Made by a program: the position numbers and the translations under genes. Below, in pieces: positions 1 to 35,498 of a DNA stretch of 35,498 bases. Numbering within the stretch: the first letter of the stretch is position 1; each line of letters opens with the position of its first letter. Source of the DNA: Paraeggerthella hongkongensis (GTDB taxonomy: Bacteria; Actinomycetota; Coriobacteriia; Coriobacteriales; Eggerthellaceae); contig NZ_PPTQ01000023.1 in the NCBI RefSeq assembly GCF_003340345.1, forward strand, positions 1-35,498, given 5' to 3'. The notes beneath the pieces were generated by a model, which was given only the letters and a program-made list of their open reading frames with translations, made no database searches and was not told the origin of the DNA.

Positions 1-399
1 CCGACGGCACCGGGGGGGGGCGGATGATGCTGCCGGCCCGCTTCGCGCCCCGATTTCTCCTTCAGCAGAAAATTATGCGATCCGTGGTAGGTTTTGACGG
101 TTTGGGGTCGTTAGGTTGGCTGATCGATCTTGCTTGTATGTGGGTCTATTGCGTTTCCGCAGGTGAGCGAGGTGACGTGAAGCTAAGTGTGCAAACCCGC
201 ACGCCCAGCACCTGTCAGGACGACCTCAAACCGTCAAAACCTACCACGGATCGCGGTTTTTCTTGCGCGCCGTCTTCGTGCGCGACGGGCGCAGCGCTTG
301 CTCGCGCGCTCGTCCAGGGCAAGCCCGCACCGCGCTGCCCTCGCGTGCGGCGGACGGCGTGCTTGAGGGTTGCCCCACGGTGCGCGAGGTGGGATCTTG
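1..399. other. Gene-free stretch with inverted-repeat element
   Basis: No open frame here looks like a real gene: frames on both strands lack a ribosome binding site and have Arg/Pro/Ala-rich GC-driven composition. The stretch holds a nine-G run at 12-20 and the inverted repeat listed separately (77-254). Bases 255-399 lie downstream of the DUF364 gene stop and show no clear terminator. The C-terminus of a gene lying left of the window cannot be excluded in the first few dozen bases. Confidence 0.6.
77..254. repeat. 178-bp element with 34-bp terminal inverted repeats
   Basis: The left arm is 77-110 and the right arm is 221-254. They are reverse complements at 33 of 34 positions, the one difference being near the inner edge. 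The 110-bp interior (111-220) shows no comparable self-complementarity and no convincing gene. The layout resembles a non-autonomous miniature element (MITE-like) or a large palindromic intergenic repeat. No target-site duplication is obvious just outside the arms. A large transcribed hairpin is an alternative reading, but arms this long and nearly perfect with a 110-bp spacer fit a mobile or repeat element better. Confidence 0.8.
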
Positions 400-1260
400 C
401 TACGCGAGCTCCCGCGTGATCGACGTCATTTGGAGCGCTTCGCCGAAGAACTGCCCGGCTCCGCTCTTCACGGCGAAGCGGGCTTTCTCGGGATCGGCTA
501 CGACGCTGCCGGCCAGCATGTCGACGCCGCGGTCGAACAGCTGCGTCGACATGACCACGCTCGGGCCCACCATGACGGTGGTCGCGCTCTTCGCCAGGTC
601 CAGCAAGCGGGACGCGGTCTTGTTGATGATGGTCACGCCCGTTACGAACGCGTAATCGGCCAGGGGGACGACGTATTCGCAGGCGGGGTCGGGCGTGTCG
701 AGCGGCTGCGAGCAGTTTCTTTCGAGCACCGTCAGATTGGCGTATTCGGCAATGCGGTCGACGTGGGGAAAGTGCCCGACCACCACGACGTTGGCGTTGC
801 CTTGCGCCGCGATGCGCGGTCGGTACAGCTCGAACGCGTCTTTGCTTCGCACGGTTCCGTCCGGACGCTCGACGGGCTCGTCGTAGACGGCTCCCAGCGG
901 ATCGAGCAGGCGCTTCTGCGCGTAGTAGGCGTTGAGAGCCGCCACCCCAAGCGTGGCTTCCTCGAAGCACCATGACTTCGCAAGCTGGGCCATCGCGCGA
1001 AGCGAGCATCCGCGCAAATCGTTCTTGGCCTGGCGCCTCGCTCCGCCTTTGCAGGTGAAGCTCACGCCCATGCCGCAGTCGGCCTCCACGTACGACCAGT
1101 GCGTTCCCAAACAGTAATCGCGCACGGCAAGATCTTCGGGGATCCCTTCGATCAGCAAGTCGTAGAATTGCCACGGGGATCGGTTTTCCAGCGTGCCGGA
1201 GGAATCGCCCGTCTCCGCTTCGCGTGCGTTCGAGCAGGTGCTGTTCTCGGAGCGTTCCAT
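400..1260 (-). CDS. DUF4213/DUF364 (putative heavy-metal chelation) protein
   Basis: This 286-aa soluble protein matches the two-part architecture of an enolase-N-like DUF4213 region (roughly residues 25-110, with SFTCKGG and LGVAALNAYYAQ) followed by a Rossmann-like DUF364 region (about 140-280). The DUF364 part includes the strand VVVVGHFPHVDRI, the acidic segment with PACEYVVPLADY, and TIINKTASRLLDLAKSA. Family members are annotated as putative heavy-metal chelation proteins and often lie near metal or molybdate uptake genes; no reaction is established. The ATG is preceded by AAGGAG six bases away. It is divergent from the THEP1-like NTPase. The conserved AxNA segment near the domain junction supports the call. 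The biochemical role is unknown. Confidence 0.8.
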   Translation of the reverse strand: MERSENSTCSNAREAETGDSSGTLENRSPWQFYDLLIEGIPEDLAVRDYCLGTHWSYVEADCGMGVSFTCKGGARRQAKNDLRGCSLRAMAQLAKSWCFEEATLGVAALNAYYAQKRLLDPLGAVYDEPVERPDGTVRSKDAFELYRPRIAAQGNANVVVVGHFPHVDRIAEYANLTVLERNCSQPLDTPDPACEYVVPLADYAFVTGVTIINKTASRLLDLAKSATTVMVGPSVVMSTQLFDRGVDMLAGSVVADPEKARFAVKSGAGQFFGEALQMTSITRELA

Positions 1261-1338
1261 ACGGCTCTCCTTGTTCGCAGGTTTTCGTGTCGAAGCGCCT
1301 TTGCGTGCAGCGCGTCGTTTATATTGTACCTATTGGCG

Positions 1339-1344
1339 TATAAT
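1339..1344 (+). promoter_or_regulatory. Candidate -10 box for the THEP1-like gene
   Basis: A perfect TATAAT lies about 37 bases before the ATG at 1381. No good -35 hexamer sits 16-18 bases upstream, so the assignment rests on the -10 and its position in the divergent intergenic gap. Confidence 0.45.
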
Positions 1345-1380
1345 ACACCGTTGAGAAGAATCAAGGAAGGGGCGCCGACC

Positions 1381-2013
1381 ATGCTGTTCCTGCTAACAGG
1401 CGACGTGCAGATAGGGAAGACCCGCTGGCTGGAGGCTGCGGTGAAAGGACTTGTCGCCCAGGACGTTGCGGTGGAGGGCGTCTTGGCCCCTGGCGTCTGG
1501 CGAGGGAGCGAAGCCGGAAAAGCCGCCGGTTGTTCTGCGGCGGTGGGAGCCGAAACTCTGGAAAAGATCGGTATCGACAACGTCTTGCTTCCGGGCGGCG
1601 AGCGGGTTTCCTTTGCCCGGCGGCGCGATCTGGCTTTGGCCGAAGGAACGTTTCGCGAAGAAAGCCAGAGCGCTCGCGCGAAGCTTGCCTGGGAGATATC
1701 GGACGATGCCCTTGCGCAGGTGAACGCTCATTTCGATAGGCTGAAAGCTGCTGATCCGCCGCACAGCCCAGGTTTGCTGGTAGTGGACGAGCTGGGGCAG
1801 TTGGAGCTGCTGCGCGGCGGCGGGCTGACGTCGGCCATGGACGTGCTTTCGCAGGGCCCTTCGGCCCGAAGCGCTCACGCCCTCGTGGTGGTGCGGGCGT
1901 GGCTGCTCGAAGCTGCTGCCGAACGGTTCGGCGATGTTTGGGGCGGTGCGAAGATGCTCGCTCCCGACGGCGAGGCTCGTTCGACCTTGCGTTCGGCATT
2001 CGATCTTGTTTGA
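1381..2013 (+). CDS. THEP1-like nucleoside-triphosphatase
   Basis: This is a 210-aa P-loop protein. Walker A is GDVQIGKT at residues 7-14, directly after the first beta strand. A Walker B-like LLVVDELGQLEL has Asp136-Glu137 and is followed by Gln, as in THEP1/DUF265 NTPases. The start at 1381 is chosen because AAGGAAGG lies just upstream and the P-loop then falls at its usual N-terminal place; an in-frame extension to 1099 would run through the promoter region and the DUF364 gene. Family members hydrolyse NTPs in vitro and their cellular role is unclear. Related P-loop proteins occur near molybdenum-cofactor and metal-transport genes, which fits the DUF364 neighbour and the reductase downstream. 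That functional link is inference. Confidence 0.8.
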   Translation: MLFLLTGDVQIGKTRWLEAAVKGLVAQDVAVEGVLAPGVWRGSEAGKAAGCSAAVGAETLEKIGIDNVLLPGGERVSFARRRDLALAEGTFREESQSARAKLAWEISDDALAQVNAHFDRLKAADPPHSPGLLVVDELGQLELLRGGGLTSAMDVLSQGPSARSAHALVVVRAWLLEAAAERFGDVWGGAKMLAPDGEARSTLRSAFDLV

Positions 2014-2020
2014 GCAAACG

Positions 2021-2052
2021 ATACCAAGTATCATCAAAATCGACCGATCGGT
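2021..2052. promoter_or_regulatory. Two operator-like dyads upstream of the rubredoxin gene
   Basis: Bases 2021-2033 form GATAC-CAA-GTATC, and 2043-2052 is the perfect 10-bp palindrome ACCGATCGGT. Both lie between the NTPase stop and the start at 2105. Closely spaced dyads in a promoter region suggest binding by a dimeric repressor. No family can be assigned. Confidence 0.4.
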
Positions 2053-2104
2053 ATTAGACGAGACAGGACCGCGGGCAGGCGCATCGCGGCGGGAAGGTGC
2101 CATC

Positions 2105-2770
2105 ATGATCGATAAATCGGCCTTTCATAGCTTGAGCTATGGGCTCTACATCGTTGGCGCGCAGCATGAGGGAAAGCGCTTCGGATGCGTTGCGAACACG
2201 TTTCAGCAGGTGACGTCTTCCCCTATGCAGGTGAGCGTGACGTTGAACAAGGAAAACGCTACGACCGAAGCCGTGCTCGAGTCCGGTCGTTTCACGGCAA
2301 CGTGCTTGTCCCAGGAGGCGACGATGGAGCTTATCGGCACCTTCGGCTTCCATTCGAGCGCTGATGTGGACAAGTTCGCTTCGTGCGAGACGGCCGAAGA
2401 CGCGGCGGGCGTTCCCTACGTGGCCGAACAGTGCGTTTCGCGCTTCTCGGCGCGCGTCGTGCAGATCGTCAACCTGGGCACGCATATCCTATTTGTGGGC
2501 GAGGTGGAGGAAGCGGAGAAAACCTGCGCGGGCGATCCGATGACGTACGCCTATTATCACCTGGTCAAGGGCGGGAAAACGCCACCGAAGGCATCGAGTT
2601 ACCTGGGCGAGGAGCCTGCTTCTGCGCCCGGTGAAGGCGACGCGAAGCCGAAGTTCGCTTGGCGATGCACGGTGTGCGGCCACATGGAGTACCTTGACGA
2701 GCTGCCGGAAGATTACGTGTGTCCCGTGTGCGGCGTGGGCCGGGACATGTTCGAACGGGTCGCCGTGTAG
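2105..2770 (+). CDS. Flavin reductase-like / rubredoxin fusion (high-molecular-weight rubredoxin)
   Basis: This 221-aa protein has an FMN-binding flavin reductase-like domain (about residues 1-165, including RFGCVANTFQQVTSSP and LIGTFGFHSSADVDKF). A short linker follows, then a C-terminal rubredoxin module with the iron ligands in CTVCG (C188, C191) and CPVCG (C206, C209). The architecture matches high-molecular-weight rubredoxin (Hrb) of acetogens and other anaerobes, which passes electrons from NAD(P)H-type donors to flavodiiron proteins for O2 or NO detoxification. No flavodiiron gene is in the window. The ATG at 2105 has GGAAGG upstream; an upstream in-frame extension lacks a site and covers the operator-like dyads. 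The electron partner is inferred from the family. Confidence 0.85.
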   Translation: MIDKSAFHSLSYGLYIVGAQHEGKRFGCVANTFQQVTSSPMQVSVTLNKENATTEAVLESGRFTATCLSQEATMELIGTFGFHSSADVDKFASCETAEDAAGVPYVAEQCVSRFSARVVQIVNLGTHILFVGEVEEAEKTCAGDPMTYAYYHLVKGGKTPPKASSYLGEEPASAPGEGDAKPKFAWRCTVCGHMEYLDELPEDYVCPVCGVGRDMFERVAV

Positions 2771-2783
2771 ATCGAGGGATGCG

Positions 2784-2818
2784 GGGCGAGGCGAGGGCGG
2801 GTTTGCTCCGCCTCGCCC
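2784..2818. terminator. GC-rich hairpin between convergent genes
   Basis: Arms 2784-2793 and 2809-2818 are a perfect 10-bp inverted repeat with a 15-base loop. A short T-run follows at about 2828-2831. It lies between the convergent stops at 2770 and 2835 and probably ends the rubredoxin transcript. Confidence 0.6.
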
Positions 2819-2834
2819 GCCCTGCTCGTTTTCC

Positions 2835-3563
2835 CTACGCGTTGCAACTGGATGCGGGGCAGCGGGCCTCGCATCCAGGGCATGCGTCGCCCGTCCTTTT
2901 CAGCTCCTTGGCAAGCAGCGCGGATTCCTTGCAGGCTTGCGTGATCAGCATCGAAAGGCCCCGGTACAGGTTGCTGTTCGATTTTTCCAGGATCAGGTTG
3001 CGCCAACCTTCCACCCAGGAGTTCGGGTGCTCTTCCAGAAAATCATGTTGATCGGACATCGCCCGCTCGAATCCTTCTTCGTTGCCGGCGTCGAGGCTCT
3101 CCTTTGCGATGCGCGCCAGATGCGCCGCAAACAGCAGTTCGGAGGCAAGATGGTCGTCCGGTTCGTGCTGAAAGCCCTCTACCTCCAGGTTGTATGCTCG
3201 GTACGCTGCTCGTACTTGCAGCGTTCGCTCCTGAAACACCATGCGCTCGCGGCTGAAGTGCACCGATTCCCAAAGGGGGGCGGCTACCTTTTGGGCGCCC
3301 ACGAACAGGCGCGTGTAGTCGACGCGGACGGCTTCGAAGTCGCTGTCGGAAAAGGGCGTCGCGCAGGCGTCCATCCAGGCAAGGAGCAGATCCTGCGGCT
3401 GCCTTGCCCGCGCGCCGTCTACGAAGGGTATGGACTCGAACAGGCGCTCTTCGACGACGCGGGCGAAAAGATCGCGATCCGGCATGTCGTACAGCAGTCT
3501 TCCGAGCAGCGTGAGCAGGGCTTCTTCTTCTGCGAGCCTTGATCGGATGGCATCGGTGTCCAT
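2835..3563 (-). CDS. TorD/DmsD-family molybdoenzyme chaperone
   Basis: This 242-aa all-helical protein carries the TorD-family core YTRLFVG (residues 83-89) followed by PLWESVHF. The long helix region with ELLFAAHLARIA and the late FLEEHPNSWVEGW segment are also typical (the family often shows D/H-F-x-x-x-H-x-x-W). Such chaperones bind the Tat signal of a molybdopterin enzyme and hold it until cofactor loading. It is the third gene of the reductase operon, behind the FeS subunit, with AGGAG upstream of the ATG. The last 18 residues contain C228, C231, C235 and C240 in a CX2CX3CX4C pattern, which is not a usual TorD feature and could bind a metal. An 11-bp hairpin separates it from the FeS gene. 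Confidence 0.88.
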   Translation of the reverse strand: MDTDAIRSRLAEEEALLTLLGRLLYDMPDRDLFARVVEERLFESIPFVDGARARQPQDLLLAWMDACATPFSDSDFEAVRVDYTRLFVGAQKVAAPLWESVHFSRERMVFQERTLQVRAAYRAYNLEVEGFQHEPDDHLASELLFAAHLARIAKESLDAGNEEGFERAMSDQHDFLEEHPNSWVEGWRNLILEKSNSNLYRGLSMLITQACKESALLAKELKRTGDACPGCEARCPASSCNA

Positions 3564-3586
3564 GTCGTCTCCTATCGAATCGTCGA

Positions 3587-3621
3587 CGCAAGGGGCTTCG
3601 GGCGATCCGCAGCCCCTTGCG
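3587..3621 (-). other. Intercistronic hairpin in the reductase operon
   Basis: Arms 3587-3597 and 3611-3621 are a perfect 11-bp inverted repeat with a 13-base loop, lying between the FeS-subunit stop and the chaperone start. No U-run follows in the minus direction. It is therefore more likely a partial terminator, a processing site or an mRNA-stability element than a strong terminator. Confidence 0.6.
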
Positions 3622-3629
3622 CGTTGGGA

Positions 3630-4250
3630 TTATTGTTCAAGCGAGAGAGGCCGTCCTGCGCCCTCTTCGAACACAGCGTCTTTGTGCGTGGCGATCGCCA
3701 CGTTGGGAAGCGTTTCCGACGAAGGGGGCAGCGGTTGCACGTCGGCAACCTTGCCGTAGGTGCTGCGGAGCTCTTCGATCTCGCCTATTGTCAGGGCGCG
3801 CTGCGGGCAGATTCCCACGCATGCAGGCTCTTCGCCAAGGGCGAGCAGATCTTTGCACAGATCGCACTTGCGCGATTTCTTTTCAGCTTCGACCAGCTGG
3901 CACGCGCCGTACGGGCAGGCTGCATTGCAGGTGCCGCACCCGATGCACTTCTCGGGATCGATGGTGACGATGCCCGTGTCCGCGTCCTTCGAGATGGCCC
4001 CTTGCGGGCATTTGGCGAAGCAGGCGGGGGAGTCGCAGTGCCCGCACGAGAACGATACCGAGTACGAGAACACGCCTTGCGGGGTGAAGCAGTTCAGCGC
4101 CTCGTCTTTCTCCCACGTTCCGCCGCACATCATCCGCACGCGGCGAAGCCGAGCGCCCACGTCGAGGTTGTTCTTGTCCTTGCAAGCGAGTTCGCAGGCC
4201 TTGCAGCCGGTGCACGAAGCGCTGTCGATGTAAAAGCCCATTTGAGACAT
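3630..4250 (-). CDS. 4Fe-4S electron-transfer subunit of molybdopterin oxidoreductase (DmsB-like)
   Basis: This 206-aa protein has four ferredoxin-type cysteine clusters. The first is C13-C16-C19-C23 (CTGCKACELAC); then come CGHCDSPACFAKCP, CIGCGTCNAACP and a final CDLC...CVGICP. This is the DmsB/NrfC/PsrB pattern of four 4Fe-4S clusters forming a wire from the catalytic subunit to a membrane partner. The start overlaps nothing, but its AAGGAGG ribosome site lies inside the last codons of the upstream catalytic gene, two bases separate the genes, and translation is probably coupled. There is no Tat signal of its own, so it is presumably exported in complex with the catalytic subunit. No DmsC-type or NrfD-type anchor follows. 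Confidence 0.92.
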   Translation of the reverse strand: MSQMGFYIDSASCTGCKACELACKDKNNLDVGARLRRVRMMCGGTWEKDEALNCFTPQGVFSYSVSFSCGHCDSPACFAKCPQGAISKDADTGIVTIDPEKCIGCGTCNAACPYGACQLVEAEKKSRKCDLCKDLLALGEEPACVGICPQRALTIGEIEELRSTYGKVADVQPLPPSSETLPNVAIATHKDAVFEEGAGRPLSLEQ

Positions 4251-4252
4251 GA

Positions 4253-6955
4253 TTAGTCCTCCTTAAACACTTCGCGCGGTTCCCAGGTGTAATCGGGGGC
4301 GAGCGGCGTTCCCGTCCATTTCTCGACCTTCACGATGCAGCTGTTCCATGCCTGATGGCCGTATCCTACGCAGTTGGGGCCGTTCAGCACGTTAACGCTG
4401 CCGGCCATGTCGATGCCGGTCTCCTCGTCGATCTCCACCCACGAGCCTTGGCCGAGGCCCAGCACTCCGGGCATCATGATCTCGGTGACCAGCAGCGGGC
4501 GCAGGCTCTTGCCCCACTTCGAGGTGATGAGCACCGTCTGGCCCGTTTCGCACCCGATGTCCGCGGCGTCGAGCGGATTCATGTACAGCGGGTGGTCGAA
4601 CGCCTCGCGCAGATTGGGGACGTCGGCGAACGAGGAATGCGAATGGCGCGGAATGTGCAGGCTGACCAGCTGATAGGGGTATTCGCCCTTCACTTTGCCA
4701 GCCCAATCGGAAAACGTCTCCTCGTATCCTTCGATGCCGGGTTCGTATTTGGCGATGGGCGGGATTTCGGTCCATCCGCATGCCTTTACGCGCGCGGCGG
4801 CGTTCGGCGAGCAGATCTCGAGCTTGCCCGTTTTCGTGGTGGCTATGGGATTCGCTTCGGGATCCTTGCGGAAGGCTTCCAGCACCACGTAATCCAGACC
4901 GTCTCCTTCGGAGCGCTCCACCGTGTAGATGCCGTCGCGCTTGAAGTCGAGGATGGGCACGCGACCTTCTTGGGGCTTGCCTTCCACGCCGAGTTCTTTC
5001 AGGTCGTCTTCCGTGACGCTGACCAGGTTCTCTACGCCGCTTCCATCCTTTTTGGTTGCGGTTGCGGCGGCAACCCAATCGAAGACCTGCTGCTTGAGCT
5101 CGAGCGGGCGCACTTGCTTCGGATCGACGCCGATGTGCTCTGACAGCTCTGCGGCAATGTCCACGTCGCTTTTGGCTTCGAACAAAGGCTCGCATACTTG
5201 GCTCGTCCACAGTACTTGCTCGCGATACGCTGCGGTGAAGTCTCCGTAGCGCTCCCATTGGGTGGTGACGGGCAAGACGATGTCCGCATAGCGGCAAGCC
5301 GTGGTCATCACGATGTTCTGGGCTACGACGCAGTCCATTTTGCGGTAGGCTTCAATGGCCAGCATGGTCCCCGGTGCCTGGTTGATGATGTTCTCGTGCG
5401 TATCGTAGATCATGTGCACGTTGCAGGGGCGCTTCTTGCCCAGGCCGGTGGTGAACTCGCCGGACAGAATGCCCGTCCATGCCTCGTTGATGTTGATGCG
5501 GTAATACGGCTCTTCGGGCAGCTTGTACATGCCGTTGGGCACGCCGTACTCGATGGAGTCTCCGCCGAGGGGGTTCCAGATGGGCGCGATGTTTCCCGAC
5601 GTAGTCCATGAGGGCTCGCCGAGTATGGTGCCGCCCTGCAGCAAGGTCAGGTAGCCGCCCTGCAACCAGGAGTGGCCGGCGTCGGATCCGGTGCAGCAGC
5701 CCGGCTTGCCGATGCAGCCGGCCATGGCTCCAAGCGTCATGATGGCCTGGGGCCACGTGGTCCCGTTGGTGGTGCGCGACGGCGCGGGAGACATGATGAT
5801 GGACACGCGCTCGGTCTGCGCGATCTGCAAAGCAAGATCGGTGATCACGGCGGGGCTTACGCCGCAGATCTCCGCTGCCCATTCCGGCGTTTTCGGCGTA
5901 TTGTCGTAGGTGCCCAGCACATAGTCTTTGAAGTTGTCCTCGGGCGCCGCTCCTTCGGGCATGTGGTCCGCGTCGAATCCGACGGTGCAGCGGTTCAGGA
6001 AATCCCAATCGATGAGCGGCTTTGCAGCGGGGTCGTCGTGGGTCAGCAGCACGTAGGCCATGGCGATGGCAAGCGCCGTGTCGGTGCCCGGTCGCACGCC
6101 GACGAACTGGTCGGCAACGGCTTGGGCGGTGGCGTGGCGGAAGATGTCTATGCAGATGAACTTCGTTCCCGCAGCTTTGCATTGCATGTAGTCGTAGGTG
6201 GGAAGACCGGTGCGGCTCCAGGCGGGGTTCGATCCCCACAGTACGATGATCTGGGCTTTTCGCAAGTCCATGCGATCGTTCGTGTCTTCGGCCAGGCCGT
6301 ATATCTTGGCCATCGACCCCCACGCGCCCGAAGAGCAGGCGCCCCAGTGCTCCAGGTACCCTCCGTGCAGCGCCAGCATGCGCCCGATATCCCAGTTCCC
6401 GAACAGCGAGGCCACGTAGCCCGGCACGAATATCGCATCGTGTCCGTACGCGGAAGTGATGCGCTTGATCTCGCCGGCGATCAGCTGATACGCTTCGTCC
6501 CAGCTGATGCGCTCCCAGTCGTCCTTGCCGCGCAGCGCCCCGTTGGCGTTGTCGCCGCCACCGGGCTGCCAGCTTTTGCGCTTCATGGGGTACTTGATGC
6601 GATCGGCGCCGAATACCATGCCGCGCAAAGCCCGTCCGCGGGCGCACGACCTGAGCTGCGGGCAGTCGGGGGAGTCCGCGTGGGTTTTGTCCGTTCCCAT
6701 GCGGACGCAGTCGCCGTCCTGCACGAACACCTTGTTGAAGCCTTTGCTGCCGCAGTCCGCCCAGCAGTTGCAGGGGATCCAGGTTCCTTCCGATGCCCCC
6801 TTCGCCGCTTCTCCTTCCGGCTTTTGGTTGAATCCTGCGCAGCCGGTCGTGCCGAGCGCGGCGGTTCCCGCTACGGCGACGCCCGTCCATTTGAGCAGGT
6901 TTCGACGGGTGATGCTCGATCTTGCTTCCGCCGTTTCGTGCGTCGATGCTCCCAT
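4253..6955 (-). CDS. Tat-exported molybdopterin oxidoreductase catalytic subunit (DMSO reductase family)
   Basis: This 900-aa protein starts at 6955, where AGGAGG lies four bases upstream. The extended frame to 7162 lacks a site. Residues 15-22 (SITRRNLL) form a twin-arginine signal followed by a hydrophobic stretch and TTGC (C39), a weak lipobox. A Cys-rich N-terminus with C62, C64, C68 and C103 (the last in RSCARGR) should bind one 4Fe-4S cluster. Later blocks are typical of bis-MGD enzymes: IVLWGSNPAWSRTGLPTYDY, the DTALAIAMAYVLL region, ADIVLPVTTQWERYG and the C-terminal molydopterin-dinucleotide domain with YMNPLDAADIGCETGQTV. The segment HWGACSSGAWG probably carries the Mo ligand. The substrate cannot be read from sequence; DMSO-, TMAO- or aromatic-substrate reductases are possible. 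It is first in an operon with the FeS subunit and TorD. Confidence 0.92.
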   Translation of the reverse strand: MGASTHETAEARSSITRRNLLKWTGVAVAGTAALGTTGCAGFNQKPEGEAAKGASEGTWIPCNCWADCGSKGFNKVFVQDGDCVRMGTDKTHADSPDCPQLRSCARGRALRGMVFGADRIKYPMKRKSWQPGGGDNANGALRGKDDWERISWDEAYQLIAGEIKRITSAYGHDAIFVPGYVASLFGNWDIGRMLALHGGYLEHWGACSSGAWGSMAKIYGLAEDTNDRMDLRKAQIIVLWGSNPAWSRTGLPTYDYMQCKAAGTKFICIDIFRHATAQAVADQFVGVRPGTDTALAIAMAYVLLTHDDPAAKPLIDWDFLNRCTVGFDADHMPEGAAPEDNFKDYVLGTYDNTPKTPEWAAEICGVSPAVITDLALQIAQTERVSIIMSPAPSRTTNGTTWPQAIMTLGAMAGCIGKPGCCTGSDAGHSWLQGGYLTLLQGGTILGEPSWTTSGNIAPIWNPLGGDSIEYGVPNGMYKLPEEPYYRININEAWTGILSGEFTTGLGKKRPCNVHMIYDTHENIINQAPGTMLAIEAYRKMDCVVAQNIVMTTACRYADIVLPVTTQWERYGDFTAAYREQVLWTSQVCEPLFEAKSDVDIAAELSEHIGVDPKQVRPLELKQQVFDWVAAATATKKDGSGVENLVSVTEDDLKELGVEGKPQEGRVPILDFKRDGIYTVERSEGDGLDYVVLEAFRKDPEANPIATTKTGKLEICSPNAAARVKACGWTEIPPIAKYEPGIEGYEETFSDWAGKVKGEYPYQLVSLHIPRHSHSSFADVPNLREAFDHPLYMNPLDAADIGCETGQTVLITSKWGKSLRPLLVTEIMMPGVLGLGQGSWVEIDEETGIDMAGSVNVLNGPNCVGYGHQAWNSCIVKVEKWTGTPLAPDYTWEPREVFKED

Positions 6956-7101
6956 GTTCCCTCCTATCGTCGTGCGGCCGCCCCCTTGCTGCGGCCGCTC
7001 CAACCCCTTGCAGGGTTCGCGAAGATCATAGGGACGACGGTGCTGCGGTGCCAATGGCCGAAGGCTCTGTATTGCAGAACGGGTCGGAATGGAAGCATGC
7101 G

Positions 7102-7115
7102 AGCCGAATTCGGCT
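7102..7115. promoter_or_regulatory. Perfect 14-bp palindrome (operator candidate)
   Basis: AGCCGAATTCGGCT reads identically on both strands and sits in the divergent gap. No T-run follows, so it is more likely a protein-binding site than a terminator. The binding protein is unknown; the divergent winged-helix protein is the nearest candidate. Confidence 0.5.
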
Positions 7116-7124
7116 TGTTTTGCG

Positions 7125-7144
7125 GTTTCGATTATTCTCGAAAC
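7125..7144. promoter_or_regulatory. 20-bp dyad (operator candidate)
   Basis: GTTTCGA (7125-7131) and TCGAAAC (7138-7144) are perfect 7-bp arms around an AT-rich 6-base centre. A minus-strand AATAAT -10-like hexamer lies in the centre, so binding here could directly control the reductase operon. Confidence 0.5.
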
Positions 7145-7214
7145 GGATGGTCGTATTAGCAAATCAACGAAATCGGAAATAAGGAGCCCGCTTGCGGGGC
7201 ATCGCTCGCGTCGA

Positions 7215-7223
7215 TGCTAGAAT
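7215..7223 (+). promoter_or_regulatory. Extended -10 promoter of the pseudo-Fic gene
   Basis: TGCTAGAAT is an extended -10 (TGn plus TAGAAT at 7218-7223). Transcription would begin near 7230, which excludes an ATG at 7214 as the start and supports the ATG at 7271. Confidence 0.5.
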
Positions 7224-7270
7224 GGAGCGCGAGGGGAGGGAGTTTCGGCTCTTGGAGCCGGAGTGCCGCC

Positions 7271-8623
7271 ATGCAGTATTTCGACAGACAGATCGGGCAG
7301 GACGACCTTGCGCGGCTCATCGCCGACCTCGCTTCCGTGCGTGCGGAAAAGGACAAGGTCAACCGAAAGAAGCGCTCGGGGGCGCCCTACGAGCCCAAGT
7401 TGCTGTGCCCGCGCAACTTCGTTTTGAGCAGCGAGACGGCTGCGGTTGTCGCTCGCGCGGAGATCGCGGTGGCGAAGTCCGACTGTCTGGTCGAGGGGTC
7501 GGCCTATCCGCTGCGGCGCTTGCTGTCGCGCGTGGAGGGCGTGGCTTCGGTGCGCACTAACGGCGTGAAGCCGAGCTACCGGGCGTGCTGCTATCTGGAC
7601 CTTGGCTCCTGGACGCATGCGCCGGCGGGTTCTGCCCGGCTTGTCAAGAACGCCGCGCGCATGCATGCGGGCTGCACGTCGGCTCAACTTGATGCTTCGT
7701 ACGCCGCTCATTTGGTGGAGGGCGCAGTGAACTTCATACTTTCCGACGTTTCTCAAGACGGCGATATAACGGCCGCGCATCTGGAGGCTTTGTACCGCGG
7801 CATCAGCGAAGGGTCGTATTGGGAGAAGGAAGCCGGCCTTCGTTCATGGGATTATAATCATCGGCGCAGCCCCGACGTGGATCTTGACATGTATCGGCCT
7901 CCGACCGCGGCGCAGCTTCCTCGGTTCATGAAGGACCTCGTGCAGTTTTGCAACCGCAATTCGTATTCGCCTATAGCGCGCTCGGCCATCGCCCATTACC
8001 AGCTTGAGGCGACCAAGGCGTTCATGGCGGGATCCGACCAGATCGGTCGTATTCTGGCTATCCTGATCTGGCGCAAGGCGGGGCTTATCGAGCATTACAT
8101 GCCCCCGTTCTCCATCACGCCGGCCATGACCACCATGCGCCATACAAGAAGGCTCGAACCGTATTTGACCGAGCATGATTTCGTGGATGCGGGCGAACTG
8201 CTTGCCGTGGACGAATGGGTGTACCACTGCGCGCGAGCCTGCGAGCTTTCTGTGCGCATCGCGAAGGTGTGCTGTCGAGAGGCGTCCGCTTTGACCGACT
8301 CGTGGACTGCGCAGGTCAAGGGAAGCGGGATAGAGTTGCGCAAGTGCGTGCGGAAGCTGATGAACGAGCTGATAGGAAGCCCGGTCGTCAGCATCCCCTT
8401 TGCAGCCGAGTTGATCGGAAGCAGCTTTTCCACCGCCGCGCGCGCTGTTTCCGATTTGGTGGAGGCGGGCGTTTTGCGCCAGATGGGAGGCGGCGGGCGC
8501 AACCGCGTGTTCGAGGCAGCCGAGGCGATCGCGCTGTTCACGCGGATAGAAGGCGCCTTTTTGCCCGAAACGCCGCTGTCGCGCGAATTCTTGATCGAGC
8601 AAAGCAAGGGAACGATCGCGTAG
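7271..8623 (+). CDS. Fic-fold protein with degenerate catalytic motif and C-terminal winged helix
   Basis: This 450-aa protein shows the order of HTH-type Fic proteins. There is an N-terminal region with a remnant of the inhibitory helix (LVEG, E75), a Fic core beginning YRPPTAAQLPRFMKDL, the helix ARSAIAHYQLE, and a C-terminal winged helix (about 370-440: IPFAAELIGSSFSTAARAVSDLVEAGVL). The active loop that should read HPFxDGNGRxGR instead reads KAFMAGSDQIGR (residues 249-260). The catalytic His, the acidic residue, Asn, Gly and first Arg are all replaced and only the distal GR remains. AMP transfer is therefore unlikely. With the DNA-binding domain intact, a regulatory role is plausible. The start is set by GGAG seven bases upstream and by the promoter at 7215-7223. 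It is divergent from the reductase operon. Confidence 0.8.
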   Translation: MQYFDRQIGQDDLARLIADLASVRAEKDKVNRKKRSGAPYEPKLLCPRNFVLSSETAAVVARAEIAVAKSDCLVEGSAYPLRRLLSRVEGVASVRTNGVKPSYRACCYLDLGSWTHAPAGSARLVKNAARMHAGCTSAQLDASYAAHLVEGAVNFILSDVSQDGDITAAHLEALYRGISEGSYWEKEAGLRSWDYNHRRSPDVDLDMYRPPTAAQLPRFMKDLVQFCNRNSYSPIARSAIAHYQLEATKAFMAGSDQIGRILAILIWRKAGLIEHYMPPFSITPAMTTMRHTRRLEPYLTEHDFVDAGELLAVDEWVYHCARACELSVRIAKVCCREASALTDSWTAQVKGSGIELRKCVRKLMNELIGSPVVSIPFAAELIGSSFSTAARAVSDLVEAGVLRQMGGGGRNRVFEAAEAIALFTRIEGAFLPETPLSREFLIEQSKGTIA

Positions 8624-8686
8624 CCGGCAAGGCGGGGGGCGGCAGGACGCTGCCTTGGCTTCCTTGCCTTTCCTTGCCGGCTACGC
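8618..8686. terminator. 15-bp inverted repeat overlapping a stop codon
   Basis: Arms 8618-8632 and 8672-8686 are perfect reverse complements. The left arm contains the TAG of the pseudo-Fic gene and the right arm ends 10 bases before the stop of the convergent methyltransferase. It probably acts as a shared bidirectional terminator. The 39-base loop is longer than usual. Confidence 0.55.
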
Positions 8687-8695
8687 TTCGGTTCC

Positions 8696-9586
8696 TTATT
8701 TGTTCCAGGCGAGGAACGCCCAGGTGACGGTGCGCGGCTGGCGCAGGCGCAGACGTCCTTGCGCAACGCCCTTCTTGTCGGGCTGCCCGGCGTGCTCGTT
8801 GTCCACGAGGTTGTCTTTCGCCCATGCGCGCAGCTTTTCGAGCGCGTTTTCGCGCACATCGTCGTCGACCAGGCCCGTTGCCGCGTCGTTCACCATGCGC
8901 GCGAACGCCTCGTAGGCGTCTTCGCAAGAGTCGAAGGTGTCCTCGCGGGCGCTTTCGATGTAGGACAGCTCGGGCTTGAGGCCTTCGTTCGCCAGGATGT
9001 TGAAGGCGTACAGGTAATCGTGCCCCCTTACCTGGTCAAGGCCTATGTCGGCCAGCAGGCGCTCGTCGGTGCGCGGAGAGGCCCCGGTTGACAGCGTGAT
9101 GCAGACGCGTCGGCGCGCCACGTCGGTCAAGCGCAGCAGCGAGTCGCGCAGGTCTGCGGTGGCGATGGACCGAGAAGCTACGGCAACGTCGGTCATGCCG
9201 GGGCGCACGCCGAAGCTGGCCCAATCGTCCTCCCAGCTCATGCGCTTGGGGAACACCGTTCGCACGCCCAGTTCCGCAAGCTCTTCCCCCATGCGGTCGA
9301 GCATGCCCTGCGAGAAGTCGGCGGCTACCACCTTGTGCCCCGCCTTTCCCAGCGGAATGCAGAGCGCGCCCGTGCCGCATCCCATGTCGAACACCGTCTC
9401 GCCCGGTTGCACGTCCGCCAGTTCCAGAAATCGTTCGACGTAGGGGTTCGGCGCGTCCTTCGTGGAGAAGGTGGACGCGCGCTTGTCCCAGTACGAGGCA
9501 TCGTCCACGCGGCGGCGCAGCTTCTGCAGCGCCTTCCATTCCTCGTTCCAATCGTGCGTGGTAAGCAGGGGGACGAACGGTTCCAT
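8696..9586 (-). CDS. Class I SAM-dependent methyltransferase
   Basis: This 296-aa soluble protein has the seven-strand SAM methyltransferase fold. Motif I VFDMGCGTGAL (about 65-75) follows an ~60-residue helical leader with WxxRA and PNPYVERFLEL. Motif post I is VVAADFS; a TDVAVASRS strand marks motif IV. The C-terminal third (EDAYEAFARMV, VRENALEKLRAW) resembles small-molecule methyltransferases found beside metal or corrinoid genes in anaerobes. The substrate cannot be assigned. AAAGG lies upstream of the ATG. It converges with the pseudo-Fic gene across a long inverted repeat and is divergent from thyX. Confidence 0.82.
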   Translation of the reverse strand: MEPFVPLLTTHDWNEEWKALQKLRRRVDDASYWDKRASTFSTKDAPNPYVERFLELADVQPGETVFDMGCGTGALCIPLGKAGHKVVAADFSQGMLDRMGEELAELGVRTVFPKRMSWEDDWASFGVRPGMTDVAVASRSIATADLRDSLLRLTDVARRRVCITLSTGASPRTDERLLADIGLDQVRGHDYLYAFNILANEGLKPELSYIESAREDTFDSCEDAYEAFARMVNDAATGLVDDDVRENALEKLRAWAKDNLVDNEHAGQPDKKGVAQGRLRLRQPRTVTWAFLAWNK

Positions 9587-9728
9587 GGCATGCCTTTCGC
9601 GTGAAGGGCCGCTTGCCCAGCGGGTACGCAGCCGTCGGTTTCGGGTACTATGGTAAAGAACGATACCGCATCGCGCACGGGTGGAGTGCGTGAAAACGGA
9701 TTATTTCTAACAGAGGAGTATTCGTCCT

Positions 9729-10409
9729 ATGCACGTTGAACTGCTGTACCATACGCCCGATCCCGAGCGCGCCATCGCAACGGCCGCGCGCCTGTGCTAC
9801 GCGCCCGTCGGTGCTGCCGAGCTCATGGAAACCATGCCCGAGGAGCGCGTGCGAAGCGTGCTTTCGACCATCATGGCAAGCGGGCATTTCTCCACGCTCG
9901 AACATGCCAGCTACACCTTCGCCGTAGACGGGGTGTCTCGCGCGCTCACGCACCAGCTGGTGCGCCACCGCATTGCCAGCTTCAACCAGCAAAGCCAGCG
10001 CTACGTGAAGTTCACCGACGGCCTGGCCACCGTCAAGCCGGAGAGCATCGCGGGCGATGCGCAGGCCGAAGCCGTGTTCGACCAGGCGATCGAGGCGGCT
10101 ATCGAAGCGTACGAGAAGCTGCTGGCCGCCGGCATTCCCGCGGAGGATGCCCGCTACCTGCTGCCCAACGCCGCCGAAACGAAGATCGTCATCACCATGA
10201 ACGTGCGCGAGCTGCTGCATTTCTTCTCGCTGCGCTGCTGCAACCGCGCGCAGTGGGAGATCCGCGACATGGCGCATCGCATGCTCGAGCTGGCGCGTCC
10301 GACCGCACCGTTCGTGTTCATGGACGCGGGCGCGCCCTGCATCCGCGGGAACTGCCCTGAAGGAAAGATGACCTGCGGAAACCCGTATCCGCGCGTGAAG
10401 AGGGGCTGA
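9729..10409 (+). CDS. thyX: FAD-dependent thymidylate synthase ThyX
   Basis: This 226-aa enzyme makes dTMP from dUMP using methylene-tetrahydrofolate, NADPH and FAD. The ThyX signature RHRxxSxNxxSxR is present as R79-H80-R81, S84, N86, S89 and R91. The HFSTLEHASYTFAVDGVS segment and the late LRCCNRAQWEIR block (the substrate-binding Arg region) are also typical. A GAGGAG lies about ten bases before the ATG. The C-terminal Cys-containing tail APCIRGNCPEGKMTCG resembles that of other Coriobacteriia and clostridial ThyX proteins. It is followed after one base by the DUF1385 gene, suggesting one transcript. Confidence 0.95.
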   Translation: MHVELLYHTPDPERAIATAARLCYAPVGAAELMETMPEERVRSVLSTIMASGHFSTLEHASYTFAVDGVSRALTHQLVRHRIASFNQQSQRYVKFTDGLATVKPESIAGDAQAEAVFDQAIEAAIEAYEKLLAAGIPAEDARYLLPNAAETKIVITMNVRELLHFFSLRCCNRAQWEIRDMAHRMLELARPTAPFVFMDAGAPCIRGNCPEGKMTCGNPYPRVKRG

Positions 10410-10410
10410 C

Positions 10411-11805
10411 GTGGCCGAGCAGAAGAGCGATCTTTCGCGCGCGTTCTCGGAGGACGGCGCGGTCAAGACCCATGTGGGAGGGCAGGCCCTTATCGAGGGC
10501 ATTATGATGCGGGGCCGGTACAACTGGTCGGTCGCCGTGCGCGAGCCTTCCGGCGGCGTGTACGTGGAAGAGCACGACCTGGCGTCGGGGCAGGGCAAGA
10601 ACGGCTGGATGTACTGGCCGCTCGTGCGCGGCTGCCGGGCTATGGTGGAGTCGCTCGTCCTAGGCTACAAGGCTCTCGAGATCGCGGCGCTGCACGCGTT
10701 CGCGGACGAATCGGACGAAGAGGGGGCTGCTGCCGAGGGGGTCGGAGGGGTCTGCCGCTCGGACAGTCCTGCTCGCACGAACAGCCCGCAGGCCTGTTCG
10801 GCTCGTGCGGAACTCGCTTCAGATCCCTCCGGCCCCCTCGTCGACGGATCTCCGTCGTCCGATTCGTCCGCTGGGAACCCTGCGGACGATCTCGAGGGGC
10901 TTGGACCCTCGCTCGCTGGCGGGGGCGGGGAGAAGGTGTTTTCCTGGAAGGACGATTTCGGGCGACCGGAAACGGTGATCGACGGGCTGGGCGCCCAGAG
11001 GACGCTTGACGTGGTGGAGGATCCTGCTTCTTCCGCTCCCGTCCAGGACCCTGCGCCGAAGGACGTCGAGAAAAAGTCGTTCATGGACGAGGAAGTCGAA
11101 TTCGGCAAGAAGGCGATGGCGGTGTCCATGGTGCTCGGCCTGGTGCTGGGCGTGGTGCTGTTCATCGTGGCGCCGGCGGCGCTCACGAACCTCATCGTGG
11201 GCGAGTACGATTCCAATACGGTGCTCTGGAACGTGGTCGACGGTTTGCTGCGCGTGCTCGTGTTCGTGTTCTACCTGTGGCTGATCGGGCGCATGCAGGA
11301 CATCAAGCGCATGTTCGGCTACCACGGCGCCGAGCACAAGACCATCCACTGCTACGAGCACGGCCTGCCCCTTACGCCGGAAAACGCGCGCAGCTTCCCC
11401 CGCTTGCACGTGCGCTGCGGCACCGCGTTTCTCATCATGGTCATGATCATCGCCATCTTCGTGTACACGGTGACGCCCATCAACGCGCTCATCGACGCAT
11501 GGGGCGTGGCCGACGGCGCGCCCAAGCTGGCGCTGGTCATTTTGATCCGCATCCTGCTCATGCCGGTCATCGCGGGCATATCCTACGAGATCACCGTGAA
11601 ATGGGCGGGCAGCCACCCGGACAATCCCATCGTCAAGGTGGTTCTGTGGCCCGGCATGCAGATGCAGTACCTTACCACGCGCGAGCCTGACGACGGGCAG
11701 ATCGAATGCGCTATTGCGGCCATGCAGCGCGTGCTCGAGCGGGAGGAAGCAGAGGACGCGAAGGCGAACGCCGCAGCGGAGGCTCCCACGCCTTCCGCGG
11801 CGTAG
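10411..11805 (+). CDS. DUF1385 (YqhQ-like) integral membrane protein with internal insertion
   Basis: This 464-aa protein begins at GTG, one base after the thyX stop. The N-terminal VGGQALIEGIMMRG and the later FGYHGAEHKTIHCYE, RCGTAFLIMVM and LTTREPDD blocks are hallmarks of the DUF1385 family. Four or five hydrophobic segments lie in about residues 235-415. The family is widespread and its function is unknown; it resembles B. subtilis YqhQ. Between the N-terminal block and the first membrane segment is a linker of about 140 residues, far longer than in YqhQ and rich in Ser, Pro, Asp and Gly. DNA encoding about residues 98-154 forms a long imperfect palindrome (separate entry), so the linker was probably enlarged by an inserted element. 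Confidence 0.88.
   Translation: MAEQKSDLSRAFSEDGAVKTHVGGQALIEGIMMRGRYNWSVAVREPSGGVYVEEHDLASGQGKNGWMYWPLVRGCRAMVESLVLGYKALEIAALHAFADESDEEGAAAEGVGGVCRSDSPARTNSPQACSARAELASDPSGPLVDGSPSSDSSAGNPADDLEGLGPSLAGGGGEKVFSWKDDFGRPETVIDGLGAQRTLDVVEDPASSAPVQDPAPKDVEKKSFMDEEVEFGKKAMAVSMVLGLVLGVVLFIVAPAALTNLIVGEYDSNTVLWNVVDGLLRVLVFVFYLWLIGRMQDIKRMFGYHGAEHKTIHCYEHGLPLTPENARSFPRLHVRCGTAFLIMVMIIAIFVYTVTPINALIDAWGVADGAPKLALVILIRILLMPVIAGISYEITVKWAGSHPDNPIVKVVLWPGMQMQYLTTREPDDGQIECAIAAMQRVLEREEAEDAKANAAAEAPTPSAA
10702..10871. repeat. ~170-bp imperfect palindrome inside the DUF1385 coding sequence
   Basis: Outer arms 10702-10718 and 10855-10871 are a perfect 17-bp inverted repeat. Inner arms 10734-10754 and 10820-10840 pair at 19 of 21 bases, and 10778-10784 pairs with 10794-10800. 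All three pairs share nearly one centre (about 10787), so the whole block is one long hairpin. It is read through in frame as low-complexity protein. The arrangement is like palindromic elements that tolerate insertion in genes. Confidence 0.8.
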
Positions 11806-11847
11806 CGCCGGTTCGGCACGCGCGGTCAACGAACGAAAGGGCATATC

Positions 11848-12624
11848 TTGGGAGCGGCTATAACGGCGCAGGACCTTCGGAAGTCGTTCAGGCTTTCCGC
11901 GAAGCAGCGCAAGATCGAGCGAACGGACAGTCGGATGAAGACGGCTGTCGACGGCTTGTCGTTCGAGGTGCAGCACGGCGAGATCTTCGGGCTGCTGGGT
12001 CCGAACGGAGCCGGCAAGACCACCACGCTGCGCATGCTGGCGGCCTTGGTCAAGCCCGATCAGGGCGATGCGCTCATCGACGGAAGGTCGGTCGTGTCCG
12101 ACCCCGTGGGCGTGCGCAGCTCTATCGGGTTTCTCACGAGCGACCTCAAGTTGGAGGACGTGTTCTCTCCCGATTACCTGTTCGACTTCTTCAGCGAGCT
12201 GCATCGCGTTGATCCCGCCGTGCGCGACGAACGCAAGCGCGCCCTGTTCGAGCGCTTCGGCATCGATCGTTTTGCGCAAACGAAGGTGGCAGATCTGTCC
12301 ACGGGCATGAAGCAGAAGACCTCGCTTGCGGTGTCGGTCGCGCACGATCCGTCGATCATCGTGTTCGACGAGCCCACCAACGGCCTTGACGTCCTTACGG
12401 CCAAGACGGTCACGGACTTCTTGGTGGAAATGAAAGGGGAGGGCAAGACCATCTTGCTGTCCACGCATATATTCACCCTGGTCGAGAAGGTGTGCGATCG
12501 CGTGGGCATCGTGATCGACGGGCGCATGGCCGCATGCGGCACGCTGCCCGACGTCACGCACGGACGCTCGCTCGAAGACGCGTTCTTCGATTTGTACGCG
12601 GCGGCGGTTCGGAGGGAATCATGA
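11848..12624 (+). CDS. ABC transporter ATP-binding protein (NatA-like)
   Basis: This 258-aa ATPase starts at TTG with GAAAGG seven bases upstream. Walker A GPNGAGKT is at residues 51-58, the signature LSTGM at 150-154 and Walker B IIVFDEPTNGLD at 170-181, with the switch His in LLSTHIF. The segment IGFLTSDLKLEDVFSPDYLFDFF resembles NatA-type sodium/drug export ATPases. The following gene, overlapping by ATGA, encodes the matching permease. The pair probably exports sodium ions or a small toxic compound; the substrate cannot be read. Confidence 0.88.
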   Translation: MGAAITAQDLRKSFRLSAKQRKIERTDSRMKTAVDGLSFEVQHGEIFGLLGPNGAGKTTTLRMLAALVKPDQGDALIDGRSVVSDPVGVRSSIGFLTSDLKLEDVFSPDYLFDFFSELHRVDPAVRDERKRALFERFGIDRFAQTKVADLSTGMKQKTSLAVSVAHDPSIIVFDEPTNGLDVLTAKTVTDFLVEMKGEGKTILLSTHIFTLVEKVCDRVGIVIDGRMAACGTLPDVTHGRSLEDAFFDLYAAAVRRES

Positions 12625-13796
12625 GCAACGGCGCTTTCACCATTGCACGCAAGGAGCTTGCGAAGTTCTTCAGCAACCGCGTGTCCGCGCTGGTTTCCAT
12701 CGTTTTGCCCGGCCTGCTGATATTCGTCGTGTGGACGGTGATGGGCGATGCGATGGGCAGCATGTTCCAGCCCGATGCCGCCAAACGGCCCGTGGTTGCC
12801 GTGGTGAACGAACCCGCCAGCCTTGAAGCGCTGGCGGACGCGGCGGGCATCGATGTCGTGAAGGAGGGTTCCTTGCCCGACGCCGATCGGATGCGCGAGG
12901 CCATCGAGCAAGGAGACGTCAAGGCGTTCGCCCTGTTCCCCGAAGGGTTCGACGAGTCCGTCGCGGCCTACGATCCCGCTTCGGGCACGGCGGCGCCACG
13001 CGTGGAGCTGTACCGCAATTCCACGGATCCCGATTCGGTGCAGGCGTTTTCCGCGCTCAAGGCCGCGCTCGACGCCTACGAGTCGTCGCTGTCGAACCGG
13101 TTCGACGTGAACGTCGGCGATGCGTCCTACGATGTTGCCGAAGAGCGCGACGTGGCCGGTTCCGTCGTGGTGTCGATCGTGCCCATGCTGTTGCTTATCT
13201 TGCTGTTCACCAGCTGCATGTCCGTGGCAGCTGAGTCGGTTGCCGGCGAAAAAGAGCGCGGTACCATGGCAACGCTTCTGGCGACGCCGGTTCGTCGGCG
13301 CGACATCGCATTGGGAAAGGTGCTCGCCGTGTCGATCATCGGCTTGCTGATTGCCGCATCGAGCGCGATCGGCATATTCGCGGGGCTGCCCAGCATCATG
13401 CAGGGCAGCGTGAGCATGAGCGTGTACGGCGTTTCCGACTACGTCTTGCTCGCATTGGTCATCGCGTCCACGACGCTGGTCGTGGTCGTTCTCATCACGA
13501 TGGTCTCGGCGTTGGCGCGCACGACCAAGGAAGCGTCCATGTACCTGACGCCGCTCATGATCGTGGGGATGCTCGTGGGCGCTTTGGGCATGTTCGGGGG
13601 CGCAACGCAGACGGAGCCGCAGTTCTACCTCATACCGCTGTACAACAGCGTGCAGTGCATGATCTCCATTTTCACGTTCGATTTCCAACCGATGAACGTG
13701 GCGTTGTGCGTAGCTTCCAACCTTGCGTACACGGGGGCGGGCGTTCTGGTTTTGCAGCGCATGTTCGACAGCGAACGCCTGATGTTCGCGCGCTAG
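12621..13796 (+). CDS. ABC exporter permease (NatB-like, ABC-2 family)
   Basis: This 391-aa membrane protein starts within the ATGA overlap with the ATPase gene. It has one N-terminal membrane segment (about 22-42) and a large extracytoplasmic domain of about 140 residues, which includes VVAVVNEPASLEALADAAG. Five further segments follow (SVVVSIVPMLLLILLFTS onward). The EKERGTMATLLATPVRR motif after the second segment is the ABC-2 coupling region. This 1+5 topology matches NatB and related exporters. The GGAGGG just before the ATG supports the start. Confidence 0.86.
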   Translation: MSNGAFTIARKELAKFFSNRVSALVSIVLPGLLIFVVWTVMGDAMGSMFQPDAAKRPVVAVVNEPASLEALADAAGIDVVKEGSLPDADRMREAIEQGDVKAFALFPEGFDESVAAYDPASGTAAPRVELYRNSTDPDSVQAFSALKAALDAYESSLSNRFDVNVGDASYDVAEERDVAGSVVVSIVPMLLLILLFTSCMSVAAESVAGEKERGTMATLLATPVRRRDIALGKVLAVSIIGLLIAASSAIGIFAGLPSIMQGSVSMSVYGVSDYVLLALVIASTTLVVVVLITMVSALARTTKEASMYLTPLMIVGMLVGALGMFGGATQTEPQFYLIPLYNSVQCMISIFTFDFQPMNVALCVASNLAYTGAGVLVLQRMFDSERLMFAR

Positions 13797-13911
13797 GCGC
13801 TTCGTCGTTCGAAAGGGAGCCGTTCGAGGGCTTGGCGGAAGGGGCCGGCTTGCGGTTCTTGTCGGTTTCGGTTTGCCGGCGGGTTTCCGGCGTCCTGTCG
13901 ATGCGCAGAGG

Positions 13912-16059
13912 CTAGAGGACGAAGAAGCCGCTTTTGCCCGCTCGCTTCGCTTCGTACATGGCCTTGTCCGCCTGGTCGTACAGCTCCAGGTAGCTCTCGC
14001 CGCCCCGTGCGCGCACGGCTCCGATGCTCACGCTGAAGGGAAGACCCGCCTCGGCTGAAGCGGTCGCTACGCGCACGAGCAGCTCTCGGCAGCGTTTTTC
14101 AAGCGCATCCGCGCTGACCATCCCGGCCAGGCAAACGGCGAACTCGTCGCCGCCGAAGCGGCAGACCAGGTCGTCTTCGCGAAAGGTTTCCTTCATCATG
14201 CTGGCCAGCAGGCACAGCGACTCGTCGCCCGCCTTGTGCCCGTAGGTGTCGTTCACGACTTTGAAGTCGTCGATGTCCACTACGACGAACGCGCCCACGT
14301 TGTTTCGGTCGACCAGCGTTTGCGCTTCGTTTTTGAACGCGCCTACGCCGAGCAGCCCGGTCAGGCCGTCGCGTTCGGCAACCGCTTTCAGGCGGTCTTT
14401 TTCGGCACGGGTGATCTCGAGGGCTTTCGCGCGGTTTCGCGCGTAGCCTATCGACAGCGCGATGATGACGCTTGCCACGACAAGGCTGATCAGTGCGATC
14501 TCTTTTACGTGCGCTTCGGCGAATTGCACGAAGGTCATCTGATTCTCCTGCAGGGCTTCGGCGTAGATGCTGTCGTTGACTATCCCGACGGGCATCTGCC
14601 GGATCGCCTCGTTGAACACGCGCAGCAGGCGATGGTCGCTCGAGGACGCGAACGCGAAGCAGATGCTGTTCTCTTCGTTGGGGTTCATGTAAGCGGTGAC
14701 GTTGGGATAGCTTTCCATGTTCTCGAAGTAAGGCCCGCTGTAGCCGTCTGCGTACGTGTAGTCGGCGCGCCCGGTGTCGACGGCTTCGACGCAGTCTTCA
14801 AGCGTGTTGCAGACGAGCGCGTTCTCTCGGTCCGCTTCTTCGCAGGTCGCGCTGCGGATCAACGCGGCGCGACCTTCTGCCAAATTGGAGGCGTTGACGC
14901 CGCTGCGAGTTACGATCCATTGGTAGGACGAGAGGTACGGGGTGCTCAGCGACAGGTTGTGCTGGTGGGCGAAGGGGAAGTCGTGCACGATGCCGGCTAT
15001 GGCGTCCAGGTCGAACTCCTGGATAGCTTCGTCCCAGTTGAGCTCGCCCGTGACGGGGACGATCTCCAGGGAGAGCCCCGTGTACTCGGCGATGTAGTCG
15101 AGCACCGCTTTCGAGGCGCCCACGGGCAGCCCGGTTTTTTCGTCGACGTCTTGGACGGGCGCCGCGCCCGTCAGGTACCCGACGCGGATCGTGCCGGCCT
15201 GGGCAACGAATGCGCGCATGTCCTTGGCAAGCCCGGTCGATCCCTGGTGCGTGTCGAAGTGCTTCGCGTATAGGTCGTGCTGCAGCATCGGCTCGGCCCT
15301 GTCGATTTGAACGATGGCCTCGTTGAGGGACGCGACGATGTCTTTCTCGCCTTTCGAGGCGGCGAAGTAAAACGGATTGGAGGCCATGGACGCCACGACG
15401 TGCATGCCTTCGATGGGCGATATGTCCACACCGGTAAGCACGTCGGCTTTCCCCGACAGCACGGCGTCTATCTGCGCTTGGATGCTGTCGCACTCGACGG
15501 CCTCCATCTGGATGCCGTTTGCGTCGCAAAACATCTGGGCGCCGGAATGGGACTTAGGGGATGGTCCGTTGAACGCGACGCGGAGTTTTTCTTGCAGGTA
15601 GATATTGGTTTCGGTCAGATTGTCGTTGGAGCTGGCGGCCAGCAGGGCAGAGGTGGCCGCTCCGTACGAGTTGGTGGCGTAATCGAACTGCTGCGCCAGC
15701 GAATCGTTGTACGCCATGGCTCCCATGATGTCGATCTCGCCCGCTTCCATCATGGCCAACAGGGTGGTGAGCTGCTCGTTGATGCTTCCTTCGGCCTCGA
15801 CGAATTGATAGCTCCATCCGGTGTACTGCGCCACTTGCTCGAGGTAGTCGTAGGTGTAGCCCGAATAGGAACCGCGCCCGTCCGATTCCGACAATCCCGG
15901 CTGGATCGGCCAGCCTACGCGTATGATGCGGTGATCGGATGCGGCGTCGGCGGATCCGTCGTGCGCGATGGCGGTTGCAGGCAGCGCGCACGCCGCGATC
16001 ATGGCGACCGTCGCGATGGCGGCCCACGTCCTTGCAAGACGCGAAAGCATGTTTTTCAT
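13912..16059 (-). CDS. Membrane diguanylate cyclase with two periplasmic solute-binding domains
   Basis: This 715-aa receptor has a signal peptide (1-32) and two type-3 solute-binding protein domains in tandem (about 45-270 and 285-505). One membrane segment (520-540) is followed by a short helix and a GGDEF domain. The active loop is intact GGDEF at 636-640. The product-inhibition site RxxD is present as REDD at 627-630, five residues before it, so an active, feedback-controlled c-di-GMP synthase is expected. The start at 16059 has GAGGAG seven bases away; the upstream in-frame extension has no such site and would mask the signal peptide. It is divergent from an amino-acid importer, hinting that both respond to the same kind of ligand. 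Confidence 0.92.
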   Translation of the reverse strand: MKNMLSRLARTWAAIATVAMIAACALPATAIAHDGSADAASDHRIIRVGWPIQPGLSESDGRGSYSGYTYDYLEQVAQYTGWSYQFVEAEGSINEQLTTLLAMMEAGEIDIMGAMAYNDSLAQQFDYATNSYGAATSALLAASSNDNLTETNIYLQEKLRVAFNGPSPKSHSGAQMFCDANGIQMEAVECDSIQAQIDAVLSGKADVLTGVDISPIEGMHVVASMASNPFYFAASKGEKDIVASLNEAIVQIDRAEPMLQHDLYAKHFDTHQGSTGLAKDMRAFVAQAGTIRVGYLTGAAPVQDVDEKTGLPVGASKAVLDYIAEYTGLSLEIVPVTGELNWDEAIQEFDLDAIAGIVHDFPFAHQHNLSLSTPYLSSYQWIVTRSGVNASNLAEGRAALIRSATCEEADRENALVCNTLEDCVEAVDTGRADYTYADGYSGPYFENMESYPNVTAYMNPNEENSICFAFASSSDHRLLRVFNEAIRQMPVGIVNDSIYAEALQENQMTFVQFAEAHVKEIALISLVVASVIIALSIGYARNRAKALEITRAEKDRLKAVAERDGLTGLLGVGAFKNEAQTLVDRNNVGAFVVVDIDDFKVVNDTYGHKAGDESLCLLASMMKETFREDDLVCRFGGDEFAVCLAGMVSADALEKRCRELLVRVATASAEAGLPFSVSIGAVRARGGESYLELYDQADKAMYEAKRAGKSGFFVL

Positions 16060-16380
16060 GCACCGGCTCCTCGCCCGATTCGGTTGCGCCGTTTCCTCAA
16101 ACGATGAATTAGTATAGCAAAGGTAATGATTAAAAGTAATCGCTCGGTCGCATTCCCTTCGCTGGCGGGCTCGCAGCGGCAAGCGGTGCGGGTCGGGGCG
16201 GGGTTTCGCCTCGGGTTGCACGGCCGTTTACCTTTCGAGCGAGCCGTCAAGGTTTCGTAACCTGTTCTCCTCTCAGGGGCGTGGTCGCTTTGATACCATC
16301 GAAGCATTCAGATCATCGATGGAGGGTGCAAGGCGCGTTCGCGTCCGGCCCCCCGCAGGGCGAAAGCGTAGGTGCGGGGC
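16060..16380. other. Divergent promoter region, GGDEF receptor / amino-acid importer
   Basis: No gene is seen. On the minus strand, TGCTATACT (complement of 16111-16119) is an extended -10 for the GGDEF gene. Near the importer, CCATCGA (16296-16302) and TCGATGG (16316-16322) could pair as a leader hairpin. The AT-rich patch 16104-16142 contrasts with the surrounding GC-rich DNA and contains the minus-strand promoter. Confidence 0.5.
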
Positions 16381-17112
16381 GTGCAAAACGCAATTTCAGT
16401 TCAAAACATCGTGAAGAGCTTCGGCGCGGTCGAGGCGCTCAAAGGAGTTTCGCTCGAGGTGGCTGAGGGCGAGAAGGTCGTCGTCATCGGGCCGTCGGGT
16501 TCGGGCAAAAGCGTGCTGATCCGGTGCATCAACGGGTTGGAGGTTCCCGATTCGGGGACCATCGTGGTCGAGGGCATGAACCTGGGCGATCGCAAGGTGA
16601 ACAGCCGGGCGCTCGCGCGCGACGTGGCCATGGTGTTCCAAAGCTACAACCTGTATCCCCATAAAACCGTGCTGGAGAACGTCACGTTGGCGCCCATCAA
16701 GGTGCTCAAGGTGCCGAAGGCCGAGGCCGAGAAAACGGCGCGCGCCTATTTGGAGCGCGTGGGGTTGATCGACAAGGTGGACAAGTACCCCGATCAGCTG
16801 TCGGGCGGCCAGCAACAGCGCGTGGCCATCGCGCGCGCTCTCAACATGCATCCCAAGATCATGCTGCTCGACGAGCCGACGAGCGCGCTCGATCCCGAAA
16901 TGGTGCAGGAAGTGCTCGACGTCATCAAGTCCCTGGCGGAAACGAACATGACCATCGTCATGGTCACCCATGAGATGGGCTTGGCGCGCGAAGCGGCCGA
17001 CAAGGTTGTGTTCATGGAAAACGGCCTGGTGGTCGAGCAGGGCAGTCCTCGGTACATCTTCGACGAAACGGACAACGAGCGCATCAAGAGCTTCTTGTCC
17101 AAGATCTTGTGA
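16381..17112 (+). CDS. Polar amino-acid ABC transporter ATP-binding protein (GlnQ-like)
   Basis: This 243-aa ATPase has Walker A GPSGSGKS (37-44), Q-loop VFQSYNLYPHKTVLENV, signature LSGGQQQR (140-147) and Walker B IMLLDEPTSALDPE (from residue 160), the classic PAAT/GlnQ set. The GTG at 16381 has AGGTG six bases upstream; an alternative GTG nine bases earlier (16372) is possible. It is first in a tightly coupled operon with a binding protein and two permeases and supplies ATP-driven import of a polar amino acid, most likely Glu/Gln or a relative. Confidence 0.92.
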   Translation: MQNAISVQNIVKSFGAVEALKGVSLEVAEGEKVVVIGPSGSGKSVLIRCINGLEVPDSGTIVVEGMNLGDRKVNSRALARDVAMVFQSYNLYPHKTVLENVTLAPIKVLKVPKAEAEKTARAYLERVGLIDKVDKYPDQLSGGQQQRVAIARALNMHPKIMLLDEPTSALDPEMVQEVLDVIKSLAETNMTIVMVTHEMGLAREAADKVVFMENGLVVEQGSPRYIFDETDNERIKSFLSKIL

Positions 17113-17120
17113 GGCGCATC

Positions 17121-17954
17121 GTGATCACAAGACGGACATTCTTGCGCGCATCCGCCCTGGGGGTAGGGTCGATCGCGCTGTGCGGGGCGGCGGGCTCGCT
17201 TGCCGGGTGCGCGTCCGGCGCGGACGTGCTGCGCGTGGGCACCAAGATCGACGTGCCCTCGTTCGGCTTCCAGAATCCTGAAACGGGCACCATCGAGGGC
17301 ATGGAAGTGGACATCGCGCGCGAATTGGCGCGTCGCATCAAGGGCAGCCCCGACGCGTTGCAGGTGACCGGCGTGAACGTGACCACGCGCGGGGCAATGC
17401 TCGACAACGGCACGCTCGACGCCACGTTGGCTACGTTCACCATCACCGAGACGCGCAAGAAAAGCTACAATTTCTCGCGTCCGTACTACACCGACCATAT
17501 CGGCGTGCTGGTGAAGAAGTCCTCGGGCATCGCCGATCTTGCCGGGCTTGACGGCAAGACGGTGGGCGTGGCGCTTTCCGCCACGACTCGCGAAAAGCTT
17601 GCGCAGGCCGGCGACGAGATTGGCATCCACATGCGCTTCGCGGAGTACTCCACCTATCCCGAAATCAAGATAGCGCTGGTCACGGGGCGCGTTGATGCGT
17701 TTTCGGTAGACCGGTCGATCCTGAACGGCTATGTGGACGACTCGACCATGCTGCTTACCACGCAATTCGCTCCGCAGGAGTACGGCGTGGCCACGAAGAA
17801 GTCGAACGTCGAGCTGGCGGCGCAGGTGGACGACGCTATCGCCGCCATGCAGGCCGACGGCACGCTTGACGAGCTGTATGCGCGCTGGGGCCTTTCCGAA
17901 GACGGGGTTTCAGGCGGCGTCGCGGCTGCGCAAGGGGGCGGATCGCATGCTTGA
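17121..17954 (+). CDS. Amino-acid ABC transporter substrate-binding lipoprotein
   Basis: This 277-aa type-3 periplasmic binding protein has an N-terminus carrying a twin-arginine motif (TRRTFLRA, residues 3-10). After the hydrophobic stretch comes a lipobox LAGC with C30, suggesting a Tat-exported lipoprotein. The ligand-binding fold follows, with GTKIDVPSFGFQNPETG, EGMEVDIARELARRI and a late DAIAAMQADGTLDELYARWG that is typical of the family's C-terminal helix. The GTG at 17121 has GAGG six bases upstream. A GTG at 17109 overlapping the previous stop is possible but lacks a site. The next gene overlaps this stop by eight bases. Confidence 0.9.
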   Translation: MITRRTFLRASALGVGSIALCGAAGSLAGCASGADVLRVGTKIDVPSFGFQNPETGTIEGMEVDIARELARRIKGSPDALQVTGVNVTTRGAMLDNGTLDATLATFTITETRKKSYNFSRPYYTDHIGVLVKKSSGIADLAGLDGKTVGVALSATTREKLAQAGDEIGIHMRFAEYSTYPEIKIALVTGRVDAFSVDRSILNGYVDDSTMLLTTQFAPQEYGVATKKSNVELAAQVDDAIAAMQADGTLDELYARWGLSEDGVSGGVAAAQGGGSHA

Positions 17955-19095
17955 TATCTTCGCTCCGTTCAAGTGGGAGGCGCTTTTCCAGCGTTGGCCC
18001 GACATCTTGTCCGCATTCGGCATGACCGTCGGCATTTCCGTGCTCGCGCTGCTTATCGCACTGGTTCTGGGCGTGGTGTTCGGCGTGCTGTCCGTGTCCC
18101 GCATGCCGGTGTTTCGCTGGATCACGCGCGTGTACGTGGAGGTCGTGCAGAACGTGCCCCTGCTTTTGCAGGTGTTCGTGTTCTACGCTATATTCCCGCT
18201 TCTGGGATTGTCGCTTGCGGCGTTCTGGATCGGCGTGCTGGCCATCGGCATCTATCATGGCGGCTACATTTCGGAGGTCGTGCGTTCGGGCATCGGTTCC
18301 ATCCATCGCGGCCAGTTCGAGGCGGCGAAAAGCCAGGGGTTCTCGTACTGGCAGACCATGTTCGTGATCATTTTGCCGCAGGCGATTCGCATCATCATGC
18401 CGCCTTTGGCGGTGCAGGCCGCCAACCTTGTGAAGAACACGTCGGTGCTCGCGTTGATCGCGGGTGGCGAGCTTATGTACTTCGCGAACTCGTTTGCGGG
18501 ATCCACCAGCTACTACGGTCCCGCTTACGTGGTTGCCGCCATCCTGTACTTCGTCATCTGTTTTCCGTTGTCGCGCTTGGCGCTGTATCTGGAGCGTCGG
18601 ACGCGCGCGCATCGGCACGTGGCTACTGGGGACGCGACGGAAGAACTGTCCGAGGACGTGCTCGAAGTCACGCCGGGATCGCACGACATCACGGGTCGTG
18701 CGGCTGCCGACGCCATGGCCGGCGGCGTCGACACCATGCTGGGCACGGTCGATATAGCGCCTGCTCGCGTGGCTCCGTCGCCGCGCCATCCGCTGCACGT
18801 GCTGGGCGAAGACGCGGACGGGGCGATGCAAGGCGCGCGTGGGCCGTTTGAGCAGGCGTTCACCGGAAAGCAAGCGGCTGAGATCGCAGACGACATCGGC
18901 CGGGAGATCGCGCAGGAGATCGTCGCGTCGTGCGCAGGCGACGAAGCGTGCGCACGACGCGCCATGCACACGAGGACCGGTCGCTCGAGGGCCCTGCGCC
19001 GCTTGGAGCAGCGGCGCGCTGCCGCTCGCGAAGAGGCGGAGCGTTCGGAGCGCAAGGGCGCGACCGATGAAGAAGGACGGGAGGAGGACCGATGA
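17947..19095 (+). CDS. Amino-acid ABC permease with long cytoplasmic C-terminal tail
   Basis: This 382-aa protein has residues 1-215 forming a standard HisM/GlnP-type permease, with several membrane helices and the EAA coupling loop EAAKSQGFSYWQ...ILPQA (about 125-146). Residues from about 216 to 382 form a long hydrophilic extension. It starts with RRTRAHRHVATG, passes through acidic and Ala/Gly-rich sequence, contains ADDIGREIAQEIVASCAGDEACARRAM, and ends in a highly charged Arg/Glu helix (RRLEQRRAAAREEAERSERK). Ordinary family members end near residue 220-240. It overlaps the binding-protein gene by eight bases and the next permease gene by ATGA. Confidence 0.88.
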   Translation: MLDIFAPFKWEALFQRWPDILSAFGMTVGISVLALLIALVLGVVFGVLSVSRMPVFRWITRVYVEVVQNVPLLLQVFVFYAIFPLLGLSLAAFWIGVLAIGIYHGGYISEVVRSGIGSIHRGQFEAAKSQGFSYWQTMFVIILPQAIRIIMPPLAVQAANLVKNTSVLALIAGGELMYFANSFAGSTSYYGPAYVVAAILYFVICFPLSRLALYLERRTRAHRHVATGDATEELSEDVLEVTPGSHDITGRAAADAMAGGVDTMLGTVDIAPARVAPSPRHPLHVLGEDADGAMQGARGPFEQAFTGKQAAEIADDIGREIAQEIVASCAGDEACARRAMHTRTGRSRALRRLEQRRAAAREEAERSERKGATDEEGREEDR

Positions 19096-19754
19096 GCGAT
19101 ATCGCCGCTCTGTTCACGTGGGTGAACATGCGCTTTCTCCTGCAGGGTTTGGGGATGACGCTGCTCATATCTGCGCTCGCCATCGCGTGCTCGGTGGTGC
19201 TGGGAACCCTCATCTCGGTTATGCGCACGTCGAAGAGCCGCGTGCTGCGCGGCGTTGCGACTGTGTACATCGAGGTGTTCAAGAACACGCCGCTTCTGCT
19301 GTGGATCATGTTCACGTTCTTCGTGGCGCAGCTGCCGCCCATCGGCGCAGCCGTCCTGGCCTTCACGCTGTTCACCAGCGCCAGCGTGGCCGAGATCGTG
19401 CGCGGCGGCTTGGCGAGCGTGCCGTTCGGGCAGTACGAGGCCGCGAAGAGCCAGGGCTTTTCCGGGGCGCAAACCTATGTGCTGATCATCTTGCCGCAGG
19501 CGCTGCGCAACATGGTTCCGGCGCTGCTTTCCCAATTCGTGACCACCATCAAGGATACGAGCTACCTGTGGGGTGCCATGGCGCTGCAAGAGCTCATGGG
19601 CCGCGGCATGATCCTCATGAACAGCTACAACTCCACGGCTCAGATCTTCGCCATCTTCGGCATCATGGCCCTGGTGTACTTCGTGGTGTGCTTCACGCTG
19701 TCCCAGATCGTGCGTGCGTACCAGCGAAAGATCAAGCAGGCTCGCACCGCGTAG
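19092..19754 (+). CDS. Amino-acid ABC transporter permease
   Basis: This 220-aa polar amino-acid permease starts in an ATGA overlap with the preceding permease. The EAA loop reads EAAKSQGFSGAQTYVLIILPQA, and the conserved FKNTPLLLW and IKDTSYLWG segments are present. Hydrophobic helices start at about residues 15, 55, 85 and 190. With the partner permease it should form the heterodimeric membrane channel of the importer. Unlike the partner it has no C-terminal extension. A hairpin terminator follows. Confidence 0.92.
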   Translation: MSDIAALFTWVNMRFLLQGLGMTLLISALAIACSVVLGTLISVMRTSKSRVLRGVATVYIEVFKNTPLLLWIMFTFFVAQLPPIGAAVLAFTLFTSASVAEIVRGGLASVPFGQYEAAKSQGFSGAQTYVLIILPQALRNMVPALLSQFVTTIKDTSYLWGAMALQELMGRGMILMNSYNSTAQIFAIFGIMALVYFVVCFTLSQIVRAYQRKIKQARTA

Positions 19755-19788
19755 CGTCTTTGCGCTTCGGGGCGGGTTCCAGACACGC

Positions 19789-19822
19789 CGACACGGCCGG
19801 GGCGCGAGTTCCGGCCGTGTCG
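19789..19822 (+). terminator. Hairpin terminator after the amino-acid importer operon
   Basis: Arms 19789-19800 and 19811-19822 are a perfect 12-bp GC-rich inverted repeat with a 10-base loop, followed by a short CTTTGG. It lies between convergent genes (stops at 19754 and 19843). Confidence 0.7.
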
Positions 19823-19842
19823 CTTTGGCGCCGTAGGGCCTT

Positions 19843-20322
19843 CTACTGCAGGGATCCTAGCAGGGGCAGGTACTGCTGGGCGCTTTCGGGAACTGTCAGC
19901 GTGATGCGCTGCCCGTAGGCTTCCACGGTCACGTAGCCGGGGTTGTCGTACGTGGTGACCGACGCTTCCACTCCGCCGTACGTGCCGCTGAACGAACCCG
20001 TCGGCGACGCCTCTGCGGGCAACGAGGAAGCTTTCCAGCTGTCGATGTTCAAGCTGGCCACGGCTTCTTCCACCTGCGCCGTGCTCAAACCGGTTGCGTT
20101 GGCGATGGCCTCGCTGTTCGCGGCAAGGGCGTCTTGCACGTTCGACTTGATGCCCGATGCGTCGATGGCCGCGTTCGCGGCATTGTTCTTCACGTCGCTG
20201 ACCAGCGATGAGACCGGATCCGAGGCAGAGCCTCCGCTTGGGGAAGACGCCATGAGCAGGGCGACCGAGCCAGCTATGAGCAGGGCGATGAGTCCTAGGA
20301 ATACGCCGAGAACTTTCTTCAT
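19843..20322 (-). CDS. Small membrane-anchored or secreted protein (DUF4854-like)
   Basis: This 159-aa protein begins at 20322, with AAAGGAG about nine bases upstream. Residues 1-26 (MKKVLGVFLGLIALLIAGSVALLMAS) are an uncleaved anchor or signal peptide, followed by a Ser/Gly/Ala linker. Two helical stretches come next (DVKNNAANAAIDASGIKSNVQDALAANS and STAQVEEAVASL). The C-terminal half is beta-rich, with GSFSGTYGGVEASVTTYDNPGYVTVEAYGQRITLTV. I recognise only a loose likeness to small extracytoplasmic proteins of the DUF4854 type; no function can be given. It is a single gene, convergent with the amino-acid importer. Confidence 0.72.
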   Translation of the reverse strand: MKKVLGVFLGLIALLIAGSVALLMASSPSGGSASDPVSSLVSDVKNNAANAAIDASGIKSNVQDALAANSEAIANATGLSTAQVEEAVASLNIDSWKASSLPAEASPTGSFSGTYGGVEASVTTYDNPGYVTVEAYGQRITLTVPESAQQYLPLLGSLQ

Positions 20323-20785
20323 CGAAGGTGTCTCCTTTCGAGCTCGGGCTACGAGGGCGCCGCCGGTGGTGCGTTTTCTGGATCGGATGGAGAACGGCTG
20401 TTGGGCTGTTCGGCGGCCATCCCGAACCATAGCCTATACGAGAATCGATCGCTTCATGAAACGTCCGCGCCATCTTCAGAGCCTGGGGACGAAATCCCCA
20501 CTCGATTTCCGGAACTGGCCCTTCGGCCGCGAAGCGCGCGCCGTGCGACGCCTGCCGCACAGCGGGCCAGTGCCCGCGCGAAGGGCGTCGGGTTCGTTTC
20601 GGCTTGGGTAAAGTTCTCCTCCCTTCGCTCAAAATCGTGTATGCTAGCGTCTATTGCGTCGCGGACGGCGCGTCGCAAGCGCGCTTTTGCGCGTTTTCAT
20701 CCCCGCACACGTTAATAAATAGGTGGGGCAACCGTGTGAACGATGCGAGGCCGCCAAGGCGGCTGGTTAGACAGGAGGGAACCGC
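20323..20785. other. Intergenic stretch upstream of the topoisomerase gene
   Basis: These 463 bases have no supported gene; short frames here are Arg/Ala-rich and lack ribosome sites. An imperfect 10-bp stem (20654-20663 with 20069+600 i.e. 20669-20678, one mismatch) is followed by an AT-rich patch near 20711-20721. A perfect GCCGCC-AA-GGCGGC hairpin (20750-20763) sits just before the ribosome site of the topoisomerase gene and could influence its translation. A clear promoter could not be fixed. Confidence 0.5.
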
Positions 20786-23305
20786 GTGAAGCTGGTGGTA
20801 ACCGAGAAGAACGACGCGGCTCAGAAGATCGCCGATTTGCTCGGCGTGAAGAAACCGAAGGCGGACAAGGTGTACTCCACGCCGGTGTACCGATTCGACG
20901 TCGAAGGCGAGGAATGGGTGACCATCGGCCTGCGCGGCCACATCCTGGAGCCCGATTTCACTCCCGCCATGGTGTACAAGAAGCGCGGCGGCTGGCAAGG
21001 CGTCACCGAGGAGGGGGAGACGTTTCCCGCGGACCTGCCCGACACGCTTGCGAAGCCCCCTTTCAAAAAGAAGAAGCCCTTCACCGAGGACGGCGTGGAG
21101 CTGAAGGCGTGGAAGATGGATGCGCTTCCGTACTTGGTGTACGCGCCCATCAAGAAGCTCCCCAAGGAAAAAGAGATCATCCGCTCCTTGAAGAACCTAG
21201 CGAAAAAGGCCGACTCCATCGTGATCGCAACCGACTTCGACCGAGAGGGCGAACTGATCGGGAGCGACGCCCTCAGCTGCATGCAAGAGGTGAACCCGAC
21301 CGCGCCCGTGTCGCGCGCGCGGTATTCGGCGTTCACGAAAGAGGAGATCACGCATGCGTTCGACAACCTGGTCGAGCTTGACGTGAACCTGGCGAGCGCC
21401 GGCGCGTCGCGCCAGGACATCGACCTTATCTGGGGCGCGGTGCTCACGCGCTACCTGACGCTCGTCAAATTCGCAGGGTACGGCAACGTGCGCTCGTCCG
21501 GTCGCGTGCAAACGCCCACGCTCGCGCTCATCGTGGCGAAGGAACGCGAGCGCCTTGCGTTCGTTCCCGAGGACTACTGGGTGATCCGAGGCGCGTTCGG
21601 GGCCGAGCCCGACGCGTTCGAGGCACCGCATGCCACCGCGCGCTTCAAGAGCGAAGCCGAGGCCAACGCCGTCATGGCTCACGTCGACGGCGCGGCAAGC
21701 GCCACGGTGGCCTCGATCGAGAAGCGCAAGCGCACGGTGCAGCCGCCGGCTCCGTTCAACACCACGTCGCTCATGGCGGCGGCGTCCGCCGAAGGCCTGA
21801 GCCCTGCGCGCACGATGCGCATCGCCGAGAGCCTGTACATGGACGGCTACATATCCTATCCGCGCGTCGACAACACGGTGTACCCGTCTTCGCTCGATTT
21901 GGCGGAAACCGTGAAGGCTATTTCCGGGAATCCGGCTTACGCGCCGTATTGCAAAGAGCTGTTGGCGAAAGACCAGCTCACGGCTACGCGCGGCAAGAAG
22001 GAGACGACGGACCACCCGCCTATCTACCCCACGGCAAAAGCCACTCCCGACGACCTGGCGCCCGCCGACTACAAGCTGTACAACCTGATCGCGCGCCGGT
22101 TCCTGGCCACGCTGTCCGAACCTGCCGTGGTGGAGGGCACGAAGGTCACGCTCGACGTGAACGCCGAGCCGTTCGTTGCGAAAGGCGACGTGCTGGTGAA
22201 GCCCGGGTTCCGCGCGATCTACCCCTACGGGCTGAAGAAGGACGAGCAGCTGCCCGTCCTTTCCGAGGGGCAGGCGATCGCGTTCGGCGGTGCCACCTGC
22301 ACGAAGAAGCAGACCGAGCCGCCCGCGCGCTACAGCCAAGGCAAGCTCATCCAGGAGATGGAGAAGCTGGGCCTGGGCACGAAGTCCACGCGCCATGCCA
22401 TCATCGAGCGCCTGTACACGGTGAAGTACATCCAGAACGACCCCATCGAGCCCAGCCAGCTGGGCATGGCCGTATGCGACGCGCTCGACAAGTTCGCCCC
22501 GCACATCACGCACCCCGAGATGACGGCCGAGTTGGAAGAGGAGATGGACCGCATCGCCGAGGGACGCACCACGAAGACCGACGTGGTCACCACGAGCCGC
22601 AACCTCCTGGCCGAGCAGCTGGCCAGCTTGCTGCCCCATTCGGAGGAGGTCAAAGATGCCCTGGCCGACGCCGTGGCCGCCGACGCGTACGTGGGGCCGT
22701 GCCCGAAATGCGGCAAGGACCTGCAGCTGCGCGCGTCGCAGAAGACGCGCAGCATGTTCATCGGCTGCGCCGGCTGGCCCGATTGCGACGTGACCTACCC
22801 CTTGCCGAAGGGCAAGGTGGAGGCTGTGCTCGAGCCGTGCCCGACCTGCGGCATGCCTCAAGTGAAGGTGACGGCGTTTCGCTCGAAGCCGCGTACCATC
22901 TGCATCGATCCGCATTGCTCCACCAACAAAGAACCCGACGTGGTGGTGGGCGAGTGCCCGGCCTGCAAGGAGAAGGGCATCGCCGCGAAGCTGATCGCGC
23001 AGAAGAACCCCCGCACCTTGAAGCGCTTCATCCGCTGCGAGAACTACGACGATTGCGGCACGGGCTACCCGCTGCCCCAGTACGGCGCCCTTGCCGCCAC
23101 CGACGAGGTGTGCGAGCACTGCGGCGCGCCGATGGTCATCGTCACCACGAACCGCGGTCCCTGGAAGCTGTGCCCGAACTTCGATTGTCCGGGCAAGGAG
23201 CAGGACGAGGCGAAGGGCGCCAAGGGCAAGGCTCCCGCCAAGAAGGCGCCTGCGAAAAGCAGTGCCAAGAAGGCTCCGGCGAAGAAGCCGGCTGCAAAGA
23301 AATAG
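20786..23305 (+). CDS. Type IA DNA topoisomerase, archaeal-like, with four zinc ribbons
   Basis: This 839-aa enzyme starts at GTG with AGGAGGG upstream. A TOPRIM domain carries Glu7 (VTEKN) and the acidic triad in TDFDREGE (D150, D152, E154/E156). The transesterification Tyr is Y358 in GYISYPRVDNTVYP; this NTVYP context and the N-terminal KLVVTEKNDAAQKIA are closer to archaeal TopA than to the Y-M-R-T-D-S form of usual bacterial TopA. Four CxxC-based zinc ribbons follow (about 638-680, 685-715, 725-770 and 775-805), then a Lys/Ala/Pro tail (KKAPAKSSAKKAPAKK). It relaxes negative supercoils. It is flanked by a strong terminator. Whether it is the only TopA of this genome cannot be seen. Confidence 0.88.
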   Translation: MKLVVTEKNDAAQKIADLLGVKKPKADKVYSTPVYRFDVEGEEWVTIGLRGHILEPDFTPAMVYKKRGGWQGVTEEGETFPADLPDTLAKPPFKKKKPFTEDGVELKAWKMDALPYLVYAPIKKLPKEKEIIRSLKNLAKKADSIVIATDFDREGELIGSDALSCMQEVNPTAPVSRARYSAFTKEEITHAFDNLVELDVNLASAGASRQDIDLIWGAVLTRYLTLVKFAGYGNVRSSGRVQTPTLALIVAKERERLAFVPEDYWVIRGAFGAEPDAFEAPHATARFKSEAEANAVMAHVDGAASATVASIEKRKRTVQPPAPFNTTSLMAAASAEGLSPARTMRIAESLYMDGYISYPRVDNTVYPSSLDLAETVKAISGNPAYAPYCKELLAKDQLTATRGKKETTDHPPIYPTAKATPDDLAPADYKLYNLIARRFLATLSEPAVVEGTKVTLDVNAEPFVAKGDVLVKPGFRAIYPYGLKKDEQLPVLSEGQAIAFGGATCTKKQTEPPARYSQGKLIQEMEKLGLGTKSTRHAIIERLYTVKYIQNDPIEPSQLGMAVCDALDKFAPHITHPEMTAELEEEMDRIAEGRTTKTDVVTTSRNLLAEQLASLLPHSEEVKDALADAVAADAYVGPCPKCGKDLQLRASQKTRSMFIGCAGWPDCDVTYPLPKGKVEAVLEPCPTCGMPQVKVTAFRSKPRTICIDPHCSTNKEPDVVVGECPACKEKGIAAKLIAQKNPRTLKRFIRCENYDDCGTGYPLPQYGALAATDEVCEHCGAPMVIVTTNRGPWKLCPNFDCPGKEQDEAKGAKGKAPAKKAPAKSSAKKAPAKKPAAKK

Positions 23306-23330
23306 CGTGATCGCGAACGACCGATCCTAA

Positions 23331-23365
23331 CGTCGAAGGGCCCCGTCATGCGGGGCCCTTCGACG
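23331..23365 (+). terminator. Strong hairpin terminator after the topoisomerase gene
   Basis: Arms 23331-23345 and 23351-23365 are a perfect 15-bp inverted repeat with the loop TCATG. No clear T-run follows on either strand. The placement between convergent stops (23305 and 23430) fits a bidirectional terminator. Confidence 0.8.
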
Positions 23366-23429
23366 TGGATGACGGCTGCTCGGCTTCCGCTCGCTCGTGC
23401 CGCAACGCGCCGGTCCGGTGCGTTGCAGG

Positions 23430-24029
23430 CTACGCTTGCGCGTTCTCGATGGCGCGGTACAGGTCGGTTCCCTGGGCGTCCACCGCCACGAAGCAGGGGA
23501 AGTCTTGCAGCGTCAGGCGGCGCAGCGCCTCGGTCCCCAGGTCTTCCCAGGCTATCGTCTCGCTTGCGACCACGTGGGTGGCCAGCAGCGCGGCGATGCC
23601 GCCGACTGCCGCAAAGTACGCGCTGCCGTTGCGCACGCAAGCGTCGATGACGTCGGCTGCGCGCTTTCCCTTCCCGATGCACGCGATCACGCCCGCATCC
23701 ATGAGCGCGGGCGTGGCGAAGTCCATGCGGCTCGCCGTGGTGGGACCCACCGACCCAAGGGGCCTGCCCGCGGCGGCAGGGGTGGGACCGGCGTAGAACA
23801 GCGTCTGCCCTTCTAGGTCGTACGGCAGGTGCCCGTCCGCGCGCAGCGCTTCGAGTGCGCGCGCATGCCCGGCGTCGCGCATGGTGTAGACGGGTCCTGA
23901 GAGGCGCACTTCCTGCCCAGCCTTCAGGCGGCCGACTTGCTCGCGATCAAGGGGCAACGTCAGATGGACGGCGCTCGGCTCGCTTTGGTCCGCAGGGGCG
24001 TCGGATTCGCAACGTGAAAGCTCGTTCAT
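23430..24029 (-). CDS. Class I fumarate hydratase, beta (C-terminal) subunit
   Basis: This 199-aa protein corresponds to the C-terminal domain of class I [4Fe-4S] fumarases and related tartrate dehydratases. Markers include LSGPVYTMRDAGHARALEAL, FYAGPTPA, GPTTASRMD and IGKGKRAADVIDAC. Its start overlaps the alpha-subunit stop by ATGA, with GGAG just upstream inside the alpha gene, so the two chains are co-translated. Together they hydrate fumarate to malate. L(+)-tartrate dehydratase is the main alternative; the malic enzyme gene next door favours fumarase. Confidence 0.9.
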   Translation of the reverse strand: MNELSRCESDAPADQSEPSAVHLTLPLDREQVGRLKAGQEVRLSGPVYTMRDAGHARALEALRADGHLPYDLEGQTLFYAGPTPAAAGRPLGSVGPTTASRMDFATPALMDAGVIACIGKGKRAADVIDACVRNGSAYFAAVGGIAALLATHVVASETIAWEDLGTEALRRLTLQDFPCFVAVDAQGTDLYRAIENAQA

Positions 24030-24907
24030 CGTTCATCACTCCAGGAAATCAGCTCGACGGATGCGGTTCGCATGGCGCAGCAGCCCATGTTCACGGCTAC
24101 GGGCAGCGCGGCGATGTGGCAGGGCGCCGTTTCCACGTGCACGGCCAAGGCGGTGGTCGATCCGCCAAGGGCTGCGGGCCCTATGCCGGTTGCGTTCACG
24201 GCGCGCAGCAGCTCGTCTTCGAACCGGGCCGTTTCGGGCGTGGCCGCCGGGCTTCCGATCGGCCTGAGCAGCGCGTGCTTCGCCAGGCCCGCCACCTTGT
24301 CGAACGTGCCGCCTACGCCTACGCCGACGATGAGCGGGGGGCACGCGTTCGCGGCCTTCTCGCGCACGCATTCGAGAATCGTTCGGCGCACGCCTTCGGC
24401 TCCGGCTCCCGGAGCCAGCATGACCACGCGGGAGGCGTTGTCCGACCCGCCGCCTTTCAGCATCACGTGCAGGGTGGCGCCCTTTCCGGGACGGAAGCTG
24501 ACTTCCGTGAACGCCGGAGTGTTGTCGGACGTGTTGGTTCGGTCGGTCAGGGCGTCGCGCACCACGCTCATGCGCAGGCGCGCGTCCGCGTAGGCTCGCG
24601 CGACGGCGTCGTTCACCAGCGAAAGCGCGTTTCCGGGCAGCATGAGGTCTTCGCCGACCTCCAGGCTGACCCAGACCGTGCCCGTGTCCTGGCAGATCGG
24701 CACGCCGTCCTGCTGCGCGATGCGTGCGTTTTCGAGCACTTGGCCCAGCACTGCCCGCGCGCGCGGCTCGCGTTCCGTTTCTCTCGCGCGCTCGATGCCG
24801 GCTCGAACGTCTTCGCGCAGCGTCACAGCGCATTCGACGATGCTTTGGTAGACGGCGTCGGCCACCGCTTCAGCGGTCGGCCCCGGCTTTCGTTGCGGGT
24901 GCGTCAT
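24026..24907 (-). CDS. Class I fumarate hydratase, alpha (N-terminal) subunit
   Basis: This 293-aa protein has the [4Fe-4S] dehydratase N-terminal fold. It includes CQDTGTVWV (C72, one predicted cluster ligand), TDRTNTSDNTPAFTEV, LKGGGSDNASRVVML, VGVGVGGTFDKVAGLAKHALLRP and the late NMGCCAMRTASVEL segment. The start is set at ATG 24907 with AAGGAG eight bases before it; the in-frame extension to 25063 runs across the promoter and has no site. It is cotranscribed with the beta subunit and is divergent from malic enzyme. The oxygen-labile cluster fits an anaerobe. Confidence 0.92.
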   Translation of the reverse strand: MTHPQRKPGPTAEAVADAVYQSIVECAVTLREDVRAGIERARETEREPRARAVLGQVLENARIAQQDGVPICQDTGTVWVSLEVGEDLMLPGNALSLVNDAVARAYADARLRMSVVRDALTDRTNTSDNTPAFTEVSFRPGKGATLHVMLKGGGSDNASRVVMLAPGAGAEGVRRTILECVREKAANACPPLIVGVGVGGTFDKVAGLAKHALLRPIGSPAATPETARFEDELLRAVNATGIGPAALGGSTTALAVHVETAPCHIAALPVAVNMGCCAMRTASVELISWSDER

Positions 24908-24938
24908 AGGCGGTTCTCCTTCGCTTGGGGTTCGGGCT

Positions 24939-24972
24939 ATTCTACCACGGAGGCGCGGCGCGGCCGCGCCGC
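24939..24972 (-). promoter_or_regulatory. Fumarase promoter with overlapping 18-bp palindrome
   Basis: On the minus strand TGGTAGAAT (complement of 24939-24947) is an extended -10. Bases 24955-24972 form a perfect 18-bp GC-only palindrome that covers the expected -35 position, a classic place for a repressor or for a DNA cruciform. Confidence 0.5.
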
Positions 24973-25138
24973 TCGTCTTCGGGCGCCGGCTTCCCCCGGA
25001 CGGTCGATGCTGCCGGCATGCCCGCGCCGCCGCATGCCGCCGGGCCTCGTTTCGGGCGCGCATGTGTTTTTTGCATCAGCGCGGCCCAAGAAAGCGCCTC
25101 CGGCAGCGCGGGGCCGCCCCTCCCGGCGCGCGAAGGTA

Positions 25139-25144
25139 TATAAT
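25139..25144 (+). promoter_or_regulatory. -10 box of the malic enzyme operon
   Basis: A perfect TATAAT lies 36 bases before the malic enzyme ATG, in a short AT-rich patch within very GC-rich DNA. No consensus -35 is visible, so an activator may be involved. Confidence 0.5.
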
Positions 25145-25180
25145 TGTTCGCGATCGCCGAAATCAGCCGAAGGATAGAGC

Positions 25181-26335
25181 ATGAACTTGAACGAAGAATC
25201 GCTGCGCTTGCACAAGGAATGGCGCGGCAAGCTTGATACCGTCCCGAAGATGGACATCGCAACGCGCGAGGCCCTGTCGCTGGCCTACACGCCGGGCGTA
25301 GCGGAGCCGTGCCGCAAGATCGCGGAGGATCCGCAGGCCGCGTACGAATACACGATGAAGGCGAACACCGTCGCCGTGGTCAGCGATGGCAGCGCCGTCT
25401 TGGGTCTGGGCAACATCGGGCCTTTGGCGGCCATGCCGGTCATGGAGGGAAAGTGCGCGCTGTTCAAGGCGTTCGGCGGCGTGAACGCGGTGCCGTTGTG
25501 CCTGGACACGCAGGACACCGACGAGATCGTCGAGACCGTGGTGCGCCTGGCCCCGTCGTTCGGCGGCATCAACCTGGAAGACATTGCAGCTCCGCGCTGC
25601 TTCGAGATCGAGCAGCGCCTGATCGAGGCGCTCGACATCCCGGTGTTTCACGACGACCAGCACGGCACCGCCATCGTGGTGCTGTCGGGCGTCATCAATG
25701 CGCTGCGCTTGACCGGCAAGCGCAAGCAGGACTGCCGCGTGGTGGTCAACGGCGCGGGGTCAGCGGGCATCGCCATCGCGAAGCTGCTTTTGAGCTACGG
25801 GTTCCGCCATCTGACGCTGGTCGACCGTTGCGGCATCATCTGCTCGAAGTCCCAGGGCATCAACGAGGCCCAGCGCGCCATGCTGGAAGTAACGAACCTG
25901 TCCGACGCCGAAGGCTCGCTGGCCGACGCCTTGGCAGGCGCCGACGTGTTCGTGGGCGTGTCCGCGCCGAACCTGGTCAGCGCCGACATGGTTCGCTCCA
26001 TGAACGACGACGCCATCCTGTTCGCCATGGCCAATCCCGATCCTGAGATCTACCCGGACGTGGCCAAGGCCGCCGGCGCGCGCGTCGTGGGCACCGGCCG
26101 CTCCGATTTCCCGAACCAGATCAACAACGTGGTGGCGTTCCCCGGCATCTTCAAGGGCGCGCTCGAGGGACGCGCGACGCGCATCACCGAGGCCATGAAG
26201 CTGGCGGCTGCCGAAGCGCTGGCCGGGCTCGTGTCCGACGAGGAGCTGTGCGAGGACTTCATCATGCCTGAGCCGTTCGACCCGCGCGCAGTGGAGTGCG
26301 TGGCGAAGGCGGTCGAGGACTGCGTGGAGGATTAG
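25181..26335 (+). CDS. NAD(P)-dependent malic enzyme (short form)
   Basis: This 384-aa enzyme decarboxylates malate to pyruvate. Family landmarks are SLAYTPGVAEPCR (catalytic Tyr region), KANTVAVVSDGSAVLGLGNIGP, MEGKCALFKAFGG (catalytic Lys region), GGINLEDIAAPRCFEIE and PVFHDDQHGTAIV (metal-binding Asp). A GxGxxG-type dinucleotide site is VNGAGSAGIAIAK, and the C-terminal half contains AMANPDPEI and GRSDFPNQINNV. It lacks the phosphotransacetylase domain of MaeB-type enzymes. AAGGA lies eight bases before the ATG. It heads a nine-gene plus-strand run and is divergent from fumarase. Cofactor preference cannot be decided by eye. Confidence 0.94.
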   Translation: MNLNEESLRLHKEWRGKLDTVPKMDIATREALSLAYTPGVAEPCRKIAEDPQAAYEYTMKANTVAVVSDGSAVLGLGNIGPLAAMPVMEGKCALFKAFGGVNAVPLCLDTQDTDEIVETVVRLAPSFGGINLEDIAAPRCFEIEQRLIEALDIPVFHDDQHGTAIVVLSGVINALRLTGKRKQDCRVVVNGAGSAGIAIAKLLLSYGFRHLTLVDRCGIICSKSQGINEAQRAMLEVTNLSDAEGSLADALAGADVFVGVSAPNLVSADMVRSMNDDAILFAMANPDPEIYPDVAKAAGARVVGTGRSDFPNQINNVVAFPGIFKGALEGRATRITEAMKLAAAEALAGLVSDEELCEDFIMPEPFDPRAVECVAKAVEDCVED

Positions 26336-26339
26336 CGGC

Positions 26340-27113
26340 ATGCCCGAAACGCAAGATCTTGCCCCGCGGGGCATCTTCATAACGTTCGAGGGGGGCGAAG
26401 GCGCCGGCAAGACCACCCACATTCGTTTTCTAGCAGAAGCGCTGCGCGCGCACGGTCGCGAAGTGCTGTGCCTGCGCGAGCCCGGCGGCACCGACATCGG
26501 CGAGCAACTGCGTGCCGTGGTGCTCGACCCGCGCAACGTCGCCATGACCGACGAAGCCGAGCTGCTGATCTACGAAGCCGCGCGCGCCCAGCTGGTGAAG
26601 CAGGTTATCGCGCCTGCGCTTGCGCGCGGCGTGGTGGTGCTGTGCGACCGGTTCACGGATTCCACGGTTGCCTACCAGGCATACGGTCGCGGGCTTTCGC
26701 GCGAATTCGTGGACGGGGCGAACGCTTTTGCCTGCCAAGGGCTGCGGCCCGACCGGACCATCCTCATGGCCACGGGCGGCACGGCGCGCACGGGTCTTGC
26801 GCGGGCGACGCATCGCGGCGCCGATCGCCTCGAGCGCGCGGGCGAAGAGTTCCACGCGCGCGTGAACGAGGCGTTCATGGACATCGCGCGACGCGATCCC
26901 GATCGTGTTCGCGTAGTGACCTCGGCCGATCGCAAGTCGCGTACCGCTTCGGCTGTGTTCTCGCAGTTGAAGGACTTGTTTCCCTGGATGGCCGACGTCG
27001 AGCAGCGCGACCCTGCGTTTTTCGATCGCCTGGATGTGAAGCGCAGCCAGGTCGGTCGCGCGGGGCTGCGATCGTCCGCCGAAAGCGCGCCGGGCGCGTC
27101 GCAGGGGGTCTGA
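26340..27113 (+). CDS. tmk: Thymidylate kinase
   Basis: This 257-aa enzyme phosphorylates dTMP to dTDP. The P-loop EGGEGAGKTT is at about residues 17-26. The DRF motif (LCDRFTDSTVAYQAYGRGL) and the REPGGT segment are intact, and the LID region holds the Arg residues in RTGLARATHRGADRLERAG. GGAGG lies inside the end of the malic enzyme gene four bases upstream, so translation is probably coupled. The protein is about 40 residues longer than usual because of a C-terminal extension with no recognisable motif. With ThyX it forms the dTTP pathway. Confidence 0.94.
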   Translation: MPETQDLAPRGIFITFEGGEGAGKTTHIRFLAEALRAHGREVLCLREPGGTDIGEQLRAVVLDPRNVAMTDEAELLIYEAARAQLVKQVIAPALARGVVVLCDRFTDSTVAYQAYGRGLSREFVDGANAFACQGLRPDRTILMATGGTARTGLARATHRGADRLERAGEEFHARVNEAFMDIARRDPDRVRVVTSADRKSRTASAVFSQLKDLFPWMADVEQRDPAFFDRLDVKRSQVGRAGLRSSAESAPGASQGV

Positions 27114-27116
27114 TCC

Positions 27117-28292
27117 GTGGCCGACGCGTTCGAGAACATACTGGGGCAGCCGAAGGTGCGCGAGTTCTTGCGCGCCACGGTATCCCAGGACAAAGTGAGC
27201 CATGCGTACCTGTTCACGGGTCCGGCTGGGTCGAACAAGACGCTTGCGGCCTACGCGTTCGCCCAGGCGGTTCTGTGCCCGAAGGGTCCGCAAGGCCCGC
27301 GCGGCGGCAACTGCGGCGCATGCGACGCGTGTCGGCGCATCATGCGCAAAAAGCACCCTGACGTGCGCTATTTCGCGCCGGAAGGTGCCAGCGGGTACTT
27401 GGTGGAGCAAATTCGCGACATCGTTTCCGACACGTCGTTCGCTCCCATTCAGGCCAAGAAGAAGATATACATCCTCGATCGCGTGGACCTTCTGGGCGTG
27501 CAGGCGGCGAACGCGTTTCTCAAGACGCTCGAAGAGCCTCCGTCGGATGTCGTGCTCATCCTGCTCGGCCGTACGCGCGAAAGCGTGCTGCCCACCATTC
27601 TCTCGCGTTGTCAGGTGGTGCCGTTTCGCACCATCCCGGCCAGCGAAGCTGCCGGCATCATCGTGCAGAATTCGGGCGCCTCGCTCGAACAGGCCCGCAT
27701 GGCGCTCGAAGCATGCAACGGGTCCATCACGCGCGCCGTGGAATTCCTCAAGTCCAACGAGCGCTTGGGCTTTCGCCGACGCGTGCTCGAAGTGGTTGGC
27801 TGCCTGCGCAAAGCGGACGATTGGGACGTCATCGGGTTCGCAAGCGAGTTGGTGGTGCTGGTCAAGGCGCCGCTCGACGTGGCGCGGGCCGAACAGGAGC
27901 AGGAGCTGGCCGAGAACGCTGATTTCCTGGCGAAGTCGGCCATCCGTCAAATCGAGGCGCGCAACAAGCGCCAGCTGACGGCGAAGACCTTCGAGTCGCT
28001 GCGGCATCTGACCGCCGTCGTGCGCTCGTGGCTGCGCGACGTTGTGGCCGTGTGCGCGGAAACGCCGGAGCTCGTCATAAACGTGGACGTGCGCGAGTCC
28101 ATCGCCGAAACGGCGGCGGTCACCGACGAGGCGCGCGCTGCCGCGGCGTTGGCGTGCGTGCGTCGCTGCGACGAGGCTATCTCGTATAATGTATCTCCCG
28201 AGACGTGCATCGACGCGATGCTGTTCGAAATTCGTGACACGCTGTACGGTCGCGCGCCCCATGCTTCGGGCGCGTCGACCCGGATAAGATAG
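27117..28292 (+). CDS. holB: DNA polymerase III delta-prime subunit
   Basis: This 391-aa clamp-loader subunit starts at GTG three bases after the tmk stop, the common tmk-holB order. It has the AAA+ N-terminal half: FENILGQPKVREFLR, P-loop-like GPAGSNKT (35-42), zinc-ligand cysteines C54, C66, C69 and C72 around CGACDAC, KIYILDRVDLL, ANAFLKTLEEPP and the SRC motif in PTILSRCQ. The P-loop carries Asn where the usual Gly precedes Lys, consistent with delta-prime proteins that need not hydrolyse ATP. The C-terminal half is helical. Confidence 0.9.
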   Translation: MADAFENILGQPKVREFLRATVSQDKVSHAYLFTGPAGSNKTLAAYAFAQAVLCPKGPQGPRGGNCGACDACRRIMRKKHPDVRYFAPEGASGYLVEQIRDIVSDTSFAPIQAKKKIYILDRVDLLGVQAANAFLKTLEEPPSDVVLILLGRTRESVLPTILSRCQVVPFRTIPASEAAGIIVQNSGASLEQARMALEACNGSITRAVEFLKSNERLGFRRRVLEVVGCLRKADDWDVIGFASELVVLVKAPLDVARAEQEQELAENADFLAKSAIRQIEARNKRQLTAKTFESLRHLTAVVRSWLRDVVAVCAETPELVINVDVRESIAETAAVTDEARAAAALACVRRCDEAISYNVSPETCIDAMLFEIRDTLYGRAPHASGASTRIR

Positions 28293-28303
28293 AGAGGTGC
28301 GCC

Positions 28304-29857
28304 ATGGTTCGCATAGCGCCTGTTAACCTGTACTACAATCCCAAAACGCTCTGGTTCGACGCCGGGGACCTCGACGTGCGCACCGGCGACGGCGTGGTGG
28401 TGTCCACCGCGCGCGGAATCGAGTTCGGCCGGGCTTCGGGCGATGTGTTCGAGGCTGACGAAGCTCAGGTGAAGAAGCTGAAAAGCCCGCTCAAGCCGGT
28501 GAAGCGCATCGCTTCGCCCGAGGACGAGGCTCAAGCGGCCGCCATGGAGCGCAAGAGCGCCGAGGCCCTTCCCGTGTTCAAGGAGATGGCCGCCGAGGCA
28601 AGCGCCGACATGCACCCCGTTTCGGTGGAGTACCTGTTCGACGGCGACAAAGCCATCTTCTACTTCGAGGCGGAGGAACGCGTGGACTTTCGCGAGCTGG
28701 TGCGAAAGCTGGCCTCGTACTTCCATGTGCGCATCGACATGCGCCAGATCGGCGTGCGCGACGAAGCCCGCATGGTGGGAGGGCTGGGCCATTGCGGCCA
28801 GGAGCTGTGCTGCAAGCGCTTGGGCGGCGAGTTCTGCCCCGTGTCCATCCGCATGGCGAAAGAGCAGGATCTTTCCCTCAACCCGCAGAAGATCTCGGGC
28901 GTGTGCGGCCGCCTTATGTGCTGCCTGCGCTACGAATTCGATGCCTACAAGGATTTCAAGAGCCGCGCGCCCAAGCAGAATTCTCAGGTGGAAACCCCTA
29001 TCGGCACGGCCAAGGTGATCGATCTGGATGTGCCGCGCGAAGTGGTGACGCTCAAGGTCGACGGCGAGAAGCCCGTGAAGGTGCCCCTGGCTGATTTCGA
29101 TCCGCCCGAGGAAGGCGTGCAGCGCCCGAAGGTGGTGGGCTCGGATGCTTGGGAGAACGCGACGGCCCAGGCGGCTATCGGGGTTGCTGGGGAGTCCACG
29201 GTGTTCGCAACCTCGCAGCTGACGGGCTCGGACAAGCTGGCCGATCCTTCCGCCGTGCGTCGAACCGGACGCGGTGGGCAGAAGCCCGCGCGCGGCGGGT
29301 CGAACGGAAACGGCAAGCAGCAGGGCCGCAACGGCGGAGGTCGTGGCGGCTCGAACAAGGTTTCCGAGTCCGGTTCGCCTTCGGGCCGCAAGCCGCGCCG
29401 TCGTCGTTCGACGAAGGTCGGGGGAGAAGCGGGCGCCGCCGAGGCGGCCGAAGCCCCCAAGCGCCGCCAGAGCCAGGGCAGCCAGCAGAAGTCGCAGCAG
29501 CCGGGTCAAGGCCAGAAGAAGCAGGGCGGCTCCAAGAAGCAGCAGCCCCGCACGTCCGATGCCAAGAAGCAGCAGCCACGTTCGGGCGAGGCCAAGCAGC
29601 CGGCGCGCGCCGGCGACGCCAAGAAGCAGGGGCCGCGTCCCGGCCAGAAGTCGTCGGGCTTGCGTCAGCAGAAGCCCCAGCAGAAGTCTCCGCAGAAGCA
29701 GGGCGGCGCTCCTCGTTCGGATCGCAACGCAAGCGACCAGGGCAAACCGGCAGGCGAAGGCGGGCATCGCCGCGCGCGTCGTCGTAGCCACCGGTCGGGA
29801 GGCGACGGCTCGTCGAGCGGATCGAACGGCTCTGCGGACAACGCCAGCAACAGCTAG
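28304..29857 (+). CDS. PSP1-domain protein (RicT/YaaT-like) with long basic tail
   Basis: This is a 517-aa protein. Residues 1-270 match the PSP1/RicT family, with FDAGDLDVRTGDGVVVSTARG, FYFEAEERVDFRELVR, RIDMRQIGVRDEARM and the Cys-rich GLGHCGQELCCKRLGGEFCP and VCGRLMCCLRYE. In Bacillus the RicT complex binds [4Fe-4S] clusters and directs RNA processing; the cysteines are conserved here. Residues from about 320 to 517 are a disordered, repeat-like Gln/Lys/Arg/Ser/Gly tail with many GQKKQGG-, KKQQPR- and QKSPQKQ-type units. The gene follows holB by 11 bases, as in many genomes. The tail could bind RNA or DNA; that is inference. Confidence 0.88.
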   Translation: MVRIAPVNLYYNPKTLWFDAGDLDVRTGDGVVVSTARGIEFGRASGDVFEADEAQVKKLKSPLKPVKRIASPEDEAQAAAMERKSAEALPVFKEMAAEASADMHPVSVEYLFDGDKAIFYFEAEERVDFRELVRKLASYFHVRIDMRQIGVRDEARMVGGLGHCGQELCCKRLGGEFCPVSIRMAKEQDLSLNPQKISGVCGRLMCCLRYEFDAYKDFKSRAPKQNSQVETPIGTAKVIDLDVPREVVTLKVDGEKPVKVPLADFDPPEEGVQRPKVVGSDAWENATAQAAIGVAGESTVFATSQLTGSDKLADPSAVRRTGRGGQKPARGGSNGNGKQQGRNGGGRGGSNKVSESGSPSGRKPRRRRSTKVGGEAGAAEAAEAPKRRQSQGSQQKSQQPGQGQKKQGGSKKQQPRTSDAKKQQPRSGEAKQPARAGDAKKQGPRPGQKSSGLRQQKPQQKSPQKQGGAPRSDRNASDQGKPAGEGGHRRARRRSHRSGGDGSSSGSNGSADNASNS

Positions 29858-29872
29858 GAGGGGCAAGATCTC

Positions 29873-31330
29873 ATGAGGATCGATTACGAGCTTCTGACTG
29901 ATCTGTACCAGTTGACCATGGCTCAGGGGTATTGGGAAACGGGCCAGGGCGACACGCAGGCTTGCTTTCACATGTATTTTCGCGATTACCCGTTCAAGGG
30001 CGGCTATGCCGTGGCATGCGGCCTGGCGCAGCTGGCGGACCTGGTCGATACGTTCGAGTTCACGGACGACGATATCGCGTATCTGGCTTCGCTCGATGCT
30101 CCGGGCGGCGGGTCGTTGTTCAAGCCGGAGTTTCTCGACTACCTGAGAACTTTCAGGCTCAACGTCGACATCGACGCGGTGCCCGAAGGAACCATCGTGT
30201 TTCCCCACGAGCCCATCGTGCGCGTGGTCGGGCCCATCATGGATTGCCAGTTGGTGGAGACCGCGCTGCTCAACTGCGTGAACTTCCAGACGCTTATCGC
30301 AACGAAGGCCGCGCGCGTGTGCCTGGCCGCTCAAAGCCCCGTGGCCGAGTTCGGCTTGCGCCGTGCGCAGGGCGCGGGCGGCGGCCTGTGGGCTAGCCGC
30401 GCCGCCGTGGTGGGCGGATGCGCGTCCACGTCGAACGTGCTGGCGGGCAAGCTGTTCGACCTGCCGGTTTCGGGGACGCATGCCCATTCGTGGGTCATGT
30501 CGTTTCCCGACGAGCTCACAGCTTTCCGCGCCTATGCCGAGGCGTTTCCGAAGAACTGCGTGCTTCTGGTCGACACCTACGATGTCGAGCAGGGGATCGA
30601 AAACGCCATTACGGTTGGTCTCGAGATGCGCGATCGCGGCGAGCGCTTGAGCGGCATTCGCATCGATTCGGGCGACTTGTCGTGGCTTGCGAAGATGGCT
30701 CGACGCATGCTTGACGAGGCGGGTTTGAGCGACTGCGGCATCGTCTTGTCGAACGATTTGGACGAATACGCCATCCAGTCCATTCGCGACGAAGGCGCTC
30801 GGGTGAGCTCATGGGGCGTGGGCACGAAACTTGCCTGCGCGTACGACCAGCCCACCTTGGGCGGCGTCTACAAGCTGTCCGCAACGCGCGCGCCGGGCGA
30901 CGCGGCATGGACGGATCGCATCAAGATATCCGAGTCGGCGGCGAAGCTGACCACGCCGGGCGTTTTGGACGTGCGGCGCTACTTCTACTGCGACGGCGGT
31001 CGGCTGGCCGGCGATATGGTGTTCGACGTGAACGCGGGCGTCGGCGTGCGCGAGGTCATCGTGGATCCGTCGGATGACCTGCGACAGAAAAACCTCGCGG
31101 GCTTGTGCTTCGAGACGCTGCTCAAGCCGTTGGCGCGTGCTGGCGAAACGGTGCTCGCTCCCGAGTTCCGCTCTGCTTTGGCGGCGCGCGAGCGGGCTCG
31201 CGCGGGGCTTGCTACGCTCGATGAGAGCCAGAAGCGCATGCTGCATGCGCATACGTATCCCGTTGGCCTCGAATATGGTCTTTTTGAGCGCCGTCGCGAT
31301 TTGGTTGTGCGGCTGCGGGGCATCGCGTAA
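29873..31330 (+). CDS. pncB: Nicotinate phosphoribosyltransferase
   Basis: This 485-aa enzyme salvages nicotinate to NAMN. Diagnostic blocks are LLTDLYQLTMAQGYW, FRDYPFKGGYAVACG, EFGLRRAQGAGGGLWASRAA, PVSGTHAHSWVMSF (substrate and catalytic His region), LLVDTYDVEQGIENA, RIDSGDLSWLAK and SNDLDEYAIQSI, ending in GLEYGLFERRRDLVVRLRG. GGAGGGG lies before the ATG, 15 bases after the ricT-like stop. It is within the malic enzyme operon run. Confidence 0.95.
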   Translation: MRIDYELLTDLYQLTMAQGYWETGQGDTQACFHMYFRDYPFKGGYAVACGLAQLADLVDTFEFTDDDIAYLASLDAPGGGSLFKPEFLDYLRTFRLNVDIDAVPEGTIVFPHEPIVRVVGPIMDCQLVETALLNCVNFQTLIATKAARVCLAAQSPVAEFGLRRAQGAGGGLWASRAAVVGGCASTSNVLAGKLFDLPVSGTHAHSWVMSFPDELTAFRAYAEAFPKNCVLLVDTYDVEQGIENAITVGLEMRDRGERLSGIRIDSGDLSWLAKMARRMLDEAGLSDCGIVLSNDLDEYAIQSIRDEGARVSSWGVGTKLACAYDQPTLGGVYKLSATRAPGDAAWTDRIKISESAAKLTTPGVLDVRRYFYCDGGRLAGDMVFDVNAGVGVREVIVDPSDDLRQKNLAGLCFETLLKPLARAGETVLAPEFRSALAARERARAGLATLDESQKRMLHAHTYPVGLEYGLFERRRDLVVRLRGIA

Positions 31331-31397
31331 GTTTGATAGAGGGAAGCCGGGCGCCAGCCCGTTTGCCGTCGTCCGTTCCAGCTCGAGGAAGGAAGCT

Positions 31398-32300
31398 ATG
31401 ATCAAGATACTGACCGATTCGGTGGCCTCCATTCCCGCCGACATGGCGAAAGCTGCGGGCGTCGAGGTGATCACGCTTTTCGTGAACCGTGCGGGCGTAG
31501 AGTACGCCGACGCGACGATGGATCTCGACGAGTTCTATGCAGGTATCTACGATATGGTCGACGATATCCCCACCTCGAGCCAGCCCTCTCAGCTGACGCT
31601 CGAGCGGGCGTTCGAAGAGGCGGCGCTCGATGGCGACGACGTGCTGGGGATATTCATCTCCACCGGTTTGTCGGGCACGTACGAAGGGGCCGTGCGCGCC
31701 GCGCGGGCCGTGAAGGCGCGCAACATCCATTTCTCCTACGTCATGATCGACTCCGCATCGTGCGGGTTCGACGAGGCGTGGCCCGTGCTCGATGCCGTTG
31801 CCGCACGCGATGCGGGCGAAGACCTGGCGGGATGCGCCGCCGCCGCTCTTTCCGGCATCGAGTCCACGCGCTTTCTGTTCACGCCGGAGACCTTGACGTT
31901 TCTGCAGAAAGGAGGCCGCATCGGCAACGCGGCGGCTCTTTTGGGGAATCTGATCCAGCTTGCTCCCGTCTTGACGGTAACCGATGGGTCCGCCACTACG
32001 CTTGCGAAGGTCCGCACGCGCAAGAAGGCCCTCGAAAGGATCGTGTCGACGTTCAAGCAAGACGTCGAGGAGCGCGGCTTGAAGAACGTGGTCGTCCATT
32101 ACATAGGCGACAAGGCTCCGGCGGTCGAATGGGCGCGCGAAGTCATCGACCCGCTTGTCGGCCGCGCGGTGGACGTGCTGCCGGTGAGCCCCGTCATCGG
32201 GTTGCATGTGGGACCCGCCGTCGGACTGGCGTACGAATGCGCCGCGCCCGTAGCCGGAAAGCTGACGGCTACGGTTCGCACGCGCGTCGTTTCGTCGTAA
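31398..32300 (+). CDS. DegV-family (fatty-acid binding) protein 1
   Basis: This 300-aa soluble DegV protein has the N-terminal KILTDSVASIPADMAKAAGVEVITLFV and the ligand segment STGLSGTYEGA. The KGGRIGNAAALLGNLIQLAPVLTV and PVIGLHVGPAVGLAYE blocks complete the FakB-like fold, which carries a fatty acid for phosphorylation by FakA. No FakA is in the window. GAAGGAAG precedes the ATG at 31398; a longer upstream frame overlaps the pncB gene and lacks support. A second DegV gene follows. Confidence 0.9.
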   Translation: MIKILTDSVASIPADMAKAAGVEVITLFVNRAGVEYADATMDLDEFYAGIYDMVDDIPTSSQPSQLTLERAFEEAALDGDDVLGIFISTGLSGTYEGAVRAARAVKARNIHFSYVMIDSASCGFDEAWPVLDAVAARDAGEDLAGCAAAALSGIESTRFLFTPETLTFLQKGGRIGNAAALLGNLIQLAPVLTVTDGSATTLAKVRTRKKALERIVSTFKQDVEERGLKNVVVHYIGDKAPAVEWAREVIDPLVGRAVDVLPVSPVIGLHVGPAVGLAYECAAPVAGKLTATVRTRVVSS

Positions 32301-32358
32301 CGCCCGAACGAACCATCGTCCAAATCGCTCAACAGCGAAGGAAGCGAGACATATTACT

Positions 32359-33288
32359 ATGCAGCATCAATGCAACCTTATTATCGACTCCTGTTGCGAC
32401 CTGCCCTTCGAGGTGGTCGATCGGGAAGGCGTCGAGTTGATTAAGTTCCCCTACGTCATGCGCGACGGGGAGCATGCGGACGATCTGTACCAGACGTCGT
32501 CGGCGTACGATTTCTACCAGGCTATGCGCGACGGCGACGAGCCGACCACGGCGCAGGTTCCCGTGCCGGTGTTTCGCGACGCGTTCACGCGCGCTATCGA
32601 AAGCGGCGTGCCCACGGTGTACCTGAGCTTTTCAAGCGGCCTGTCGGGCAGCTACGATGCCGCCGCCCTTGTCCACGAGCAGTTGATGGCCGAGCATCCC
32701 GAGGCCGAGCTGTACCTGGTCGATACGCGTTTGGCTTCGATCGCCGAGGCGCTTCTCGTGCACGAGGCGCTGCGTCAGCGCGACAATGGGCTCACGGCGC
32801 ACGAGCTGGCGCTTTGGGCCGAAGAAGCGCGCTTTTTCGTGGACGCCGAGTTCATGGTGGACGACCTGGAATCCCTTCGCCGGGGCGGGCGCATCCCCGG
32901 TTCGGTTGCGTACGCCGGCTCCAAGCTTGATGTGAAGCCGCTGCTCACCATCACCTGCGACGGCAAGCTGTCCTTGTCGGGCGTGGCGCGCGGACGGAAG
33001 AAGGGGATCAAGCAGCTGGCCGATTACTACCACAAGCGCAAAGCCGATTCCCGGCCGGGTCGTTTCGTGGTCATCGGCAATGCCGATTGCCCGAAGGATG
33101 CGGCGCGACTGAAAGACGCGCTCGCGAAGGAAGACGACAGCATCCTGTTTCTGGAGAGCAGTATCGGGCCGGTCATCGGAAGCCATGTGGGGCCCGGCAT
33201 GATCGCAGTGGTGTTCTGGGGAAACGACAAGCGCGAGGAGCTGTCCGTGGCGGACCGCATCGCGAAGAAGGTAAAGGGCGGGGAGTGA
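32359..33288 (+). CDS. DegV-family (fatty-acid binding) protein 2
   Basis: This 309-aa DegV/FakB-like protein shows SSGLSGSYDAA, SLRRGGRIPGSVAYAGSKLDVKPLLTI and GPVIGSHVGPGMIAVVF. It is diverged from its upstream neighbour, so the pair is not a recent duplication; in Firmicutes, multiple FakB proteins differ in the fatty acid they carry. The start with CNLIIDSCCDLPFEV replaces the usual TDSxxDL, keeping the DS. It follows the first DegV gene by 58 bases. Confidence 0.9.
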   Translation: MQHQCNLIIDSCCDLPFEVVDREGVELIKFPYVMRDGEHADDLYQTSSAYDFYQAMRDGDEPTTAQVPVPVFRDAFTRAIESGVPTVYLSFSSGLSGSYDAAALVHEQLMAEHPEAELYLVDTRLASIAEALLVHEALRQRDNGLTAHELALWAEEARFFVDAEFMVDDLESLRRGGRIPGSVAYAGSKLDVKPLLTITCDGKLSLSGVARGRKKGIKQLADYYHKRKADSRPGRFVVIGNADCPKDAARLKDALAKEDDSILFLESSIGPVIGSHVGPGMIAVVFWGNDKREELSVADRIAKKVKGGE

Positions 33289-33296
33289 GGATTTCA

Positions 33297-34289
33297 ATGG
33301 AGAGCACGTATGCGTTTGTAGGGGACCAGACGGTGGGCGCCATGGTGGAGGCGCGCATGGAGGCTGCAGGATGCAGCCGCGCGGAGAGCGTCGCCGAAGC
33401 CGATACGGTGATCACGTACTACACGACGCAGACCGCCTTGGAGGATGCGTACTTCGACGAAAGAGGCTTGATCCAGTCGGCTTGCCCGGGCACCCTGCTG
33501 ATCGACCTGTCCTCGTCCACTCCGAGCTTCGCGCGCGAGCTTAACGCGGTGGCCGTGGTAAGCGATTTGGTTTCCGTGGAAGCCCCGCTTATCGTGCTCG
33601 ACCTGTCTCTTCCCGATGCGTTCTCCAAGAAGGACAACCTTGCGTGCCTCGTGGGAGGCGAGGAGGACGCCGTGCAGCGAGCGCTTCCCGTGGTGGAGGC
33701 CCTTGCGGGGGATGTGCAGGATACGGGCGGCCCGGGGTCGGCGCAGCTTGCGCGCGCGGCGTACACGCTGCAGACCACGGCTCAGGTTATTTCCGCCATC
33801 GAGGCGGATGCTCTGTACCGCGTCGTTCGGCGTTCGTCGGCGGTTCCCGGTCGCGGGGTCGGACGCGTGGGCGCTGCAACGCCGGTTGCCGAGCAGGTTC
33901 TTGCGGCGGTCGAGACCGGCAGCTTTGCGGGCACCTATACGGTGGAGATGCTCATGTCCGAACTGTCGGCTGCTTTGACGGCCGCCGACGACGTGGACCT
34001 GATACTGCCCCAGGGCGAAGCATGCCTGCACCTGCTGGAGCTTTTGGCCGTCATCGGCGGAACCGGGAAAGCGCCTTCCGCCCTGTCGTTGGTGTACGGC
34101 GACGAATCGGCCTGCGCGGCCGAGGGGCTTGACTGGACGCGCGCCGAGCAGACGTACGGCGACGCTTCGGACGACCTCGGGTTTTCCGAGTACGACGACG
34201 TCGAGGACGGCTGCGGGTGCGGTCACGATCATTCCGGGGACGACCCGTATTCGGGGTATTCGATCTATCCCGGATATTCGGCTAACTAA
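33297..34289 (+). CDS. Hydroxyacid dehydrogenase-like protein with degenerate active site and metal-like tail
   Basis: This 330-aa protein has the layout of 3-hydroxyisobutyrate/6-phosphogluconate dehydrogenases: an N-terminal Rossmann half (STYAFVGDQTVGAMVEARMEAAGC) and a C-terminal all-helical half (GSAQLARAAYTLQTTAQVISAIEADAL). The GxGxxG loop is altered to GDQTVG (residues 9-14), the SGG substrate motif is missing, and the catalytic Lys position holds Arg153. It probably no longer acts as a normal dehydrogenase. The last 30 residues contain an acidic CGCGHDH segment and a Tyr/Gly/Ser-rich end (YSGYSIYPGYSAN). GAGG precedes the ATG; a GTG at 33285 is possible. Confidence 0.78.
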   Translation: MESTYAFVGDQTVGAMVEARMEAAGCSRAESVAEADTVITYYTTQTALEDAYFDERGLIQSACPGTLLIDLSSSTPSFARELNAVAVVSDLVSVEAPLIVLDLSLPDAFSKKDNLACLVGGEEDAVQRALPVVEALAGDVQDTGGPGSAQLARAAYTLQTTAQVISAIEADALYRVVRRSSAVPGRGVGRVGAATPVAEQVLAAVETGSFAGTYTVEMLMSELSAALTAADDVDLILPQGEACLHLLELLAVIGGTGKAPSALSLVYGDESACAAEGLDWTRAEQTYGDASDDLGFSEYDDVEDGCGCGHDHSGDDPYSGYSIYPGYSAN

Positions 34290-34292
34290 GGT

Positions 34293-34315
34293 TCGGCGGT
34301 CCGGGATCGCCGAAG
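34293..34315 (+). terminator. Weak intercistronic hairpin
   Basis: TTCGGCG (34293-34299) and CGCCGAA (34309-34315) are a perfect 7-bp stem just after the preceding stop, without a T-run. It may reduce read-through into the radical SAM gene. Confidence 0.35.
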
Positions 34316-34375
34316 CCTTGCAATGTCGAGGGCGGACGCGAGATTCGGTTTCGTCGATCGATAGGGGAAAGCACT

Positions 34376-35347
34376 ATGACCGACATCATGCTTCCCGCCG
34401 CGTGCGACCTGTGCCCGCGCGCCTGCGGCGCAAACCGCTATGCGGGAAAGCGCGGCGCGTGCGGGGCGGACGACAAGCTGATGGTTGCGCGCGCTGCGCT
34501 GCATTTTTGGGAAGAACCTCCCATCAGCGGGACGCGGGGCAGCGGCACCGTGTTCTTCGCCGGCTGCCCGCTGCGTTGCTCGTATTGCCAGAACGCGGTC
34601 ATCGCCGTAGGGGGCGCGGGCGCGCCTATCGGCGTCGATCGCCTGGCGGATATATGCCTGGAGCTTGAAGGCCAGGGCGCGCTCAACGTGAACTTCGTCA
34701 CTCCGACCCAGTACGCCTTGCAGGCGAGGGCGGCCGTTGAAAAGGCGCGCGCCCTCGGTCTGACGGTGCCGGTCGTATGGAACACCTCGGGGTACGAGAC
34801 GGTTCGCAGCGTGCGGGCGAACGCAGGCGTCGTCGATGCGTATCTGACCGATTTCAAGTACGCCGATCCCGCCTTGGCCGCGCGCTACTCGAACGCCCCC
34901 GATTACCCTGCCGTCGCCCTTGCTGCGCTCGAGGCCATGGTGGAAGAAGCCGGTCCTCCTCGGTTCGACGAGGTGGACGGCGAGCGTCGCCTTATCGGCG
35001 GCGTGGTGGTGCGCCACCTTATGCTGCCGGGCGCGTTGGAAGATTCCAAGCGCGTCGTGCGCTTGATCCGCGAGCGCTTCGCGGACAGCGTGTTGCTGTC
35101 GCTCATGAATCAGTACACGCCGGTTTTGCCCGAAGCGGCCGCTTCGGGCGATGCACGGGCGGCGGCATGTTTGGACAGATGCCCGGAATTGGCGCACCGC
35201 GTTCCCGACCGCGAATACGAGCTTCTCCTTGATTTCGCAGATGCTCTTGGCATCGAGGATTACTTTTGGCAAGAGGGGGGCGCTGCCGAAGACAGCTTTA
35301 TTCCGCCGTTCGACCTGGTGGGAGTGCATAGCGGTGATTCGGAATAG
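34376..35347 (+). CDS. Radical SAM protein (PflA-like activating enzyme family)
   Basis: This 323-aa protein has the radical SAM motif CPLRCSYC (C64, C68, C71; Cx3Cx2C) following GSGTVFFAG. An N-terminal Cys group C10, C13, C17 and C29 (CDLCPRACGANRYAGKRGAC) may hold an extra cluster, as in COG1313-type uncharacterised PflA homologues. The WNTSGYET, YLTDFKYADP and VVRHLMLPG blocks are typical of that group. Substrate and target are unknown. The start at 34376 follows GATAGGGGAAAG. It is the last gene before the ribosomal RNA promoter region. Confidence 0.88.
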   Translation: MTDIMLPAACDLCPRACGANRYAGKRGACGADDKLMVARAALHFWEEPPISGTRGSGTVFFAGCPLRCSYCQNAVIAVGGAGAPIGVDRLADICLELEGQGALNVNFVTPTQYALQARAAVEKARALGLTVPVVWNTSGYETVRSVRANAGVVDAYLTDFKYADPALAARYSNAPDYPAVALAALEAMVEEAGPPRFDEVDGERRLIGGVVVRHLMLPGALEDSKRVVRLIRERFADSVLLSLMNQYTPVLPEAAASGDARAAACLDRCPELAHRVPDREYELLLDFADALGIEDYFWQEGGAAEDSFIPPFDLVGVHSGDSE

Positions 35348-35360
35348 CTTCAGCTGAGCA

Positions 35361-35387
35361 AATTTCCAAACTTTTCGAAAAAAGTTC
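35361..35387 (+). promoter_or_regulatory. AT-rich UP-like element with 7-bp hairpin
   Basis: This AT-rich block lies directly upstream of a strong -35 and is unusual in GC-rich DNA. AACTTTT (35369-35375) and AAAAGTT (35380-35386) are perfect inverted arms. It could be an UP element, a weak terminator for the radical SAM gene, or both. Confidence 0.5.
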
Positions 35388-35416
35388 TTGACGCCGGGCG
35401 GGGGCACGGGTAGTAT
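35388..35416 (+). promoter_or_regulatory. Strong sigma-70-type promoter (probable rRNA operon promoter)
   Basis: TTGACG (35388-35393) and TAGTAT (35411-35416) are separated by exactly 17 bases. With the AT-rich upstream block and the leader that follows, this looks like a ribosomal RNA promoter. Confidence 0.75.
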
Positions 35417-35498
35417 ATCTCCTTGCGCTTCGGGCTTCGGCCCCAGGCGGAGAACCTTGAAAACCGGATACTGAGAAGCAGAACAAGCGAGAAAAAAG
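35417..35498 (+). ncRNA. Start of a probable rRNA operon leader (truncated by window end)
   Basis: The sequence downstream of the promoter contains no start codon with a ribosome site. It includes ACCTTGAAAACCGGATA at about 35454-35470, which closely resembles the leader element found shortly before 16S rRNA in many Gram-positive genomes. The 16S gene itself would lie to the right of the window. Confidence 0.6.

Follow-up and report, generated by a model that had tools for sequence, protein, structure and literature searches.

Organization of the locus

The DNA analyzed here, referred to as the window, is a stretch of 35,498 nucleotides. A gene for a Fic-like protein (pseudo-fic) lies divergently to a molybdoenzyme operon, as had been described in the first-pass annotation, and the enzyme gene (4253-6955, minus strand) is 315 bp away. 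The features of the locus are as follows.

2835..3563, minus strand: maturation chaperone of the nitrate reductase delta / TorD kind (PF02613; Pfam)
3630..4250, minus strand: 4Fe-4S ferredoxin-type subunit (Pfam)
4253-6955, minus strand: DMSO-reductase-family molybdopterin oxidoreductase with Molybdopterin and Molydop_binding domains (Pfam)
6956..7270, no strand: divergent intergenic region of 315 bp from the molybdoenzyme gene to pseudo-fic (gene calls)
7025..7054, minus strand: predicted sigma-70-like promoter of the molybdoenzyme operon, TTGGCA-18-TATGAT (consensus match only)
7111..7202, no strand: 92-bp stretch with no difference between two species (the 316-column alignment contains 16 differences in all)
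7125..7144, no strand: candidate operator, the dyad GTTTCGA-N6-TCGAAAC, with the same sequence in P. hongkongensis
7215..7223, plus strand: extended -10 element TGCTAGAAT, presumed pseudo-fic promoter (motif TGNTA[AG]AAT)
7271..8623, plus strand: pseudo-Fic gene of 450 aa with a Fic fold, a dismantled catalytic loop and a C-terminal winged helix
7544..7564, plus strand: ASVRTNG, codons 92-98, aligned to the class II inhibitory motif (S/T)xxxE(G/N)
8015..8050, plus strand: altered loop KAFMAGSDQIGR replacing HPFxDGNGRxGR, codons 249-260 (translation of the open reading frame; alignment to 7cb8, 4rgl and 9vjc)
8342..8515, plus strand: winged helix-turn-helix, residues 358-415 (model; profile alignment to SoFic)

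The nearest solved relatives of the window enzyme in a PDB search are TMAO and DMSO reductases. It carries an RR motif, and its match to the twin-arginine signal (18.9 bits) lies below the Pfam cut-off of 22.7. Near the operon are a DUF4213/DUF364 putative metal-chelation gene (400-1260) and a gene whose NTPase_1 match falls slightly short of the cut-off (1381-2013). The window genome (2.86 Mb) contains 24 molybdoenzyme genes, and two of the 24 matches have one in-frame TGA (G000:C6:19560-20837 and G000:C1:101403-103103), as in selenocysteine-containing formate dehydrogenases. An in-frame ATG at 7214, upstream of 7271, was rejected as the start of pseudo-fic. It overlaps the extended -10 element at 7215-7223, which makes 7271 preferable.

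A Fic fold with a dismantled catalytic loop

Residues 168-266 of the window protein match the Fic family (PF02661) at 29.1 bits against a Pfam cut-off of 24, and all 18 members of the homologue alignment A1 match this family at E ≤0.01. The catalytic loop HPFxDGNGRxGR had been reported as lost at residues 249-260, and this is confirmed: these residues read KAFMAGSDQIGR in an open 450-aa frame and align with the catalytic loop of 7cb8, 4rgl and 9vjc. His is replaced by Lys, Pro by Ala, Asp by Ala, Asn by Ser, the second Gly by Asp and the first Arg by Gln, and Phe, the first Gly, the last Gly and the last Arg are retained. The loop does not fit the AMPylase motif HxFx(D/E)GNGRxxR. Nor does the protein have a class II inhibitory helix, the motif of which is defined as (S/T)xxxE(G/N) in an excerpt of PMC9755527, since the Glu column is occupied by Asn97.

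The AlphaFold2 model of the window protein (pTM 0.72, mean pLDDT 70.1) was built on 28 alignment rows, 26 of which are distant viral ones. It predicts a Fic plus winged-helix fold that overlays 7cb8 (Foldseek E 1.2e-13, TM 0.61) and SoFic (E 4.5e-9). The Fic core had been called well preserved; the fold is preserved, but sequence likeness to 7cb8 is modest (19% identity). Residues 358-415 are modelled as H-E-H-H-E-E, with ten-residue mean pLDDT values of 76-96 across residues 361-430, and the profile alignment to SoFic and 7cb8 spans their C-terminal parts, 3eqx being covered to residue 368 of 373. The annotated retention of the C-terminal winged helix is therefore upheld, and no HTH above the Pfam cut-off was found in the window protein. 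Canonical Fic relatives have a winged helix too, so its retention alone is no proof of regulation. By eye, noncanonical members of A1 have in common a PxxPxSR[DE] C-terminal tail after the winged helix (8564-8587 in the window).

A single clade of altered loops

Homologues at E ≤1e-3 are present in 75 of 138 family genomes, and profile matches at E ≤1e-30 in 110 of 395 genomes of the order-level group, canonical Fic proteins being included in both counts. P. hongkongensis is placed by the NCBI taxonomy in Eggerthellaceae, Eggerthellales, class Coriobacteriia. One hundred Fic loci were examined, namely the order-level-group profile matches down to E 1.6e-36 minus the copy in G001, a second Paraeggerthella genome. 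Loci were picked by profile-search rank, independently of their neighbours. A loop was called canonical when it fitted the pattern H.F.[DE][GA]N[GK]R. The main set of noncanonical loci consists of the window, L062-L099, L101 and L208 (n=41). L237 misses the canonical pattern by one letter and has a 230-aa frame, L232 and L233 (HPFERANGKTAR) are Doc-like, and L108 and L111 are duplicates of L116 and L128.

The noncanonical proteins group together even when the loop columns are removed. A quick tree sets 38 of 38 noncanonical rows apart by a fully supported branch, and a careful tree unites 39 of 39 with support of 100/100, recovered in 100% of the 200 bootstrap trees; L089 and L097 are absent from both trees because the gene caller truncated or skipped them. 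In an 84-row quick tree extended by L089, L097 and six weaker members, a branch again separates all 47 noncanonical rows from the others, but the one uniting 46 of them (without L232) has a support of 59, read after rerooting. Adding the most divergent members lowers clade support; L078, L099 and L101 have very long branches and L239 an extremely long one.

The loop of this clade has a consensus of its own, [KRV]PFxx[GM][ILM]DRTG[RL]. Among 38 clade rows, the His site is Lys in 19, Val in nine, Arg in six and another residue in four, Ile, Leu or Met has taken the Asn position in 30, and the second Gly has become Asp in 35. Pro (35), Phe (34), the last Gly (35) and the last Arg (26) are mostly kept. 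Over the main set, His is absent from 40 of 41 loops and Asn from all 41, the acidic residue is present in five of 41, and Asp occupies the Gly site (D256 in the window) in 36 of 41. The class II inhibitory Glu is found in 5 of 38 clade rows, with Asp in 25, whereas 24 of 24 canonical rows keep Glu. R191 is conserved in 36 of 38 clade rows and is the likely counterpart of R50 of H. pylori Fic, which is described in a passage of PMC2686095 as holding the catalytic loop and the target-binding hairpin. In the wing, R410 is kept in 34 of 38 rows and R412 in 36.

Further loop types were also observed. L089 (8787-10004) has a half-way loop, HPFEDSLDGTER, in which His and Asp are kept and GNGR is lost; it adjoins a molybdoenzyme gene. 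L238 (SPFSMLNAALGN) and L243 (SPFSTMNAPVGT), both linked to such genes, have Asn in the Asn column with no Asp after it, and in the tree they are nearest to each other and to L098 and L083.

No altered loop was found elsewhere in the class, where 16 of 16 loci (17 Fic ORFs) are canonical and without a molybdoenzyme on the examined DNA, several contigs being short. Outside the order-level group, the three hits of the phylum search at E ≤1e-70 are all canonical, as are 30 of 30 aligned viral Fic proteins. Because searches beyond the order-level group took at most four candidates per genome from genomes drawn evenly from larger groups, absence there is unproven.

Purifying selection on pseudo-fic

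The window gene and the P. hongkongensis copy (G001, NZ_QICD01000005.1) encode proteins with 99.8% identity. The two genes show 56 nucleotide differences, of which one is nonsynonymous (N196H) and none falls in the loop codons, giving dN 0.0020, dS 0.186 and dN/dS ~0.01. On this comparison of coding sequences, pseudo-fic is under strong purifying selection between the two species. This purifying selection and the single altered-loop clade with its own loop consensus rule out random decay, and the homologues agree with the first reading that the loop is conserved rather than degraded in one strain.

Linkage to molybdoenzyme genes

Linkage was defined as a DMSO-reductase-family molybdoenzyme gene within three genes. 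Neighbour genes were called with a hexamer gene caller and a purpose-built MopB profile, and the calls were checked with Pfam for the window and ten neighbour proteins, while three other enzymes were checked by a PDB search. L107, L109 and L110 (flanks of ~1.5 kb) and L031 (the G001 locus) were excluded from the counts, and contig ends may conceal linkage in both groups. In the first round, 37 of 39 noncanonical loci were linked, against 1 of 21 canonical loci (L120), with two other canonical loci 7 and 9 genes from an enzyme gene. With L097 (unlinked) and L208 (enzyme gene adjoining), linkage in the main set is 38/41. L088, L097 and L098 are the three without linkage; they belong to other families within the order-level group, and their contigs measure 26.8, 16.6 and 7.9 kb.

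A census of 38 further matches to E 1.6e-36 yielded eight noncanonical and 30 canonical loci. The His-less loops among them (L225, L231, L238, L243) are linked in 4 of 4 cases, the altered loops that keep His (L232, L233, L237, L239) in 0 of 4, and the canonical loci in 1 of 30 (L240, on a 4-kb contig). In total, 41 of 44 His-less loci are linked, 42 of 49 with any noncanonical loop and 2 of 51 canonical ones; Fisher's test gives p = 8e-21 for the first comparison with canonical loci and 3e-18 for the second. Altered loops keeping His are linked in 1 of 5 cases (L089). Counted by genus, 25/27 are linked against 1/17 for canonical loci (p 5.8e-9; p 1.4e-6 with same-family controls only), these counts resting on analyst-assigned group codes and excluding the census. 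The guess of linkage made from one locus thus extends widely, but "always beside reductase operons" is too strong, and "nearly always" fits the His-less loops. L120, which is divergent at a distance of 311 bp, and L240 are the only linked canonical Fic genes among the 51; their linkage may be chance or the ancestral state.

Among the 37 linked loci of the first round, pseudo-fic is divergent from the enzyme gene in 23, codirectional with the Fic gene upstream in eight, and convergent in six. The Fic and enzyme trees agree over 36 pairs without L089 (Mantel r 0.66, 0/2000 permutations) and over 22 dereplicated rows (r 0.62, 0/2000), an agreement to which common descent contributes along with any partner fit there may be. 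The Fic protein evolves faster than its partner: the window and L075 share 45% identity in Fic and 79% in the molybdoenzyme. As far as can be read from sequence, most clade members have kept their place next to molybdoenzyme genes as the two families diverged.

At least three deep classes can be distinguished among the linked enzymes. A second class (L066) has an Fe-S subunit and a PF02613 chaperone and is nearest to acetylene hydratase and type II enzymes. In a third class (L062, L082), an MFS transporter and a glyoxalase-like gene lie alongside and no twin-arginine signal was seen; in the PDB search these enzymes are nearest to TMAO and DMSO reductases, followed at a lower rank by pyrogallol hydroxytransferase. 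Judged from the description in an excerpt of PMC12771579, the third class resembles catechol dehydroxylases in its neighbours and in having no signal. The enzymes of L083 and L099 are of further types.

Other genes recur at these loci. A glyoxalase-family gene of ~153 aa (Pfam for L062 and L082) is found near signal-less enzymes (L062, L082, L087 and similar), sometimes between pseudo-fic and the enzyme gene. Convergent with pseudo-fic on its opposite side, ten loci of one subclade (L082, L084, L085, L086, L090, L091, L092, L093, L095, L096) encode a conserved 77-aa protein (61 aa as called in L092) that starts like MNREEFMALESPKKAE, and the L082 copy has no Pfam match. L062, L064 and L065 have a convergent conserved protein of 99 aa (MDISENMKRCITSKGF), of which the L062 copy has no Pfam match.

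Intergenic DNA

The DNA at 7102-7144 had been proposed as a binding site. Its dyad at 7125-7144 is conserved in the sister species, but the palindrome at 7102-7115 is broken in P. hongkongensis and was discarded as an operator. The 92-bp identical run has P ~0.06, weak on its own, and was not accepted as proof of a control region. GTTTCGA is the sole 7-mer common to the intergenic regions of the window, L075 and L078 (one seen, 1.0 expected) and does not occur in that of L070; a search for a clade-wide operator by shared k-mers gave nothing above chance. The motif TGNTA[AG]AAT points toward the Fic gene in 10 of 17 divergent regions against 0.15 expected, a count whose rows include close relatives and both the window and the P. 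hongkongensis copy. The dyad at 7125-7144 lies between the two predicted promoters and well upstream of both, a position that would fit an activator slightly better than a repressor.

Relation to known systems

The window protein has the same predicted fold and domain order as SoFic (3eqx/3zec), Mycobacterium marinum 7cb8 and CbFic2, and 7cb8 and SoFic are its best structural and profile matches. Unlike SoFic-type proteins, it has neither the catalytic loop nor the inhibitory Glu, and its clade is linked to molybdoenzymes; it falls outside the SoFic equivalog NF046030 (35.4 bits against an NCBIfam cut-off of 550). CbFic2 is described as binding DNA through its HTH, with its sequence specificity left open in the text concerned (PMC10628234). 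The closest tested precedent for the proposed mechanism, by analogy, is CccR of Yersinia pseudotuberculosis, also a Fic plus HTH protein. As presented in the excerpt of PMC9755527, CccR dimerizes, its HTH binds a palindrome and it controls transcription; palindrome binding and self-repression require both HTH and dimerization but not toxicity. However, the same excerpt describes CccR as keeping H192PFGNGNGRTVR203, AMPylating FtsZ and being secreted, and the control described is that of its own promoter.

Two other comparisons concern the Fic fold. AvrB and BepC are described in parts of PMC2686095 and PMC7842960 as Fic folds acting without canonical AMPylation, as is proposed here, but they are injected effectors working by protein binding, with no tie to a metabolic operon in those parts. 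DUF1612 / RHE_PE00001, with a remote Fic-like N-terminus and a winged-helix C-terminus according to a passage of PMC2686095, has the layout of the window protein; the RHE_PE00001 model gives a weak C-terminal match of 11.8 bits against a cut-off of 250, which places the protein outside that family, and DUF1612 is not among its Pfam matches up to E 1.

The regulators described beside such enzymes are of the LuxR type. In Eggerthella lenta, transmembrane LuxR proteins act as activators of catechol dehydroxylase genes, and DadR, HcdR and CadR (10-12-transmembrane LuxR proteins) are likewise locus-specific beside Coriobacteriia molybdoenzyme genes, as reported in the sections seen of PMC9734109. 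They are unrelated to the window protein; the proposed role is alike and the family different. A LuxR HTH lies within 4 kb of 8 of the 24 molybdoenzyme genes in the window genome, and the GerE HTH (PF00196) has no match in the window protein or on the window contig. The first-pass remark that this gene differs from the LuxR-type regulators expected here is supported. As a whole word, Fic is absent from the main texts of PMC9734109, PMC12771579, PMC11585353 and PMC7028382, and searches of open-licence papers showed no description of a Fic family with molybdoenzymes, dehydroxylases or noncanonical motifs; such a description may be in print elsewhere.

Proposed function and alternatives

The likely explanation is that pseudo-fic encodes a one-component, locus-specific, non-AMPylating regulator of the divergent molybdoenzyme operon, derived from a Fic protein. 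Because the altered-loop group nearly always adjoins molybdenum-enzyme genes, this dead-Fic protein of a gut bacterium probably represents a new type of local switch for the genes of such enzymes. The loss of the catalytic His, Asn, acidic residue and inhibitory Glu, with the predicted fold and winged helix remaining, supports this, as do the strong purifying selection and the linkage across the clade. The first-pass interpretation, a regulator of this operon without enzymatic role, is likewise favoured by these sequence-based results.

Beyond the linkage and the predicted fold, we infer the following mechanism. The Fic body would serve as a dimer scaffold and as a domain that senses a partner or ligand. 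The winged helices of the dimer would recognize an inter-promoter dyad, for example that at 7125-7144, and a partner or ligand in the altered pocket would shift DNA binding. Such binding would control the neighbouring operon and perhaps also pseudo-fic itself. The loop alignment suggests that the former ATP site was remodelled and not just destroyed. The changes of Asn to Ile, Leu or Met and of Gly to Asp should plug the anion site and so favour a ligand other than a nucleotide phosphate; the hydrophobic residue would plug the phosphate site and the new Asp would cap the following helix. A tentative extension is that the Fic ATP site has been turned into a sensor pocket for molybdenum-enzyme substrates, the proteins being metabolite-responsive transcription factors each tuned to the neighbouring reductase or dehydroxylase. 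If so, the sequence of a regulator would predict the substrate of its enzyme.

The linkage and tree agreement would suit a physical partner as well as a regulator. The protein might thus be a non-catalytic maturation or quality-control partner of the molybdoenzyme itself, with the winged helix as a leftover, and the Fic domain of BepC, a non-catalytic protein-binding module according to an excerpt of PMC7842960, is an example of such a use. However, a chaperone of the PF02613 kind is already present in the operons of the window, L066 and L075, and the partner enzymes belong to the several deep classes described above. Because pseudo-fic is divergent or convergent in 29 of 37 linked loci, it is not on the transcript of the enzyme gene there. 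In addition, the wing residues R410 and R412 are conserved (34 and 36 of 38). A role as a partner is therefore unlikely.

The loop consensus could instead mark a new active site, the protein being an enzyme with new chemistry that controls the operon by modifying a target. The loop is non-random, with a near-invariant new Asp and often two Lys, and an excerpt of PMC5651007 describes a degenerate Fic2 of Campylobacter fetus, with part of its motif missing, that still disrupts ribosomes when expressed. Against this, the main set has lost His almost throughout (40/41) and Asn entirely (41/41), a hydrophobic residue has replaced Asn in 30 of 38 rows, no single residue has taken the place of His, and the inhibitory Glu kept by every canonical row (24/24) survives in just 5 of 38. 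New chemistry is accordingly quite improbable.

An antitoxin-like partner that titrates active Fic proteins in the same cell would find targets in the window genome, where two other Fic proteins whose loops were examined are canonical (L188, L189), and Fic cross-binding is known in C. fetus, as stated in part of PMC5651007. Because the linkage is to molybdoenzymes and the three other Fic-family matches of the genome are on other contigs, titration is very unlikely. A decaying paralogue, whose loop change would be loss of function without a new role, might account for the rapid evolution seen against L075 (45% identity in Fic, 79% in the enzyme), but it is scarcely credible for one clade of 27 genera in the main set with conserved linkage and dN/dS of 0.01.

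Significance

If the local-switch explanation is true, a second, unrelated regulator family is tied to these enzyme classes, which would offer a handle on molybdoenzyme switching and possibly on the substrates reduced. For the Fic field, it would provide a natural family over 27 genera in which AMPylation has been abandoned and the fold reused, probably for gene control.
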